A stretch of 64,000 nucleotides of DNA from Aureitalea marina (lineage in GTDB: Bacteria; Bacteroidota; Bacteroidia; Flavobacteriales; Flavobacteriaceae), in contig NZ_MQUB01000001.1 of assembly GCF_002943755.1 (NCBI RefSeq), positions 372,001 through 436,000 on the forward strand, given 5' to 3'. Below are positions 1-64,000 of this stretch, in pieces; position 1 is the stretch's first letter, and each line of letters opens with the position of its first letter. The notes below the pieces were generated by a model that was not told where the DNA came from, searched no databases, and saw only the letters and a list, made by a program, of their open reading frames with translations. The position numbers were made by a program, and so were the translations under genes.

Positions 1-260
1 ACCATTTCCGGTCTTCCGGTCTTAACACCGCAAAAACCACAGGACCGGGTACAGATGTTCCCTAAGATCATAAAAGTGGCTGTTCCCTCAGTCCAGCATT
101 CACCCATATTGGGGCAACTACCAGAGGTACATATGGTGTGCAGATTGTATTTATCCACCAAACCGCGAAGTTCGGTGTATTTCTTTCCAGTAGGCAATTT
201 GACCCGAAGCCATTTGGGTTTCGGGGCAGGTTTTGTTAGCTGTTGTTCAGGTGTTTCCAT
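1..260 (-). CDS. lipA: Lipoyl synthase LipA, N-terminal part, cut by the window edge
   Basis: Radical-SAM enzyme that inserts two sulfurs into the octanoyl group on lipoyl domains of 2-oxoacid dehydrogenases and the glycine cleavage system. Read on the minus strand from ATG at 260, the protein starts METPEQQL and the 86 codons present hold the auxiliary cluster motif CxxxxCxxxxxC ([12 protein letters not shown]) followed by the radical-SAM motif CxxxCxxC (CTRSCGFC). That order of the two cysteine motifs identifies LipA. The rest of the gene lies beyond base 1. It follows the transporter gene by 54 bases on the same strand and may end that operon. Confidence 0.93.
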
Positions 261-314
261 AGCGATACAAAGATACAACTTATCCCATTGGATAAAAAAG
301 CGCTGGCGTTGAGA

Positions 315-1523
315 TCAACTGACGATCAGGTACCAAATCCCAAAGCCTAATAGTACTAAAATCCCAATTATACTGAGCAATCGCATCCATTTCCCCGGTC
401 TGAACTTCTCTGGGGTATGTTTGCCCGTGATCAGCACAAAACTGATCAGGGCATAAAATGGAGCGGTAAGGAAAGAAAGTACCGTGGCGATCCGGATCAA
501 AATACCCATCTCGGAAATAAAGAAGAAAAAGATGGAAAGTGTTCCCAGAACCAGGACCACCAGCCAGAATAAGTAACCCCTATTCCACGATTTACCAGCA
601 AGTATCTGGGCGGAACTGTTCATGACCCTGGGTGAAGCATCCAAGGTGGTGAGGGTGGTACTAAACATGGTTGTCAGAGCAGCAATTCCGATGATGACCT
701 TAGACCAGTCCCCCAAGGTATTGGTATACATAGCAATCAGCTGATTAGCAAAGACGGTACCATTGGAAGAAAATTCTTCTCCAGAGTTGAACATTACCAG
801 GGCTCCCAACGAAAGAAACCCAATGGCCAGAATGGTTGTGGCAACATAGCCCACATTAAAATCGAAGGAGGATTGTTTTGGGCTGATCTCCGGATCCAAT
901 TTTTTCTTTTCCACCGTCCAAATAGACTGCCAGATGGCGATATCCAGTGGGGCGGGCATCCATCCCATAAAGGCGATCAGGAAGACGATACCAGCGCTCT
1001 CAGCAGGAAAGACCTGGGTGAAATCCAAGGCTTCTGCCTTGTTAACGGCCAACAGAACAGCAATTACCGTACTGATGGTCAAACCGATCACGATCACCTT
1101 CATCAGGGAATCCAAGAGCTTATAACGGCCAATAATCAAAATAGCAAAGCAAATTCCCGTGATGATGGCCGTCCATACCACAGCACTTCCTGCTCCGAAC
1201 AAGGAAGCTGCAATACCCGCTGTGACTATGGTCACAGCAGTTTGAATGGTGAACATGGTGCCAAAGGTCAGTATGAAATAGGCCCAAACTACTCCTTTAC
1301 CCAATTTCTGAAAGCCCTGGATCAGGTTTTCCCCTGTGGCATTGGCGTAGCGGGTGCCGTATTCAAAGAATGGGTATTTCACCAGGTTGATCAGCAGAAG
1401 GGCCCACAAAAGCCCAAATCCGAAATCTGCTCCGGCACGGGTAGATTGAACCAGGTGCGAGACCCCAATAGCGGCCCCGGCAAAGAGGAAACCGGGCCCC
1501 AGTTTCTTCAAGGAGAACTTCAT
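315..1523 (-). CDS. NRAMP-family-like membrane transporter lacking the canonical metal motifs
   Basis: Polytopic membrane protein of 402 residues with about eleven hydrophobic segments and the overall look of the NRAMP/SLC11 (LeuT-fold) family. Canonical NRAMP proteins bind Mn2+/Fe2+ with DPGN in the first helix and MPH in the sixth. Here the first helix reads GAAIGVSHLVQS and the sixth MGWMPAPLDIA, so the acidic and histidine ligands are missing. Substrate is therefore unknown; NRAMP-related magnesium carriers also deviate at these sites. The start overlaps the end of the sigma factor gene by 4 bases, indicating translational coupling. Confidence 0.8.
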   Translation of the reverse strand: MKFSLKKLGPGFLFAGAAIGVSHLVQSTRAGADFGFGLLWALLLINLVKYPFFEYGTRYANATGENLIQGFQKLGKGVVWAYFILTFGTMFTIQTAVTIVTAGIAASLFGAGSAVVWTAIITGICFAILIIGRYKLLDSLMKVIVIGLTISTVIAVLLAVNKAEALDFTQVFPAESAGIVFLIAFMGWMPAPLDIAIWQSIWTVEKKKLDPEISPKQSSFDFNVGYVATTILAIGFLSLGALVMFNSGEEFSSNGTVFANQLIAMYTNTLGDWSKVIIGIAALTTMFSTTLTTLDASPRVMNSSAQILAGKSWNRGYLFWLVVLVLGTLSIFFFFISEMGILIRIATVLSFLTAPFYALISFVLITGKHTPEKFRPGKWMRLLSIIGILVLLGFGIWYLIVS

Positions 1524-2092
1524 GTACCCTGGTTTTGATTGATCACGGCAGCCAGTAATTTCTTAGCCCTGAGCAAACGAACTTTCACATTGTTCAAGGG
1601 TTCGTCCAATTGCTCGGCAATTTCGTTGTAGCTCATTTCCTGGAAATAGCGAAGGTTGATCACCTCTTGGTAATGCGGTTTTAGCTGTTTGATGTATCGT
1701 AGCAATTGGTCCAGGTGCTGCTCTGTGATCAGCTTATCTTCAGGGCTCGGGGTCTGATCGGCAACTCGTCTTACCTGATCCTCATACCCTTCTGCAGTCT
1801 GAGTGCGCACAGAGATCCGTTTCTTCCTGCTTTTGTCGATTTGTAAATTCTTGGAAATGGTGATTAGCCAAGTGCTGAATGAAAAGTCTTCGTCGAAGGT
1901 GGATATCCGGTCGAAAGCCCTGGAAAATGTCTCGATGGCAATATCTTCTGCCTCATATTCAATGCCCAGGCGCTTAAGCTGAAACAGGTAAACGTCGTTC
2001 CAGAAAACGTCTAGTAAATAACTGAAGGCAGATTGATTTCCGGATTTGGCCGATCGGATCTCCTTAAGGATACGTTCCCGGGTTATTTCCAA
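1520..2092 (-). CDS. ECF-type RNA polymerase sigma factor
   Basis: Sigma-70 family factor of 190 residues. Region 2 (about residues 25-90) includes AEDIAIETFSRAFDRI and FSTWLITISKNLQIDKSRKK, which bind core polymerase and the -10 element. Region 4 (about 130-182) has the helix-turn-helix SYNEIAEQLDEPLNNVKVRL. No anti-sigma gene is adjacent, so how it is controlled is not visible. It overlaps the glycosyltransferase by 10 bases and the transporter by 4, so all three are probably co-transcribed. Confidence 0.9.
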   Translation of the reverse strand: MEITRERILKEIRSAKSGNQSAFSYLLDVFWNDVYLFQLKRLGIEYEAEDIAIETFSRAFDRISTFDEDFSFSTWLITISKNLQIDKSRKKRISVRTQTAEGYEDQVRRVADQTPSPEDKLITEQHLDQLLRYIKQLKPHYQEVINLRYFQEMSYNEIAEQLDEPLNNVKVRLLRAKKLLAAVINQNQGT

Positions 2093-3192
2093 TGCTTAGG
2101 TTTTGCCATAAGGTTCGAAATAAAGATAATCAATTGCAGCCAGACCAGGACCAGTTCCAGGAGAGGGGTGAGGGCTAGCAGCCCTTTTTCATTCAACTGT
2201 TTGAAGGACAGTCCTGTTACTGCATATTGAGCAATTATTCGAACCAAAGCCAAGGGCGCTATCCACCACCAGGGGAGGAGAATAAAACCAAGTACAACCA
2301 AAGGCCAGAAGGCCCAATTGGACAAAAAGTAAAGGGTGAGTGAAATCCGTTGTCCCAAACTGTAATTTGTGGCAGTAGTTATATGCCGTCTTTTTTGACG
2401 GATCCATTCCGCCAGATTGTCTTTGGGGATAGAATAGGTGAAGGCCTTTACATTGAGACAGACATTGGTGTTGTCTGAAGTGGAAGCTTGGTTTACGAAG
2501 AGATCATCGTCACCGGAAGCCAGGTTCATATGGCTCATAAAACCACTCTGCTTAAAAAATAAGGAAGAGGTATAGGCCAAATTCCTACCAACTCCCATAT
2601 AGGCTTTTCCTCTTAAAGCTGCGCTGAGATATTGCACACCTGTCATTGCAGTCTCATATCGGATCAAGCGATTGAGAAAACCCGGTCTGTTCTCATACGG
2701 TCCATAACCCAGGACCAATTCTTGTTTTTGGTCCAGCTGGGCAGACATGGCACCCAACCACTGCTTGGAAGCAGGACGGCAATCGGCATCTGTAAAGATC
2801 AATCTGGGATGAGTAGCTCGTTTGATCCCAAGGGTAAGAGCATATTTTTTATTGGCCCAAAAAGTTTCGTTCTCACGGACATTGACAATGCTTATTCGCT
2901 TGTCCTTGACCGCCCAGGACTCCATCACTTTCAAGGTTTCATCAGATGAGCGGTCATTGATCAGGATCAACTCGAAGTCCGGATGTTGCTGTTCCAGCCA
3001 AAGAGGGATGTGCTTCTCCAGTTGTTCGGCCTCATTCTTGGCGCAGACAATCAGACTGGCAGGAAAGCCTTTTTGCGGTTTATCCGATCCTTTGTAAAAC
3101 GCAAGAGGGAGAAAACGGCTGTAAAAGTATAGGTTGATCAGGACACAAACGATCAGAAGGTAGAATCCAATCATGTCCGGTGAAAGTACCAC
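2083..3192 (-). CDS. Family 2 glycosyltransferase, membrane-anchored
   Basis: Inverting glycosyltransferase of 369 residues. An N-terminal membrane helix is followed by the GT-A fold: LIVCAKNEAEQL at the nucleotide site, ILINDRSSDET, then FTDADCRP as the DxD metal site, and a QKRRHITTATN segment in the place of the QxxRW motif of processive enzymes. Three hydrophobic helices close the protein. The acceptor is unknown; such enzymes act in polysaccharide, glycolipid or carotenoid-glycoside synthesis. Start taken at 3192; the second methionine, six codons in, is an alternative. Upstream member of the string that runs into the sigma factor, transporter and lipA. Confidence 0.85.
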   Translation of the reverse strand: MVLSPDMIGFYLLIVCVLINLYFYSRFLPLAFYKGSDKPQKGFPASLIVCAKNEAEQLEKHIPLWLEQQHPDFELILINDRSSDETLKVMESWAVKDKRISIVNVRENETFWANKKYALTLGIKRATHPRLIFTDADCRPASKQWLGAMSAQLDQKQELVLGYGPYENRPGFLNRLIRYETAMTGVQYLSAALRGKAYMGVGRNLAYTSSLFFKQSGFMSHMNLASGDDDLFVNQASTSDNTNVCLNVKAFTYSIPKDNLAEWIRQKRRHITTATNYSLGQRISLTLYFLSNWAFWPLVVLGFILLPWWWIAPLALVRIIAQYAVTGLSFKQLNEKGLLALTPLLELVLVWLQLIIFISNLMAKPKHWK

Positions 3193-3399
3193 TTATTTTG
3201 CGTGGGCTTGTTCTGTGCAACTGTCGAATTGGTCCGGAGTCTTTCCGCAGAAACCGCAGGCTTCTCCATCCTGGTTCAAAAATGGGCTCTGAGAAGCACA
3301 AGTGCCGGCAAATTTACCGTCTTTCTTTCCCCATATCTTGATGGCGATACCGGCAAAAGCCAAAAGCAATAACACAACCGTGATCAGTATCAGTTCCAT
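3193..3399 (-). CDS. Small membrane-anchored cysteine-containing protein
   Basis: A 68-residue protein with one N-terminal hydrophobic helix (residues 2-22), then a basic KIWGKKDGKFAGTCAS stretch and a C-terminal CGFCGKTPDQFDSC segment. It resembles a family usually annotated only as 'membrane or secreted protein' in Flavobacteriia, in which the KFAGTCASQ and CxxC motifs are conserved. The CxxCG pattern suggests metal or redox chemistry, but that is inference. Its stop codon directly abuts the glycosyltransferase start, so the two are likely one transcript. Confidence 0.75.
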   Translation of the reverse strand: MELILITVVLLLLAFAGIAIKIWGKKDGKFAGTCASQSPFLNQDGEACGFCGKTPDQFDSCTEQAHAK

Positions 3400-3489
3400 A
3401 GTTCCGGATTAGGATACAAAAATACATTATTCCGGCATAATTGTCCTTCATTTGTTTATTTTTAACCTCATTTTTAAAAGCGGATTCCC

Positions 3490-4119
3490 ATGAATAAATA
3501 TCTGGTCTTGTCGTTAGTGGTTTTACTTTTTACAGCCTGTAAAAATGAAGTGAAGGAAGGGTCCTCGGATTCTGATAAGACCGATACTATCACGGATGCG
3601 AGCCCGATGAATACAGAGGTCCGACGGGTGATCCCAGTTAAGAAAGAACTGAGTGAATTGGAGAAGAACCAGGTTAATAGCCTGATGACCAAGATCATGC
3701 TGAATACCGAGTTGAGAACATTCAGTAGTATTACCGTAAGTGCTCAGATGACGGATATGCTGGCGTCAGAAGAAGGTCCTTTTACCGTTTTCGTCCCGGA
3801 ATCCCTGGCCTTTAATCAAGTTCCCCAAGAGACGATCAATGAACTAGTGAACCCGTCTAATAAAGAAGGATTAGTCAATTTCCTCAATGGTTATATCGTG
3901 GATGGTTTGTACGATGCAGAATCCATTACAGCCCAACTGGCCGAAAAAGGCTCCCTTAGCCTGGAGTCACGTGCCGGAACTACCCTTACCCTGAATCAGA
4001 CGACCTCTGGAATTCAAATAGAAGACAGCGATGGAAATAAAGCGAGGGTTGTTCAGGCCGATATCGTAGGATTTAACGGGGTCGTACATTCGTTAGATGC
4101 CGTCTTAGGACTAAACTAG
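3490..4119 (+). CDS. Fasciclin-domain lipoprotein
   Basis: Protein of 209 residues with a short signal peptide and lipobox (LLFTAC, lipidated cysteine 17). A charged low-complexity linker is followed by one fasciclin/FAS1 domain (about residues 75-208) with the typical elements FTVFVPESLAFNQ and ADIVGFNGVVHSLDAVL. FAS1 domains are extracellular adhesion or scaffold modules. Probably attached to the outer membrane. Its 3' end overlaps the convergent murB gene by 4 bases. Confidence 0.9.
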   Translation: MNKYLVLSLVVLLFTACKNEVKEGSSDSDKTDTITDASPMNTEVRRVIPVKKELSELEKNQVNSLMTKIMLNTELRTFSSITVSAQMTDMLASEEGPFTVFVPESLAFNQVPQETINELVNPSNKEGLVNFLNGYIVDGLYDAESITAQLAEKGSLSLESRAGTTLTLNQTTSGIQIEDSDGNKARVVQADIVGFNGVVHSLDAVLGLN

Positions 4120-5132
4120 AGAATATTTACTTCTGGGGTCAACTGTATCCCAAATCGGATCATCACTTCCTCTTGTACATGCTTGGCCAAATTCAGGATC
4201 TCCTTTCCGTTAGCTTCACCATAATTTACCAAAACCAGGGCTTGCTTCTGATGCACGCCGGCATCTCCTCGGCGGAATCCTTTGAGGCCGCATTGATCGA
4301 TAAGCCATCCCGCAGGAACTTTGATTCTTCCACTGGGAGCGGGATAATGAGGGATATCAGGAAACCGTTGCTGTAGTCTGTCGAATTGATCTCTCGGTAG
4401 TTCCGGATTTTTAAAGAAGCTCCCGCTGTTACCGATCTGGGCAGGATCAGGTAATTTGGCCTGTCTGATCGCAATAACGGCCTCTGAAACATCTGATATG
4501 CTTGGTTTCTCTATCCCTGCCTCCTTCAGCCTGGAAGCTATGTCGCCGTAGGTGGTCTTAATGAAATGATCTCTGGTAGTCAATTCGATATCAATAGATG
4601 TGATGATCACCTTACCTTTTAATTCTCGCTTAAAGACAGAATCTCGATACCCAAATTGGCAAGCGGCCTTGTCCATATACTCGGAAGATCCCTCTTTTAT
4701 ACTGACCACCTGGCAGCCCAGGAAAACGTCTCTTAGCTCTACTCCGTAAGCACCTATATTCTGAATGGGGGCCGTTCCTACATTACCGGGGATCAACGAT
4801 AAGTTCTCCAAACCACCGTATCCTTTTTCCAAGCAGTATAAAACCAATTCGTGCCAATTCTCTCCAGCCGCTACGCGCAACTGTACCTTGTCTTCAGCAA
4901 GTTTGAGCTGTTCAATTCCCTTGATGCAAATATGCAGCACAACGCGTTCAAGGTTATGGGTCAGGAGCATATTGCTACCTCCACCCAAAATCATCAAGGG
5001 CAATTCCCAATCCTTCTCCAGAGCCTTTTGCAGATCCGCTATCGAATCAATGCGGACATAAAAGCTCGCCCTTACATCGATGCCGAAGGTATTTAGCTTT
5101 TTAAGGGAATAATTTTGGTGGATAATCATCAA
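4116..5132 (-). CDS. murB: UDP-N-acetylenolpyruvoylglucosamine reductase MurB
   Basis: FAD-dependent reductase that turns UDP-GlcNAc-enolpyruvate into UDP-MurNAc in peptidoglycan synthesis, in the cytoplasm. FAD-binding motifs are visible: LGGGSNMLL, then LSLIPGNVGTAPIQNIGAYG, and the active-site segment GNSGSFFKNPE carrying the catalytic serine. At 338 residues it has the length of type I MurB, with a C-terminal EVNIL. The start overlaps the upstream aminotransferase by 4 bases (ATGA), so the pair is translationally coupled. Confidence 0.96.
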   Translation of the reverse strand: MMIIHQNYSLKKLNTFGIDVRASFYVRIDSIADLQKALEKDWELPLMILGGGSNMLLTHNLERVVLHICIKGIEQLKLAEDKVQLRVAAGENWHELVLYCLEKGYGGLENLSLIPGNVGTAPIQNIGAYGVELRDVFLGCQVVSIKEGSSEYMDKAACQFGYRDSVFKRELKGKVIITSIDIELTTRDHFIKTTYGDIASRLKEAGIEKPSISDVSEAVIAIRQAKLPDPAQIGNSGSFFKNPELPRDQFDRLQQRFPDIPHYPAPSGRIKVPAGWLIDQCGLKGFRRGDAGVHQKQALVLVNYGEANGKEILNLAKHVQEEVMIRFGIQLTPEVNIL

Positions 5133-6319
5133 CTGGGATATTCAGCCAATGCCTTTTCGAGGATCTTTACAGCCCTGATCAGGCTTTCCTTATTCAGTAC
5201 ATAGGCAATTCGGACCTGATTCTGACCCTCACCAGGACTGGAATAGAATCCACCCGCTGGGGCGACCATGACCGTTTCTCCATTCAGGTCAAAATGTTCC
5301 AAGAGCCAACGGGCAAAATCATCACTGTTAGCTACTGGAAGTTCAGCAATACAGTAAAAAGCTCCTTTGGGCCTACCAACCGTAACACCGGGTATCTTTT
5401 GAAGCTCTTCCACCAGAATATTCCGTCGCTCCTGATATTCTGCAATGACCTCTTCAAAATAGGAGGCCGGGGTGTCCAGGGCTGCCTCACTGGCGATCTG
5501 AGCGAAAGTCGGTGGACTTAAACGAGCCTGGGCAAATTTTAGGGCAGTAGAAATGACCTGCCTGTTCTTACTGACCAGGCATCCAACCCGTGCGCCACAC
5601 ATGCTGTAACGTTTGGACACAGAGTCTATGATGATCCCATGTGGTTCCATTCCAGGTTCCTCCAGAATAGAATAGTGCGACTGGCCATCGTAAACGAACT
5701 CGCGGTAGACCTCGTCGGCCACCAGGAATAGGTCGTGTTTTTTTACGATCCGGGCCAGGGTGGCGATCTCCTCCTTGGAATAGAGGTATCCGGTTGGATT
5801 ACCTGGATTACAGATCAGTATGGCTTTGGTCCTTGGGGTGATCAGTTGTTCGAATTCCTCGATCGGAGGCAGGGCGAAGTTGTTTTCGATCTTGGAAATG
5901 ACCGGCACGATCTCGACCCCGGAGGCAGTTGCGAATCCGTTGTAATTGGCATAGAATGGCTCCGGTATGATCACCTGGTCACCGGCATCGCAAATGGTTC
6001 CCATCGCAAACAACAGGGCTTCACTTCCCCCGGTGGTCACGATGATATCGTTTGCTGAGACCATTATGTTGTTAGACTGGTAGTATTTGGCCAGTTTTTC
6101 CCGATACTGTTCCGATCCTTCAGAGCGGCTATAAGCCAGGATCTCTACACCGTGCTGACTGATGGCATCCATGGCCACCTTGGGGGATTGAATATCCGGT
6201 TGACCGATATTCAGGTGATAGATCTTCTTGTTAGCCTTGGCTGCTTTCTCAGCATATGGCACTAGTTTTCTGATCGGAGATTCGGGCATATTGACGCCCT
6301 TTTCGGATAATTTCGGCAT
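5129..6319 (-). CDS. Class I PLP-dependent aminotransferase
   Basis: Fold-type I aminotransferase of 396 residues, aspartate aminotransferase-like. Visible features are TGGSEALLFAMG (phosphate contact), NPGNPTG, VADEVYREF (Asp binding the PLP pyridine nitrogen) and SVSKRYSMCGARVG, where the lysine forms the Schiff base and the arginine helps bind PLP phosphate. Substrate cannot be told from sequence alone; aspartate or a broad-range amino donor is likely. Overlaps murB by 4 bases. A divergent gap of 93 bases separates it from the protease gene. Confidence 0.9.
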   Translation of the reverse strand: MPKLSEKGVNMPESPIRKLVPYAEKAAKANKKIYHLNIGQPDIQSPKVAMDAISQHGVEILAYSRSEGSEQYREKLAKYYQSNNIMVSANDIIVTTGGSEALLFAMGTICDAGDQVIIPEPFYANYNGFATASGVEIVPVISKIENNFALPPIEEFEQLITPRTKAILICNPGNPTGYLYSKEEIATLARIVKKHDLFLVADEVYREFVYDGQSHYSILEEPGMEPHGIIIDSVSKRYSMCGARVGCLVSKNRQVISTALKFAQARLSPPTFAQIASEAALDTPASYFEEVIAEYQERRNILVEELQKIPGVTVGRPKGAFYCIAELPVANSDDFARWLLEHFDLNGETVMVAPAGGFYSSPGEGQNQVRIAYVLNKESLIRAVKILEKALAEYPS

Positions 6320-6412
6320 GGAATCGAACTTTCAGCAAAATTGCAAAATATTTATTAAAAGCAGGGTGGGAAAGCCCATGTTTGAGACGATTTTTCTATC
6401 TTGATTAGGTAG

Positions 6413-7759
6413 GTGATTTGTAGTGTACACAAACTGATCTTTTCCTTCTTCGTTGTAATTCTGACTGGCTCATTAGGATACAGCCAGGATGGCTTTTTCC
6501 TTCCCGCTAATGTAGCCTCAGAAAAGATTCCCTTCCAATTGGTGAATAACCTGGTTGTAATACCGGTGGAGATCAATGGTACACCATTGTCGTTTATCCT
6601 GGATACAGGCGTTAGAACCAGTATACTTTTTGGTATAGAGCAAAATGATTCCATCCAGATGAGGAATGTGAGTCCCATCAAGATCAAGGGCCTGGGAGAA
6701 GGCGATGCGGTGGATGCGTTGAAGAGTGAGGGTAATACCTTCCGGGTTGGAGAAGCAGTAGATTTCTCCCATACCTTGTATATCGTTTTTGATGCCTCCC
6801 TCAATTTCTCTCCTCGCATGGGGATACCCATCCATGGGATACTGGGGTACGAATTCTACCGACAGTTTGTTGTAGAGACCAATTACAGCAGTAAAAGGCT
6901 GAGTTTTTATCGCCCCAAGGATTATAACTACAAGAAGTGTAAGAATTGTGCCAGCTTTGACCTGGTATTCTACAATGACAAGCCTCATATCGATGTGGAG
7001 GCGAAAGCATTGGGACAATCTTTTCCACTAACCGTGCTGGTTGATTCGGGTTCCAGTGATGCCCTTTGGATATTTAATCCTTTGCGGTGCATTTCGGAAG
7101 TAGAAAAGAATTATTTTATCGATTTCCTGGGATTGGGACTCAGTGGTCACATCTATGGGAAAAGAACACGAATCCAGGAGTTGTCACTTGGGAATTATGT
7201 GCTAAATCAGGTCAACACCGCCGCACCTGATCAGGAGGATATAGACAATGCCAAGATGTACGTGGATAGGGATGGTAGTCTGGGAGGAAATGTACTGAAG
7301 CGATTCAAGGTGATTATGGATTATCCCGGCAAGCGAATGACCCTGAAGAAAAGCAGCCTTTTTGGCGAACCTTTTTATTACAATATGAGCGGGCTAACCC
7401 TAGAACAGGGGGATAGCGAACTGATTCAGGGGAGCAAGAAGATCATAAACAATCCATTGTCCTATACGGAATCTGATCAAAATGCCTTTGCTTTTGGTAT
7501 TATCAGAACCACAGAATTCTCTTGGGAATGGGCTTCCAAACTGATGGTGGTGGATGTCAGACCGGATTCTCCTGCAGCCGAGGTTGGGCTTTATAAAGGT
7601 GACGAGATATTGATGATCAACGGTAAACCGGCCCATCAATACAAACTCTATGAAATTACGGACTTGTTCTCTTCCAGGGAAGGAAAAAAGATAAACCTGG
7701 AGATCCTGCGCAATGGGCTTATAATGAAAAAGGCCTTTGTTCTTCGGAAGATGATATAA
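6413..7759 (+). CDS. Secreted retropepsin-like aspartyl protease with PDZ domain
   Basis: Protein of 448 residues with a hydrophobic N-terminus that looks like a signal peptide. Two aspartyl-protease-like halves each carry a catalytic-type triplet: FILDTGVRTS near residue 62 and VLVDSGSSDALW near residue 210. A PDZ domain follows (about residues 365-435), including LMVVDVRPDSPAAEVGLYKGDEI. This is the domain order of the Bacteroidota 'aspartyl protease family / PDZ' proteins, assumed periplasmic or secreted. The start is GTG at 6413, because an in-frame stop lies immediately upstream and no earlier ATG is possible. Confidence 0.85.
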   Translation: MICSVHKLIFSFFVVILTGSLGYSQDGFFLPANVASEKIPFQLVNNLVVIPVEINGTPLSFILDTGVRTSILFGIEQNDSIQMRNVSPIKIKGLGEGDAVDALKSEGNTFRVGEAVDFSHTLYIVFDASLNFSPRMGIPIHGILGYEFYRQFVVETNYSSKRLSFYRPKDYNYKKCKNCASFDLVFYNDKPHIDVEAKALGQSFPLTVLVDSGSSDALWIFNPLRCISEVEKNYFIDFLGLGLSGHIYGKRTRIQELSLGNYVLNQVNTAAPDQEDIDNAKMYVDRDGSLGGNVLKRFKVIMDYPGKRMTLKKSSLFGEPFYYNMSGLTLEQGDSELIQGSKKIINNPLSYTESDQNAFAFGIIRTTEFSWEWASKLMVVDVRPDSPAAEVGLYKGDEILMINGKPAHQYKLYEITDLFSSREGKKINLEILRNGLIMKKAFVLRKMI

Positions 7760-7790
7760 AAAACCGCCTGCACAAAGCAGGCGGCCCATT
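7759..7790 (-). terminator. Intrinsic terminator for the DUF1573 gene
   Basis: Perfect 8-bp stem CCGCCTGC / GCAGGCGG (7765-7772 and 7778-7785) with a 5-base loop. Read on the minus strand it is followed by a T-run, so it fits termination of the DUF1573 transcript. The plus strand has no T-run. Confidence 0.8.
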
Positions 7791-7807
7791 ATTGATTTAT
7801 TGAGGAT

Positions 7808-8203
7808 CTAACGTGTCTTTTCCATAACGCTCTTCCCTTCGGCCAGCACTTCTCCTTTGATCTTCAATGGAGTAACTCCTTTCTCGGCGTTGGAATAAAC
7901 AGTTATGGTCTTACGGATGGGTCCCACCCGTTTGGTATCGTACTTCACTTGGATCTGACCGGTCTCACCGGGTCCGATCGGTCCTTCTGGCTTCTCCGGA
8001 ACCGTACAACCGCAAGTGGACTTGACATCCTGGATCACCAGGGGTTGGTCCCCCGTATTGGTAAACTCAAATACGCGAATACCGTCACTCCCTTTAGCAA
8101 TCGTCCCATAGTTGATCTCGGTCGTTTTGAACTCGATCTTGGCCTGTGCATTCAGGGCAATAGTGCAAACTAGGGCCAGGGCGAAAAAGACTAATTTTTT
8201 CAT
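7808..8203 (-). CDS. DUF1573 secreted protein
   Basis: A 131-residue protein with a clear Sec signal peptide (MKKLVFFALALVCTIALNAQA) and one DUF1573 domain. The domain is an Ig/ASPM-like beta sandwich with the typical FEFTNTGDQPLVIQDVKSTCGCT and YDTKRVGPIRKTITVYSN elements. Such proteins are abundant and secreted in Bacteroidota, but their role is unknown. Transcribed alone, divergent from valS, and closed by its own terminator. Confidence 0.9.
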   Translation of the reverse strand: MKKLVFFALALVCTIALNAQAKIEFKTTEINYGTIAKGSDGIRVFEFTNTGDQPLVIQDVKSTCGCTVPEKPEGPIGPGETGQIQVKYDTKRVGPIRKTITVYSNAEKGVTPLKIKGEVLAEGKSVMEKTR

Positions 8204-8292
8204 GGTTTTGATTTTGATGAATAGCTAAGGTAAATATCTTTTGAGCAACGTCCAAAATAAGGATGTTTCTTTTAAAATACTCGGTTTATACC

Positions 8293-8300
8293 TACTTTTG
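8293..8300 (+). promoter_or_regulatory. Bacteroidota-type -7 box upstream of valS
   Basis: TACTTTTG matches the TAnnTTTG consensus of Bacteroidota housekeeping promoters and lies 27 bases before the chosen valS ATG at 8328. It falls inside the longer reading frame that begins at 8241, which argues for the downstream start. Confidence 0.5.
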
Positions 8301-8327
8301 CACACTACTTTCAAAAACTGGACCAGA

Positions 8328-10955
8328 ATGGCATTAGCGGCAAAATACGAGGCGCAAAAGGTCGAATCCAAATGGTATGACTACTGGATGGAGAAGGGGT
8401 ATTTCCACAGTGAAATAGACCACAGAGAACCCTATACAATAGTCATTCCACCACCAAATGTGACCGGTGTTCTGCACATGGGGCATATGCTCAACAATAC
8501 CATTCAGGACGTCTTGATCCGCAGAGCCAGATTAAAAGGATATAATGCCTGCTGGGTACCGGGAACTGATCATGCCTCCATAGCCACCGAAGCCAAAGTG
8601 GTCGGTAAGTTGAGAGAAGAAGGTATTTCTAAATCGGATCTAAGCCGGGAGGAATTTCTGGAACACGCCTGGGACTGGACCCACAAACACGGTGGGATCA
8701 TCCTGGAACAGCTCAAGAAGCTGGGAGCGTCTTGTGATTGGGATAGAACCAAGTTTACCATGGACCCGGAGATGTCGGCCTCGGTGATCAAGGTATTTGT
8801 GGACCTGTACAACAAAGGTTCCATTTACAGGGGTTATCGCATGGTGAATTGGGATCCTCAGGCCAAGACAACCCTGAGTGACGAAGAGGTGATCTACCAG
8901 GAAAAACAAGGTAAGCTCTATCATCTGAAGTACAAGATACAGGACAGCGAAGAATTCGTGACCATTGCCACCACCCGTCCGGAGACCATCTTGGGCGATA
9001 CGGCAGTCTGTATCAATCCGGAGGATGAGCGCTATACCCACCTAAAAGGAAAATCCGTGATCGTACCAATCTGCGATCGTGTTGTTCCGATTATCCAGGA
9101 CGATTATGTGACCATGGAATTTGGGACGGGCTGTTTAAAAGTAACCCCAGCCCACGATGAAAACGATAAGGTACTGGGAGATAAGCATGGACTGGAGGTG
9201 ATCGATATTTTCAACGATGATGCCAGCCTAAACCAGTTTGGCCTGCACTATGAAGGTCAGGACAGATTTGCCGTACGCAAGGCCATCGTGAAGGAATTGG
9301 AGGAGCTGGGCCATGTAGCTAAAATTGAGGATTACACCAATAAAGTAGGCACCAGTGAACGCACCGGTGCTGTAATCGAACCCAAGCTGAGTGACCAGTG
9401 GTTCTTAAAAATGAAAGAGCTTGCTCAACCGGCCCTGGATGCCGTTCTGGATAAGACGGTAAACCTGGTTCCGGAGAAGTTCATCAATACCTACAGGCAT
9501 TGGATGGAGAATGTTCGGGATTGGAACATCAGCCGTCAACTTTGGTGGGGACAGCAGATTCCTGCTTATTATTACGGGCCTGGGAAGGATGATTTTGTGG
9601 TTGCAGAAACAGCTGAAGAAGCCTTAGAGCTGGCTCGCCAAAATACCGAGGAGCAGGTAGAACTTTCGGACCTGAAGCAGGATCCCGATGTATTGGATAC
9701 TTGGTTCTCTTCCTGGTTGTGGCCCATCAGTGTATTCAATGGAATCCTGGAGCCCGACAATGCCGAGGTCAACTATTACTACCCAACCAACGACCTAGTC
9801 ACTGCCCCGGAGATCTTGTTCTTTTGGGTAGCAAGGATGATCATTGCGGGTTATGAATATCGGGGAGATAAACCCTTTGAGAATGTCTATCTCACGGGGA
9901 TCGTAAGGGATAAACAACGTAGGAAGATGAGTAAGTCTTTAGGGAATTCCCCAGACCCAATAGACTTGATGGACCAATACGGTGCCGATGGAGTTCGGGT
10001 TGGAATGTTGCTCAGTTCTCCTGCCGGGAATGACTTGATGTTCGATGAAGAACTTTGTAAGCAGGGTAGTGGTTTTGTCAATAAAATCTGGAATGCATAC
10101 AGATTGATCAGCGGCTGGGAAGTCTCATCGGAGATCCAGTCGACCAAGACAGATGAGGTATCCCTTCTCTGGTTTGAGAATAAGTTTGCCCAGGCATTGA
10201 GTGAGATCGAAGATCATTACAGTAAATACAGGATCTCCGATGCGTTGATGACAACGTACAAACTGGTTTGGGACGACTACTGTTCCTGGTTGCTGGAATT
10301 AGTCAAGCCGGCTTACGGCCAACCAATTGCCAAGGCCACCTTTAGCAGGATCATTGGAGTTCTGGAGAATAATCTGCGGGTCCTTCACCCCTTTATTCCA
10401 TTTATCTCTGAAGAGATCTGGCATGACATATCCGATAGGAATAAAGATGAGGCCCTTATCGTGGCCAGTTGGCCATCTGACAATAGTTTTGACGCCCAAC
10501 TTATCACGGATTTTGATTTTGTCAAAGAAGTAGTTTCCGGTGTTCGAAGCATCAGAAAAGAAAAGAATATCTCCTTTAAAGAGACTATTAATTTGCAAGT
10601 GCTCAATGCAGAAAACTTCAGAACTGATCTGGATCCGGTCATTGCTAAACTCGGTAATATCGAGTCCCTGGAGTACATTGCGGATAAGCCTGATTCTGCC
10701 TTGACCTTCCGGGTGGGGGCTAACGAGTATTTCATTCCCATCGAGGGCAGTGTTGATTTAGAAGCGGAAATCGCCAAGCTTACAGAGGAATTATCCTATA
10801 CAGAGGGCTTTTTAAGATCGGTTCAGAAGAAATTGTCCAACCAGCGATTTGTGGATAATGCTCCGGCTCAAGTAGTGGAGGTAGAGCGCAAAAAGGAAGC
10901 CGACGCACTTGCGCGGATAGATACCATAAAGGCCAGTCTGGAACGTTTGCAGTAG
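8328..10955 (+). CDS. valS: Valyl-tRNA synthetase
   Basis: Class I aminoacyl-tRNA synthetase of 875 residues that charges tRNA-Val and edits threonyl-tRNA. The HIGH-type motif is GVLHMGH (His50-His53) and the KMSKS motif is RRKMSKSLG near residue 531. The editing-domain segment [13 protein letters not shown] and a C-terminal coiled-coil arm are also present. An in-frame extension to 8241 exists, but ATG 8328 gives the usual [13 protein letters not shown] start and follows a -7 box. Convergent with the acyl-CoA-binding protein gene, with no bases between them. Confidence 0.97.
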
Positions 10956-11225
10956 TTATTTCCGGTATAGGAAATACCGATCCACGGCGTCAATGTAGAG
11001 CCGCTTGGCTTCCTCTTCTGTTAGATCCTGAGATTGGAAAAGCGCATTTGCCTTAAAGGCGTTGATCAGTGGTTTACTGCCGCTTGGCATATCCTCATTG
11101 CCCGTGGCTCGCTTGTAGTAGGCGTATAGCTTTAGAAGCACATCGGCCGGAAAGGGATCGGTGTGATTGTTTATGCTTTCCACCGCTCGTTGAAAAGCCT
11201 GTTCTAGTGCCTCATTCTTTTCCAT
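10956..11225 (-). CDS. Acyl-CoA-binding protein
   Basis: Four-helix acyl-CoA-binding protein of 89 residues, the normal size for the family. It shows the conserved LLKLYAYYKRATGN segment, equivalent to LYGLYKQATVGD of eukaryotic ACBP. It should bind long-chain acyl-CoA in the cytoplasm. It overlaps the end of psd by 14 bases and probably lies in one operon with psd and cdsA, which fits a role in phospholipid metabolism. Confidence 0.9.
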   Translation of the reverse strand: MEKNEALEQAFQRAVESINNHTDPFPADVLLKLYAYYKRATGNEDMPSGSKPLINAFKANALFQSQDLTEEEAKRLYIDAVDRYFLYRK

Positions 11226-11874
11226 GATTGGATGCCAGAACGGTTATTCCTCCTTTTACCTTTTGATCCAGTGAAACCTCCACAGCTGTTCCTATGGGTA
11301 AAAATACATCTACGCGAGAACCAAACTTGATAAATCCGCTGTCCGATGCTTGCTCAACCTCTTGTCCTTCTTCCGCATAATTAACGATCCTTCGCGCCAT
11401 GGCACCGGCGATCTGTCTGTGCAAAACCTCTCCGAATTGAGGGGACTTTACCACAACCGTGGTCCGTTCATTCTCCTCGGACGATTTAGGATGCCAGGCT
11501 ACAAGATATTTACCCGGGTGATATTTGCTATAACTAACTGCCCCGCCCAGAGGATATCGAGTCACATGTACATTTAATGGAGACATAAAGACTGAGATCT
11601 GCAACCGTTTATCCTTGAAGTACTCGGGCTCAAATACTTCCTCGATTACCACAACCTTTCCATCTACAGGGCTGAGCACCTGGCCCTGATTCAAACTAAA
11701 CCGACGTTTTGGATTTCGGAAGAACTGCAGGATCAAAACCAACAGTATAAGTATACCTACGAGCAGCGTCCAACGCAACCAGGGTAGGGATACCCGGGTA
11801 TCCACAACCACACTGCCTGCAATGCAAATTAAGAGGGTGATCAGGATAATCTTATGCCCTTCCTTATGAAACAT
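11212..11874 (-). CDS. psd: Phosphatidylserine decarboxylase
   Basis: Pyruvoyl-dependent enzyme that makes phosphatidylethanolamine from phosphatidylserine at the inner membrane. At 220 residues it belongs to the short Psd subfamily: one or two N-terminal membrane helices, VVIEEVFEPEYF, IFMSPLNVHVTRYP and the self-cleavage site FIKFGSRVDVF, where Gly-Ser is cut and the serine becomes the pyruvoyl group. It overlaps cdsA by 11 bases and the acyl-CoA-binding protein by 14. Confidence 0.94.
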   Translation of the reverse strand: MFHKEGHKIILITLLICIAGSVVVDTRVSLPWLRWTLLVGILILLVLILQFFRNPKRRFSLNQGQVLSPVDGKVVVIEEVFEPEYFKDKRLQISVFMSPLNVHVTRYPLGGAVSYSKYHPGKYLVAWHPKSSEENERTTVVVKSPQFGEVLHRQIAGAMARRIVNYAEEGQEVEQASDSGFIKFGSRVDVFLPIGTAVEVSLDQKVKGGITVLASNHGKE

Positions 11875-12676
11875 AGTCTACTAGTTCTAAAAAACAATAA
11901 ACAAATGGGGCTACAAAAATAATGCTGTCCAATCGGTCATAAAGGCCTCCGTGACCAGGCATAAGCCTCCCACTATCCTTTACACCTGCGGTGCGTTTAA
12001 ATCGAGATTCGATCAGATCACCCAAGGTGCCGATCACGGCCACCATCATTCCCAGGCAGATCCATACCCATAAAGGGTAAAGCCCAACATACTTAAAGAT
12101 AAGGAATCCAGCCAAAACGGCTCCGGCAAATCCGCCGACAAATCCTTCGATGGTCTTTTTAGGAGAGACGGAAGGAAAGAGCTTTCTTTTACCAAAATTC
12201 TTTCCTACCAGGTAGGCAAAGCTGTCGTTTACCCAGATCAATACGAACACCCCACCGATCAGGTCCGGAATAAACCCATCCTGCCGATTGGGGATCAGGG
12301 TAAGGAATAGAAAGCCTCCGATAATGTATAGTAAACCAGCCCTACCTTTTCTAGTAAGATCCGTAGTGCTCTGAGGATAGAACAGATCCTTGATCAAGCT
12401 CAGGTTTACGATCATGACCACAACAACTAATAAGTAGGTCAGCAGGTGGTATTCGTATAAATAATTGAAATAATAGATCCATAATCCGAGGAAGAAATAA
12501 CCGGCATATCGCCAGAAACCACTTTGCAGGTTGACCAATTTGATATACTCCCTCAGGCTAATAATACCCAGTATAAAGAACAACAACAGGAACCATTCCT
12601 GGGCGGCATACATGGAAAAGAGAATGATGGCGATGTAAAGCAGTCCGGAGAGCACGCGGACGAGGAGTTCTTTCAT
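11864..12676 (-). CDS. cdsA: Phosphatidate cytidylyltransferase CdsA
   Basis: Integral membrane enzyme of 270 residues that makes CDP-diacylglycerol, the precursor of all phospholipids in these bacteria. About seven hydrophobic segments are followed by the family signature near the C-terminus: DLIESRFKRTAGVKDSG followed by PGHGGLYDRLDS. Located directly before psd, so two steps of phosphatidylethanolamine synthesis are co-expressed. Three bases separate it from the LUD-domain gene upstream. Confidence 0.95.
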   Translation of the reverse strand: MKELLVRVLSGLLYIAIILFSMYAAQEWFLLLFFILGIISLREYIKLVNLQSGFWRYAGYFFLGLWIYYFNYLYEYHLLTYLLVVVVMIVNLSLIKDLFYPQSTTDLTRKGRAGLLYIIGGFLFLTLIPNRQDGFIPDLIGGVFVLIWVNDSFAYLVGKNFGKRKLFPSVSPKKTIEGFVGGFAGAVLAGFLIFKYVGLYPLWVWICLGMMVAVIGTLGDLIESRFKRTAGVKDSGRLMPGHGGLYDRLDSIIFVAPFVYCFLELVDYVS

Positions 12677-12679
12677 GAA

Positions 12680-13291
12680 TCAGAGGTCTTCCAGTAGCAG
12701 TAAATATAGGTTTTTTGTGCTACTTCCATAACTCATGAAATCTTTCTCTTGCTTACTTTCAAAATCTTTGATTGTAGTGATATTGCTTGGAATACGTCCC
12801 TTGCTCCTTCCTTTGATGATACGAAGTCCCTCAGAGATATTCTCGACCAATTGGCTGGTCCTGGCAAACACAATGAAATTGACCGGTAGCTCGTTTAGCT
12901 TTTTTTCTTTGATTTGGTTGCTAGAAAGTAAAATAGACCCATTTTGTGAAACAAGTGCCTCACAGGTCGAGAGGAATAAGGCAGCGTTCACATCGGTCTG
13001 AAAGTCCAGATTAAAGCCGTTAAAACGCTTAGCCAAATCAGGGTCTGTGCAAAAGGTTTTTCGCTCGTACCAATCGTTTTCCAGAAGGATATTGTCGAAG
13101 GCCTCACGTACTTCCTGAACGTTTTCACAGTACAGGAATTTTCCCCCATTCTTTTTAAAATTATAGGTAAACTTCTCGTCAATCGGTAACTTTTCCTCGG
13201 GGAAATACTTACTCCGGTCCGATTGCTTTGCTTTCGCTGCTTCTTTATCGGACTTGTGATTTGGGTTTAAAAGTCTCTTAAACAGACTCAT
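12680..13291 (-). CDS. LUD-domain protein (LutC/YkgG-like)
   Basis: A 203-residue protein related to the LutC/YkgG subunit of lactate-utilisation proteins. The basic N-terminal tail precedes a domain with ALVSQNGSILLSSNQI and FIVFARTSQLVENISEGL, typical of the LUD fold. No lutA or lutB gene is nearby, so a lactate role is not supported here. In Flavobacteriia such proteins are found beside ftsH, as in this window. It lies 3 bases upstream of cdsA on the same strand. Confidence 0.8.
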   Translation of the reverse strand: MSLFKRLLNPNHKSDKEAAKAKQSDRSKYFPEEKLPIDEKFTYNFKKNGGKFLYCENVQEVREAFDNILLENDWYERKTFCTDPDLAKRFNGFNLDFQTDVNAALFLSTCEALVSQNGSILLSSNQIKEKKLNELPVNFIVFARTSQLVENISEGLRIIKGRSKGRIPSNITTIKDFESKQEKDFMSYGSSTKNLYLLLLEDL

Positions 13292-13398
13292 GGTAAGTTC
13301 GTAATGAGGATATTTCGCACAATACCTTCAAAGATATAAAATCCACCAGAAGTTTTCGTTATACTTCTACTAAAGTTTGATCCCGTGAAAGTGGTAGA

Positions 13399-15489
13399 CT
13401 AAGAGGAAATGGTCTTTTCTTCGGGTGCCTGGGTGTCGTCCTGATCGGTTGGATTGACCACCGATCCGTTGGTTTCAGGCCTGGAATCAACGGCTGTCTC
13501 CTCGCTGGTCGAAGCAAGATTCTCGGAGACCTTCTTAGCGGCTTCTTCCTGTTGCAACCGTTTGGCTTCCTGATCTTTCTTATAGGGTCTTTCACCGAAT
13601 ATTCGTTCCAGACTCTCCTTGAAAATTACCTCTTTTTCCAGAAGTTCGTCGGCCAGTTCCGTCAGTTTATCCTTGTTTTGTTTAAGGAGTTCCACAGCCC
13701 GGTCGTATTGCTTTTCGACTATACTGGAAATTTCCTGGTCGATCATTTCCGCCGTTTTTTCACTGTAGGGCTTGGAAAAGCCATATTCAGACTGACCACT
13801 TGAGTCGTAATAGGTCAGGTTTCCGATCTTTTCGTTCAGGCCGTAAATGGTGACCATCGCTCTAGCCTGTTTGGTTACCTTTTCCAGGTCGCTCAAGGCA
13901 CCGGTAGAGATCTCATCAAAAACTACCTCCTCAGCGGCACGTCCACCTAAGGCTGCACACATTTCGTCCAACATTTGTTCTGTACGGACGATCAGACGTT
14001 CTTCTGGCAGATACCAGGCTGCACCCAATGATTGTCCCCTAGGGACTATAGTTACTTTGACCAAAGGAGCGGCGTGTTCCAACATCCAGCTGACCGTTGC
14101 GTGACCTGCTTCATGAATGGCAATGGCGCGCTTTTCTTCCGGGGTGATGATCTTGTTCTTCTTTTCCAATCCCCCAACGATCCGGTCTACAGCATCCAGG
14201 AAATCCTGCCTTCCAACGGCCGAACGTTCCTTACGAGCAGCGATCAAAGCGGCTTCGTTACACACATTGGCGATATCCGCACCGGAGAATCCTGGGGTCT
14301 GTTTGGCCAGGAAGTCCGTATCGACCGTATCATCTTTTTTGATGGGACGTAAATGTACCTCGAATATCTCCTTACGTTCTCTAACGTCTGGCAGATCCAC
14401 ATAGATCTGACGGTCAAATCGACCGGCACGCATCAGAGCCTTGTCCAACACGTCCGCTCGGTTAGTTGCAGCCAACACAATAACATTAGTGTTCGTGCCA
14501 AACCCATCCATCTCTGTTAAGAGTTGGTTCAGGGTATTCTCCCTTTCGTCATTGGACCCTGAGAAGTTATTCTTTCCTCGGGCACGTCCAATTGCATCGA
14601 TCTCGTCGATGAAGATGATTGAGGGTGATTTTTCCTTAGCCTGCTTAAAAAGGTCACGTACCCTTGAGGCACCAACCCCTACGAACATTTCTACAAAGTC
14701 CGAGCCGGACAGCGAGAAGAAAGGCACCTTGGCTTCTCCTGCAACGGCCTTGGCCAATAACGTCTTTCCAGTACCTGGAGGTCCTACCAGCAGCGCACCT
14801 TTCGGAATCTTTCCTCCTAGTGAGGTATATTTCTTAGGGTTCTTTAGGAAATCTACGATCTCCTGAATCTCTTCTTTAGCGCCTTCCAGTCCAGCTACAT
14901 CGAGAAAGGTTGTCTTTACATCTGTCTTTTCGTCAAAGAGGCGTGCCTTGGACTTTCCTATGTTGAAGATCTGTCCGCCTGCACCTCCTCCGGCACCGGA
15001 AGACATCCTCCTCATGATAAATATCCAGATCCCGATAATGACAATGAACGGCAGCAGAGTCAGGAAAAGCTCTCCCAGCATATTCGAATCCGTATTCCAA
15101 ACGATGTTGGTCGTCAGGTCGTTATCTTCCTTGATCTGGTAGATACTATTCTCGAAATTTTGCAGATCCCCAAATTCAAATTGATAGTAAGGATCATTAG
15201 GGCCTGGTTCTAAAAGGGAGCTCCCCTTCTTGCGAGCGTGAACTTCCTTCAGTCTTGCCTCCGGGGTCAGATAGACCTTGGCAAGTTTCTTGTTGACGAT
15301 CTCGATCTTCTCTACATCACCATCCCTCAAATATTGCTGGAACTCCGCCTGGGTGGTCTGGGCCGGTTGGGTCCAGCTACTACCGCCAAAGAACTGTAAT
15401 CCCAGGAAGACCAGGATAATGGCGGCATAGATCCAATAGGCATTGAATCTAGGCTTTTTGAGATCGGGTTTTTTATTGTCTTCTGCCAT
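13399..15489 (-). CDS. ftsH: ATP-dependent membrane zinc protease FtsH
   Basis: Hexameric AAA+ metalloprotease that degrades misfolded membrane proteins and short-lived cytosolic regulators. The 696 residues include an N-terminal helix, a periplasmic segment, a second helix, then Walker [14 protein letters not shown], Walker [13 protein letters not shown], the second region of homology [12 protein letters not shown] and the zinc site HEAGH. A tail of about 60 residues rich in E, A, T and P follows the protease domain and is probably disordered. rsfS lies 15 bases upstream in the same direction. Confidence 0.97.
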
Positions 15490-15504
15490 AAGGCTAATTA
15501 TCGT

Positions 15505-15876
15505 TTAATAAGTGGTTTCAATCTTCACAGTACGGGCATCACCCCACAATCCTTCAATGTCGTAAAATTCGCGAATGTGCTTCTGAAACACATGTACCAC
15601 AATGTGAACATAATCCATCAGTATCCATTCGGCATTATCACTGCCTTCTATATGCCAGGGTTTTTCCTGGAGGGTTTTACTGACGTGTTTTTGAACAGAG
15701 TTGACTATGGCGTTAACCTGTGTATTGGAAGTACCGTTGCAGATGATAAAATAGTCACAAACCGTATTTTCAATCTCTCTCAGGTCTAAAATCTCGATAT
15801 CCAATCCTTTAACCTCCTCTATTCCCTTAATTATTTCCGCGATCAGTTGGTCTGTAGCTATTTCTTTTTTCGACAT
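15505..15876 (-). CDS. rsfS: Ribosome silencing factor RsfS
   Basis: A 123-residue protein of the Iojap/DUF143 family, which binds ribosomal protein L14 and blocks subunit joining when nutrients are scarce. Conserved elements are VCDYFIICNGTSNTQV, WHIEGSDNAEWILMDY and VVHVFQKHIREFYDIEGLW. First gene of the rsfS-ftsH pair; divergent from birA over 86 bases. Confidence 0.95.
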   Translation of the reverse strand: MSKKEIATDQLIAEIIKGIEEVKGLDIEILDLREIENTVCDYFIICNGTSNTQVNAIVNSVQKHVSKTLQEKPWHIEGSDNAEWILMDYVHIVVHVFQKHIREFYDIEGLWGDARTVKIETTY

Positions 15877-15962
15877 TAAAGTTTTTTATTTACACAAAGT
15901 TATCACTTTTTTGATGCATGGTCTTTTGGACCTTCACAACATTAACAGAATCTTAATTCCAT

Positions 15963-16694
15963 TTGAATTTAATCAAACTTGATGCCACGGCATCCACCAA
16001 TACCTATCTGAAACAGATGTTGTCAGAGACTCAGTTGGTGGACGAGACCGTACTTTGGACCGAAAGACAGATTAATGGCAGGGGGCAACAGGGAGCCAAA
16101 TGGGATTCTCAACCGGGCTTAAGCCTTACGTTTAGCTTGTTTAGGAGATTTTCATCCTTCCCTGCTAGGCATCCTTTTTACCTGAATTTGGCCATCAGTC
16201 TAGGCGTGAAATATGCCTTGGAAGAATTGGGTGTCAGTCAGGTGAGCATCAAATGGCCGAACGACATTCTGTCATACTCCAAGAAATTGTGTGGAATATT
16301 GGTGGAGAATCAGATTGAAAAAGACCGTTTGGCCTCCTCTGTGATCGGGATAGGCCTGAATGTGAACGAGACCGATCTTAACGATTTACCGCATGCCACC
16401 TCCATGCGTCTTTCCGCAGGCCTTGTATTTAAACGGGAGGAGGTGATCCAAGTTGTCGCAACTACGGTTTTCCAAAAGATAAGACAGCTTAACCGGGACA
16501 GTTTAGATCAAATGAAGCAGGACTATCAGAATAGTTTGTTCAGAAAGGGAGTAGTTTCCACTTTTTCCAACAGGGACGGAAAGATCTTTTCTGGGATCAT
16601 TCAGGGGGTTACCGAAGAAGGACTATTATCGGTTTTGGACGAGTCCGATGAAATGAAATCCTACCAGCCAAAGCAGATCAGATTACGCTACTGA
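15963..16694 (+). CDS. birA: Biotin-[acetyl-CoA-carboxylase] ligase BirA
   Basis: Enzyme of 243 residues that joins biotin to carboxylase carrier domains. It lacks the N-terminal winged helix of E. coli BirA, so it is a ligase only. Visible elements are DATASTNTYLK, the biotin/ATP loop GRGQQGAKWDS, VSIKWPNDILSYSKKLCGILVE and IGIGLNVNE. The start is TTG at 15963; an in-frame TAA ends three codons before it and no ATG fits the conserved N-terminus. Convergent with the next gene with no gap. Confidence 0.93.
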   Translation: MNLIKLDATASTNTYLKQMLSETQLVDETVLWTERQINGRGQQGAKWDSQPGLSLTFSLFRRFSSFPARHPFYLNLAISLGVKYALEELGVSQVSIKWPNDILSYSKKLCGILVENQIEKDRLASSVIGIGLNVNETDLNDLPHATSMRLSAGLVFKREEVIQVVATTVFQKIRQLNRDSLDQMKQDYQNSLFRKGVVSTFSNRDGKIFSGIIQGVTEEGLLSVLDESDEMKSYQPKQIRLRY

Positions 16695-17087
16695 TCACAG
16701 TTTGGAAATGTTGCCGATTAGCGTTTCGAGAAAGGAGTTGATCGGGCCCTTGATCATCATGCTCATCATAGGGTTGAAATCTCCACTAAAGGTCAGCATG
16801 GCCTTACAGGAATTGTCATCTATTCTGTCGAAATCACCCACCAGGTTGAAGGGGATCTTATCGCTGATAGCTCCTAACGCAACCTGATCAGGTTTGTTGA
16901 CCGATTTTACCTCCAGGCCGATCTCCGGCATTCCTTTTAGTGCAAAGACAAAGGACTGATCTCCAATTACCTCGAATTTGCTGATGGATTCGGGCATCAG
17001 GGATTCAAAATTCTTGACATCCGATAACCAGTCGCACAATTCGTCCGCAGACTTGGATACCTCTACTTGTTTACTTGTTAATTCCAT
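16695..17087 (-). CDS. SRPBCC (START-like) domain protein
   Basis: A 130-residue single-domain protein of the SRPBCC/polyketide-cyclase superfamily. This helix-grip fold binds hydrophobic ligands. The pattern starts VEVSKSADELCDWLSDVKNFESLMPE and ends with a long C-terminal helix. Its ligand is unknown. It follows pyrE by 22 bases on the same strand and may share its transcript. Confidence 0.8.
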   Translation of the reverse strand: MELTSKQVEVSKSADELCDWLSDVKNFESLMPESISKFEVIGDQSFVFALKGMPEIGLEVKSVNKPDQVALGAISDKIPFNLVGDFDRIDDNSCKAMLTFSGDFNPMMSMMIKGPINSFLETLIGNISKL

Positions 17088-17109
17088 AAGTGGTCAATAT
17101 GATTTGGGA

Positions 17110-17748
17110 TCAACCCCAATTGGCAGGATCCAGTCTCCAGCTGCTCAAGGTTTCGGCTTCCTGAGCAGAAATATAGTTGGATTGACTGGCCTGTTCGATG
17201 AGGTTATCGTAATTGCTCAGTGTGTGCAGGTCGACCCCGGCTTTCTCAAAATTGGTTTCTGACAGTTCAAAACCGTAGGTGAAGATAGCTAGCATTCCTT
17301 TGACTTGGGCTCCCGCTTCCCTCAGGGCATCCACAGCTTGTAAACTGCTTTTTCCGGTACTGATCAGGTCTTCCACCACAACCACCTTCTGATTAGGTGC
17401 TAAATGGCCTTCGATCTGATTCTGCCTACCGTGTTTCTTAGGTTCCGGCCTCACATAACAAAAAGGCAGGTTCAGGTAATCCGCCACTAACATGCCAATT
17501 CCTATTGCTCCGGTTGCGACCCCTGCAATGGCATCTGGCTTCCCGTAGATCTCTTCGATCTGGTTAGCCATCTGCTCACGCAAGTAATTGCGGATCATCG
17601 GATACGATAGGGTTATTCGATTGTCACAGTAGATGGGAGATTTCCAACCGGAGGCCCAGGTGAAGGGTTTTTGTGGTTGCAATTTTATTGCCTTAATTTG
17701 CAGCAACAATTCGGCGGTTTTCTGGGCCGTTTCTTTGTTTAGAACCAT
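17110..17748 (-). CDS. pyrE: Orotate phosphoribosyltransferase
   Basis: Enzyme of 212 residues that converts orotate and PRPP to orotidine 5'-phosphate. It carries FTWASGWKSPIYCDNR at the orotate site, AGVATGAIGIGMLVA, and the PRPP-binding loop VVVVEDLISTGKSS. An in-frame extension reaches 17877, but ATG 17748 gives the normal length and avoids overlap with the divergent Nudix gene, whose ATG lies only 7 bases away. pyrF sits separately near 58.4 kb. Confidence 0.95.
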   Translation of the reverse strand: MVLNKETAQKTAELLLQIKAIKLQPQKPFTWASGWKSPIYCDNRITLSYPMIRNYLREQMANQIEEIYGKPDAIAGVATGAIGIGMLVADYLNLPFCYVRPEPKKHGRQNQIEGHLAPNQKVVVVEDLISTGKSSLQAVDALREAGAQVKGMLAIFTYGFELSETNFEKAGVDLHTLSNYDNLIEQASQSNYISAQEAETLSSWRLDPANWG

Positions 17749-17755
17749 ACTGCAA

Positions 17756-18385
17756 ATGTATAAAGTTTTCGTCAAAGACATTCCTATTATTCTGTCTACA
17801 GAGAAGAATATCGGGAAGCAGTATACGGCCATTCCACTCAGGCTTGCCCGCTTCAAGAAATTGATCAAAAAGATCAATAACGGAGAATTGATCTACGTCA
17901 ATCTATACCACAAGAATGAAGAGGCCATCGAAAAATTCCTTCGCAAGAAATTACCATTTGTGAAAGCGGCAGGAGGATTGGTTTTTAATGCCAAAAGAGA
18001 GATCCTCTTTATCTATAGGAACGACAGATGGGACCTTCCCAAGGGGCATACCAAGGACAAAGAAAGTTACGAGCTTGCTGCAATGCGAGAAGTGGAGGAG
18101 GAGACAGGCGTAAAAGAACTGGAGGTCAGAAAGTTCATCGGCAAGACCTATCATGTCTTTAAACGCAAAGGTAAATTTAAACTCAAAGCGACCTATTGGT
18201 ATGAAATGACCACCAAGTATGATGGTCCTCTGATCCCACAGGAAGAAGAAGGAATTCAAAAGGTACGTTGGAAAAACTTCGAACAATCCCAAAAGGCTCT
18301 CAAGGACTCCTATGAGAACATCAAATTACTCTTCCCCGGTGAGTACCTCACTACCCACCCGAACGATCGGGTATCTCAAGTGTGA
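17756..18385 (+). CDS. Nudix hydrolase
   Basis: A 209-residue protein with a Nudix domain in its middle. The Nudix box Gx5Ex7REUxEExGU is complete: GHTKDKESYELAAMREVEEE followed by TGV. The first 75 residues form an extra N-terminal domain of unknown role (KNIGKQYTAIPLRLARFKKL). Substrate is not evident; nucleoside diphosphate derivatives are typical. Starts 7 bases from pyrE in the opposite direction, and its last 60 bases overlap the 3' end of the convergent M14 peptidase gene. Confidence 0.88.
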   Translation: MYKVFVKDIPIILSTEKNIGKQYTAIPLRLARFKKLIKKINNGELIYVNLYHKNEEAIEKFLRKKLPFVKAAGGLVFNAKREILFIYRNDRWDLPKGHTKDKESYELAAMREVEEETGVKELEVRKFIGKTYHVFKRKGKFKLKATYWYEMTTKYDGPLIPQEEEGIQKVRWKNFEQSQKALKDSYENIKLLFPGEYLTTHPNDRVSQV

Positions 18386-20137
18386 TTTTTCGTAATAAGG
18401 AGATCGTTTATGGATCCAGTCCAACTGGGCATACCAATTGGATGCAAAACGCTCATCGGAGGCTTTCTTCGCTTCAAATTCCGTTTTGATCTCCGGATTA
18501 TCCGCTAAAAATTGTGCTGCCAGATCTTCCCAAACATAGGGTGAGAATCCTTCTTTTTGTTGCAGGATGGCATCGAACATATTCCAATTGAAGAATGAAT
18601 CCGGCGCTTCAGGTTCCAGGGTTTCAAGTATGTAACGTATACCAGATTGATCTGTATTGACCAGGTAATCTCCACGTTTTAGCTGGATTTGCTCAGTCGA
18701 GGTTTCCACCTTTGTTCCATAATGGGGATAATGTCCTTCATACGCCCTGCTTCTGGTCTGATAATCCGCAATCCGATAAACTTGGGCATTAACCGTCGTG
18801 TCACTATCCAGGAAACGAACACGAATACGGTTCAATCTCAGAAGCTCGACTACATTCCAATAGCCAGCAGGGATGGCATAGTATTGAGGAATTTGCACGG
18901 AATCAGTGGCCTTGTAGTGATCGTAATAGGTGACAGGGCGACTAAAGGGCTGGTCACGGTCGTACTTCAATCGTTGTTGCCCGGTTAAATCACTTTGGAT
19001 GTAGGCTGCCTCATATCCTTTGAAATCCAGTTTTCTTGTTCGTGTACTATCTATGGCCCAGCTAACTGGGTACCAGTCTCCGGCTTGATACCTATCGCGA
19101 GCTTGAATTCTTAAGCTACGCAGGCTATCCTGCGTCTCGGAGGCAATATCGAGCATGGACCTCATCAGTTCGTAGGTCCCTTCTACCCGTTGTTTGTAAG
19201 GTTTGAGCATATGGGTTTCTACCATCATCCCAAAGGTGTTGAACAAGGTGGTATAGCCCGTAGAATAACGCGGGTAGTCCATAAACTGGCTGAAACCAGT
19301 TTCGGGGGTCCGGTTAAAGACATTGACATAGGGTGTGATTGACCAATCTGCCTTGGCCAGGGAATCTTCCAACGCAGGCATCAATTCCTGGTGTAAAAAC
19401 TGTCCCACATCTCCACCTAATTTATTATGCTGGGTGAAAAGATGAGTAAGAACATACTGGTAGTCCGCACCATTGCTCACGTGGTTGTCGATAAAAATAT
19501 CGGGTTTCACCGTGTGGAACAAATGAGCAAAAGCCCGCGCATTCCTGGAATCCGCTTTTATGAAATCCCTGTTCAAATCAAAGTTTCGCGCATTTCCCCT
19601 GAAACCGTATTCTTCGGGACCATTTTGATTGGTCCTGGAGTGGGAGTTCCGGTTAAGTGCTCCTCCAATATTGTACACCGGGATAACCGCAATGATCACA
19701 TCTTCCGGAGGGGTCAGGGTCCCATCGGCCAGGTCTCTCATGAGTAACATACTGGCGTCTATCCCATCACTCTCGCCGGGGTGGATACCGTTATTGACCA
19801 AAACCACCAACTTGTCCCGATCGCTCCCGAATTCAGATTCAAAGCTACGATCCGTATTAAAAGTAACCAGGTGTAAGGGATGGCCGCTATCCGTTTCACG
19901 CATCTCGTAAATGGCTACAGTCTGATAGGCTTCGGCCAGGTCTTCGTAAAAATCGATCACCTCTTTATAGGTACTTGTTTGCGTTCCATTGGAATTTTCG
20001 AACGGCAGGGTGAAATCAAATTCTGAGGGGTCCGCACTTTTACCACATGCGGTCAAAATTAAGGTGATCAAGCCCATAATCAAGGTCTTTCTAAAGACTG
20101 TTTCTATGGATGGATAATTGGAGCTGAGATAGGTCAT
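18326..20137 (-). CDS. M14-family zinc carboxypeptidase-like lipoprotein
   Basis: Large (about 600 residues) exported metallopeptidase of the M14 family. The zinc site is NGIHPGESDG (HxxE) plus DNHVSNG for the third ligand, and MVETHMLKPY holds the likely catalytic glutamate. The N-terminus carries a lipobox (LILTAC), so it is probably lipidated. Start is uncertain: ATG 20137 is used here, while a TTG at 20164 and an ATG at 20077 are also in frame. Substrate, peptide or cell-wall derived, is unknown. The 3' end overlaps the Nudix gene. Confidence 0.85.
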   Translation of the reverse strand: MTYLSSNYPSIETVFRKTLIMGLITLILTACGKSADPSEFDFTLPFENSNGTQTSTYKEVIDFYEDLAEAYQTVAIYEMRETDSGHPLHLVTFNTDRSFESEFGSDRDKLVVLVNNGIHPGESDGIDASMLLMRDLADGTLTPPEDVIIAVIPVYNIGGALNRNSHSRTNQNGPEEYGFRGNARNFDLNRDFIKADSRNARAFAHLFHTVKPDIFIDNHVSNGADYQYVLTHLFTQHNKLGGDVGQFLHQELMPALEDSLAKADWSITPYVNVFNRTPETGFSQFMDYPRYSTGYTTLFNTFGMMVETHMLKPYKQRVEGTYELMRSMLDIASETQDSLRSLRIQARDRYQAGDWYPVSWAIDSTRTRKLDFKGYEAAYIQSDLTGQQRLKYDRDQPFSRPVTYYDHYKATDSVQIPQYYAIPAGYWNVVELLRLNRIRVRFLDSDTTVNAQVYRIADYQTRSRAYEGHYPHYGTKVETSTEQIQLKRGDYLVNTDQSGIRYILETLEPEAPDSFFNWNMFDAILQQKEGFSPYVWEDLAAQFLADNPEIKTEFEAKKASDERFASNWYAQLDWIHKRSPYYEKSHLRYPIVRVGSEVLTGEE

Positions 20138-20245
20138 ACGGCTGTTTAACTCTGTGCTTGTCAATCTATTAGGTTATGGTTCGTTCTAACGAAAATTTAA
20201 CTATATTTGAGTTTACTAAAAACAAAGTAATCTAAAATTTTAATT

Positions 20246-21145
20246 ATGAAGAAAATTACGCTTATGATTGGGGCGCTACTCGTTGGATCCATCGGATTCG
20301 CACAACAGTCCTTGACGACCAGTACCTCGACTAACCAAAATCAAATTGATACTGCCAATCGCGGTGGAGGCGGAGATGCTTGTACTTTCGATACCACAAG
20401 TTTCAGTACTTTCGAGAACGGTTGGGGAATTGCAGCTGCATTTATCGTTGCCGACGATTTCAACACGGGAGCCAACGATGTAACCATTCAAGAAACGTTA
20501 ATTCACGTTATTTCTGGAACAGCCGGAGCAGGTGAAGACCTTGTATCCGTTGATTTCTTCGTATACGAAGATGCGGGTGGATTGCCGGGTACTGAAATTT
20601 CTGCCGAGTTTGGCCTGGTACCGACGTCTCAGGTTGATGCCGGTGATGCCTTTGGACGTGATGTTTGGGCAGTTACAATAGACCATGCTGATATTGAATT
20701 GACAGGACCAAACACGACCTATTGGATAGGAGTTTTAGCAGTAGCCTCAGGCGCTGATGGATTCTGGGAATTCCAGACTACGGATATTCTTGATAACCCA
20801 GTAGCTGGTTCTGGTGATGGAGGAGCAACTTGGGAGACTCTTTCATCCGATGGTGATACTCAGTCAGTTTATGCCATTACTGCAGATTGTACTGTACTGG
20901 GTAACCCAGAGGCCTTCTTAGAGCAAATCTCTATTTTCCCTAACCCAGCAACTGACATCCTAAATGTTAGAACTCCTGCTAGTGTAGAGATCAACAACGC
21001 TGTTATTTATGATGTACTTGGAAAAGCTTCTAGCGTACAAGTTGTAAATGGACAGATCAATGTTTCTAACCTGAGCAGAGGTGTTTACATCCTGAATCTG
21101 GATACCAACATGGGAACTCTTACCGAGAAGATCGTTAAGCAATAA
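20246..21145 (+). CDS. Secreted protein with T9SS type A sorting domain (copy 1)
   Basis: A 299-residue exported protein. A signal peptide (ends near SIGFAQQ) is followed by an acidic, beta-rich N-terminal domain of about 195 residues with no motif I can name. The C-terminal sorting domain (about residues 228-299) begins ISIFPNPATDILNV and ends GTLTEKIVKQ, which sends the protein through the type IX secretion system, usually with cleavage and surface anchoring. Its sorting domain matches that of the next gene at 67 of 72 residues by eye. Followed by a strong terminator. Confidence 0.9.
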   Translation: MKKITLMIGALLVGSIGFAQQSLTTSTSTNQNQIDTANRGGGGDACTFDTTSFSTFENGWGIAAAFIVADDFNTGANDVTIQETLIHVISGTAGAGEDLVSVDFFVYEDAGGLPGTEISAEFGLVPTSQVDAGDAFGRDVWAVTIDHADIELTGPNTTYWIGVLAVASGADGFWEFQTTDILDNPVAGSGDGGATWETLSSDGDTQSVYAITADCTVLGNPEAFLEQISIFPNPATDILNVRTPASVEINNAVIYDVLGKASSVQVVNGQINVSNLSRGVYILNLDTNMGTLTEKIVKQ

Positions 21146-21164
21146 TTACAAGCTGACAATTTTT

Positions 21165-21192
21165 AAAGGCTGCCAGTGGCAGCCTTTTTTTT
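21165..21192 (+). terminator. Intrinsic terminator after T9SS cargo gene 1
   Basis: Perfect 10-bp stem AAAGGCTGCC / GGCAGCCTTT with a 3-base loop (21165-21187), followed by a run of T to 21192. The same stem sequence closes the next gene. Confidence 0.92.
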
Positions 21193-21383
21193 ATCAAATT
21201 CAGACTTTCTGAGGAATTTGATTGATGAATTTTAATATTGATCCTGGTGTACAATTTTGAGTTTTTAGAGGTATTGAGATTAATATTAAAAATCGCTATT
21301 TTTTGTTGAGGTGATAAATTATGATATATTGTATCAATATAACCATGAATGTCAAATAATTTAAAACAACTTAAGATCAAATT

Positions 21384-22307
21384 ATGAAAAAAATTACCTT
21401 GTTTTTGTTTGCCTTGGGCTCGTTTGCGTATGCTCAGCAAACACAAAGTTATATCGAAATTCAGTCTACGAATTCCGATGAATCCAGCACAACACCGAGT
21501 GAAGCCATAATTAATTTTCAGAATAGAGGTGGAGGGGCATTAGAAACCTTTACGACGGATGATGACTTTGATGCAGCCGTTGCGGCCAATTGTACCGGAA
21601 CCTTGGTCGACGAGAATTTTGAAGGAGGTCCTGTAGCTATTGAAGTCTGTGGGACCGTTGTAAGTTCAGAAGTCGGATGCCTGGCTGGAGAGATAGAGGA
21701 AGGCTTTTCAGTAGAAGCTTCTTTTGGAACTGATGTTATTTATATTCCGGCAGGTGCCATTGGTAATACAGATCCTTTGGTTGGAGCCTCTACTTTTGCC
21801 GAATTCACTATTGTGAATTTCAACCCAGAGGTCTATGCGGTTTCAATGGACGTTTGGGAAAACAATGACCCTAATACGGATTTTCGTGTATTTACAACGG
21901 GCGATGTGTTGATAGGATCTTTCACAGCAAATACTCCCATTAATTCTCAAACCTTTGTGGGTATTGTTTCTTCTCAGCCAATTACCAAAATTGAAATGGA
22001 AGGACAAAATGGAAGCGGTGAACTCCTGGGTAACCTTGAGTTTGGAGGAGATTGTGCTTTGAGCACTAATGAAAGCCAACTGGCTGAAATCTCCATTTTC
22101 CCTAACCCGGCTACCGACGTTCTTAATGTTAGAACTCCAGCTAGTGTAGAGATCAACAACGCAGTTATCTATGATGTCCTTGGAAAAGCTTCCAATGTAC
22201 AAGTAGTAAACGGACAGATCAATGTATCAAACCTGAGTAGAGGAGTTTATATTCTAAACTTAAATACTACTGCCGGTACTCTTACTGAAAAGATCGTTAA
22301 GCAATAA
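21384..22307 (+). CDS. Secreted protein with T9SS type A sorting domain (copy 2)
   Basis: A 307-residue exported protein with a signal peptide (MKKITLFLFALGSFAYAQQ) and a beta-rich domain of about 210 residues that is unlike copy 1 apart from a shared N-R-G-G-G run after the signal. The type A sorting domain (about residues 236-307) is nearly the same as in copy 1. Function of the cargo domain is unknown; the overall pattern (EVYAVSMDVWENNDPNTDF) resembles a carbohydrate-binding-like sandwich, which is speculation. Confidence 0.88.
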   Translation: MKKITLFLFALGSFAYAQQTQSYIEIQSTNSDESSTTPSEAIINFQNRGGGALETFTTDDDFDAAVAANCTGTLVDENFEGGPVAIEVCGTVVSSEVGCLAGEIEEGFSVEASFGTDVIYIPAGAIGNTDPLVGASTFAEFTIVNFNPEVYAVSMDVWENNDPNTDFRVFTTGDVLIGSFTANTPINSQTFVGIVSSQPITKIEMEGQNGSGELLGNLEFGGDCALSTNESQLAEISIFPNPATDVLNVRTPASVEINNAVIYDVLGKASNVQVVNGQINVSNLSRGVYILNLNTTAGTLTEKIVKQ

Positions 22308-22328
22308 GTATTGCTAACAACAATTGTA

Positions 22329-22353
22329 AAAGGCTGCCTCGGCAGCCTTTTTT
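22329..22353 (+). terminator. Intrinsic terminator after T9SS cargo gene 2
   Basis: Stem AAAGGCTGCC / GGCAGCCTTT with a 2-base loop, then T-rich sequence. The stem is the same as after cargo gene 1, so the terminator was duplicated or kept along with the 3' end. Confidence 0.9.
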
Positions 22354-22363
22354 ATTGGATAAG

Positions 22364-22389
22364 AAAAACCCGGTATTGTTTACCGGGGT
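22364..22389 (-). terminator. Intrinsic terminator for rho
   Basis: Stem CCCGGTA / TACCGGG (22369-22375 and 22381-22387) with a short loop. On the minus strand it is followed by five T, downstream of the rho stop codon. Confidence 0.75.
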
Positions 22390-22414
22390 TCTCTTTTTTA
22401 TTTGTTACTGATCG

Positions 22415-24022
22415 TTATCCGTTCATGGAGATCAGGAACTCTTCGTTGTTTCGGGTTTGTCTGAAGCGATCATTGATGAATTCCATGGCTTCTACCGGAT
22501 TCATGTCCGCCAGGTATTTACGCATCACCCACATCCGTTGAATGACCTTCTCATCTAACAAGAGATCATCTCTACGGGTGGAGGAGGAGGTAAGATCGAT
22601 AGCCGGGAAGATTCTTCGGTTGGAGATCTTTCTATCCAGTTGCAGCTCCATATTACCAGTTCCTTTGAATTCCTCGAAGATCACTTCGTCCATCTTAGAA
22701 CCAGTCTCTGTCAGAGCCGTTGCGATAATACTGAGCGACCCACCGTTTTCGATGTTTCGGGCAGCACCGAAGAAACGCTTCGGTTTGTGCAAGGCGTTCG
22801 CATCAACTCCACCGGAAAGGATCTTACCACTGGCAGGTTGTACGGTGTTGTATGCCCTCGCCAATCGGGTAATGGAATCCAGTAGGATAACTACATCGTG
22901 ACCACATTCCACCAATCGTTTCGCTTTTTCAATAACGATGTTGGCTACACGGACGTGTTCCGAAGCCTCCTTGTCGAAGGTTGAGGCTACTACCTCACCA
23001 CTCACATTGCGTTGCATATCGGTAACCTCTTCCGGGCGTTCGTCTATCAGCAAGATGATCTGATATACCTCCGGGTGGTTGGCCGCAATAGCATTGGCAA
23101 TGTCCTTAAGTAGCATGGTCTTACCCGTCTTTGGTTGGGCAACGATCATTCCACGCTGTCCTTTCCCGATCGGTGCGAAAAGATCGATAATACGGGACGA
23201 TATGGTGCTCTGGCGTTCAGCCAGGTTGAATTTTTCATCTGGGAACAGTGGGGTAAGGTGTTCGAAAGAAACCCGATCCCTGACCACATTAGGACTAAGC
23301 CCATTGATCTTACTCACTTTAATGAGCGGGAAATACTTTTCACCCTCTTTAGGTGGCCTGACTTCTCCTAAGACGGTATCCCCGGTCTTTAGACCAAATA
23401 GCCTGATCTGAGATTGGGATACATAAATATCGTCTGGTGAGGAGAGGTAGTTATAATCGCTGGAGCGCAGGAAACCGTAACCGTCCTGCATGATGTCCAA
23501 TACCCCTTCACTTTCGATAATTCCGTCAAACTCGTAATCCGGTTCTTTATACCGATTCCGGTTGTCTTTATTACCGTTTTTCTGCTGATTGGGTTGGTTC
23601 TTTTGACCTTTGTGGTCTTTGTGTTGTTTTCCACCCCGTCCTTGACCTTGCTGCTGTGGCTGCTTTTGGTCTTTCTTGCCTCGACGGTCATCCTGACGTT
23701 TGTCTTGACGTTTGTCCTGACCGTCTCCTTCTTTTTGCTGGGGTTTGTTCTGTTGTCTTTTATCCTGACGTTTAGGCTTGGATTGGTTTTCTTGCTTAGG
23801 AGTTCCGTTTTGGGACGCCTCAGCTGCAACTGGGGCCTTGGCAGGTGCTGGTTCTTTTTGAGCCACGGCTTTTACAGCATCGGGATTGCTAGCCTGGTGG
23901 TCCAGGATCTTATAGACAAGATCCAACTTTTTAAGGCTTCGGAATTTGGGAACTCCGAGCGTTTTGGCAAGTTCCTGCAATTCAGGAAGCTTCTTTGCCT
24001 TTAAATCTGCAATTTCTAACAT
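22415..24022 (-). CDS. rho: Transcription termination factor Rho
   Basis: Hexameric RNA helicase that ends transcription. The 535 residues start with a Rho_N domain ([18 protein letters not shown]), then about 130 residues of low-complexity Q/K/D/R/N-rich sequence, the RNA-binding cold-shock domain ([19 protein letters not shown]), and the RecA-like motor with Walker [14 protein letters not shown] and Walker [16 protein letters not shown]. coli Rho has 419 residues; the excess is the disordered insertion, which is known in Bacteroidota Rho. Confidence 0.97.
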
Positions 24023-24198
24023 GTATTATTGATGAATTGACTTATAAAAATTTCAAAAATCCTTTGAGAAAGGAGAAATTCGGTAGAAAAAAAATTATGC
24101 TGAAGAATAAGTAACCGCAGTTGAGAGGGTTACGAACTGTCATGCAAGTATACGACAATATTTTGATATGCTCCTTTATTATAATTAAAAAGAAGCGC

Positions 24199-24206
24199 TA
24201 TTTTTG
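24199..24206 (+). promoter_or_regulatory. -7 box of the DUF4293 gene
   Basis: TATTTTTG fits the TAnnTTTG consensus and lies 23 bases before the ATG at 24230. The stretch between rho and this gene (207 bases) is otherwise AT-rich without a feature I can name. Confidence 0.5.
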
Positions 24207-24229
24207 CATTCCTCAGAAGACGAATATCT

Positions 24230-24640
24230 ATGTTCCAGCGGATTCAGACCTTGTATACGATCATTTCCCTGATTTTCACTTTAGGGCTGTATCTTTGGTT
24301 TCCGGAGATGTCTGATGAGGAGGGAACTGTAGTTCTAAACAAGAATCAACCATTGATCTTGGGCCTGTTGGCAGGCTCTGCAGTGCTTCATGTTCTTGCA
24401 CTTATGAATTTTAAGAAGCGTCAGAGGCAATTTGTCCTCAATCGCTTGACTATCATATTGAACTTTGTATTACTGGGAGTTTTCGTATATCGGTCCCTAA
24501 CTTTATCCGGAGAGAGTTTGCTCTCGATGAAGGGTATTGGGGTTCTTTTTCCCGCCATTTCTATCGTTTTACTAGCGATGGCCAACAAGGCCATCAAGCG
24601 GGATGAGGATCTTGTAAAATCTGTGGATAGAATACGGTAA
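24230..24640 (+). CDS. DUF4293 membrane protein
   Basis: A 136-residue integral membrane protein with four hydrophobic segments and the N-terminal pattern MFQRIQTLYTIISLIF typical of DUF4293, a Bacteroidota family of unknown function. It is divergent from rho, the common arrangement in this phylum as I remember it. A terminator follows. Confidence 0.85.
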   Translation: MFQRIQTLYTIISLIFTLGLYLWFPEMSDEEGTVVLNKNQPLILGLLAGSAVLHVLALMNFKKRQRQFVLNRLTIILNFVLLGVFVYRSLTLSGESLLSMKGIGVLFPAISIVLLAMANKAIKRDEDLVKSVDRIR

Positions 24641-24664
24641 ACGACGTCTTAGTATATTAGTGCG

Positions 24665-24699
24665 AACCCTTGGAAAATGCCATTTCCAGGGGTTTTTTT
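24665..24699 (+). terminator. Intrinsic terminator between DUF4293 and the phosphoesterase
   Basis: Stem of AACCC-T-TGGAAA against TTTCCA-GGGGTT with one mismatch, followed by seven T. It lies between convergent genes and ends the DUF4293 transcript. Confidence 0.8.
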
Positions 24700-25189
24700 A
24701 TCGCTTGTATTCGATGACCTCCAGGTCGGAGATATTGCCTTTTGAGAGCCTGAACCTAAGCATGGTCCGTGCGGGATGGAAACCATGCTTACCAACTGCT
24801 CCCGGGTTCATGTGAAGCAGGTCTAAGTTGTTGTCACGGATGACCTTGAGGATGTGGGAGTGTCCCGTAATAAAAAGCTTGGGTGGTTCTTGGATGATCT
24901 CCCCTTTCACACGTGCGGTATAACGACCGGGATATCCACCTATATGAGTGATCCAGACCGTGACCCCTTCCAATTCAAAACGCTGGTTTAGGGGGAACTC
25001 CTGCCGGATTGTGGCATTATCGATATTACCATATACGGCTCGTAATACCGCCACTTCTTTGATCCTGTCTGTTACGGAAATATCCCCAATGTCACCTGCA
25101 TGCCATACCTCGTCCACTTTTTTACAGTGCTCCAGTATGGCTTCGTCCAGATAGCTATGGGTGTCACTTAATAGAAGTATACGCTTCAC
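24698..25189 (-). CDS. YfcE/MJ0936-family metallophosphoesterase
   Basis: Calcineurin-like phosphodiesterase of about 163 residues. Metal-binding motifs are all visible: LLSDTH, HAGDIGD, VYGNID, WITHIGG and ITGHSH. Members hydrolyse phosphodiesters in vitro; the physiological substrate is unknown. The start is taken at GTG 25189 (VKRILLLSDTHS), because a longer in-frame reading would run into truA on the other strand. Confidence 0.9.
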   Translation of the reverse strand: MKRILLLSDTHSYLDEAILEHCKKVDEVWHAGDIGDISVTDRIKEVAVLRAVYGNIDNATIRQEFPLNQRFELEGVTVWITHIGGYPGRYTARVKGEIIQEPPKLFITGHSHILKVIRDNNLDLLHMNPGAVGKHGFHPARTMLRFRLSKGNISDLEVIEYKR

Positions 25190-25257
25190 GGGCTCTGATT
25201 GATGGTCCGAATTAGGTGGCGGATGTGTATCTTTACCGGGCCAAAAATAAGCCAAAC

Positions 25258-26004
25258 TTGCGATATTTCCTGGACATAGCGTACAAAGGTAAACACTATC
25301 ACGGCTGGCAGATCCAGCCCAACGCTATCAGTGTGCAACAGGTATTGGAGAATGCTTTGAGTACACTACTCAGAGAGAAAATTCAGGTTACTGGAGCCGG
25401 CAGGACAGATACCGGGGTACATGCCAAACAACTGATCGTGCATTTTGATATAGAGACTCTAGACGATCTAATTGCTTTCCAACACAGATTGAATTCCTTC
25501 CTTCCTTCGGATATAGCCATTAACGATATAAAAGCAGTTCAAAAGGAAGCGCATGCCCGGTTCGATGCGGTAGAGCGCGAGTATGAATACTTGTTGATTA
25601 CACAGAAGAATCCTTTCTTATCTGATTCGGCTTTTCTTCTGAATCGAACCCCGGATTTTGACAAAATGAACCAGGCGGCAGCCTTATTATTGGACCATCA
25701 GGATTTTCAATGTTTTTCCCGCAGTGGTTCGGATGTTAAGACGTATCATTGTGATGTCCGGAAAGCTCGATGGGAGAAACGGGGAGATGCGTGGGTCTTT
25801 ACGATAGCAGCAGACCGATTTTTGAGAAATATGGTCAGAGCCGTTGTAGGGACCTTACTTGAAGTAGGTCTTGGAAAAATGGACATGGACCAATTCAGAC
25901 AGGTCTTACTCAGTAAAGATAGGAGTAAGGCAGGTGCTTCGGCCCCTGCTCATGGGCTTTACCTGGTCCATGTGAATTATCCGGAAAATATATATTTGGA
26001 CTAA
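25258..26004 (+). CDS. truA: tRNA pseudouridine(38-40) synthase TruA
   Basis: Makes pseudouridine at positions 38-40 of many tRNAs. The protein contains LDIAYKGKHYHGWQIQPNAISVQ, the catalytic aspartate segment GAGRTDTGVHA and LRNMVRAVVGTLLEVG. I place the start at TTG 25258, which gives the canonical MRYFLDIAY N-terminus and leaves a 68-base divergent promoter gap; a GTG at 25216 would add 14 residues. The stop codon overlaps the next ATG (TAATG). Confidence 0.93.
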   Translation: MRYFLDIAYKGKHYHGWQIQPNAISVQQVLENALSTLLREKIQVTGAGRTDTGVHAKQLIVHFDIETLDDLIAFQHRLNSFLPSDIAINDIKAVQKEAHARFDAVEREYEYLLITQKNPFLSDSAFLLNRTPDFDKMNQAAALLLDHQDFQCFSRSGSDVKTYHCDVRKARWEKRGDAWVFTIAADRFLRNMVRAVVGTLLEVGLGKMDMDQFRQVLLSKDRSKAGASAPAHGLYLVHVNYPENIYLD

Positions 26005-27770
26005 TGGCCGAATCCAGCGGAAAAGCATTCGATTTTAAACTCTTCAAAAGGCTACTTGCGTTTACCAAGCCCTACAAGATGGTATTCTATTTTGTAGCCT
26101 TGGCGGCTATTGCTATGTCTGCCTTAGGTGTGTTGAGGCCGATCTTGTTACAGATGGCCATAGACACGGCTATACTTCCAAAAGATTACGATGGCTTGGT
26201 ATTTTATATCGCCGCCATGTTTGGGGTGTTGTTCTTAGAGGTCATCTTCCAATTTGCCTTTATCTTCTATACCAATTGGCTGGGCCAGCACGTGATCCGG
26301 GACATTAGGGTCAAATTATTCGATCTGATGCTGGGCTTTAAGATGCAGTATTACGACAAGAATGCGGTTGGGCGATTGACCACCCGGGCAGTCAATGATA
26401 TCGAGACCATTTCCAGCATCTTTAGTCAAGGGTTGTTTATGATCATCTCTGACCTTTTAAAGATGTTAGTGATCATGGGGATCATGCTCTATAAAAGTTG
26501 GCAATTATCGCTGATCGTCTTTACCATTCTGCCGATAATCATCTATGCTACACGCGTTTTTCAGCGAGCCATGAAAGGTGCTTTCGAAGAGGTCCGCAAC
26601 CAGGTAGCCAATCTCAACTCCTTTGTTCAGGAACGCATCAGCGGGATGAAGATCGTTCAGTTGTTTACACGTGAGGACACGGAGTATGAGAATTTTGAAC
26701 AGATCAATGCCCGTCACAGAAAGGGATGGATCAAAACGGTTTGGTACAACTCTATCTTTTTTCCCATCGCAGAAATGACCTCCAGCGTTGCCATAGGGAT
26801 GGTGGTCTGGTATGGTGGTCTAAATGTAACTGCCTCCGGTACCATCACATTGGGGGTTATTGTTGCATTTATAGAGCTATCTCAGATGCTTTTCCGGCCA
26901 CTCAGACAGATCGCCGATAAGTTCAACACCCTTCAAATGGGGATGGTAGCTACTAACCGGGTGTTTGGAATCCTTGATACTGAGGCTCATATCCCGGATG
27001 AAGGTCAAACCGAGTTGACCTCTACTCAGGGGGAGATCGTTTTTGACGATGTTCATTTTGGATATATCCCAGACGAAGAAGTGTTAAAGGGAATATCCTT
27101 CACGGCCAGTCCCGGGCAGACCATTGCCTTGGTTGGCGCAACGGGTGCCGGTAAATCGACCATTATCAATCTGTTATCCCGCTTTTACGAGATCAATTCT
27201 GGTGAGATCCGGGTAGATGGCAATTCTATTAAGGACTATACGATCAAGTCACTTCGAGATCACATCGCAATAGTTTTGCAGGATGTCTTCTTGTTTGCGG
27301 ACACCATCTTACAAAACATCACTTTAGGGGACGAGGGCATCAGCCGGGAACAGGTGGAGGAAGCTGCCAAGGAAATTGGGGTTCACGAGTTTATAAGTTC
27401 TTTGCCGGATGGTTATTTGTACAATGTGAAAGAAAGAGGAACCATGCTCTCCTCAGGTCAGCGCCAGTTGATCGCCTTTCTGAGGGCCTACGTAAGTAAT
27501 CCCTCGATCTTGATCCTGGACGAGGCTACATCCTCTGTAGATAGTCACAGTGAGGAGATGATACAAACAGCGACCGAGCGAATTACTCAAGGTCGCACAT
27601 CCATTGTTATCGCCCACCGATTGGCAACCATCAAGAAAGCCGATTTGATCCTGGTAATGGAAGCAGGACAGATCGTGGAAAGAGGAACCCACAAAGAGCT
27701 ATTGGCCAAAAAAGATGGGTACTACCGTAACCTTTACGAGGTCCAGTTCCTGGCCGAGGAAATTACATAG
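26004..27770 (+). CDS. ABC exporter, fused membrane and ATPase domains (MsbA-like)
   Basis: Half-transporter of 588 residues that should act as a homodimer in the inner membrane. Six helices form the type IV exporter domain (residues 1-320), followed by an ATPase with Walker A GATGAGKST, signature LSSGQRQ, Walker B ILILDEATSSVD and the switch histidine IVIAHRLAT. Lipid or drug export is likely; the substrate is not visible. Coupled to truA by TAATG. Its last 37 bases overlap the convergent DUF3667 gene. Confidence 0.92.
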   Translation: MAESSGKAFDFKLFKRLLAFTKPYKMVFYFVALAAIAMSALGVLRPILLQMAIDTAILPKDYDGLVFYIAAMFGVLFLEVIFQFAFIFYTNWLGQHVIRDIRVKLFDLMLGFKMQYYDKNAVGRLTTRAVNDIETISSIFSQGLFMIISDLLKMLVIMGIMLYKSWQLSLIVFTILPIIIYATRVFQRAMKGAFEEVRNQVANLNSFVQERISGMKIVQLFTREDTEYENFEQINARHRKGWIKTVWYNSIFFPIAEMTSSVAIGMVVWYGGLNVTASGTITLGVIVAFIELSQMLFRPLRQIADKFNTLQMGMVATNRVFGILDTEAHIPDEGQTELTSTQGEIVFDDVHFGYIPDEEVLKGISFTASPGQTIALVGATGAGKSTIINLLSRFYEINSGEIRVDGNSIKDYTIKSLRDHIAIVLQDVFLFADTILQNITLGDEGISREQVEEAAKEIGVHEFISSLPDGYLYNVKERGTMLSSGQRQLIAFLRAYVSNPSILILDEATSSVDSHSEEMIQTATERITQGRTSIVIAHRLATIKKADLILVMEAGQIVERGTHKELLAKKDGYYRNLYEVQFLAEEIT

Positions 27771-28570
27771 GATATCCCTCGCTTGGCACGTTCTGCCTCG
27801 ATGATCTCATTGAAATCCCCATTTAATATCATAATGATACCGGCAATGATCACAAAGAAGATGTACAATGGGATCAACACCAAAAGGAACAATAAGATCT
27901 TGATCAACAATTGCCCGAAACTCAGATTAAACAGGCGCTTTAATACGTAGGAATAATAAACGATCTGCAGAGGCATTACCACGTAGGCTACAATAGGATA
28001 TATTGTACCGCTCCAGACAGTTGCAAAAGAAAGTATGGTAGTTAATATAGAAGCCTCCGAATAGGTGTAGATATTCAGGACCAGGTGTTCGGTATAATTG
28101 TATTGTTTGTTTTTGTAAAAGACAATCCGGGAGATCAGGGCCAGAATGGGGATGCTCGCAAAAAATAAGAGCGATTGGTATTCAACGATTACCTCGCTGA
28201 ACTCCATACTGGCTGCCAATTGGGTTTCGTCCGTATTAACTGCCGAAAAAACCTCTTTCATCAAATCGGGGAAGAATTTGTTCAAAACAAAATTGAACAA
28301 ACCGGCAAAAGAAACAGCCAGGGTAAAATATCCTATAGGATTGACATAGCGTTTTCGGACACCTTTGATAAATCCATCGATCACTACTTCTGGCTTCTTG
28401 ACCAGGTCCTTAAAAGTCTTGAGGAGTTTGTTGTCGTAGTTCAAGAATTCTTCTCCCAACTGTGACATCAGTCCTTTCGTCGTCAGCCGATTATGGATGA
28501 CCCTTGCTCCGCACTTGTGGCAATATTTTTCCGTCGGATCTAAATGATATCCACAATTCTTACAATCCAT
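27734..28570 (-). CDS. DUF3667 membrane protein with N-terminal zinc ribbon
   Basis: A 278-residue protein. The first 25 residues form a zinc ribbon (CKNCGYHLDPTEKYCHKCGA). A cytoplasmic helix region and about five membrane segments follow. This is the DUF3667/YckC-like arrangement common in Bacteroidota; function is unknown. Three bases downstream of cdaA on the same strand, so probably co-transcribed with it. The 3' end overlaps the ABC exporter gene by 37 bases. Confidence 0.85.
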   Translation of the reverse strand: MDCKNCGYHLDPTEKYCHKCGARVIHNRLTTKGLMSQLGEEFLNYDNKLLKTFKDLVKKPEVVIDGFIKGVRKRYVNPIGYFTLAVSFAGLFNFVLNKFFPDLMKEVFSAVNTDETQLAASMEFSEVIVEYQSLLFFASIPILALISRIVFYKNKQYNYTEHLVLNIYTYSEASILTTILSFATVWSGTIYPIVAYVVMPLQIVYYSYVLKRLFNLSFGQLLIKILLFLLVLIPLYIFFVIIAGIIMILNGDFNEIIEAERAKRGISYVISSARNWTS

Positions 28571-28572
28571 GG

Positions 28573-29349
28573 TTAAAAACTTAAATCGGTCTCTAGTTTG
28601 TGTGCCAACTCTTCGGTGTCTTCATAAAGCACAAAATCTCCCTCTTTAATGTAGGAGATCTGTCCACTTTCTTCGGATACAACCAGGCAGACGGCATCTG
28701 TTTTTTCGGTGATTCCTATCGCGGCTCTATGACGTAATCCGAACCGTTGTGGGATCCTCTTTTCGTTCGAGACAGGCAGGATTACACGAGTTGCAGCGAT
28801 CCAGTTGTCTTCTATAACCATGGCCCCGTCGTGCAGCGGGCTATTCTTGTAAAATATGCTTTCGATAATTGGCTGATTGACCTGGATCCGCATTTGATCC
28901 CCGGAATTCTTTACAAAATCCAAACTGTTGTTACGCCGGAACACGATCAAGGCTCCCAGGTGGTTACTGGCCATTCGATGACAGGCATTCAGTATGGCCT
29001 GAATGTCAGTGACGGCGATACTATCTTCTGAGATTAAACGGAATTGCTTGAGAAACTTACGTCTTGCCCTGAAATTGGTAGAACCCAACATCAGCAGGAA
29101 TTTGCGGATCTCTTGCTGAAACACCACGATCAACGCGAACATTCCCACTCCTAGGAATCCTCCTAAAATGGTAGACAGCAACTCCATTTCCAGGAGTTCT
29201 GTTAACTTCCAAATGGCGTAAAGGATAACGATCCCAACAAAGATGTTGATAGCAACAGTTCCTTTGACAAGTTTGTACATGTAGTACAACAAAAAAGCCA
29301 CCAGGACGATGTCAATAATGTCTATTACGCGGATATCGAGGAATTCCAA
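28573..29349 (-). CDS. cdaA: Membrane diadenylate cyclase CdaA
   Basis: Makes the second messenger c-di-AMP from two ATP. Three N-terminal membrane helices are followed by the DAC domain with the catalytic motifs HDGAMVIE (DGA) and LRHRAAIG (RHR). At 258 residues the length fits CdaA. No CdaR-like regulator lies beside it; instead folP is 26 bases upstream on the same strand, an order I remember as common in Bacteroidota. c-di-AMP usually controls potassium and osmolyte balance. Confidence 0.94.
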   Translation of the reverse strand: MEFLDIRVIDIIDIVLVAFLLYYMYKLVKGTVAINIFVGIVILYAIWKLTELLEMELLSTILGGFLGVGMFALIVVFQQEIRKFLLMLGSTNFRARRKFLKQFRLISEDSIAVTDIQAILNACHRMASNHLGALIVFRRNNSLDFVKNSGDQMRIQVNQPIIESIFYKNSPLHDGAMVIEDNWIAATRVILPVSNEKRIPQRFGLRHRAAIGITEKTDAVCLVVSEESGQISYIKEGDFVLYEDTEELAHKLETDLSF

Positions 29350-29375
29350 GGATTTGGGCTTTCGTCTAAATTAAG

Positions 29376-30221
29376 TTAAAAAATTCCATTTTCCCGCATA
29401 TTTATTCTAGCCGTGAGTTTAATGCATTCCACAGCCTCCTTTACGTCGTGCACGCGGAGGATATTTGCGCCTTTCATCAGGCAGATAGTATGAAGCACCG
29501 TACTGCCGTTAAGGGCCCCTTCCGGTGAGGTGCCAATTACCTTATTGATCATGGATTTACGGGATAAACCTACAAGTACCGGAACCTTTAAAGAATTGAA
29601 GAGTTCCAACTCACTGAGCAGTTCATAATTCTGTTCTAGGGTCTTGGCAAATCCGAAACCCGGATCTGCAATGATATCATTGATGCCCAATTGACGAGCT
29701 TCAGCGATCTGCTTGGAAAAAAAGAACAGCACATCCCGCGTTACTTGCTGGTATTGGGTCAAGGACTGCATATTCCTTGGATTACCCCTGGAATGCATCA
29801 TCACATAGGGGATTTGCAATTCAGCCACTGTTTGAAGCATCAATGGATCTGCTTGACCTCCGGAAATGTCATTGATCATGGCAGCGCCGGCTTCAACACA
29901 AACTCGTGCCACTTCTGCCCGAAAAGTATCCACCGAGATCAGGGCCTCAGGTATATTGTTTAGAATGGCCCGAATGGCCGGTAATACCCGTTCTAGTTCT
30001 TCGGTAGGGGGTACGTCATCGGCACCTGGTCGGCTACTGTAACCGCCCACGTCCAAAAAGGTCGCTCCTTCCTCTAACATGGTCCTGGCTTGGTGGAGGA
30101 TGCTGTCTATGTCCAAGGTGGTCCCACCATCGTAGAACGAGTCCGGAGTAACGTTGATTATCCCCATTACCTTGGGGGTTTGCAGGTCGATTAACTGCCC
30201 TTTACAATTGATGGTCATCAA
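29376..30221 (-). CDS. folP: Dihydropteroate synthase FolP
   Basis: Folate-pathway enzyme joining p-aminobenzoate to the pterin pyrophosphate; the target of sulfonamides. It is a TIM barrel of 281 residues with MGIINVTPDSFYDGG, DVGGYSSRPGA, VSVDTFRAEV/INDISGG-type segments, DPGFGFAKT and VGLSRKSMI. The start at 30221 has two adjacent methionines, and the second (30218) is equally possible. Divergent from the DUF1599 gene over 52 bases. Confidence 0.95.
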   Translation of the reverse strand: MMTINCKGQLIDLQTPKVMGIINVTPDSFYDGGTTLDIDSILHQARTMLEEGATFLDVGGYSSRPGADDVPPTEELERVLPAIRAILNNIPEALISVDTFRAEVARVCVEAGAAMINDISGGQADPLMLQTVAELQIPYVMMHSRGNPRNMQSLTQYQQVTRDVLFFFSKQIAEARQLGINDIIADPGFGFAKTLEQNYELLSELELFNSLKVPVLVGLSRKSMINKVIGTSPEGALNGSTVLHTICLMKGANILRVHDVKEAVECIKLTARINMRENGIF

Positions 30222-30273
30222 TTTTTTAAATTGATTTATTTACGCGAAATTTACGCAAAATCCATTTGTTCTC

Positions 30274-30816
30274 ATGTCCCACACCCTCGAGCAGTACGAT
30301 GCCGTTATCGATGGATGCCGTTCCCTTTTTATCAAGAAAATGTCCGATTACGGAAGTGCCTGGAGAATTCTGCGTCTTCCGTCATTGACCGATCAGATCT
30401 TCATCAAGGCTCAGCGCATTCGAAGTCTCCAGCAACAGCAGGAGCGTAAGATCGATGAAGGAGAGCAGAGTGAATTCATAGGGATCGTAAACTATTCTGT
30501 CATGGCCCTGATCCAATTAGAATTAGGAGTGACGGAACAACCCGACCTTGATGTAGATGCAGCCATTGAACATTACGACAAGCACATTAGCCAGACCCGC
30601 CAATTAATGCTGGACAAGAATCACGATTACGGTGAGGCTTGGAGAGATATGCGCGTTAGTTCGCTGACCGATCTGATCCTTCAGAAAATTCTCCGGGTTA
30701 AGCAAATTGAGGATAACCAAGGCAAGACCTTGGTGAGCGAAGGCGTGGACGCTAATTACCAAGACATGATCAACTACTCGGTCTTTGCCATGATCCATCT
30801 AACCGAACAGGGATAG
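30274..30816 (+). CDS. DUF1599 protein with two tandem copies of the domain
   Basis: A 180-residue soluble protein made of two related halves. The first carries FIKKMSDYGSAWRILRLPSL followed by TDQIFIKAQRI, the second MLDKNHDYGEAWRDMRVSSL followed by TDLILQKILRV. Each is followed by an E-G-x(5-6)-D/E-x-I-N-Y-S-V-x-A-x-I segment. The fold resembles nucleotide pyrophosphohydrolase-like helical domains, which is an inference. First gene of a six-gene plus-strand string. Confidence 0.85.
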   Translation: MSHTLEQYDAVIDGCRSLFIKKMSDYGSAWRILRLPSLTDQIFIKAQRIRSLQQQQERKIDEGEQSEFIGIVNYSVMALIQLELGVTEQPDLDVDAAIEHYDKHISQTRQLMLDKNHDYGEAWRDMRVSSLTDLILQKILRVKQIEDNQGKTLVSEGVDANYQDMINYSVFAMIHLTEQG

Positions 30817-30821
30817 TATTT

Positions 30822-31922
30822 ATGAGAATAGCCGTGGGAATTTGTCGCATCGTGGTTGGCGTACTTTTTATCATCAGTGGTCTGATCAAACTAAACGATC
30901 CGGTAGGCTTCTCCTTTAAGTTAGAGGAGTATTTCTCGGCCGAAGTCCTGAATATGGAATGGCTTATTCCCTACGCCCTTTTATTGGCGGTCATCGTGGT
31001 CATCGCCGAGGTGATGCTGGGGGTTATGATCGTTCTTGGATATGCCGTTAGACTGACCCTGTGGAGCCTGTTGTTAATGATCGTATTCTTCACTTTCTTG
31101 ACCTTTTACTCCGCGTATTTCAACAAAGTGACGGATTGCGGGTGCTTTGGAGATGCCCTGAAACTGACACCTTGGGAATCTTTCTGGAAAGATGTGATCC
31201 TGTTGGCCTTGATCCTGTTCCTGATATATGGCAGGAAGTATATTCAACCATTCTTTACGGTGAACATCCGCAGCATACTGGTCTTTGCATCCCTTGTTGG
31301 TTGCCTGGGATTAGCCTATCATGTTTTGGAGCACTTGCCTGTGGTCGATTTTCGTCCATACAAGATCGGAGCCAATATTCCGGAAGGTATGTCAATCCCT
31401 CCCGGTGCACCAGAACCCGTGTTTGAATATCGTTGGCTTTTTACTCAAAATGGGGAGGAAGAGACGGTGGTGACCAATGGTGATTACCCGTCCCATCCGG
31501 GCGAACTACTGGAGGTGAAAACCAAAGAGATACAAGCCGGTTACGAACCTCCCATCCACGATTTTTCCATGGAACGAAATGGGGAGGATCATACGGAGCA
31601 ATTGATGCAGGTTCCGCGCATGCTAGTCATCATAGCCTATAACTTGGAGAACACCGAAATGGAGGGTTATTATGGGGTTCGACAGCTGGTCCAGCAGGCC
31701 AGATCAAAAGGGGTAAGAGTGATTGGAATGTCTGCTTCCAGTCAGGATGAGACCACGGCCTTTAGCCAGCAAAATTCCTTAGAACTGGACTTTTATTTTT
31801 GCGATCAAACTACCTTGAAGACCATTGTTCGCAGCAACCCGGGAATCCTGGAGATAAGAAATGGGACCATTACTCAAAAGCTGCACTGGAACGACGCGGC
31901 CAAATTTCAATTAGAACCGTAG
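30822..31922 (+). CDS. BT_3928-like DoxX/MauE-type membrane protein
   Basis: A 366-residue protein. The first half holds about four membrane helices of the DoxX/MauE type with GVLFIISGLIKLNDPVGF and DCGCFGDALKLT. The C-terminal 190 residues face the periplasm and resemble a degenerate thioredoxin-like domain, without a CxxC. In Bacteroidota it is annotated as a BT_3928 family protein of unknown function. Five bases after DUF1599, 3 bases before the permease gene. Confidence 0.82.
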   Translation: MRIAVGICRIVVGVLFIISGLIKLNDPVGFSFKLEEYFSAEVLNMEWLIPYALLLAVIVVIAEVMLGVMIVLGYAVRLTLWSLLLMIVFFTFLTFYSAYFNKVTDCGCFGDALKLTPWESFWKDVILLALILFLIYGRKYIQPFFTVNIRSILVFASLVGCLGLAYHVLEHLPVVDFRPYKIGANIPEGMSIPPGAPEPVFEYRWLFTQNGEEETVVTNGDYPSHPGELLEVKTKEIQAGYEPPIHDFSMERNGEDHTEQLMQVPRMLVIIAYNLENTEMEGYYGVRQLVQQARSKGVRVIGMSASSQDETTAFSQQNSLELDFYFCDQTTLKTIVRSNPGILEIRNGTITQKLHWNDAAKFQLEP

Positions 31923-31925
31923 ATC

Positions 31926-32999
31926 GTGCTGGGTTATTTTCTGAAAAAGACGGCCTATGCCTTGTTGACACTCTTCGGTGTTGTAACTGTCATCTTTCTG
32001 CTCTTTACTCTCCTGCCAGGCGATCCCGCGCGCATGATGTTAGGGCAGAATGAGAACGAAGAGCAACTCGCAGTTGTCAAGAAGAAATATGGGTTTGACC
32101 AACCGATACATAAGCAATATGCCTATTACCTGAATGATCTGGCCCCGCTCTCGTTTCATAGTGTGGACTCGGATGATTACACCTACTTCGATGAAAACAA
32201 GTATACGGGTATAGTGTTTGGTCAGATCGGAAATACTGATATTGCGGTTAAAACACCTTATTTGCGGGAGTCCTTTCAGAAGAACGGCAAGGCTGTGACT
32301 CAGGTGATCGCTGAGACCTTACCAAATACGGTGATATTAGCCGTTTCCGCCATCAGTATTGCATTAATCCTTGGAATTTTGATGGGGATAGTCTCGGTCA
32401 TCTTCAAGGACGGCTGGATAGATCGTTCCATACAGCTGATCAGCACCTTGGGCATGAGTGTTCCGTCCTTTTTCAGCGCCATTGTATTTGCCTGGATCTT
32501 TGGGTATTTGCTGCAGGAATACACCCACTTGAATATGACTGGCTCTTGGTACGAAGTTGATGATTTTGGCCGGGGTACTTATGTTTCCTGGAAGAACCTT
32601 ATTTTGCCGGCCATTGTTCTAGGAATTCGCCCTTTGGCTGTGGTCAGTCAGTTAATGCGGAATTCACTGCTGGAAGTATTGGGTCAGGATTATATCCGGA
32701 CAGCCCGGGCGAAGGGATTGAAGTTTATTACCATTATCCGTAAACACGCCTTGAAAAATGCGCTCAATCCGGTGGTAACGGCCGTTTCTGGTTGGTTTGC
32801 ATCCATGTTGGCGGGAGCGGTATTCGTAGAATATATCTTTGGTTGGAACGGATTGGGAAAAGAGATAGTGGATGCCTTGAATACCTTGGATCTTCCGATA
32901 ATCATGGGAGCAGTCCTGGTGATAGCCACCCTCTTTATTTTGATTAATATATTTGTTGATCTGATCTATGGATGGTTAGATCCGAAAATTAGAAACTAA
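31926..32999 (+). CDS. DppB/OppB-type ABC transporter permease
   Basis: Inner-membrane permease of 357 residues of the dipeptide/oligopeptide/nickel importer type. TM1 with FTLLPGDPARMMLG is followed by a periplasmic loop of about 90 residues, longer than usual, then five helices and the coupling loop RTARAKGL plus HALKNALNPVVT. The start is GTG at 31926. No DppC, binding protein or ATPase gene is in the window, so partners must be elsewhere. tpiA begins 4 bases after its stop codon. Confidence 0.9.
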   Translation: MLGYFLKKTAYALLTLFGVVTVIFLLFTLLPGDPARMMLGQNENEEQLAVVKKKYGFDQPIHKQYAYYLNDLAPLSFHSVDSDDYTYFDENKYTGIVFGQIGNTDIAVKTPYLRESFQKNGKAVTQVIAETLPNTVILAVSAISIALILGILMGIVSVIFKDGWIDRSIQLISTLGMSVPSFFSAIVFAWIFGYLLQEYTHLNMTGSWYEVDDFGRGTYVSWKNLILPAIVLGIRPLAVVSQLMRNSLLEVLGQDYIRTARAKGLKFITIIRKHALKNALNPVVTAVSGWFASMLAGAVFVEYIFGWNGLGKEIVDALNTLDLPIIMGAVLVIATLFILINIFVDLIYGWLDPKIRN

Positions 33000-33003
33000 G
33001 TTT

Positions 33004-33750
33004 ATGAGAAAGAAAATTGTTGCAGGAAATTGGAAAATGAATAATGACCTTCAGGAAACCCGATCTTTATTAGAGGCCTTAACTTCTGAAGATCTCCCAT
33101 CTGAAGTAGAGGTGATGGTTGCCCCTTCATTTACAAACTTAAATGAAGCTGTTGGGTTAACTGATAAGACTGCAATAGTGGTTGCCGCTCAAAACATGCA
33201 TCAATCCGATAAAGGAGCCTTTACTGGCGAAGTTTCAGCCGGCATGCTGAAAAGCATTGGTGTGGAAACGGTGATCATCGGACACAGCGAGCGTCGAGCT
33301 TATTTTGGAGAGTCGGATCGTATTCTGGCCGAGAAAGTTCGGGCGGCATTGGTTAACGGTATGCGCGTAATCTTTTGCTTCGGAGAAACCTTGGCGGACC
33401 GCAAGCACGGAGAACATTTTGAAACCGTTAAAACCCAATTGACACGGGGCCTTTTTCAGATCGAGCCGGGGCAATGGAAGCAGATCGTACTGGCCTACGA
33501 ACCTGTATGGGCCATTGGAACTGGTGAGACTGCTTCTCCCCAGCAGGCGCAGGAAATGCACGCTTATATCAGGGAAACAATAGCCGATGCCTTCAATGGA
33601 GAGATTGCCGAGAGCGTTTCCATACTTTACGGGGGTAGTGTAAAACCCGGAAATGCATCAGAGATCTTCGGTCAAATTGACGTGGATGGAGGCCTCATTG
33701 GAGGAGCATCTCTTAAGGCAGAAGACTTCTTGGCCATTATCAATGCCTGA
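33004..33750 (+). CDS. tpiA: Triosephosphate isomerase
   Basis: Glycolytic enzyme that interconverts dihydroxyacetone phosphate and glyceraldehyde 3-phosphate. The 248 residues contain the substrate lysine in GNWKMNN, the electrophilic histidine in IIGHSERR, the catalytic glutamate in AYEPVWAIGTG and the phosphate loop YGGSVKPGN. Sits in a tight string with the permease upstream and prmA 2 bases downstream. Confidence 0.97.
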   Translation: MRKKIVAGNWKMNNDLQETRSLLEALTSEDLPSEVEVMVAPSFTNLNEAVGLTDKTAIVVAAQNMHQSDKGAFTGEVSAGMLKSIGVETVIIGHSERRAYFGESDRILAEKVRAALVNGMRVIFCFGETLADRKHGEHFETVKTQLTRGLFQIEPGQWKQIVLAYEPVWAIGTGETASPQQAQEMHAYIRETIADAFNGEIAESVSILYGGSVKPGNASEIFGQIDVDGGLIGGASLKAEDFLAIINA

Positions 33751-33752
33751 TC

Positions 33753-34595
33753 GTGGCCGTTCCCTATGTAGAGATCGATCTTATAATTGAACCGGTAGAA
33801 CCGGGACGAGAGATTTTATTGGCTCATTTGGGTCAATACGGTTTTGAGAGTTTTAAGGATACCGAAAGGGGTCTGCTGGCTTATATCCCGGAGTCCGACC
33901 TACAAGTTGGATGGACTGATACCATAGCGATACTCGAAACCCTCAACTTCCGGGTAAGTTACCGACAAAAGCGAATCGAACCGGAGAATTGGAACGCACA
34001 ATGGGAGTCCAATTTCGAACCCATAGTGGTAGATGATCTTTGCCAGGTCCGGGCTCCGTTTCACACTTCTGACGACTTACCCTATGAAATTCTCATTGAA
34101 CCAAAAATGTCCTTTGGGACAGGGCACCATGAGACCACCCATATGATGCTTTCTTTTATTTTGGAAAATGACTTCGACGGAAAACGGGTCTTGGATATGG
34201 GGTGCGGAACTTCTGTCTTAGGCATATTAGCTGCCATGAGAGGAGCTTCGGCAGTCATTGGGGTGGATATCGATCCCTGGTGTGTAGAGAACTCCCAGGA
34301 AAATATTGAAGCCAATCAGATCAATGAAATGAAGGCCCTCCAAGGCGGTGCCGATGTGTTGTCCGATCTCGGATATTTTGATAGTATCCTGGCCAATATC
34401 AACCGCAATATTTTGTTATCAGACATGGAGCAATATCTGCGTGTACTGAGAAGGCCACATGGCCAGTTATTTCTCAGCGGATTTTACCTTCAGGATTTGG
34501 ACGTATTAAAAAAGGCGTGCAACAAGCACGATATGGAATTCATTGAGCATAAGGAGCGCAACAATTGGGTTGCGGCTAAATTTGTATTTTTATAG
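33753..34595 (+). CDS. prmA: Ribosomal protein L11 methyltransferase
   Basis: SAM-dependent enzyme of 280 residues that trimethylates ribosomal protein L11. The N-terminal substrate domain precedes the Rossmann domain with MSFGTGHHETTHMML, VLDMGCGTSVLGI, IGVDIDPWCVENS and ILANINRNIL. The start is GTG at 33753 (VAVPYVEID), 2 bases after the tpiA stop codon. clpS follows after 9 bases. Confidence 0.95.
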   Translation: MAVPYVEIDLIIEPVEPGREILLAHLGQYGFESFKDTERGLLAYIPESDLQVGWTDTIAILETLNFRVSYRQKRIEPENWNAQWESNFEPIVVDDLCQVRAPFHTSDDLPYEILIEPKMSFGTGHHETTHMMLSFILENDFDGKRVLDMGCGTSVLGILAAMRGASAVIGVDIDPWCVENSQENIEANQINEMKALQGGADVLSDLGYFDSILANINRNILLSDMEQYLRVLRRPHGQLFLSGFYLQDLDVLKKACNKHDMEFIEHKERNNWVAAKFVFL

Positions 34596-34604
34596 GAAGG
34601 CGTT

Positions 34605-34886
34605 ATGTGGATAAGCACCAAAGAACGGACGGAAGAGGAGTTACTGCTGGAAGAGGAAACTGTCCAGGAGAATGAATTGGTATTGTACAACGATGATGTC
34701 AACACCTTCGATCACGTCATTGAAACCTTAATAGCCACCTGCGATCACACTCCGGAACAGGCCGAACAATGCTCTTTGATTGTTCACTTTAAAGGCAAGT
34801 GCACGGTGAAGACCGGGCCTTTTGATGATCTGAAACCCCGCTGTACCAAATTGCACCAGGCAGGCCTCAGCGCGGAAATTCATTAA
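34605..34886 (+). CDS. clpS: ClpS, adaptor of the Clp protease
   Basis: Small adaptor of 93 residues that delivers N-degron substrates to ClpAP. The N-terminal tail is disordered and acidic; the folded part has LVLYNDDVNTFDHVI with the Asn-Asp substrate pocket, and ends with a TKLHQAGLSAEI strand. Last gene of the plus-strand string; its end overlaps the convergent MFS gene by 4 bases. Confidence 0.93.
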   Translation: MWISTKERTEEELLLEEETVQENELVLYNDDVNTFDHVIETLIATCDHTPEQAEQCSLIVHFKGKCTVKTGPFDDLKPRCTKLHQAGLSAEIH

Positions 34887-36061
34887 GATCCCATTCTGCG
34901 CAGACACCAAAGGCCTAGTATAGGGCCCGCCACCAAGGGAAATAACCAAAACTCGAAACTCCATCGAATACTTATCCAGTTGATCAGTTGAATACTGACA
35001 ATGGTCAGAGCGAAACCTATTCCGTTGACCAGGGTTAGGGCAGTACCTTTTAGATCCGGGTTGGCATTTTTGGCCACCAGGCTGGAGAACATAGGAGAGT
35101 CTGGAATGACTGCCACACCCCAGAATATTAAGAGTATCAATGCAGGCCAAAGCGCAGATAGCCCAAAGATCAAGGGAGACAATAAACAACAAAGTCCTGA
35201 AAGACTCAGGGCTATAAAGGCCATTTTTCTAATGCCATATCGAGGTGATCCCAGTCCGGCCAGAACGCATCCTATACTCCCGATAGCGATAATTCCAAAA
35301 CTCCAGAGAGAGGGATTAGGCAGACTGGTTTCTGTAGATCGAGCCATGTGGAGCATAACTACAGGGGCGAAGGTCCAAAAAGCGTAAAGCTCCCACATAT
35401 GTCCGAAGTATCCAAAGGCGGCATATTTGAATTCCGACTGCTTGAACAGCGCAAACATAGCCCTGGGACGAAAACCCCTTCCGGCTTGGCGGTGAGGGCC
35501 GTCACCAACAAATATCAATACGACTAGTCCTCCCAGGGCCGCGATAAGGCTAATACTCCAGATTACGTTCCTGAAGTCGGGATTCCAATTCACACCCTCG
35601 ACCAAGTGTGGGAAGGCCGTGCCTAGTACAAGGGCACCCACAAGGAATCCCAGGGAGCGCCCCAAGTTTTTATCAAAATGATCTGCGGCGATCTTCATGC
35701 CCACTGGGTAGATACCTGCTAGAAAGAAGCCCGTTAAAAATCGGAACGCCAAAAGAGACTCCAATGTATTGTCCACCCAATTCAATCCCAGATTGGCCAT
35801 CGCGCCAAGCAAAGCTGAAACAAAGAATACCCTGCTGGGTGAGAACCGATCTGAAAAGGAGTACCAGGCGAAGATCAGTGTCCCGCCGATAAAGCCTAGC
35901 TGAACCGTCGAGGTCAGGTGGCCAAGGGCCGTCTCGCTGAGACCGTAGGCCTCCGAAATAGGACCGATAACCGCGTTGCTGGCAAACCAAAGTGAGGTGC
36001 AGCAAAACTGGGCAAGGACGATGGTCCATAAAACGGCCGGAGAGGCGGGCTTGAATTTCAT
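34883..36061 (-). CDS. Major facilitator superfamily transporter
   Basis: Secondary transporter of 392 residues with twelve hydrophobic segments. The loop between helices 2 and 3 has SFSDRFSPSRVF in place of the usual GxLaDrxGrr motif A. The overall look is of the CynX/NimT or YfcJ-like groups, but the substrate is unknown. Overlaps the upstream lipoprotein gene by one base, so the two are one transcript. Confidence 0.85.
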   Translation of the reverse strand: MKFKPASPAVLWTIVLAQFCCTSLWFASNAVIGPISEAYGLSETALGHLTSTVQLGFIGGTLIFAWYSFSDRFSPSRVFFVSALLGAMANLGLNWVDNTLESLLAFRFLTGFFLAGIYPVGMKIAADHFDKNLGRSLGFLVGALVLGTAFPHLVEGVNWNPDFRNVIWSISLIAALGGLVVLIFVGDGPHRQAGRGFRPRAMFALFKQSEFKYAAFGYFGHMWELYAFWTFAPVVMLHMARSTETSLPNPSLWSFGIIAIGSIGCVLAGLGSPRYGIRKMAFIALSLSGLCCLLSPLIFGLSALWPALILLIFWGVAVIPDSPMFSSLVAKNANPDLKGTALTLVNGIGFALTIVSIQLINWISIRWSFEFWLFPLVAGPILGLWCLRRMGS

Positions 36062-36522
36062 TATTGCTGTATTAGTTCCAGATCAACTACTTTGAATTCA
36101 CTACCATAATTGCTCAACCAAACTTTGCTTTTCATCCGGCCATCTTTATCCAATCTGAGAAGAAAAGTCAGTTCTTTCTCGGGAATGGGATCGTTGGGAA
36201 ATAATTTGTTCACAGAAGCGGTAAACTCCAACTCTGCCGGTCGAATTCGCGATCCCGATTTGATCTTTATGATTGAGACTGCGGTAAGTTGAGACTGACC
36301 AAACTGACCCCTGACGGAGTCTTCTTGGATCTGCAAGTGCAGCTCGGCCTCACCCATGTAATAGAGATATCGCCAAGGACGAGGTTCCCATCTCAAGGTT
36401 ATCTCCTGGGGAGTGCTTTTCCAATTTCCTTTAAATGTACCTAAGTTGGTAGACCGGCTACAACTCAATAATAAGATGGCGATTAGGCATATACCTAATC
36501 CATATGGTCGATTGAACAGCAT
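36061..36522 (-). CDS. Putative lipoprotein of unknown function
   Basis: A 153-residue protein with a signal peptide ending in a lipobox (LLLSC, cysteine 21). The mature part is beta-rich, with TFKGNWKSTPQEITLRW and paired charged strands near the C-terminus (LTFLLRLDKDGRMKSKVWL). I do not recognise the family. Coupled to the MFS gene by a one-base overlap. Confidence 0.7.
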   Translation of the reverse strand: MLFNRPYGLGICLIAILLLSCSRSTNLGTFKGNWKSTPQEITLRWEPRPWRYLYYMGEAELHLQIQEDSVRGQFGQSQLTAVSIIKIKSGSRIRPAELEFTASVNKLFPNDPIPEKELTFLLRLDKDGRMKSKVWLSNYGSEFKVVDLELIQQ

Positions 36523-36599
36523 GACACGACAAAAATAGCATTATCGTCTCAGCCTTTCACCAAGGACGAATAGAGAATCCAACCGATAAGCTATCTATC

Positions 36600-36743
36600 T
36601 TAGCAGAAGGTTAGATCTACCTCCTCCAGGGGATCAAATCGCTTCAGAAAGCTTCCTTTTTCATTGGTGTCAATTGCTGAATGAGTTCTTTTGAACTGGC
36701 TGAAGAACGATCTGATGGACGAAAGGAAATTCAACTGTTTCAT
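36600..36743 (-). CDS. Possible 47-residue hydrophilic protein
   Basis: A short frame from ATG at 36743 reads MKQLNFLSSIRSFFSQFKRT and ends EEVDLTFC. A TAnnTTTG-type box (TACATTTG on the minus strand, 36795-36788) lies 44 bases upstream, which is a point in favour of a real transcript. The first 18 residues could form an amphipathic helix. No family recognised, and no ribosome-binding site stands out, so this is tentative. The flanking spaces (36523-36599 and 36744-36810) hold nothing else I can name. Confidence 0.35.
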   Translation of the reverse strand: MKQLNFLSSIRSFFSQFKRTHSAIDTNEKGSFLKRFDPLEEVDLTFC

Positions 36744-36807
36744 GGTGACTTGTTTTAACACAATTACAATACCTATTGCAACTGTATCAAATGTAGACCG
36801 CTTACCA

Positions 36808-36837
36808 CAAAAAAAGGCCGACACAGCGTGTCGGCCT
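36808..36837 (-). terminator. Intrinsic terminator of the stress-cluster operon
   Basis: Perfect 10-bp stem AGGCCGACAC / GTGTCGGCCT with a 3-base loop (36815-36837). On the minus strand it is followed by a run of seven T, 22 bases after the stop codon of the beta-barrel-like gene. Confidence 0.92.
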
Positions 36838-36858
36838 GATCAATATCATATCCAAAAA

Positions 36859-37293
36859 TTATTTTCCAAAAATCCAACGGGCATTAAGTCCGAATCCACC
36901 CCATTCGAAATCGGTGTCCTCAACAATCCAAAAGGTTGGTCGGTAATCCAGTCCGATGGCAATTGGTACACTGTTAAAGCGGTACTCCAGTCCGATCTCA
37001 CCACTGGCTCCTAAGTAAAAATCATCGTCTCCTACGTTCATGGATGGCCCTACACCGGCGTACCAATAAAAGGACTCACCGCTAATTTGTCGGAAGATGA
37101 AATCCCATAGTACGTCAACGCCCACCCCGTTGTTACCAAAGGAGGCATTGGCGTGGATCCTACTTGCGGAAGTGTTGAATACGGCATCAATGGCCACGTT
37201 GTTTCTGGCGACCTCCCCAAAACGGACCCCAACTTCTTGGGCTGTCGCGGTAAGGCCAAACATAAAAATGAGCAGAATGAGTAATTTTTTCAT
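36859..37293 (-). CDS. Small outer-membrane beta-barrel-like protein (paralog A)
   Basis: A 144-residue exported protein. A signal peptide ends at TATAQ, then alternating hydrophobic strands (VGVRFGEVARNN, WYAGVGPSMNVGDD, GEIGLEYRF, IGLDYRPTFWIV) end with an aromatic-rich C-terminus (GLNARWIFGK), the pattern of a small eight-strand outer-membrane barrel. A clear paralog lies at 39592-40041. It follows the 77-residue gene by 14 bases and may be the last gene of that operon. Confidence 0.75.
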   Translation of the reverse strand: MKKLLILLIFMFGLTATAQEVGVRFGEVARNNVAIDAVFNTSASRIHANASFGNNGVGVDVLWDFIFRQISGESFYWYAGVGPSMNVGDDDFYLGASGEIGLEYRFNSVPIAIGLDYRPTFWIVEDTDFEWGGFGLNARWIFGK

Positions 37294-37307
37294 AATAGGT
37301 AGATGTA

Positions 37308-37541
37308 TTAAGATTTTTTCTGAATTAAATGTACGATACTTTTAAGTGCTTTTTTGGTAATGAGCCCTAAAAGGACCTTTCGAAACCAATCCGTGGTTTG
37401 GACTACCAAATTGTCCGGGCTCAATTGATCCTTGGTCTTATTCACAGTAAACCGGATGGATTCCGCTGCGATCTGCCTTTTTAGGCGAATCATGGCCAAC
37501 TCCTTCTCTATCTCCTCGAAGGATTCGTAGTGTTTTTTCAT
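37308..37541 (-). CDS. DUF6327-like small protein
   Basis: A 77-residue soluble protein starting MKKHYESFEEIEKELAMIRL. A helical N-terminal part precedes a basic C-terminal segment (VLLGLITKKALKSIVHLIQK). It resembles the small DUF6327 proteins of Flavobacteriia, which in my memory sit in the same YtxH/holin cluster. The stop of the holin-like gene overlaps its start by 4 bases. Confidence 0.7.
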   Translation of the reverse strand: MKKHYESFEEIEKELAMIRLKRQIAAESIRFTVNKTKDQLSPDNLVVQTTDWFRKVLLGLITKKALKSIVHLIQKKS

Positions 37542-37888
37542 TCCTGTTCGAAAAAGAGGGTCGAAAAACGACCGATGATCCTTTTATTTAAGCTGTTGCG
37601 CAGTACATAGAGTATAAGACCTAAGACCGCATATCCTCCCGCAACTAACAAGTACCCCGCTATTACATTGTCCAGATACTCTCCCAGATAAACCGCCAAT
37701 CCGATGGAAAGCAATAAAAAGATGATGCTGCCCAATAGGCCCAGTATAATGAACTGAATGGAACCAACCACCATTTTCATCAGTACCTGAAATATTTTTA
37801 GTTGGATGTAGGCCTCGGTCTGTTCCAGGTACTCCTGGGTGTCCTGTTGGATTTGATCGGTGGATTCCTTGACGTCTTCGAATGCCAT
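37538..37888 (-). CDS. Holin-superfamily-like membrane protein
   Basis: A 116-residue protein with an amphipathic N-terminal helix rich in Q and E, then two membrane hairpins (IQFIILGLLGSIIFLLLSIG and IAGYLLVAGGYAVLGLILYV). It fits the 'phage holin family' (Phage_holin_3_6) proteins that many bacteria carry chromosomally with YtxH-like proteins. No phage genes are nearby, so a lysis role is unlikely; an envelope-stress role is an inference. Confidence 0.78.
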   Translation of the reverse strand: MAFEDVKESTDQIQQDTQEYLEQTEAYIQLKIFQVLMKMVVGSIQFIILGLLGSIIFLLLSIGLAVYLGEYLDNVIAGYLLVAGGYAVLGLILYVLRNSLNKRIIGRFSTLFFEQE

Positions 37889-37891
37889 GAT

Positions 37892-38215
37892 CTACTTTTG
37901 GAATTGGGCGTTCTTTTCTTTTAACTCGGCCAGCTTAGCTTCTAAGGCGACAATGAGATCATCTGCCTTATAACTCAAATTGGAGACCACCTGGTCCAGG
38001 GTATCCTTAATTTCCTCCTTCATCGAAGGTTTATTCTCTTCAGTCTGACTCGTGTCTTCATCATCATTGCCTTGGAGTCGCGATTTAATCTTATCGAACC
38101 CCCAATCTTTGTCAGAGTTAGCCAGGTAGATACCCAGTCCCACCCCGATCAATGCCCCCGCTATAAGGGCTAGAGCAGTATGAGTGGATTCTTTATGATC
38201 AGATTGGGAAGTCAT
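37892..38215 (-). CDS. YtxH-like protein
   Basis: About 107 residues from ATG 38215. One glycine-rich membrane helix (ALALIAGALIGVGLGIYLA) is followed by a charged, coiled-coil-like C-terminus (EEIKDTLDQVVSNLSYKADD, then LIVALEAKLAELKEK). This is the YtxH/gas-vesicle-like plan of general stress proteins. An in-frame start at 38284 exists but would add a non-conserved leader. Leads the cluster, 3 bases before the holin-like gene. Confidence 0.78.
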   Translation of the reverse strand: MTSQSDHKESTHTALALIAGALIGVGLGIYLANSDKDWGFDKIKSRLQGNDDEDTSQTEENKPSMKEEIKDTLDQVVSNLSYKADDLIVALEAKLAELKEKNAQFQK

Positions 38216-38342
38216 AAGGGTCTTAAGTCTGGAATCTAAATTAATAGAATTCCCAGAATTGGGCAAAGGCAAAGTAATGCCCATTTCTAAGTTGATGCTT
38301 TCTAGATCAAATACCGGTATTTGCGGTCTTCTGGTGGGATCT

Positions 38343-38933
38343 TTATTTCTGAATGCCCTTTAGGATCATTTCGAGTCCCCAGGATAAGGCTTCTAGTGAG
38401 TCTTGATCATTGAGCCCACAGACATCCTTGGTCACAATGATGGGTTCAATTCCCATAAGCACTGTAGCTACCACTATCAATTTGGCCCGCTCTTCTGCAG
38501 AAATTCCAAGATTGAGTTTGGTAAGGGCAAGTTCCAAAGTTTGATGTCTGCGTGCGCCTCTGACACGACCTTCAGGTGGTTGGGTTATCACCACGCTCAG
38601 ATATTTTCTAAAGACGGATTCATTGGTGATCGCGAGGTCATGGAAGTATTGTTGAATTTCTAAAGTAACTCCCGAGTTGTGATTAGCTTTTACGGATTCA
38701 AGAACTTCTTCCGGAGAATTGGTCGTCAGATCAAGGGCTGCTTCCAGTGAAAGCGCCTCAGCGCTGGAGAAGTAACGATAAACAGTCGCCCTAGACATAC
38801 CGCTGCATTCAGCTACATCCTCTAAGGTAAAACTGCCTTTTGAATTCAATAGATCCTGGGCTCCGGACAAGATGCGTTGACGAGTCTTTTGTTTTTGGTT
38901 GCGACGTCCAGCGTTGATATAGTCTTTGTTCAT
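38343..38933 (-). CDS. TetR/AcrR-family transcriptional regulator
   Basis: A 196-residue repressor. The N-terminal helix-turn-helix is visible in TRQRILSGAQDLLNSKGSFT and LEDVAECSGMSRATVYRYFS. The C-terminal ligand and dimer domain has no recognisable ligand. It is divergent from a cupin gene only 19 bases away, and a perfect 6-6-6 dyad overlaps its start codon, so it very likely controls both genes. Confidence 0.92.
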   Translation of the reverse strand: MNKDYINAGRRNQKQKTRQRILSGAQDLLNSKGSFTLEDVAECSGMSRATVYRYFSSAEALSLEAALDLTTNSPEEVLESVKANHNSGVTLEIQQYFHDLAITNESVFRKYLSVVITQPPEGRVRGARRHQTLELALTKLNLGISAEERAKLIVVATVLMGIEPIIVTKDVCGLNDQDSLEALSWGLEMILKGIQK

Positions 38934-38949
38934 GAGACTAATATCTCAT
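38932..38949. promoter_or_regulatory. Palindromic operator in the tetR/cupin gap
   Basis: ATGAGA-CTAATA-TCTCAT is a perfect inverted repeat with 6-base arms and a 6-base spacer. The left arm includes the reverse complement of the regulator's start codon and the right arm ends 3 bases before the cupin ATG. Binding by the TetR protein is an inference from position and symmetry. Confidence 0.6.
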
Positions 38950-38952
38950 AAA

Positions 38953-39396
38953 ATGAAACAATCAATCACACATTGGGTACTTGGGCACAAAGTAACCCCT
39001 TATGACACAACAGGAAATTACGATCTGATGATGGCCGAAACTCCACCTCATGTTCCCGGTCCTCCACCGCATTCACACCACCATATGGAAGAGTCTTTTC
39101 TTATTCTGGAAGGTGAAATGGAATTTATCATCAATGGTGCGATCAGAACGGTGACTGCCGGCCAATCAGTAGACCTTCCGCCCAATACCATGCACACCTT
39201 CAGCAATAAGACTGATAAACCTTGTAAGTGGATCAATATCCATAGTCCAAAGGGTTTCAGGGACTTCTTTGAGACACTTGGTATCCCGGAAGGGGAGCAA
39301 GACGCTCAGTCCAGATCTGTTTCCCAGGAGATCATTCAACAGGTTATCCAGACCGCCGCTGATTACGATATGCATATTCCGCCACCGCCGGGATAG
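38953..39396 (+). CDS. Cupin-domain protein
   Basis: A single-domain cupin of 147 residues from ATG 38953. Metal-binding cupin motif 1 is HSHHHMEESFLILEGEMEF and motif 2 is PPNTMHTFSN. Cupins of this type include dioxygenases, isomerases and sugar binders; the substrate is not visible. An in-frame start at 38926 would overlap the operator and the divergent regulator, so the later ATG is preferred. Probably regulated by the adjacent TetR protein. Confidence 0.85.
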   Translation: MKQSITHWVLGHKVTPYDTTGNYDLMMAETPPHVPGPPPHSHHHMEESFLILEGEMEFIINGAIRTVTAGQSVDLPPNTMHTFSNKTDKPCKWINIHSPKGFRDFFETLGIPEGEQDAQSRSVSQEIIQQVIQTAADYDMHIPPPPG

Positions 39397-39468
39397 TCCT
39401 GACATACTTTACCTTATTACAGTGATGTTCATGAGGTTCTTTGCTTTTAGACTTTTCACATCAAAAAA

Positions 39469-39505
39469 ATTGAAGAGCGGCGATTGAGCTGCTCTTCAAT
39501 TTTTC
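39469..39505 (+). terminator. Intrinsic terminator after the cupin gene
   Basis: Perfect 10-bp stem ATTGAAGAGC / GCTCTTCAAT (39469-39478 and 39491-39500) with a 12-base loop, followed by TTTTC. It lies 73 bases after the cupin stop codon; nothing else is visible from 39397 to 39591. Confidence 0.8.
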
Positions 39506-39591
39506 AGGTAATTAATTATTGTTTGAAAGTACTTATATTTTAAACATTTACAAGTCTTCAACTTTTCCACCCAATGGTTATTTCTATTGAA

Positions 39592-40041
39592 TTAACCTCC
39601 AAATCGCCATCTTGCATTTAATCCGAATCCACCCCATTCGAAGTCTGTGTTTTCCACAATCCAGAAGGTAGGCCTGTAATCTAAACCTAAGGTTATTGGT
39701 ACACCCGTAAACAAATATTCGATACCTATCTCACCGCTCACGCCCAAATAGAAAGCACTATCTCCAAAATTGGCCGAGGGGCCAGCACCCAGGTACCAAT
39801 TGAATGCCTCGCCACCAAGGTTTTTGTAAACAAAATCCCAAAGGGCGTCCACACCAACTCCGTTGTTACCAAAAGAAAGATTTGCATGTACTCTACTTGA
39901 ACTTGTGTTAAACACGGCATCAACTGCTACGTTATTTCGGGCTACTTCACCGAAGCGAATTCCTACTTCTTGGGCATTTAATTCTGCGGTCAACATAATT
40001 AGGACCAACAGAATGCCTTTAGATAATAATCTTTGATTCAT
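39592..40041 (-). CDS. Small outer-membrane beta-barrel-like protein (paralog B)
   Basis: About 149 residues from ATG 40041, with a signal peptide ending LNAQ. The mature protein follows paralog A almost strand by strand (EVGIRFGEVARNN, FGNNGVGVDALWDF, LDYRPTFWIVENTDFEWGGF). The two genes are 2.3 kb apart in the same direction, separated by the TetR/cupin pair. Function unknown; a pore or surface structural role is an inference. Confidence 0.75.
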   Translation of the reverse strand: MNQRLLSKGILLVLIMLTAELNAQEVGIRFGEVARNNVAVDAVFNTSSSRVHANLSFGNNGVGVDALWDFVYKNLGGEAFNWYLGAGPSANFGDSAFYLGVSGEIGIEYLFTGVPITLGLDYRPTFWIVENTDFEWGGFGLNARWRFGG

Positions 40042-40069
40042 TTTATTGTGATTTAAATTAGTTAACTTT

Positions 40070-40675
40070 TTAATCTCCATCATAGTCTAGCAGGAGCCAA
40101 TGCCCTCCATTTACTTCAGTCGTATATACCAATAATGCAGAACTCCATTTTAGTTTGTCCTCTTTGGTATAAATGTAGATGCGGTCCGAGGGTGGGTTAA
40201 TGTTCGACTCCTCAAATTTCATGTCTTTGTCAGAGTTATTCACGATACGAATTCGTTTACCTTCCGTACCATTCTGAATTCCCTTTATTTTCAACTCACC
40301 CCCTCCTGTGCGTTCAATTATAAAGGTTGAAGTATCTGAATTCGCTCCATCTAAGTCCAAGTCCCAGTTGTTTTTTGTATTGAAGTTTGTTTCAATTTTC
40401 GTCACTTTTTCCCGGTCTGATGAATTGTTCTCCACGACAATCTGGCCATTTTTCACGTGAAGATCTGGACTTTCAAGTTCGAACAGTTCACCCAAATCTG
40501 ACGCAACTATCATTTTCAGGTTGCCTGCTAGGCCATTGGAAGGAACAGCCAAACTTCTTATGCGTGCAGTACCGTTTACATCGAGCATGCTGGTCGGCGT
40601 AGTTGTATTAACCCCTACTTGAGCATTTAAATTTGTGATAATCAGTGCTACTAAAATTCGTAATGAGCTTTTCAT
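40070..40675 (-). CDS. Secreted protein with Bacteroidota surface-protein N-terminus
   Basis: A 201-residue exported protein. Signal peptide ends LNAQ, and the mature start VGVNTTTPTSMLDVNGTARI is the repeat-like motif found at the N-terminus of many flavobacterial surface proteins and tail-fibre-like proteins. The rest is beta-rich and ends GGHWLLLDYDGD. No catalytic motif is seen. Upstream of paralog B by 28 bases on the same strand. Confidence 0.7.
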   Translation of the reverse strand: MKSSLRILVALIITNLNAQVGVNTTTPTSMLDVNGTARIRSLAVPSNGLAGNLKMIVASDLGELFELESPDLHVKNGQIVVENNSSDREKVTKIETNFNTKNNWDLDLDGANSDTSTFIIERTGGGELKIKGIQNGTEGKRIRIVNNSDKDMKFEESNINPPSDRIYIYTKEDKLKWSSALLVYTTEVNGGHWLLLDYDGD

Positions 40676-41033
40676 TTTTTTTTTATTTCTGTCTGAGAGT
40701 AAAGGAAATAAGAAAATGACCTCAAGTCTTTTTCAAACGATGAAAAACCATAAAGTATCGATAGAATGTTTTTTACTATCGATTAATCGCTTCTTCAATC
40801 TGATGTATTTCAGGGTGATGTCTATTCAGTTGAGTTTCGATGGCCTGAAGAAGGAATGGTTGCCGCTCCGCAGCCTAATATTGGAAGTTGATTTAGTGTA
40901 TAGGGCCCAGGAATTATGTAGGTTATTTATTCGTACCGGACTCAGCAGACAGGATTCTTTGCTTCGCAAAGTTCCTGACATGACTTCGACTTGAGGATCA
41001 AAAAGTCTTTAGGGTGACTAACGTAATCTCTTA
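40676..41033. other. Non-coding stretch upstream of the tandem repeat
   Basis: This stretch, together with the repeat block and the tRNA flank, forms about 790 bases without a convincing gene. It holds an imperfect hairpin (40951-40976, AGGA-TT-CTTTGC against GCAAAG-T-TCCT) which resembles the hairpins of the following repeat. Short frames here show no codon bias or family resemblance. Confidence 0.5.
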
Positions 41034-41342
41034 AGCTCTCTTCTGCAAGTAAGAAACCGGACGGAGTGTTTTCGAAGAAAAACTAATGTCCGGTGGACAT
41101 TAGTTAGCGAGGAGCCAGCTGGTGCGCTGGCAAGGGTTATGTCTCAGGATTACTCGCTTCGCTCGTGATCCTTTGAGCTCTCTTCTGCAAGTAAGAAACC
41201 GGACGGAGTGTTTTCGAAGAAAAACTAATGTCCGGTGGACATTAGTTAGCGAGGAGCCAGCTGGTGCGCTGGCAAGGGTTATGTCTCAGGATTACTCACT
41301 TCGCTCGTGATCCTTTGAGCTCTCTTCTGCAAGTAAGAAACC
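41034..41342. repeat. 142-bp tandem repeat, two copies plus a 25-base partial third
   Basis: Unit 1 is 41034-41175, unit 2 41176-41317, and the partial third copy 41318-41342. The two full copies differ at one base (G in CTCGCTTCG, A in CTCACTTCG). Each unit contains at least two stems: a palindrome ACTAATGTCC-GGT-GGACATTAGT, and GCCAGC-TGGTGC-GCTGGC; GGAT...ATCC arms flank a third weaker one. The block lies 120 bases from tRNA-Arg on its 3' side. It has no open frame with a recognisable product. Confidence 0.9.
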
Positions 41343-41459
41343 ACAAACGGCAGCCATTGGCTGCCGTTTTTGATTTTTCCGTTTACTTCCAAACTCGAAC
41401 AAGTTCGGTTTGTTCGTAAACGAAAAAACCACAGCCAAAATGCTGTGGTTTCTTACTTG
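41330..41459. repeat. 16-bp inverted repeat enclosing a row of hairpins
   Basis: CAAGTAAGAAACCACA at 41330-41345 and its exact reverse complement at 41444-41459. The left arm is the end of the tandem-repeat block and the right arm starts 3 bases beyond the 3' end of tRNA-Arg. Between the arms are a stem AACGGCAGCC / GGCTGCCGTT and a long interrupted hairpin (CGTTTAC ... GTAAACG enclosing CGAAC-AA-GTTCG). Confidence 0.85.
41423..41450 (-). terminator. Intrinsic terminator of tRNA-Arg
   Basis: Stem AACCACAGC / GCTGTGGTT (41427-41435 and 41442-41450) with a 6-base loop; on the minus strand it is followed by six T. It lies 12 bases after the 3' end of the tRNA. Confidence 0.88.
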
Positions 41460-41462
41460 ATG

Positions 41463-41536
41463 TGACCTCGGCAGGATTCAAACCTGCAACCTTCTGAGCC
41501 GTAATCAGATGCGCTATTCAGTTGCGCCACGAGGCC
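41463..41536 (-). tRNA. tRNA-Arg (anticodon ACG)
   Basis: The 74-base minus-strand sequence folds as a cloverleaf. Acceptor stem GGCCTCG / CGAGGTC (one G-U pair), discriminator A; D stem GCGC/GCGC; anticodon stem TCTGA/TCAGA with loop TTACGGC, giving anticodon ACG (plus-strand 41500-41502); T stem GCAGG/CCTGC with loop TTTGAAT. The wobble A is normally deaminated to inosine by TadA, so it reads CGT, CGC and CGA. CCA is not encoded. Confidence 0.96.
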
Positions 41537-41603
41537 GTTTTAATTGTGGGGGCAAATATATTTCTTTTTAACTTTATGGACAAGCATTCTGATAAAAACA
41601 CCT

Positions 41604-42119
41604 ATGGACCTGACCTCACATATACGTACCATTCCTCATTTTCCCAAACGCGGGATCGCCTTTAGAGATATTACTCCATTACTCATGGATCCTGCTGCTA
41701 GTGATCATTGTCTGCAAATGTTGCTGGAAAGGGCTGCTGATCTCAAAATAGATAAAGTGGTTGCCATCGAGTCACGAGGGTTCTTTTTTGGTTCCATGAT
41801 GGCTAACAAATTGAATGCAGGATTTGTTCCCATCCGTAAACCTGGCAAACTTCCTTATGCCATAGAGAAGGAATTCTATGAGCTGGAGTATGGAGCGGAC
41901 TCGGTAGAGATCCATAAAGATGGGATCAACAAGGGAGAACGTATCCTGTTACATGACGATGTGTTGGCAACCGGCGGTACGGCCAAAGCTGCCTGCAACC
42001 TGATCCAGCGTTTAGGCGGGGAGATCGTGCAGTGCAATTTCATTATGGAATTGGTAGAATTGAATGGCCGTGAGAAACTGAATGGTTTTCCGGTAGAAAG
42101 CCTGCTCAGTTATCCCTAA
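41604..42119 (+). CDS. apt: Adenine phosphoribosyltransferase
   Basis: Salvage enzyme of 171 residues making AMP from adenine and PRPP. Visible are FPKRGIAFRDITPLL, VVAIESRGFFFG, VPIRKPGKLPY and the PRPP loop ILLHDDVLATGGTA. ATG 41604 is chosen over an in-frame GTG at 41544, since it gives the normal length and N-terminus (MDLTSHIRTIPHFP). Its last 4 bases overlap the interrupted small gene on the other strand. Confidence 0.95.
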   Translation: MDLTSHIRTIPHFPKRGIAFRDITPLLMDPAASDHCLQMLLERAADLKIDKVVAIESRGFFFGSMMANKLNAGFVPIRKPGKLPYAIEKEFYELEYGADSVEIHKDGINKGERILLHDDVLATGGTAKAACNLIQRLGGEIVQCNFIMELVELNGREKLNGFPVESLLSYP

Positions 42120-42268
42120 TCCAGGGAATTTTTAGTTACCCACAAGCGATAGGCGAAGAGTATCAACTACCACTTAGATGCTTTGCTAAGATCTATGCGC
42201 TGTTTTGAGAAACTAGGTAGAACTGCCTTATTTAGTTTGGCAAGAGCGCGAAAAAGTTGTTTCTGCAT
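42116..42268 (-). pseudogene. Small conserved flavobacterial protein interrupted by an amber codon
   Basis: From ATG 42268 the minus strand reads MQKQLFRALAKLNKAVLPSF, SKQRIDLSKASKW, then TAG (42169-42167), then LILFAYRLWVTKNSLD and TAG. Read through, the 50 codons match a short protein I remember from many Flavobacteriia (often labelled SsrA-binding protein), in which the residue at the TAG is glutamine (KASKFQ). A single CAG to TAG change would explain it. Either a recent pseudogene, a truncated 33-residue product, or readthrough. The rest of the gap (42120-42330) holds only the next terminator. Confidence 0.65.
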
Positions 42269-42284
42269 GAGACCAAAATACAAA

Positions 42285-42312
42285 TAAAAAAACCTCCCGT
42301 TTTGGGAGGTTT
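42285..42312 (-). terminator. Intrinsic terminator of the BlaI/BlaR1-like operon
   Basis: Stem AAACCTCCC / GGGAGGTTT with a 5-base loop (42290-42312). On the minus strand a T-run follows. It lies just past the stop codon of the M56 gene. Confidence 0.88.
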
Positions 42313-42330
42313 ATCTACAGAATCGGTTGT

Positions 42331-44211
42331 TTAATAACCGATCCGCGTCCTTTTGATTGGCTGACCATTTGATTTAATGGAGGTCTGGCTTTCCTCCCCG
42401 TTTTTCTTTACGGTGTACTTCAGGCTGATGATCTCACCTGCATCATTGCGCTTAACTCTCTTGTAGTTAAACTCCACACCGTGACGAGCGAGTTCTTGCT
42501 TGTACCTGGCTAATTCTTCGTCAGTCGTGTCCTTATCGATGGTGACTCCACCTCGGCTTGAGTATCCGGCTATTGCGTAAGACTGGTCTTTGGTACGGGC
42601 TATAGCTCTGCTCTTTGCCATGGCCACTCGGGCACGGTTCTGATCTTCCAAGCGTCTGGCTAACTCCTCTTCTCTTGCCGCCAAGCGCTCTTTCATTTCC
42701 ATCTCGCGCTCTGCCATCATGGCTTCACGCTCTTTTGCCCGTGCATAGCCTCTGGCTTCGGCAGCCGCTGCTCGTTCTTCATATCGTTTTTGCATTTCCA
42801 ATGCTCGTCTGTAAGATCCTTCCGATGAACCAATGGCTATTCCATTGTCTGAAATACTGATAATGATTTCAGAAATGGGTTCGTCTCCATTAATGTTGTA
42901 ATTGCTATTGGCATTGTCGCTAGATATCGACAGACTAATCCCGGTTAGTTCGCCCTGGTCGTTGTAATCCAGTTTATCGTAGTCCAGGTTGATCCCTTGC
43001 TCCTTCAAATACATTTGTTTTTCCTTGAGTTGAGCCTCCGATGTATTCTTATCGATGCGAACAATGACCTTGCTTATTTGAGTAGGATAACCAGTGGCAA
43101 GAATAGGGTCTGAAACTATGGTCTCACTGCTAACTTTAGCCACTGGATAAGAATTGTAAGTTGTGGCTAATTTGGCAGGGCTATCATCGGACGCTATGGT
43201 CTCGGCGACCGCCGGATAAGTTGCCGTGGTGGTGGCTAATTTTGCCTGGACATCTGAATCCGCACCTGGAATAGTCGAAGTGAGACCGGCCTCCGCAGGA
43301 GGGTATCCCTGGCCTACGGTAACAGGATCTGAAGGAATAACCTGAATTTCCTCCTGTACGTTAAAGCTCCATAGGAATACCGCCAGGGCAGGTAGGATCA
43401 AAGCGGCCTTCAGGAAATTGCGTTGTTTAGAATCGGGTTTGTTTAACATGAGTATTCGTTTTTTGATGAATGATTGATAAAAGGAATTGATCAGCATTGG
43501 GCTAAACGAGCTTGATGAGGCTCTTACCAATGCCAATTGATATTGTTTGATCGACTGAACACGCTGCGCCGTATCGTGATCGGCCAGGAACTCTAGGTTC
43601 TCCTCCAGGCTTTTTCGGTAAAGCCAGGTCAGTGGATTCCACCACTGCACGATGATCAGCAGATTGGATAGTAAAAGGTCAATGGAGTGCAGCTGCCGCA
43701 CGTGAGCCTGTTCGTGAGCAAGTACCATCTGAAGTTCCTCTGCCTTGTGCATTTCCGGGTTGAAGACTATGAGCCGGAAAAAGGAAAAAGGTTTGATCTC
43801 CCTGTCAACCTTTACATATGTAAACCCTTGTCGCTTAAATCGAGGTCGGCGGTGAATTAGTCTGAACAGGCTCCAGAGATGAAACCCAAAACGCAGGCTT
43901 AGTGCAAGTACACCGACTAAGTAGACATAGAATAGTATATCGTTCCAGGGTAGGGAAGTGGAGACCTCAGTGAGGGCTGTGGTTTCCGTCGCAATAGGAA
44001 TGAAATCCCCTGCGGAATTTGCCGGATCCGCTTGTACATAGGTTACCCTGGTCCATTTAAGTAGGGGGAATAAGACGGCAACTAACATCCCCGAAAGCAG
44101 GAAATGACGATTTCCCTTAAAAAGAGTTTCTCCTCTCAGTAAGAAGATGTAGATGAGGTAGAACAAACTCAGTACCCCAGCCGATTTGATCAAATACACT
44201 ATCCACTCCAT
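42331..44211 (-). CDS. BlaR1-like M56 membrane metallopeptidase with long C-terminal extension
   Basis: A 626-residue membrane protein. The first 290 residues are the M56/BlaR1 plan: four helices and a cytoplasmic zinc protease loop with VLAHEQAHVRQLHSID (HExxH) and a second-ligand segment ENLEFLADHDT. The remaining 330 residues are periplasmic: two related domains (KVIVRIDKNTSEAQLKEKQM and GVTIDKDTTDEELARYKQEL) joined by an Ala/Arg/Glu-rich coiled coil. No beta-lactam sensor domain is present. It should cleave the BlaI-like repressor encoded 2 bases upstream when a signal is sensed. Confidence 0.88.
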   Translation of the reverse strand: MEWIVYLIKSAGVLSLFYLIYIFLLRGETLFKGNRHFLLSGMLVAVLFPLLKWTRVTYVQADPANSAGDFIPIATETTALTEVSTSLPWNDILFYVYLVGVLALSLRFGFHLWSLFRLIHRRPRFKRQGFTYVKVDREIKPFSFFRLIVFNPEMHKAEELQMVLAHEQAHVRQLHSIDLLLSNLLIIVQWWNPLTWLYRKSLEENLEFLADHDTAQRVQSIKQYQLALVRASSSSFSPMLINSFYQSFIKKRILMLNKPDSKQRNFLKAALILPALAVFLWSFNVQEEIQVIPSDPVTVGQGYPPAEAGLTSTIPGADSDVQAKLATTTATYPAVAETIASDDSPAKLATTYNSYPVAKVSSETIVSDPILATGYPTQISKVIVRIDKNTSEAQLKEKQMYLKEQGINLDYDKLDYNDQGELTGISLSISSDNANSNYNINGDEPISEIIISISDNGIAIGSSEGSYRRALEMQKRYEERAAAAEARGYARAKEREAMMAEREMEMKERLAAREEELARRLEDQNRARVAMAKSRAIARTKDQSYAIAGYSSRGGVTIDKDTTDEELARYKQELARHGVEFNYKRVKRNDAGEIISLKYTVKKNGEESQTSIKSNGQPIKRTRIGY

Positions 44212-44213
44212 AC

Positions 44214-44570
44214 CTACTTCTTTTTTTCGATCAGTTCCAATATCTCACGCAGCTCATCGGCACTGATGTCTTCTTCCTTGGCAAAAAAGGAGACCATGCT
44301 TTTGTAGCTATTGTCAAAGTATCTTTTTAGGGCGACCTTCATGAATTTACGGGTGTATTCTTCTTTACTCACGACTGGGAAATACTGATGGGTCTTGCCG
44401 TAGGCCTGGTGACCAACAAACCCTTTTTCTTCAAGATTTCTAACCACTGTTGATACTGTATTGTAGTGATTCTCCTCCGGAAGCTTGGATAGGATGTCCT
44501 TTACAAAACCGCGTTCCAGGGCCCACAGGGCCTGCATGATCTCTTCTTCTTTGTTCGTTAATCGCTCCAT
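44214..44570 (-). CDS. BlaI/MecI/CopY-family repressor
   Basis: A 118-residue winged-helix repressor from ATG 44570. It begins MERLTNKEEEIMQALWAL and contains the recognition helix NTVSTVVRNLEEKGFVGHQ; the C-terminal half forms the dimer and protease-sensitive part. It precedes the M56 protease gene by 2 bases, the standard sensor/repressor pairing. Two dyad sites upstream are candidate self-operators. Control of a resistance gene is not evident because no beta-lactamase is nearby. Confidence 0.9.
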   Translation of the reverse strand: MERLTNKEEEIMQALWALERGFVKDILSKLPEENHYNTVSTVVRNLEEKGFVGHQAYGKTHQYFPVVSKEEYTRKFMKVALKRYFDNSYKSMVSFFAKEEDISADELREILELIEKKK

Positions 44571-44608
44571 ATTGAATACTTGATAGATCAAACCTAAAAC
44601 TATTTTTC

Positions 44609-44641
44609 TAGTTATCCAACTATAAATGCAGTTATATAACT
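44609..44641. promoter_or_regulatory. Candidate BlaI-type operators
   Basis: Two dyads in the gap between the repressor and the exchanger gene: TAGTTATCCAACTA (44609-44622, imperfect) and AGTTATATAACT (44630-44641, perfect). The arms share AGTTA/TAACT. They lie 39-71 bases upstream of the repressor ATG, where autoregulation would be expected. Confidence 0.5.
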
Positions 44642-44741
44642 TAAAATTTAGTTAATTATTGCAATTGACCGATGTCATTTGCAGGGTAGGGGTCGATCAA
44701 ATGCTTCGAATTCTTGCTATCTTCGTTCCCTCACAGCTATT

Positions 44742-45692
44742 ATGATTCCGGTACTATTTATAATTATAGGTCTTGCCCTTCTGGTCTTGGGAGGTGAGTT
44801 CCTTGTGCGAGCCTCAGTGGCTCTGTCCTTCAAGCTGAAATTATCTAAAATGGTCATTGGTCTGACCATTGTTTCCTTTGCTACATCAGCACCGGAGTTA
44901 CTGGTCAGCGTGAATGCTGCACTCGATGGATTGAGCGATATCTCCCTGGGCAATGTGATCGGGTCCAATATTGCCAATATCGGACTTGTATTGGGAGTTA
45001 CGGCATTAATATCGGCCTTGATGATCGATCGTGATTTTTACAAGCTGAATTGGCCGGTCATGATGGTACTTTCTGTAGTCCTCTATATTTTACTGTATAC
45101 CGGCCGAGTGATCTCCAGATGGGAGGGACTCTTTTTATTTACCCTCTTGGTCAGTTATCTGTGGATGCTATTGGCCCGAGCCGCAAAACAAAAGAAAAAG
45201 CAGGCTTTTGAGGAGGTGGATGACGCTCTGGCCAAGGTATCTCCCTGGCGCGTTCTGATCTGGTTACTCATTGGTGGGGTTTCTCTTTGGGGAGGAAGTG
45301 AACTGTTGGTTAACGGAGCTATTGATCTTGCTACCCGCATGGGTGTGAGCGAACGCGTAATAGCCGTCACCATGATCGCGGTTGGAACAAGTATACCTGA
45401 GTTGGCGGCCTCCGTTATTGCGGCTATTAAAAGAGAGAAAGCTATCTCCCTAGGGAATTTGATAGGGTCCAACATCTTTAATATTGCTTCCGTGCTTGGA
45501 ATTACCGCCATGATCCAACCCATCACCTTAAAGGATGACCAGGTGTTGACCAATGATATCTTCTGGATGATCGGTTTTGCGGCTATCTTGTTACCCATGG
45601 CCTTCCTGCCGGTCAAGTTCCAGATAGGACGAGGGAAGGGGTCTATTCTTTTCCTGGCTTATTTGACCTTTGTTCTACTGGCTTTCTTATAA
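44742..45692 (+). CDS. Calcium/sodium antiporter (CaCA family, YrbG-like)
   Basis: Inner-membrane exchanger of 316 residues made of two inverted halves. The alpha repeats are visible: FATSAPELLVSVNAALDG with GNVIGSNIANIGLVLG in the first half, and VGTSIPELAASVIAAI with GNLIGSNIFNIASVLG in the second. These bind the cations. A cytoplasmic basic loop separates the halves. An in-frame upstream start at 44679 is unlikely. Convergent with the GSII gene. Confidence 0.93.
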   Translation: MIPVLFIIIGLALLVLGGEFLVRASVALSFKLKLSKMVIGLTIVSFATSAPELLVSVNAALDGLSDISLGNVIGSNIANIGLVLGVTALISALMIDRDFYKLNWPVMMVLSVVLYILLYTGRVISRWEGLFLFTLLVSYLWMLLARAAKQKKKQAFEEVDDALAKVSPWRVLIWLLIGGVSLWGGSELLVNGAIDLATRMGVSERVIAVTMIAVGTSIPELAASVIAAIKREKAISLGNLIGSNIFNIASVLGITAMIQPITLKDDQVLTNDIFWMIGFAAILLPMAFLPVKFQIGRGKGSILFLAYLTFVLLAFL

Positions 45693-45720
45693 AAAAAGAG
45701 CGCCCAAAAAAAGGCGCTCT
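45691..45720 (-). terminator. Intrinsic terminator of the GSII gene
   Basis: Stem AGAGCGCC / GGCGCTCT with an 8-base A-rich loop. On the minus strand a T-run follows the stem. It starts directly at the stop codon of the convergent exchanger gene and may end both transcripts. Confidence 0.88.
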
Positions 45721-45740
45721 CTTACCAACATCACTTAAAC

Positions 45741-46760
45741 TTAACTCACTAGCACTTCGGCAGACTTAACGGTCTTGATGATGCGCCCAGCAATTTTGTA
45801 TGGATCACCGTTCGATGCAGGACGACGGTCTTCCAACCAGCCTTTCCAGCCTTTTTCTACAGTGATAATCGGAATACGGATGGATGCTCCACGGTCTGAG
45901 ATTCCGTAACTGAAATCATTGATGGAGGCCGTTTCATGCAATCCTGTCAATCGTTGGTCATTAAATTCTCCGTACACCTCGATATGTTCTTTGGTTACCG
46001 GACGGAATGCCTCGCAGATCTGCATATAGATTTCCTTGGATCCGCACTCGCGTAATAAGGAGTTGGAGAAGTTGGCGTGCATTCCACTACCGTTCCAATC
46101 TCCCTTAACAGGTTTTGGGTGGTATTCGATATAGTAACCGTATTTTTCGGTCAATCGGTCCAACAGATATCTGGCAACCCAGATCTCGTCACCTGCTTTT
46201 TTGGCGCCTTTGGCAAACAATTGAAATTCCCATTGTCCACTGGCCACTTCCTGGTTGATTCCTTCAAAGTTGAGGCCTGCTGCGATACATAGATCAGCGT
46301 GTTCCTCAACGAAATCACGACCGTGAGTGTTTCTTCCACCTACTGAACAATAATACATTCCTTGAGGTCCTGGATATCCCCCAATTGGGAAACCTAGTGG
46401 CAACTGAGTATCCTTATCCATGATGAAGTACTCTTGTTCGAAACCAAACCAAAAGTCGTTGTCATCGTCATCGATAGTTGCACGAGCATTAGACTCATGC
46501 GGTGTTCCATCCGAGTTTAGTACTTCGGTCATCACCAGATATCCATTATCCCGTGCAGGGTCAGGATAGATGGCAACCGGTTTCAACAGACAATCCGAAG
46601 AGTTCCCTTCCGCTTGTTTCGTTGATGACCCATCAAATGACCAGATCGGACAATCCTCCAGTTTACCACTAAAATTATCTTCGACCTTGGTCTTACTTCT
46701 CATGTTTTGTGTGGGCTTGTACCCATCCAGCCAGATATACTCGAGCTTTGATTTACTCAT
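45741..46760 (-). CDS. Glutamine synthetase type II (eukaryotic-like)
   Basis: Makes glutamine from glutamate, ammonia and ATP. At 339 residues it is the short GSII form otherwise typical of eukaryotes and some bacteria. Visible are the beta-grasp start LEYIWLDGYKPTQNMRSKTK, IWSFDGSSTKQA, the metal-site segment FGFEQEYF, the ATP/glutamate site KPVKGDWNGSGMHANFS, and GISDRGASIRIP. Divergent from a GSIII gene over 186 bases that contain two dyad sites. Confidence 0.95.
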   Translation of the reverse strand: MSKSKLEYIWLDGYKPTQNMRSKTKVEDNFSGKLEDCPIWSFDGSSTKQAEGNSSDCLLKPVAIYPDPARDNGYLVMTEVLNSDGTPHESNARATIDDDDNDFWFGFEQEYFIMDKDTQLPLGFPIGGYPGPQGMYYCSVGGRNTHGRDFVEEHADLCIAAGLNFEGINQEVASGQWEFQLFAKGAKKAGDEIWVARYLLDRLTEKYGYYIEYHPKPVKGDWNGSGMHANFSNSLLRECGSKEIYMQICEAFRPVTKEHIEVYGEFNDQRLTGLHETASINDFSYGISDRGASIRIPIITVEKGWKGWLEDRRPASNGDPYKIAGRIIKTVKSAEVLVS

Positions 46761-46789
46761 AACCGTGAAAATAAATGTTTTAGACCGTG

Positions 46790-46797
46790 CAAATATA
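46790..46797 (-). promoter_or_regulatory. -7 box of the GSII gene
   Basis: On the minus strand TATATTTG matches TAnnTTTG and lies 29 bases before the ATG at 46760. The first dyad site (46815-46834) is placed directly upstream, where an activator or repressor could contact polymerase. Confidence 0.5.
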
Positions 46798-46814
46798 AAT
46801 ACTACCTAAACAAT

Positions 46815-46834
46815 ACGCCTGTTTTTTTAGGGGT
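46815..46834. promoter_or_regulatory. Dyad site 1 between the glutamine synthetase genes
   Basis: ACGCCT-GTTTTTTT-AGGGGT: arms complementary except for one base, around a T-tract core of 8. It resembles the second site at 46867-46885 in arms, spacing and core. Confidence 0.5.
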
Positions 46835-46866
46835 AAATTGTTAACATTATTAAATTATTGTCAATA

Positions 46867-46885
46867 ACCCCCATTTTTTTGGGGT
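46867..46885. promoter_or_regulatory. Dyad site 2 between the glutamine synthetase genes
   Basis: ACCCC-CATTTTTTTG-GGGT: perfect arms around a T-tract. The centre is about 51 bases from that of site 1, near five helical turns. Flanking TCAATA / TATTGA extends the symmetry, so this could also fold as an RNA hairpin in a longer transcript of the GSIII gene. Confidence 0.5.
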
Positions 46886-46923
46886 GCTATTGATGAAATC
46901 TCAAAATTTAACAAGGAATGGAC

Positions 46924-46931
46924 TATCTTTG
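46924..46931 (+). promoter_or_regulatory. -7 box of the GSIII gene
   Basis: TATCTTTG is a full match to TAnnTTTG and ends 15 bases before the ATG at 46947. It supports that start over the in-frame codon at 46884. Confidence 0.6.
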
Positions 46932-46946
46932 GGCAAACTTCCTAAG

Positions 46947-49133
46947 ATGTCAACCCTACGTTTTTACGCCCTTCGGGATGCAGTCAACAGACAGCCGATA
47001 GAGACCCACGAAAGTACTCGCAGGTCCGATCAATTCAGAAAGCAGGTATTCGATCTTGACAAGATGACTCGGCATTTGACGCAAGATGCCGTTCAGGCAA
47101 CTGAGAATGCCATAGTAAAAGGAAAGAAGATCGACCGGGCCATAGCCGATCAAATTGCGGTTGCTATGAAAGAATGGGCCATAGGTTTGGGCGCTACTCA
47201 TTATACGCACTGGTTTCAGCCTTTGACAGGATCGACAGCAGAAAAGCACGACGCTTTCTTCGATATTAACTCCAGAGGTGATTCGTTGGAACGATTTGAA
47301 GGAGGGCAGCTGGTCCAACAGGAACCTGATGCTTCAAGTTTTCCTCATGGCGGGATTAGAAATACCTTCGAAGCCAGGGGGTACACTGCCTGGGATCCAA
47401 GTTCCCCGGCCTTTATCTATGGAACAACCCTTTGTATTCCTACCATCTTTGTCAGTTATACGGGGGAGGCCCTGGATCACAAAACGCCCTTGCTTAGAGC
47501 ATTGCAGGCTGTTGATCAGGCCGCGACCGATGTAGCTCGTTATTTCGATAAGAATGTGAGCAAGGTAAATGCTACCCTGGGATGGGAACAGGAATACTTC
47601 CTTATAGATAAGGCTCTCGCCGCTTCTCGCCCCGATATTATGATGGCTGGCAGAACTTTATTGGGGCATGCCTCGGCAAAGGGTCAACAATTGGACGATC
47701 ATTACTTTGGGAGCATACCGACACGTGTCCTTAATTATATGAAGGACTTGGAGTCCGAATGTATGTTGTTGGGTATACCGGTCAAGACCAGGCACAATGA
47801 GGTTGCGCCAAATCAATTTGAACTGGCCCCCATCTTTGAAGAAGCTAACCTTGCCGTAGATCATAATTCGCTCATCATGGATGTGATGGATAAGGTGGCA
47901 GACCGGCATCACTTTAAGGTATTATTCCACGAGAAACCTTTTAAAGGGATCAATGGAAGTGGAAAACACAACAATTGGTCCTTGGCTACCGATACGGGAA
48001 TCAACCTGCTTAGTCCCGGAACCACTCCGATGAAAAATTTACAGTTCCTGACCTTTTTTGTCAATACGATCATGGCAGTTAATCGCTATGAAGAATTGAT
48101 CCGGGCATCGGTGGCTTCGGCCGGGAATGATCACCGACTGGGCGCCAACGAAGCCCCACCGGCCATCATTTCCGTTTTCATAGGCTCTCAGCTGACCGAA
48201 GTCCTGAACGAACTGGAAAAGGTGACTGAAGGGAAACTATCGCCCAAAGAGAAAACAGACCTCAAACTGAATGTGGTCGGTAAGATCCCGGAGATTCTCC
48301 TGGACAACACCGATCGCAACCGCACCTCTCCTTTCGCCTTTACAGGAAATAAATTTGAATTAAGGGCAGTAGGATCGAGCGCAAATTGTGCTTTGCCTAT
48401 GACGGTGCTCAATGCGATTGTAGCCAGGCAGCTGATCGATTTTAAAAAGGAGGTGGACCAGCTGATCGACCAACAAGGATTGAAGAAAGATGATGCTATC
48501 TTCAATGTGTTGAGGGAATACATTACGGCGTCGAAAAGAATTCGCTTTGAGGGAGATGGATATGGTGATCCTTGGAGAGAGGAGGCGGCAAAACGCAAAT
48601 TGAGTAATCATGTCTCTACTCCGGATGCACTAATGGCTTCAACATCCACGGCGGCCATCGACTTGTACGAAGGACTGCATATACTCAACCAGGTAGAATT
48701 AAAAGCCCGGCAGGAGATCCAATTCGAGGAATATGCCCTTCGCCTGCAAATAGAGGGACGTGTATTGGGTGATGTAGCCCGTAATCATGTGATTCCAACA
48801 GCCGTTCAGTATCAGAATGTGTTGATCGAGAACGTTGAGGGTCTGAAATCTATCTTTCCCGATAGCTATGAGGAAATAGGAGCCCAGCAGATCAAGTTGA
48901 TTCGATCCATTAGCGGGCATATTGCTAAAATACACTCCAATATCGACGAAATGGTCGAAGAGCGGAAACAGGCCAATGGACTTGACGATGGTTTTTCCAG
49001 GGCAACTGCCTATTGTAGGAATGTAAGGCCTTTGTTGGTTGATATCCGTTATCATTGTGATAAACTCGAATTACTGGTGGACGATGAAATCTGGCCTTTA
49101 ACGAAATACCGCGAACTGCTCTTTACCAAGTAG
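46947..49133 (+). CDS. glnN: Glutamine synthetase type III
   Basis: Large GSIII enzyme of 728 residues, a dodecamer in characterised members. The type-specific N-terminal segment GLGATHYTHWFQPLTGSTAEK is followed by GWEQEYFLIDKALAASRPD, the ATP and glutamate segments NEVAPNQFELAPIFEE and GINGSGKHNNWSL, and the long GSIII C-terminal domain after residue 530. Paired with GSII on the opposite strand, so the cell has two glutamine synthetases under what looks like shared control. No terminator was seen after the stop. Confidence 0.95.
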   Translation: MSTLRFYALRDAVNRQPIETHESTRRSDQFRKQVFDLDKMTRHLTQDAVQATENAIVKGKKIDRAIADQIAVAMKEWAIGLGATHYTHWFQPLTGSTAEKHDAFFDINSRGDSLERFEGGQLVQQEPDASSFPHGGIRNTFEARGYTAWDPSSPAFIYGTTLCIPTIFVSYTGEALDHKTPLLRALQAVDQAATDVARYFDKNVSKVNATLGWEQEYFLIDKALAASRPDIMMAGRTLLGHASAKGQQLDDHYFGSIPTRVLNYMKDLESECMLLGIPVKTRHNEVAPNQFELAPIFEEANLAVDHNSLIMDVMDKVADRHHFKVLFHEKPFKGINGSGKHNNWSLATDTGINLLSPGTTPMKNLQFLTFFVNTIMAVNRYEELIRASVASAGNDHRLGANEAPPAIISVFIGSQLTEVLNELEKVTEGKLSPKEKTDLKLNVVGKIPEILLDNTDRNRTSPFAFTGNKFELRAVGSSANCALPMTVLNAIVARQLIDFKKEVDQLIDQQGLKKDDAIFNVLREYITASKRIRFEGDGYGDPWREEAAKRKLSNHVSTPDALMASTSTAAIDLYEGLHILNQVELKARQEIQFEEYALRLQIEGRVLGDVARNHVIPTAVQYQNVLIENVEGLKSIFPDSYEEIGAQQIKLIRSISGHIAKIHSNIDEMVEERKQANGLDDGFSRATAYCRNVRPLLVDIRYHCDKLELLVDDEIWPLTKYRELLFTK

Positions 49134-49691
49134 GCTTTTGAAAGACAGAATATTAGCTAATTTTTAGGGTCAGAATTTACTGCGAAAACGTTTTCGAGAA
49201 ATTTCTTACTTTAACATAAAATTAACACAAATTTAACAAAATGCAGTTCGTCGAATTTTTGGTATTTGGACGGATATTTTGGTCGACATATCGTCAGAAT
49301 TAAATGCTGTTAACAAGTAAATTCCTACAACTTGTTTGTCAGAGTTTTACTACGTGTTTATACCTATTGTTTCCTACAAAATTTTTTCCAACCTTTGAGT
49401 TGTAAACGAATGCTGATAGGTGGAGATAGTCAAGAACCACACCTATATAAGAGAAATCATCATTCTTACAAAATTCGCCCCCAGAATCCGACCCTTTTTT
49501 TAATCACGCTAGTGGTATTTGTTAACAGTTTGTGTAGGAAGAACGAACTGATTGAGAGGAAAATGAATTTCAAATTGTTAACAACTAACTCTGTAAAACT
49601 CATTAGAGCTTATGGTTAATACCATAAATTTAATGTGCAGATTTGATTTGTTTTTTAACTTTTTTTATTAACCTTTTTTAACCTTACAATT
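49134..49691. other. Long AT-rich leader region of the curli operon
   Basis: 558 bases without a convincing gene. An open frame at 49332-49619 has no family resemblance and an unlikely composition. The region holds one perfect 14-base palindrome (49183-49196), several A/T runs and a pyrimidine-rich tract just before the ATG at 49692. Long upstream regions are typical of curli genes, which receive many regulatory inputs; I see no clear TAnnTTTG box. Confidence 0.5.
49183..49196. promoter_or_regulatory. Perfect palindrome of LacI-operator type
   Basis: CGAAAACGTTTTCG is a perfect 14-base palindrome with a central CG. LacI/GalR-family operators have this kind of core. It lies 50 bases past the GSIII gene and about 500 before the curli fibre gene, so the target gene is uncertain. 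Confidence 0.45.
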
Positions 49692-51302
49692 ATGAAAAGA
49701 ATGTTGTTAAGCGCGGCGGCCCTTATGACCGGCGCGCTAATGTTCGGACAATTTAACGGCAGTGCTGTCTTGCAGCTAGGTGTCGGGAATGGCTCGAACG
49801 TAAATCAAGTGGGTGCAGTCAATGGATCCCTGGTTACGCAAATCGGAGCCTTTAATGGTTCTGACGTGGACCAGTTTGGTACTGGAAACGGATCTCAAGT
49901 AGGTCAGTTTGGAATCGCCAACGGTTCTCAAGTGCTTCAAATCGGAGGCTTTAACGGTTCTTCCGTTAATCAGTTTGGTATTGAGAACGGATCCTTCGTT
50001 TATCAAGATGGTGGTTTCAATGGTTCTGACGTTGATCAAGTAGGTCGTCGTAACGGATCTTTTGTATACCAAGACGGAGGTTTCAATGGTTCTGATGTAT
50101 ACCAATTAGGACGTCGTAACGGATCAGCTGTTGTACAACTAGGTTCCTTCAACGGATCAGATGTAAATCAGTTTGGTCGTCGTAACGGACAGTACACTAT
50201 CCAACAAGGTTCCTTCAACGGATCCTATGTTGAGCAGTGGGGACGTCGTAACGGATCTATCGTAAATCAGGACGGGAGCTTTAACGGATCTTATGTAGGT
50301 CAGTTTGGTCGTGCTAACGGATCTCGCGTAGAGCAAGATGGAACTGGCAACGGTTCTGCTGTTATCCAGATCGGACGTCGTAACGGTTCGGAAGTTATCC
50401 AGGATGGATCATCGAATGGATCTTTGGTATACCAACAAGGACGCGCTAACGGATCTTACGTATACCAGGAAGGAACTGCTAACGGTTCTTTAGTTGTTCA
50501 ACTAGGACGTCGTAACGGATCTTTTGTGTACCAAGATGGTGACTATAATGGATCTGATGTTTACCAAGAAGGACGCGCTAATGGATCAGCTGTTGTACAA
50601 CTAGGTGACTACAACGGATCTGATGTTAACCAATTCGGTCGTCGTAACGGACAGTACACTATCCAACAAGGAACTTACAATGGTTCTTACGTTCTTCAAA
50701 TTGGACGTCGTAATGGATCTATCGTTAACCAGGATGGTGACTTTAACGGTTCTTATGTAGGTCAAGGTGGGAGAGCTAATGGTTCTCGCGTAGAGCAAGA
50801 TGGTCTTGCCAACGGATCTTTCGTAGGTCAACTAGGCCGTCGTAACGGATCAGAAGTTGAGCAAACTGGTGAAACTAACGGATCTCTGGTTCTTCAAGCT
50901 GGAATTGAGAATGGTCAGTACACTGGTCAACTAGGTCTTTCTAATGGATCAGCTACATTGCAAGCTGGAGCTGGTAACGGTTCTGCTACTATCCAAATTG
51001 GTGCTTTCAACGGAAGCTTGACTGCTCAGTTAGGTGTTGGTAACGGGAGTTTCACTGGTCAACTAGGTGTTGCTAACGGTGCTGCTACTTTCCAAGCTGG
51101 AGCTGGAAACGGATCTATTACACTGCAAGCTGGTTTGGCGAACGGAAGTTTAGTTCTTCAGAACGGAACTGCTAACGGTTCTCTTGTTGGACAACTGGGT
51201 GCCTTTAACGGTAGCTACGTTCAGCAAACTGGACTGGGTCACGGTAGCTTGGTTCTTCAAGCTGGAATCGGAAACGGTTCTATCGTAACGCAGAGCAACT
51301 AG
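49692..51302 (+). CDS. Curlin-like fibre subunit with 47 eleven-residue repeats
   Basis: A 536-residue secreted protein, the likely main subunit of a curli-type amyloid fibre. After a 21-residue leader (MKRMLLSAAALMTGALMFGQF) the whole protein is 46 consecutive 11-residue repeats plus a 9-residue 47th, consensus NGSxVxQxGxx, without any insertion or gap. E. coli CsgA has five repeats of about 22 residues, each of two 11-residue strands with Ser, Gln, Gly, Asn and Gln in these positions; here every strand has the same motif. Repeats 10-20 and 24-34 are a duplicated block (offset 14 repeats, 462 bp). Exported by CsgG encoded downstream. Confidence 0.9.
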   Translation: MKRMLLSAAALMTGALMFGQFNGSAVLQLGVGNGSNVNQVGAVNGSLVTQIGAFNGSDVDQFGTGNGSQVGQFGIANGSQVLQIGGFNGSSVNQFGIENGSFVYQDGGFNGSDVDQVGRRNGSFVYQDGGFNGSDVYQLGRRNGSAVVQLGSFNGSDVNQFGRRNGQYTIQQGSFNGSYVEQWGRRNGSIVNQDGSFNGSYVGQFGRANGSRVEQDGTGNGSAVIQIGRRNGSEVIQDGSSNGSLVYQQGRANGSYVYQEGTANGSLVVQLGRRNGSFVYQDGDYNGSDVYQEGRANGSAVVQLGDYNGSDVNQFGRRNGQYTIQQGTYNGSYVLQIGRRNGSIVNQDGDFNGSYVGQGGRANGSRVEQDGLANGSFVGQLGRRNGSEVEQTGETNGSLVLQAGIENGQYTGQLGLSNGSATLQAGAGNGSATIQIGAFNGSLTAQLGVGNGSFTGQLGVANGAATFQAGAGNGSITLQAGLANGSLVLQNGTANGSLVGQLGAFNGSYVQQTGLGHGSLVLQAGIGNGSIVTQSN

Positions 51303-51334
51303 TAATTAGAAGCTCACTGATGTGACTATTATAT

Positions 51335-51363
51335 AGTATAGGGGCTGCGGCCCCTATACTTTT
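51335..51363 (+). terminator. Strong hairpin between the fibre gene and the rest of the operon
   Basis: Perfect 11-bp stem AGTATAGGGGC / GCCCCTATACT around TGCG, followed by only three T. Placed 33 bases after the fibre-gene stop and 40 before the CsgB-like gene. It may be a partial terminator or a 3' stabiliser, either of which would give much more fibre mRNA than assembly-gene mRNA. Confidence 0.8.
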
Positions 51364-51402
51364 CTAAAGACATCTTAACTAACCCTTTGTAATAAACTAG
51401 TC

Positions 51403-51918
51403 ATGAAGAAATTACTAACAACAATGACCGTACTTTCGGTACTGTTCATGGTCGATTTCTCTCAGGCCCAAACCATTGGTCTGGACCAATCCAATAAGAC
51501 GGCACTTACACCTGTTAGACAACAGACCACCAATAGTCAAGCTGTTCAAAGAACGACAAAGCAGGTATATACAACGCGAAAGGTCAATACAACTGTGCAG
51601 CAAGTTGGTAATTACAACCAGGTAAATGTCGATGTTAAGGCATACTCCGGGCAGGTTGGGTTGCATCAATTTGGAAATAAGAACAATATCGCTGTTAATC
51701 TTAGCTCATTAGTGCTGCGTGAGAACGTCCTGCAACAAGGGAATAATCACAATTTTGTACACACTAATATGCGAGCTACGCGCTACCAAAGCGCCACTGT
51801 CATACAGCGCGGTTCCAACCAGAATTTGATCATGCAAGGACAGAACAGGATGTCCAAAAATATGATAGTCAACATGCGAGGTAGGAATCAAACCGTAATT
51901 ATTCGTAACTTTCGCTAA
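51403..51918 (+). CDS. CsgB-like minor curli subunit (nucleator)
   Basis: A 171-residue secreted protein with a signal peptide ending QAQ. After a Thr/Gln-rich linker come five curlin repeats of 22-24 residues, marked by QVGNYN (67), QFGNKN (89), QQGNNHN (111), QRGSNQN (135) and MRGRNQT (158). The last repeats are rich in arginine, as in E. coli CsgB, where the C-terminal repeat is needed to attach the fibre to the cell. Nucleation of the large fibre protein is inferred from the gene order. Confidence 0.82.
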   Translation: MKKLLTTMTVLSVLFMVDFSQAQTIGLDQSNKTALTPVRQQTTNSQAVQRTTKQVYTTRKVNTTVQQVGNYNQVNVDVKAYSGQVGLHQFGNKNNIAVNLSSLVLRENVLQQGNNHNFVHTNMRATRYQSATVIQRGSNQNLIMQGQNRMSKNMIVNMRGRNQTVIIRNFR

Positions 51919-51929
51919 ATTGAAATGCC

Positions 51930-52688
51930 TTGTTGCCGCTCCAAACACATAAGGTCATTAGTTGCCTACTGCTATGCTCCACGCTAGCATTTGGCCAGGT
52001 ATACAATACCGAGGTCGAAGCGAAGATCAATCTTCTAGATAACTCTGAATTCGTTCAGATTGAGGGTTCTGCCATCAATAAGACCCAACTCCCATTTAGT
52101 TTAAGATATATCCTTTCCCTGATCGATAATTCAGGTGAAAACCCTGATAAAAAGGACTATTCAGGACGTTTTATCCTAGGTCCAGGTGAGCAGAAAAATT
52201 TAGATACTCAGACATTTCCTACAAAAAATCAAGGAAAACTCACAATTCTTTTGTTAATTTACAATCTTGAAGATCAGCTGATCGGAATGGATCGGGTCGT
52301 TTTAAATGGGGATGAATCCGATGAAGTTAAACGAATAGTCGTTAACGATAATGCGATCTTTAGTCGTAAGAAGGATGGAGGAGTAAGTATACGCGGAATA
52401 ACTGTAGAAGATACCAAGACCAAATTTGGAAGGGACTTCTATCGATATTTTGCTGATGAATACCGGGCTAACACTGTTAATGGTCTTCACCCGGTGACTG
52501 TCAAAGAGACATTTGCCATTGCAAATACCTCGAAGATTGAATTAATAATAAACAACAATAAACTGCTAGAGTTTATTTTGCCCCCGAAAGACGACGTTAT
52601 CAGATCGTATGCGGCCGAATCCGTTAGGATGGTGTCCAAGTATTTTCGGGATCAAGAACTCAATGCGAACCAAAAAATACGATACTGA
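51930..52688 (+). CDS. csgE: CsgE with an extra N-terminal CsgC/CsgH-like domain
   Basis: A 252-residue periplasmic protein. Residues 1-24 look like a signal peptide. Residues 25-125 form an Ig-like beta sandwich (INLLDNSEFVQIEGSAINK, LGPGEQKNLDTQTF) similar in type to the curli-inhibitor proteins CsgC/CsgH. The C-terminal 115 residues are CsgE, the specificity cap of the CsgG channel: KFGRDFYRYFADEYR, TVKETFAIANTSKIELIINN and PPKDDVIRSYAAE. E. coli CsgE has only the second part. The start is TTG (51930 or 51933), because no ATG is in frame. Overlaps csgF by one base. Confidence 0.85.
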   Translation: MLPLQTHKVISCLLLCSTLAFGQVYNTEVEAKINLLDNSEFVQIEGSAINKTQLPFSLRYILSLIDNSGENPDKKDYSGRFILGPGEQKNLDTQTFPTKNQGKLTILLLIYNLEDQLIGMDRVVLNGDESDEVKRIVVNDNAIFSRKKDGGVSIRGITVEDTKTKFGRDFYRYFADEYRANTVNGLHPVTVKETFAIANTSKIELIINNNKLLEFILPPKDDVIRSYAAESVRMVSKYFRDQELNANQKIRY

Positions 52689-53077
52689 TGAAAACCAGAA
52701 TTTCACTCATAGTACTTTTCTTCTTAGCTGTTGGTTCTTATTCTTATGGACAGCAGTTGGTTTATACTCCCAAGAATCCTGCTTTCGGAGGGGACCCATT
52801 TGCGGGTAACTGGTTACTGAGTGTGGCCAATGCACAAAATCCATTTGATGATGACCAACAAGCCGTACCCGGCTTGGAAAATCTCGGAGCATTGGATCAA
52901 AGCCTGAATAATCAATTACTTGGTCAACTGGGTGGGGGAGATCTAAACGGATTACAATCCGGGACTTCAGCCGACGGGAATTTCGAATTCGAAGTTTTCG
53001 ATTCACTGGATGGCCTTGTTGTCAACATACTGGATCTGCTCTCGGGTGAACAGACCCAGATCGTTATTCCTAACTAG
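52688..53077 (+). CDS. csgF: CsgF, curli assembly factor
   Basis: A 129-residue exported protein. The mature N-terminus, LVYTPKNPAFGGDPFAGNWL followed by LSVANAQNPF, carries the conserved NPxFGGxPxxGxxLLxxAxAQN motif, the segment that in E. coli inserts into the CsgG pore. The C-terminal half is an Asn/Gly/Leu-rich linker and a short beta region. It links CsgB to the exporter. Starts inside the csgE stop codon (TGATG) and is followed by csgG after 13 bases. Confidence 0.93.
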   Translation: MKTRISLIVLFFLAVGSYSYGQQLVYTPKNPAFGGDPFAGNWLLSVANAQNPFDDDQQAVPGLENLGALDQSLNNQLLGQLGGGDLNGLQSGTSADGNFEFEVFDSLDGLVVNILDLLSGEQTQIVIPN

Positions 53078-53090
53078 CACCTCTTAACCT

Positions 53091-54506
53091 ATGGTAAAAA
53101 TCTACAAAACAACCTTATTATTTGCGCTCCCATTTCTACTTTCAGGTTGTGGTGCGTATTGGAACCAACCCACGGGGCCTCAGGATGCAAGGATATCCGA
53201 AATTACCGAGGCAACTAAAGACTTAAGGGAACTACCACCACCGGCGGAGCCGATTGTGGTAGGGGTATACAATTTCAAGGATCAGACTGGTCAGTACAAG
53301 AACCTGGAGAATGTTTCCAGTTTCAGTACTGCCGTTACACAAGGTGCTACGACCATTTTAGTCAAGGCCCTGGAAGACTCTAAATGGTTCAGACCCATTG
53401 AACGGGAAAATCTAAACAACCTTTTAGGAGAACGGAATATCATCCGCAGTACTCGAGACGAGTACAGCGACGCCAACAACCCTCCTCAGCGCTTGAATCC
53501 TCTTTTATTTGCAGGAATGCTCCTTGAAGGAGGTGTGATTTCCTACGATACCAATATCATGACCGGTGGAGTAGGCGCCCGATACTTTGGTGTAGGTGGT
53601 TCTGCTGAATATCGCCAGGATCGTATCACGGTTTATCTTCGAGCCGTTTCCACCAATACTGGTGAGGTTCTAAAAACAGTGAACGTTTCCAAGACCATTT
53701 TATCTCAGGCTGTGGATGTTGGAATATTTCGTTTTGTGAATTTCGAACGTCTGTTGGAAGTAGAAACCGGATTCACCAAGAATGAGCCCACGCAATTGGC
53801 CGTTCAAGAAGCTATCGAACGTGCTGTAGAACTTCTGATCCTGGAAGGTATCAAAGATGACCTCTGGGGTACGCTGGAAGGAGAAGAAAAAGACCAGCAG
53901 CTGGTAGATGCTTACATGGCCGAAAAAGAGTTGGAGGAATCCACTACGCTTTACGAGCGACAGTATCTTCCTCAGGACTTTCGTCATGTTATCACTCCAA
54001 GTTTGGGACTATCCTTGATGGATGGAGATTATGACAGCAGTGTTCTTGATTTCCGAGCAGGTCTTTCCTACAAATACAGATTGTATCCGCATTTTGCGCT
54101 TGGTGCCGATTTTGAGATCTTCAGGCTCAATTCTACCCCGGAAGAAAGAACCTGGTGGCTGAGCCAGACCTTGTTGCTCGATTTTACCATCTTACCGAAC
54201 GATCGTCTCTCACCCAAGGTGTATGGAGGTCCGGGGCTTTTGCTCTATGCCGATGATACGGATACCCAATTCAACAGCAAATGGGATTCCTATTTCCAGC
54301 TGAAGGCTGGTTTAGGTTTGGATTATCGGGTTTCTGATCGGGTATCGTTAGAATTGACAGGAGATTGGAATTTTGCCTTTACAGATCAACTGGATAATCT
54401 CGTTCAGGGTCGAAGAGACGATTATTATATCAACTTCGGTTTTGGTGTCAACTATCAATTTGGAGCCAGAAACAAGAATAAAGAAGCTAACTCAAACAAC
54501 CAATAA
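53091..54506 (+). CDS. csgG: CsgG curli secretion channel with C-terminal beta-barrel-like extension
   Basis: Outer-membrane lipoprotein of 471 residues; E. coli CsgG has 277. The lipobox is LLSGC (Cys20). The channel part follows E. coli closely: VGVYNFKDQTGQYK, SSFSTAVTQGATTILVKALE and WFRPIERENLNNLLGERNII. In the constriction, Phe56 is kept, while Asn55 becomes Ser and Tyr51 is not conserved. From about residue 300 an added domain of alternating strands (YKYRLYPHFALGADFEIFRL, YYINFGFGVNYQFG) looks like an eight-strand barrel. Stop and next start overlap (TAATG). Confidence 0.92.
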   Translation: MVKIYKTTLLFALPFLLSGCGAYWNQPTGPQDARISEITEATKDLRELPPPAEPIVVGVYNFKDQTGQYKNLENVSSFSTAVTQGATTILVKALEDSKWFRPIERENLNNLLGERNIIRSTRDEYSDANNPPQRLNPLLFAGMLLEGGVISYDTNIMTGGVGARYFGVGGSAEYRQDRITVYLRAVSTNTGEVLKTVNVSKTILSQAVDVGIFRFVNFERLLEVETGFTKNEPTQLAVQEAIERAVELLILEGIKDDLWGTLEGEEKDQQLVDAYMAEKELEESTTLYERQYLPQDFRHVITPSLGLSLMDGDYDSSVLDFRAGLSYKYRLYPHFALGADFEIFRLNSTPEERTWWLSQTLLLDFTILPNDRLSPKVYGGPGLLLYADDTDTQFNSKWDSYFQLKAGLGLDYRVSDRVSLELTGDWNFAFTDQLDNLVQGRRDDYYINFGFGVNYQFGARNKNKEANSNNQ

Positions 54507-56026
54507 TGAAGACAATGATGGATAAGAAAACCTACTTGATGTGGACGAGCGTCCTCTTGTTGATCTTTACCTTTTCTTGTAACGAAGACAGAGTAAGTGA
54601 GAATCAAATTGGAAATTTACGAGGAAAAGTGGTCGAAGCGGGATCCAATACCCCGATACCTAATGCAAAGATCTCTACTAATCCTACTTCTAATACTGTC
54701 TTTACGGATAGTTCAGGAAACTACGAGATGAATGAGATTCCGGTGAATGATTATGTGGTCACTGCCGAAAGCGAACTTTATATAACCACCGCTCAACCAG
54801 CTACGGTGACTGGAAACAGCACCACCCAGGTTGTTTTTGAGCTAGAACGATCTACGACCAATAACAGGCCGCCTACGGCACCTCAGCTTAATTCTCCATC
54901 TCAGAATGAGTTGATCTCTGGTATTGAAGTGGTATTCAAATGGTCTTCCTCAGATCCTGAAGAAGATCCTATCACTTACACTTTAGAACTCAGAAATGAT
55001 GCGAATAACGATGTTTTGTTGTTTGAGGATTTGAGCAATGATTCCTTAGTGTATTCAGAATTGATGATGGATACCAAATATTTCTGGCAAGTTTCTGCCA
55101 ATGACGGAATCAATACCCAATCTGTTCTCAGTCCAGTAGGAACCTTTACCGTAGATGGACCGCCAGTGGATAACCGTTTCTTTTTCACAAGGACCGTAAA
55201 TGGCAACAATGTCATTTTCTCTGCCGACGAAAGTGGTAACGAATTTCAACTTACCCCAAGCGACAGGAATAGCTATCGTCCTAAATTGAACGTTGCTGCT
55301 AATTTGATCGCTTTCTTAAGAACGAATGGAGCAGACGCAGATATATATACGATGGAACGTGATGGTAGCAATGTCCGCCGTGTTACCAATACCGTGAAGC
55401 CAAGTGGTTTCGATCCAAATGAGATCAGTTTTGCTTGGCCGACGGATAGTGATATGATCTACTACCCGGAATTCGAACGACTCTGGCGAATCAATAGCAA
55501 CGGGCAAGGACGTGAATTGGTTTACAAAATTGAAGACGGGCGCTTCATCTCTGAAGTCGATATTAATGAAACTTTGGATTTAATAGCGATCAAAGTGAAT
55601 GATCAACGTGGATATGATATCGGTATTTACTTAACAGATATGTCAGGTGTGGTCAGTGACACTGTTATTGACAATGTTTCGGGAGCTGCAAACAGTGTTA
55701 GCTTGTCAGCTACCAACAACACCTTAGTTTATACCTACGATGTATCTGGACAAGAAAATCCTGGTTACCGTCGATTCGATTCCAGAATCTTCATTTATGA
55801 CAGAACTGATCAATCAACTACTGATATCTCTGGAGAAAAACCAGATGGGACCAATGATATTCAAGCCTTCTTCTCTCCAAACGAAGCTTTCGTAATATTT
55901 ACGAATACTTCCAACGACGGACGTTCAAGACGTGATGTTTTCGAGGTCAATGTGGTGGGTGATGAGGACGGCGGACGTACCAGAACCATGTTGTTTATGG
56001 ATGCCTTTATGGCGTTCTGGAAATAG
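54506..56026 (+). CDS. Multi-domain lipoprotein closing the curli operon
   Basis: A 506-residue lipoprotein (lipobox FTFSC). Domains in order: a carboxypeptidase-regulatory-like Ig fold (LRGKVVEAGSNTPIPNAKIS), a fibronectin III-like domain (RPPTAPQLNSPSQNELISG to about residue 215), and a TolB/PD40-like beta-propeller from about 220 to the end (NVIFSADESGNEFQLTPSD, ADIYTMERDGSNVRRVTN). It is joined to csgG by a one-base overlap and followed by the operon terminator, so it belongs to the curli transcript. It has no counterpart in the E. coli csg operons; a role in anchoring, gating or fibre quality control is a guess. Confidence 0.8.
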   Translation: MKTMMDKKTYLMWTSVLLLIFTFSCNEDRVSENQIGNLRGKVVEAGSNTPIPNAKISTNPTSNTVFTDSSGNYEMNEIPVNDYVVTAESELYITTAQPATVTGNSTTQVVFELERSTTNNRPPTAPQLNSPSQNELISGIEVVFKWSSSDPEEDPITYTLELRNDANNDVLLFEDLSNDSLVYSELMMDTKYFWQVSANDGINTQSVLSPVGTFTVDGPPVDNRFFFTRTVNGNNVIFSADESGNEFQLTPSDRNSYRPKLNVAANLIAFLRTNGADADIYTMERDGSNVRRVTNTVKPSGFDPNEISFAWPTDSDMIYYPEFERLWRINSNGQGRELVYKIEDGRFISEVDINETLDLIAIKVNDQRGYDIGIYLTDMSGVVSDTVIDNVSGAANSVSLSATNNTLVYTYDVSGQENPGYRRFDSRIFIYDRTDQSTTDISGEKPDGTNDIQAFFSPNEAFVIFTNTSNDGRSRRDVFEVNVVGDEDGGRTRTMLFMDAFMAFWK

Positions 56027-56052
56027 CGAATTCTAATTAGATATTAGTGAAG

Positions 56053-56083
56053 ACCTCATGGGAAACCATGAGGTTTTCTTTTT
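56053..56083 (+). terminator. Terminator of the curli operon with GAAA tetraloop
   Basis: Perfect 9-bp stem ACCTCATGG / CCATGAGGT closed by the very stable GAAA tetraloop, followed by a T-rich tract. The -7 box of purM starts immediately after. Confidence 0.93.
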
Positions 56084-56091
56084 TACCTTTG
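56084..56091 (+). promoter_or_regulatory. -7 box of purM, very close to its start codon
   Basis: TACCTTTG matches TAnnTTTG and ends only 5 bases before ATG 56097. Transcription starting about 7 bases downstream of such a box would give a leaderless or nearly leaderless mRNA. Confidence 0.55.
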
Positions 56092-56096
56092 CAGCT

Positions 56097-57272
56097 ATGA
56101 ATTCTAGCTCAGATCGATATGCGCAGCGGGGAGTTTCCGCCAGTAAGGAAGACGTTCATCAGGCCATTAAAAATGTAGATAAAGGACTATTTCCCAAGGC
56201 CTTTTGTAAGATTGTCCCGGACCATTTGACTGGTAGTCCAGATCATTGCGTCGTCATGCATGCGGACGGTGCCGGTACGAAGTCTTCCTTGGCCTATATG
56301 TATTGGAAGGAAACCGGTGATTTGTCCGTCTGGAAAGGAATTGCTCAAGATGCATTGATCATGAACATAGATGATCTACTCTGTGTTGGTGCAACCGGTA
56401 ATATTTTGTTGTCATCTACTATTGGACGCAACAAGAACCTGATCCCGGGCGAAGTTATCTCCGCCATTATCAATGGGACAGAAGAGCTTCTGCAGGATCT
56501 CCGGGACCATGGTTTGGATATCTATTCGACAGGCGGAGAGACAGCAGATGTCGGCGATCTGGTTCGGACCATCATTGTCGACTCTACCGTTGTCTCACGA
56601 ATGAAGCGTAGTGAGGTCATTGACAATGCCAACATTCGTTCAGGTGATGTCATTGTTGGTTTGTCTTCCTTTGGTCAAACCTCTTACGAGCAAGGCTATA
56701 ATGGTGGTATGGGAAGCAATGGGTTGACTTCAGCCAGACACGATGTTTTTAATAAACTACTGGCTACGCGTTTTCCGGAGAGCTATGATCCGGCAGTTCC
56801 GGAAGAATTAGTATACTCCGGTACCGTTGGACTAACCGATGCAGTTGCTGGTAGTCCACTTAATGCGGCCCAGTTGGTCTTGTCTCCAACCAGAACCTAT
56901 GCTCCGGTTATCAAGGCCCTTCTAGACGAGATAGACCGTAATTTGATCCATGGGATGGTTCACTGTAGTGGGGGAGCCCAGACCAAGGTCCTTCACTTTG
57001 TTGATGGAGTGCACGTGATCAAGGACAATCTATTTGAAATTCCTCCCCTTTTCGATCTGATCCAGCGTGAAAGTGGTACGGACTGGAAAGAAATGTATAA
57101 GGTCTTCAATATGGGGCACCGAATGGAGCTTTATGTCCCTGAGACCATTGCCGGCATAATAATCGATCTTGCTGCAAGTTTTAAGCTCGATGCCCAGATC
57201 GTTGGTCGGGTGGAAGCAGATCCTGGCGCCAGGTTGACCATAGAAAGCCCGCACGGCAGCTTTCAATATTAA
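56097..57272 (+). CDS. purM: Phosphoribosylformylglycinamidine cyclo-ligase (AIR synthase) PurM
   Basis: Purine-pathway enzyme of the ATP-dependent PurM/PurL fold. Its 391 residues include YAQRGVSASKEDVHQAI, HADGAGTKSSLAYMYW, MNIDDLLCVGATG, STGGETADVGDLVRT and MGHRMELYVPE. It is longer than E. coli PurM (345) but typical of the Bacteroidota form. ATG 56097 is chosen; an earlier start at 56058 would lie inside the terminator. Followed by prfA and pyrF on the same strand. Confidence 0.92.
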   Translation: MNSSSDRYAQRGVSASKEDVHQAIKNVDKGLFPKAFCKIVPDHLTGSPDHCVVMHADGAGTKSSLAYMYWKETGDLSVWKGIAQDALIMNIDDLLCVGATGNILLSSTIGRNKNLIPGEVISAIINGTEELLQDLRDHGLDIYSTGGETADVGDLVRTIIVDSTVVSRMKRSEVIDNANIRSGDVIVGLSSFGQTSYEQGYNGGMGSNGLTSARHDVFNKLLATRFPESYDPAVPEELVYSGTVGLTDAVAGSPLNAAQLVLSPTRTYAPVIKALLDEIDRNLIHGMVHCSGGAQTKVLHFVDGVHVIKDNLFEIPPLFDLIQRESGTDWKEMYKVFNMGHRMELYVPETIAGIIIDLAASFKLDAQIVGRVEADPGARLTIESPHGSFQY

Positions 57273-57325
57273 GATCAGATTAGCTCAATTGTTGTAATTT
57301 TAACCACCACTAAGCGGGGGAGATC

Positions 57326-58411
57326 ATGAACGGAATGCTCGAAAAATTAGCCATTGTCAAACAGCGATTCGATGAGGTCAGCGACCTGATCATTCAACCA
57401 GATATCATTTCTGATCAGCAAAGGTATATCCAGCTCAATAAAGAGTACAAGGACTTGAGGATCCTGATGGATAAACGAGAGCAATATGTCACCTTACACG
57501 ATAACCTGCAGGAAGCGGAGGAGATCATTTCCGATGGCAGCGATGCCGAAATGGTCGAGATGGCTAAAATGCAATATGATGAGGCCAAAGGCGCCTTGCC
57601 TGGTTTAGAGGAGGAGATTCGTTTTCTCCTGGTACCCAAGGACCCTGAAGATTCAAAGAATGCGGTCATGGAGATCCGTGCCGGTACAGGAGGAGATGAG
57701 GCCAGTATTTTCGCTGGTGATCTATTTCGGATGTATACCAAATATTGCGAGGGCCGGGGTTGGAAGATCAGTGTGGTCGATTTTAACGAAGGTACCAGCG
57801 GAGGATACAAAGAGATCCAGTTCGAGATCACGGGAGAAGATGTTTACGGTGTCTTAAAGTTCGAAGCTGGTGTGCACCGGGTTCAGCGTGTTCCTCAGAC
57901 TGAGACCCAAGGGCGCGTTCATACCAGTGCTGCTACAGTCATGGTTTTTCCTGAGGCCGAAGAATTTGACGTAGAGATAGACCCTAAAGATGTCCGCATT
58001 GATTACTTCTGCTCTTCAGGACCAGGGGGGCAATCGGTGAATACGACCTATTCTGCGGTAAGATTAACCCACGAGCCAACCGGACTCGTGGCCCAATGTC
58101 AGGATCAGAAGTCTCAGCACAAGAATAAAGAGAAAGCATTTAAAGTCCTTCGTTCTCGGTTGTACGACCTCGAACTAGCCAAAAAACAGGCTGAAGATGC
58201 GGAAAAAAGAGGTTCAATGGTTACTTCCGGGGACCGTTCTGCCAAGATCCGTACCTATAATTACCCACAGGGAAGGGTTACTGATCATCGGATCAATCTG
58301 ACCCTCTATGATCTAAGCAACATTATAGATGGGGACATTCAGAAGATAGTAGACGAGTTGCAGCTGGTCAATAATACGGAGAAACTCAAAGAAGCCGGAG
58401 AGACGTTCTAA
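57326..58411 (+). CDS. prfA: Peptide chain release factor 1
   Basis: Release factor of 361 residues that ends translation at UAA and UAG. The catalytic GGQ is in [20 protein letters not shown] and the codon-reading PxT motif is [15 protein letters not shown] (PQT, equivalent to PAT in E. coli), which separates it from RF2 (SPF). A start at a methionine three codons later is also possible. The stop codon overlaps the pyrF start (TAATG). It is the factor that would act at the amber codon in the small gene at 42.2 kb. Confidence 0.96.
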
Positions 58412-59232
58412 TGATAACCATCAAGAAGCTTGTAGAACAAATTGAAGCCAAGAAATCCTTTCTATGCGTTGGACTGGATGTGGACCTGGAGAAAATCCCG
58501 ACGCATTTGTTGGAAGAGGAGGATCCCATGTTTGCTTTTAACAAGGCGATCATAGACTCCACCCACCACCTGGCGGTAGCTTACAAGCCCAATACTGCAT
58601 TTTACGAGGCCTATGGATTACAAGGCTGGAGATCACTGGAGAGAACCATTGAATACCTCAATGAACGCCACCCGGATATTTTTACCATAGCCGATGCCAA
58701 ACGTGGCGATATTGGAAATACCTCTACTCGTTATGCCAAGGCCTTCTTCGAAGACCTGCAATTTGATTCGGTCACTGTTGCACCCTACATGGGAAAAGAT
58801 TCTGTAGAACCCTTCCTGGCCTTCGAGAATAAGATTACCATTCTACTGGCCTTAACATCCAATGCAGGGGCCTTCGATTTCCAAACTCGTTCCCTGGAAG
58901 ATCAGGAATTATACAAGCAAGTTCTACAAACTTCCCTTAACTGGGAAAATGCCCATAATCTTATGTATGTGGTCGGTGCGACCAAGGCAGAGTATTTGGC
59001 CGACATACGTGCCATTGTACCTGATCACTTTCTGTTAGTACCCGGAGTAGGAGCTCAAGGAGGTGATCTTGAGGCAGTTTGCCGGTACGGATTGAATAAG
59101 CAGGTCGGACTCCTGATCAATTCCTCCAGGGGGATCATTTACGCCTCTCAAGGAAGGGATTTTGCCGAGGCTGCCGCGGCTTCTGCGCTCAGCCTGCGAA
59201 CTCAAATGCAGCAGATACTGGATGCTCGTTAA
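58411..59232 (+). CDS. pyrF: Orotidine 5'-phosphate decarboxylase (type 2)
   Basis: Last step of UMP synthesis. The 273-residue length and the motifs [28 protein letters not shown], and the catalytic [18 protein letters not shown] place it in the longer type 2 group of PyrF. Coupled to prfA by one base and overlapped by the next gene for 11 bases. Confidence 0.95.
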
Positions 59233-60013
59233 GGATCAGCTTGGTCGCGATTTAAGCTTTCCCTATACTCCAAGGAGAATTGTATCTCTTGTTCCCTCAC
59301 AAACTGAACTTTTAGTTGATCTGAATTTGGTAAATGAGATCGTTGGGGTCACCAAATTCTGCGTTCATCCGGATCATATCCGAAAGACAAAAACTGTTGT
59401 CGGCGGTACCAAACAACTTCATTTAGACAAGGTACGTCGGTTGAAGCCGGACATTGTAATAGCCAATAAAGAAGAAAATACCCTGGAATTGGTAGAACAG
59501 CTATCAACCATCTGCCCGGTGTGGGTAAGTGATGTGGAAACTATTGAAGATGCTATGGTCATGATCCAAAGCCTGGGTGAGCTCTTCAATAAGAAACAAA
59601 AGGCATCAGACCTGGTAAATCGTATCTCGTCCGGAATGGAGGATTTGACTGTGACTTGCGCAAAGTTGGACCGTCTGAAGGTAGCCTATTTGATCTGGAA
59701 CAAACCCAACATGGCCGCTGGAAGCAGAACCTTTATCGATCACTTATTGAAACGCTGTAATCTGGAAAATGTGATTGTGGAAGAACGATATCCGGTGGTA
59801 GATATTTCTCAGCTAACCCAGGCTGAGGTCATTCTATTAAGTTCCGAACCTTTTCCTTTTAAAGAGAAACACAGCTTGCAATTGAAAGAGTTGGTAGCTG
59901 CCGAAATTGAAATTACGGATGGAGAAATGTGGAGTTGGTACGGTTCGCGCTTATTGAAGTCTGTAGTGTATCTAAAGGATTTCCGACTCCATCTAGGATC
60001 GCTTCAGGCCTAA
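59222..60013 (+). CDS. Cobalamin-type periplasmic-binding-fold protein (BtuF-like)
   Basis: A 263-residue protein of the helical-backbone metal-receptor superfamily (Fe3+-siderophore and cobalamin binding). Conserved elements are [52 protein letters not shown] and [13 protein letters not shown]. No signal peptide is present from ATG 59222, so it may work in the cytoplasm, as many Bacteroidota homologs appear to. No transporter gene is adjacent; the B12-dependent mutase 0.4 kb downstream makes cobalamin a reasonable ligand guess. Confidence 0.82.
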
Positions 60014-60169
60014 TTCCTTGATCTTGGCATAGATCTTATCCGCTTCTTGTCTGGCCCAAATACTTTTTTCCTGATCTCTTGCAGCCTGTTCAAATGATTG
60101 TCTCATTAAATAAGTATACTGCTTCTCCAGTTTTTCCAATCGTGACCTTCGTCTGAACCAATCCGGCAT
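59993..60169 (-). CDS. Lacal_2735-like small protein
   Basis: A 58-residue helical, highly charged protein from ATG 60169: MPDWFRRRSRLEKLEKQYTY, then LMRQSFEQAARDQEKS. It fits the Lacal_2735 family of small flavobacterial proteins (usual start MFxxFKKKSxxEKLxxKYxxLM), function unknown. A start at 60193 would add eight residues. Its end overlaps the convergent BtuF-like gene by 21 bases. The 238 bases between its start and the mutase hold only promoter-like sequence. Confidence 0.75.
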   Translation of the reverse strand: MPDWFRRRSRLEKLEKQYTYLMRQSFEQAARDQEKSIWARQEADKIYAKIKELGLKRS

Positions 60170-60407
60170 AATTCCATCTCTTTGTGGGCACAAAGTTAGA
60201 TCGGCAAGCTTAAAAATGGTCTAAATTATTGGTTAATAAGGTCTTAAATATTAGCGGATAGCCTAACTTAGTGTTAAGTTCTATAACACCAATGAGCGAT
60301 GAGCTCATTTCAGGACTAGATATTATCAGAGGATTGAGCTATAATCCGCGTGCCGCATCTTTGTGAATTTCGTAAATTTGTGGTCCAAATTGTCATTCAA
60401 ATTAACA

Positions 60408-63400
60408 ATGCATCAACAGCCACCTTATATTCCTAAGAATAAAGTAAGAATTGTAACTGCAGCCTCACTTTTTGATGGGCACGATGCGGCCATCAACATC
60501 ATGCGGCGCATCATTCAGGCTACGGGTGTAGAGGTGATCCATTTGGGACATGATCGCTCTGTGGAAGAAGTCGTTAATACGGCCATACAAGAAGATGCCA
60601 ATGCCATTGCAATGACCTCGTACCAAGGTGGCCACAACGAGTACTTCAAATTCATGTACGACCTGTTGCAGGAAAAAGGAGCTGGTCACATCAAGATTTT
60701 TGGAGGTGGTGGTGGTGTGATCTTACCAGATGAGATCAAAGAACTCATGGATTATGGGATCACCAGGATCTATTCGCCGGACGATGGACGAGAAATGGGG
60801 CTACAAGGTATGATCAATGACCTGGTACAACAGGCGGATTTTCCAATTGGTGAATCTTTGAATGGTCAATGGCAAGATCTCTCTTCCCGAAATCCTGGGG
60901 CTATCGCTCGAGTCATATCAGCTGCCGAGAATTTCCCAGAGGTAGCCAAGGATACCCTGGAGAAGATTCACCAGAAGAATAAAACATCAAAGACCCCGGT
61001 ATTGGGAATCACGGGGACAGGAGGGGCTGGTAAGTCCTCCCTGGTGGACGAGTTGGTCCGACGCTTTTTGATCGATTTTCCAGAAAAGAACCTGGGCTTG
61101 ATCTCTGTGGATCCCTCCAAACGAAAGACAGGGGGTGCCTTGCTAGGGGACAGAATCAGGATGAATGCTATCAATTCTCCCAGAGTCTATATGCGATCTT
61201 TGGCTACACGACAAAGCAACCTGGCCCTCTCCAAGTACGTTGCAGAGGCTCTGGAGGTTCTTAAAGCCGCAGAATTCGATCTGATCATATTAGAGACTTC
61301 CGGAATTGGACAAAGCGATACAGAGATCTTGGATCACAGCGATGTTTCCTTGTATGTAATGACACCTGAATTCGGTGCGGCCACTCAGCTGGAGAAGATC
61401 GATATGTTGGATTTCGCTGATCTTGTCGCCATCAACAAATTTGATAAACGAGGTTCCTTGGACGCCCTTCGCGATGTCAAGAAACAGTATGTTCGCAACC
61501 ATAATTTATGGGATACGCCCCATGAAGAACTTCCCGTTTTTGGAACCATTGCCTCTCAGTTTAACGATCCTGGGATGAACCAACTGTACAAGGCCATAAT
61601 GGATACCTTGGATAGCAGAACCCAAGCCGGACTGAGTTCTTCCTTTGAGATAACAGATGAGATGTCTGAAAAGATTTTCGTCATTCCACCGGCAAGAACC
61701 CGATATCTGTCCGAGATTGCCGAGAATAATCGGAATTATGATCAGCGTGTCGTGTCCCAAGTCAAGGTGGCGGAAAAGCTTTACGGGATCTTTGTGACCA
61801 TAGGATCTGTTCTTGGGACAGATCACAACAAAGCCATGGAGCAGTTCCTGACCAAGTCAGGTCTTAATGATGAAGCAATACAAGGGGCAACTGAAGAGAA
61901 GGATGGGCAATTGATGGAATTATTGATCGCCGAATTCGATCGAGTCAAGATGGATTTAGATCCGCATAACTGGGAGATCATTACGGCATGGAGTCACAAG
62001 ATCGACCGATATAAAGCCCCTGTTTACAGTTTCCAGGTTCGGGATAAGACCATCGAGATCGATACCCATACCAAGTCTTTATCCCAGTCGGACATACCTA
62101 AGGTGGCCATGCCTAGATTTCAATCCTGGGGAGAGATTCTTCGTTGGTCCTTGCAGGAAAATGTACCTGGTGAATTTCCATACGCCTCCGGTCTTTATCC
62201 ATTCAAGCGGACCGGGGAGGACCCCACTCGAATGTTTGCTGGAGAGGGAGGTCCTGAGAGAACGAATAGGCGCTTTCATTATGTAAGCCTTGGAATGCCG
62301 GCTAAACGTCTTTCGACGGCCTTTGACAGCGTTACGCTCTATGGAAATGATCCTGGGCATCGTCCAGATATCTACGGGAAAATTGGGAATGCCGGAGTTT
62401 CTATTTGCTGTTTAGACGACGCCAAGAAATTGTATTCGGGCTTCGATCTTTCCGATCCCATGACCTCTGTCAGTATGACCATAAATGGTCCTGCTCCGAT
62501 GTTGCTAGGTTTCTTTATGAATGCTGCGATCGATCAGAATTGTGAGAAGTACATACAGGAACAGGGAATAGAAGATGAGGTAAAGAAAAAAATAGCTGCC
62601 ATTTACAAGGAGAAAGGAAGCACGCCACCGCAGTATATGGGTGAACTTCCTGAAGGGAACGACGGTTTGGGATTAATGCTACTAGGCGTTACAGGTGACC
62701 AGGTATTAGAAGCATCTGTTTACGAGCAGATTAAGAAGGATACCTTGGCCCAAGTTAGAGGAACGGTCCAGGCTGATATTCTAAAAGAAGACCAGGCCCA
62801 GAATACCTGTATTTTCTCGACAGAGTTTGCCTTACGATTGATGGGTGATGTTCAGTCCTACTTCATTGATCAGCAGGTACGAAATTTCTATTCGGTTTCC
62901 ATTAGTGGATATCATATCGCCGAAGCGGGAGCAAATCCGATCACTCAATTGGCCTTTACGCTGGCCAATGGCTTTACCTATGTGGAGTATTATTTGTCCA
63001 GGGGTATGGACATCAATAAGTTTGGTCCTAACCTCTCCTTTTTCTTTAGCAATGGGGTAGATCCCGAGTATGCGGTGATTGGCCGTGTTGCGAGAAAGAT
63101 CTGGGCTAAGGCGCTTAAATTCAAGTATGGTGCCAATCCGCGTGCTCAGATGTTGAAGTACCATATTCAAACCTCTGGTCGATCATTGCACGCCCAGGAG
63201 ATCGATTTTAACGATATCCGTACTACTCTACAGGCGCTTTATGCTATTTATGACAATTGTAACTCCTTGCACACCAATGCCTATGATGAGGCCATTACTA
63301 CCCCGACGGAAGAAAGTGTCAGACGGGCTATGGCCATTCAATTGATCATCAATAAGGAATTAGGATTGGCCAAGAATGAAAATCCATTGCAGGGGTCCTT

Positions 63401-63857
63401 TATCATCGAAGAATTAACAGACTTGGTCGAAGAAGCTGTATTAGTGGAGTTTGATCGTATTACCGAACGAGGTGGGGTTTTGGGGGCCATGGAAACTATG
63501 TACCAACGAAGCAAGATCCAAGAAGAAAGTCTGTACTATGAAACCCTGAAACATACGGGTGAGCTGCCCATTATTGGGGTCAATACCTTCCTGAACAGTA
63601 AGGGATCGCCAACGGTTCTACCCATGGAAGTCATTCGGGCGACCGAGGAGGAAAAATTACATCAGATCCAGACCCTTGAGAACTTACACCAGACCTATGA
63701 GGATCGTGCCAATAAAGCGTTGGAACGGGTGCAACATGCTGCCATTCAGAACGAGAATATCTTCGAAGAGTTGATGGAAGCTACCAAAGTCTGTTCTTTG
63801 GGACAATTGACTTCTGCACTATTCGAGGTAGGCGGTCAGTATAGACGGAATATGTAA
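60408..63857 (+). CDS. icmF: Fused isobutyryl-CoA mutase IcmF
   Basis: A 1149-residue B12-dependent enzyme that interconverts isobutyryl-CoA and n-butyryl-CoA. Three modules are fused: a cobalamin-binding domain (residues 10-150) with the axial histidine in SLFDGHDAA (His25); a MeaI/MeaB-type G-protein chaperone (about 195-520) with Walker [11 protein letters not shown] and NKFDKRG; and the substrate-binding mutase barrel (about 560-1149). ATG 60408 is preferred to 60363. A TAAATTTG box at 60373-60380 fits a promoter. Serves branched-chain amino acid or fatty acid catabolism; homologs can act on isovaleryl/pivalyl-CoA. Confidence 0.93.
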
Positions 63858-63868
63858 ACAGGACTGAC

Positions 63869-64000
63869 CTACATGGTCAGCATCCAGCTCCTTACCAAGA
63901 GGCGAAACTTCTTGAGTTCTGTACGAAGTATAGGTAGAAAGTCCTTGCCGTTGCTATCAACCTTCTCCAGACGTTCGCAGTTGCGATACAGGAGGTTGGT
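63869..64000 (-). CDS. C-terminal 43 residues of an unrecognised protein
   Basis: On the minus strand an open frame enters from the window edge and ends at TAG 63871-63869. It reads LLYRNCERLEKVDSNGKDFL, then PILRTELKKFRLLVRSWMLT. The sequence is helical and basic, without a motif I can assign. It is convergent with icmF, 11 bases apart. Being a plain open frame with normal composition, it is probably a real gene. Confidence 0.55.
   Translation of the reverse strand, partial: TNLLYRNCERLEKVDSNGKDFLPILRTELKKFRLLVRSWMLTM

Follow-up and report, generated by a model that had tools for sequence, protein, structure and literature searches.

Introduction

The curli of E. coli, encoded by csgBAC and csgDEFG, are among the closest known relatives of the locus described here. 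In that system, the CsgE nonamer caps the CsgG nonamer (PMC7304575), and CsgG was reported to assemble without BamA in the title of a paper cited in PMC12611786. The chaperones CsgC and CsgH (PMC4838910, PMC5135000) are seven-stranded sandwiches found in curli loci and are ∼2 pI units more basic than the curlin, which is an average trend and no criterion of membership (PMC4838910). In the main-text passages of Dueholm 2012, csgC was reported to be absent from Bacteroidetes, and the clusters of this phylum comprised csgA/B, csgE, csgF and csgG with no separate csgC or csgD (PMC3521004). A CsgH subfamily was also reported in Bacteroidetes (PMC4838910).

We analysed a window of 64,000 nucleotides from Aureitalea marina, a member of Flavobacteriaceae. 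Its curli locus shares curlin repeats, a CsgB-like partner, CsgE, the CsgF N-terminus and the CsgG core with E. coli, and the same genes with the clusters of Dueholm 2012 (PMC3521004). Unlike in E. coli, the genes form a single-direction operon with no adjacent csgD, a CsgC/H domain is fused to CsgE, CsgG has an extra barrel and an additional lipoprotein is encoded. In the main-text passages of Dueholm 2012, the supplement aside, the fusion, the barrel and the lipoprotein are unmentioned. We put at roughly 80% the probability that this operon encodes a curli (type VIII secretion) system in the version found across Flavobacteriaceae and that it works as proposed in the Discussion.

Results

Six genes constitute the curli operon

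The six ORFs were all found on the + strand in one direction between 49,692 and 56,026 (Table 1), in the order given by the initial annotation. That annotation had most of the genes overlapping by one base, which is true for two of the five junctions (csgE/csgF and csgG/lipoprotein), the other three being gaps of 100, 11 and 13 bases. The identity of the curlin repeats, CsgE, CsgF and CsgG, which it had recognised from residues shared with E. coli, was borne out by a profile check in which all four Pfam families were matched far beyond chance. The Curlin_rpt match covered 14 stretches of the fibre subunit; CsgE was matched at 3.4e-14 (residues 154–247), CsgF at 4e-23 and CsgG at 2.9e-66 (residues 49–259). 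Furthermore, CsgG matched the PDB CsgG profile at 5e-87 over positions 7–278, and CsgF aligned to the CsgF of 6l7a at 5.5e-8 with the CsgG-binding N-terminus included.

Table 1. Positions in the window of the genes, domains and signals of the curli locus.
Feature	Position	Strand	Description and basis
csgA-like, major fibre subunit	49692..51302	+	536 aa; signal peptide and 11-residue half-repeats; Curlin_rpt 5e-18 (Pfam)
Terminator-like hairpin between fibre gene and csgB	51335..51365	+	GTATAGGGGC-TGCG-GCCCCTATAC, TTTTCT tail
csgB-like minor curlin, probable nucleator	51403..51918	+	171 aa; basic C-terminus; orthologs in nearly all loci
csgE with N-terminal CsgC/CsgH-like domain	51930..52688	+	252 aa; TTG start assumed; Pfam and fold model
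CsgC/CsgH-like chaperone domain of CsgE	52008..52319	+	about residues 27–130; fold and ortholog profiles
CsgE domain proper	52374..52685	+	about residues 149–252; fold match to 2na4
csgF	52688..53077	+	129 aa; Pfam; conserved, CsgG-binding N-terminus NPxFGGxPxxG
csgG, secretion channel (a lipoprotein) bearing an additional C-terminal barrel	53091..54506	+	471 aa; Pfam, PDB profile
Predicted OmpA-like eight-stranded barrel of CsgG	53985..54461	+	residues 299–457; predicted strands, fold matches
Sixth gene, lipoprotein	54506..56026	+	506 aa; lipobox FSC|NED; CarboxypepD_reg, Fn3, TolB-like propeller
Terminator-like hairpin at operon end	56049..56084	+	13 bp stem, T run

No csgD was found between the genes flanking the operon; CsgD is a member of a very large regulator family. 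An Rfam search of the operon gave no match at the gathering score. Sigma-70 promoter matches were dropped as evidence because their frequency was no higher than in shuffled sequence. The hairpin at the operon end and the nominal start of the following ORF overlap; this ORF is AIR-synthase-like (purM-like), and its true start is probably further downstream. A hairpin in the csgA-csgB gap was detected in 70 of 121 family loci and in 1 of 121 shuffled ones, with the sets overlapping and the loci not all independent. Its position after the last csgA would fit a fibre subunit made in excess of the machinery.

The extra parts are the standard of Flavobacteriaceae

CsgE was found in 85 of the 397 sampled genomes of the family, in open frames of ∼240–300 aa; the exceptions are a pair near 400 aa and one frame at the end of a contig. 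The neighbourhood survey covered 60 fetched loci and 79 named ones (Altibacter, Aequorivita, Maribacter, Aquimarina, Flavobacterium and others); these 139 overlap and yield ∼120 distinct sequences per gene. The fetched loci all contained csgE, csgF, csgG and the lipoprotein gene (60/60), and the named loci all contained the first three (79/79) and in 77 cases the lipoprotein as well. By domain profiles, 142 CsgE proteins consisted of the N-domain and CsgE, 143 CsgG proteins of the core and the barrel, and 139 lipoproteins had all three domains. Most family loci lie between glnA (glutamine synthetase) upstream and a purM-like gene downstream. In one of them (L081), the whole set csgA-csgB-csgE-csgF-csgG-lipoprotein occurs twice in tandem between these two genes and each copy has its own lipoprotein, which speaks for the six genes as one unit.

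The initial annotation had placed the novelty in the set of extra parts, and this did not survive the survey, as all three are family-wide across the 139 loci. Thus, what it called non-standard parts are the standard of Flavobacteriaceae. The reading that they are peculiar to this genome and create a new anchoring route could draw on their absence from E. coli curli, where the CsgG chains of known structure stop at about residue 285 and have no barrel. It is nevertheless highly improbable, given that the three parts occur in essentially every fetched Flavobacteriaceae locus and that most of the curli loci examined from other Bacteroidota have the barrel and a lipoprotein bearing CarboxypepD_reg (CPD).

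The fibre subunit has a near-perfect repeat of its own

After the signal peptide, the fibre subunit contains 46 half-repeats NG[S/Q/A]x[V/T]xQxG at a spacing of exactly 11 residues and one last degenerate copy, making 47 in all as against about ten in E. coli CsgA. Arg-Arg or Arg-Ala precedes many of the even-numbered half-repeats and Phe or Tyr many of the odd-numbered ones. Of the 181 family curlin ORFs compared, no other has NG[SQAT] in over half of its repeats, NDS being more frequent than this type in the relatives. The window's fibre subunit carries a net charge of −1.2 per 100 residues compared with a median of −8.6 for the family curlin ORFs. The near-perfect NGS repeat is therefore a peculiarity of the window itself, which the initial annotation had overlooked. 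Our guess is that a glycine ladder would here replace an acidic one and act as a brake on premature aggregation. The genome also has a second curlin-repeat ORF of 185 aa (L244, 7217–7774) far from the csg operon; it adjoins a secreted metalloprotease-like gene, and csgE, csgF and csgG were not seen alongside.

The CsgB-like protein had no match in the Pfam search. Its ortholog lies directly 5′ of csgE in nearly all family loci and usually has three QxGxxN motifs, and the mean net charge of the last 30 residues is +2.2 for CsgB-like proteins versus −1.1 for csgA products. In three loci (L050, L054 and L045), no csgB-like gene was found by similarity and 600–700 bases separate the last csgA from csgE, a gap whose size suggests that it may hold a diverged csgB.

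CsgE carries a predicted CsgC/CsgH chaperone domain

The added domain that the initial annotation had reported on CsgE is real, as judged from a seven-strand fold model and ortholog profiles. AlphaFold2 with 65 orthologs predicted seven strands at residues 29–125 and the CsgE fold at 158–246, connected by a disordered linker. When aligned with VIA-align, the N-domain gave Z 11.6 with CsgC (2xsk; 95 residues, 3.0 Å) and Z 10.7 with CsgH (2n59), and the second domain gave Z 11.5 with CsgE (2na4) over residues 149–250. Ig-like domains of GH2 enzymes and transglutaminases fit the fold of the N-domain equally well or better. Because the fold alone fits such unrelated Ig domains, the assignment to CsgC/CsgH rests also on sequence profiles and gene context.

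The CsgH profile matched 54 of the 65 CsgE orthologs, the best at 5.3e-12, and the CsgC profile matched 28. The window's own domain matched the CsgH profile NF041112 (NCBIfam) weakly (12.6 bits where the cut-off is 35, at an E of 0.11) and, going by its orthologs, is a divergent member. It thus resembles the described chaperones (PMC4838910, PMC5135000) in its predicted seven-stranded sandwich, in the profile similarity of its orthologs and in belonging to a curli locus, and differs from them in being fused to CsgE, acidic and below the family cut-off. In two other Bacteroidota families, a free-standing CsgH ORF lies between the curlins and the lipoprotein (L205, L210, L216, L222 and L226) and exceeds the curated cut-off, with a best value of 5.6e-17. 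A further family within the order has the CsgH-CsgE fusion as well (L213, L215, L218 and L224). In another Bacteroidota lineage (L207, L209, L211, L214 and L221), CsgE has an N-terminal LysM (Pfam, up to 1.7e-12) where CsgH would be, which suggests that CsgE serves as a hub on which N-terminal domains are exchanged.

The N-domain might instead be a generic Ig-like spacer or a CsgG-binding module that inhibits no amyloid; the fit of the enzyme Ig domains, the acidic nature of the window's copy and the LysM lineages, where the N-terminal position tolerates other domains, would agree with this. We consider it improbable in view of the CsgH and CsgC profile matches across the CsgE orthologs and the CsgH homologs that stand by themselves in the curli loci of other families. 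These profiles together with the fold model indicate that the extra domain is a CsgC/CsgH chaperone and that csgC is fused rather than missing. When a separate csgC/csgH was searched by profile elsewhere in the genome, the CsgE N-domain alone was returned, weakly. The claim that the operon lacks a separate csgC is thus literally correct and yet misleading, since CsgE carries that domain.

The pI of the CsgH-like domain in the window is 4.6 against 4.9 for the curlin, so here the domain is not the more basic one; it was more basic than the curlin in 106 of 112 loci, by more than 2 units in 25. Charge complementarity between this domain and the fibre was rejected for want of covariation over the 112 loci (rho 0.04). 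The charge of the CsgE domain gave rho −0.23 with that of the fibre in the same loci (p 0.015, uncorrected for relatedness and multiple tests). Two genomes from a single genus, probably Flavobacterium, have csgE interrupted at the linker between the CsgH and CsgE parts (L237, 7479–8300, + strand; L238, 8428–9158, − strand), where a shared run of ten A shifts the well-conserved CsgE half to another frame. This run is a possible slippage site giving CsgH alone as well as the fusion.

CsgG ends in a predicted OmpA-like barrel

The barrel-like domain noted on CsgG also proved real: the eight strands were predicted with pLDDT near 90, and in Foldseek the tail matched OmpA (1qjp, TMt 0.82) and NspA (1p4t, TMt 0.80) and the core matched CsgG, although the pore-forming core was poorly modelled as a monomer. 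Pfam OMP_b-brl was found in 48 of 59 CsgG orthologs at E ≤ 0.01, and the barrel signal of the window copy (residues 320–457) scored 28.6 against a cut-off of 28.7. The domain is like the OmpA/NspA barrels in strand number, fold and, for most orthologs, Pfam family, and unlike them in forming the C-terminal part of a protein with a CsgG core. In the phylum sample, it is absent from the CsgG of one family (L231, L233 and L234). A search for a second CsgG in the genome found none.

The barrel is far more variable than the CsgG core, with a mean entropy of 2.18 versus 0.68, as might be expected if it were a membrane anchor or assembly aid only, making no contact with the fibre, CsgF or the lipoprotein. 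This is a serious alternative, to which we give somewhat less than even odds. Against it, residues 430–444 are conserved with D432, G440 and D444 invariant, which an inert anchor would not need. By strand counting on the model, these residues would form the long last outer loop, a candidate docking site. As the E. coli channel reportedly needs no BamA for its assembly (title cited in PMC12611786), a fused OmpA-like barrel would predict a different requirement here.

The sixth gene encodes a lipoprotein with a surface-export-type signal

The propeller lipoprotein, the third extra part in the initial annotation, was confirmed by Pfam matches to CPD (8e-12) and Fn3 and by a PDB match of the propeller to TolB (2.5e-11). 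Its domain types are those of known TolB-propeller and CPD/Fn3 lipoproteins, but the present combination travels with csgEFG and has a surface-export-type signal. In other families, the locus encodes a shorter version that has CPD alone or CPD and Fn3.

Signals for the surface export of lipoproteins are known from work on Capnocytophaga canimorsus, and those of Flavobacterium johnsoniae were derived as well (PMC5080379). The Cys of the window lipobox is followed by a polar residue and then an acidic pair (CNED), fitting that rule. Of the 85 orthologs whose lipobox is readable, 79 have E at +3 and 81 have D/E at +4, and no CsgG ortholog has acidic residues at these positions. The resemblance of these residues to the export signal makes surface exposure of the lipoprotein likely. 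The propeller does resemble periplasmic TolB, and the protein could accordingly be a periplasm-facing helper akin to TolB in role and no surface anchor; we regard this as rather unlikely because the acidic residues right after the lipid-bearing Cys, kept in about 80 of 85 orthologs and absent from CsgG, are those of surface-exported Bacteroidetes lipoproteins (PMC5080379).

Discussion

The gene set, the domain identities and their conservation, as established by sequence profiles and predicted models, describe a curli system with three extra parts. We propose that the very long, regular curlin and the CsgB-like nucleator would enter the periplasm by Sec, where the CsgC/H domain of the CsgH-CsgE fusion would keep the curlins unfolded. 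The CsgE domain of the fusion would cap the CsgG channel and, if the nonamer geometry of E. coli is carried over by analogy, about nine anti-amyloid domains would be placed at the channel entrance. CsgG would export the chains, and the OmpA-like barrel of each subunit would be embedded in the outer membrane next to the main pore. At the cell surface, the growing fibre would be held or organised by CsgF and by the surface lipoprotein with its CPD, Fn3 and propeller domains. Amyloid formation, the ring geometry, the position of the barrel, the surface exposure and the anchoring by the lipoprotein are in this proposal inferred from the genes. A role of the barrel and the lipoprotein in anchoring or control, as the initial annotation had suggested, is plausible from the conserved outer loop, the surface-export-type signal and the gene neighbourhood.

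A wider proposal is more tentative and, in our estimate, has well under an even chance: that Bacteroidota have a distinct curli machine, in which the CsgG nonamer would be ringed by nine OmpA-like barrels and possibly be BAM-dependent, unlike in E. coli, with a CsgH-CsgE ring in this family, a dedicated surface lipoprotein and, in another lineage, the swap of CsgH for a LysM that binds peptidoglycan.

In the literature within reach, main texts with few subscription papers among them, we found neither the fusion nor the barrel nor the lipoprotein described. The extra parts are real, conserved and, as far as this literature goes, largely undescribed, which hints at novelty. The 'missing' CsgC of Flavobacteriaceae curli would be located on CsgE, and an anti-amyloid chaperone would thereby be physically tied to the secretion gate. 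Two elements lacking in textbook curli, the conserved sixth protein and the barrel of CsgG, can now be named, and the three extra parts together bear on how biofilm amyloid may be anchored in Bacteroidota.
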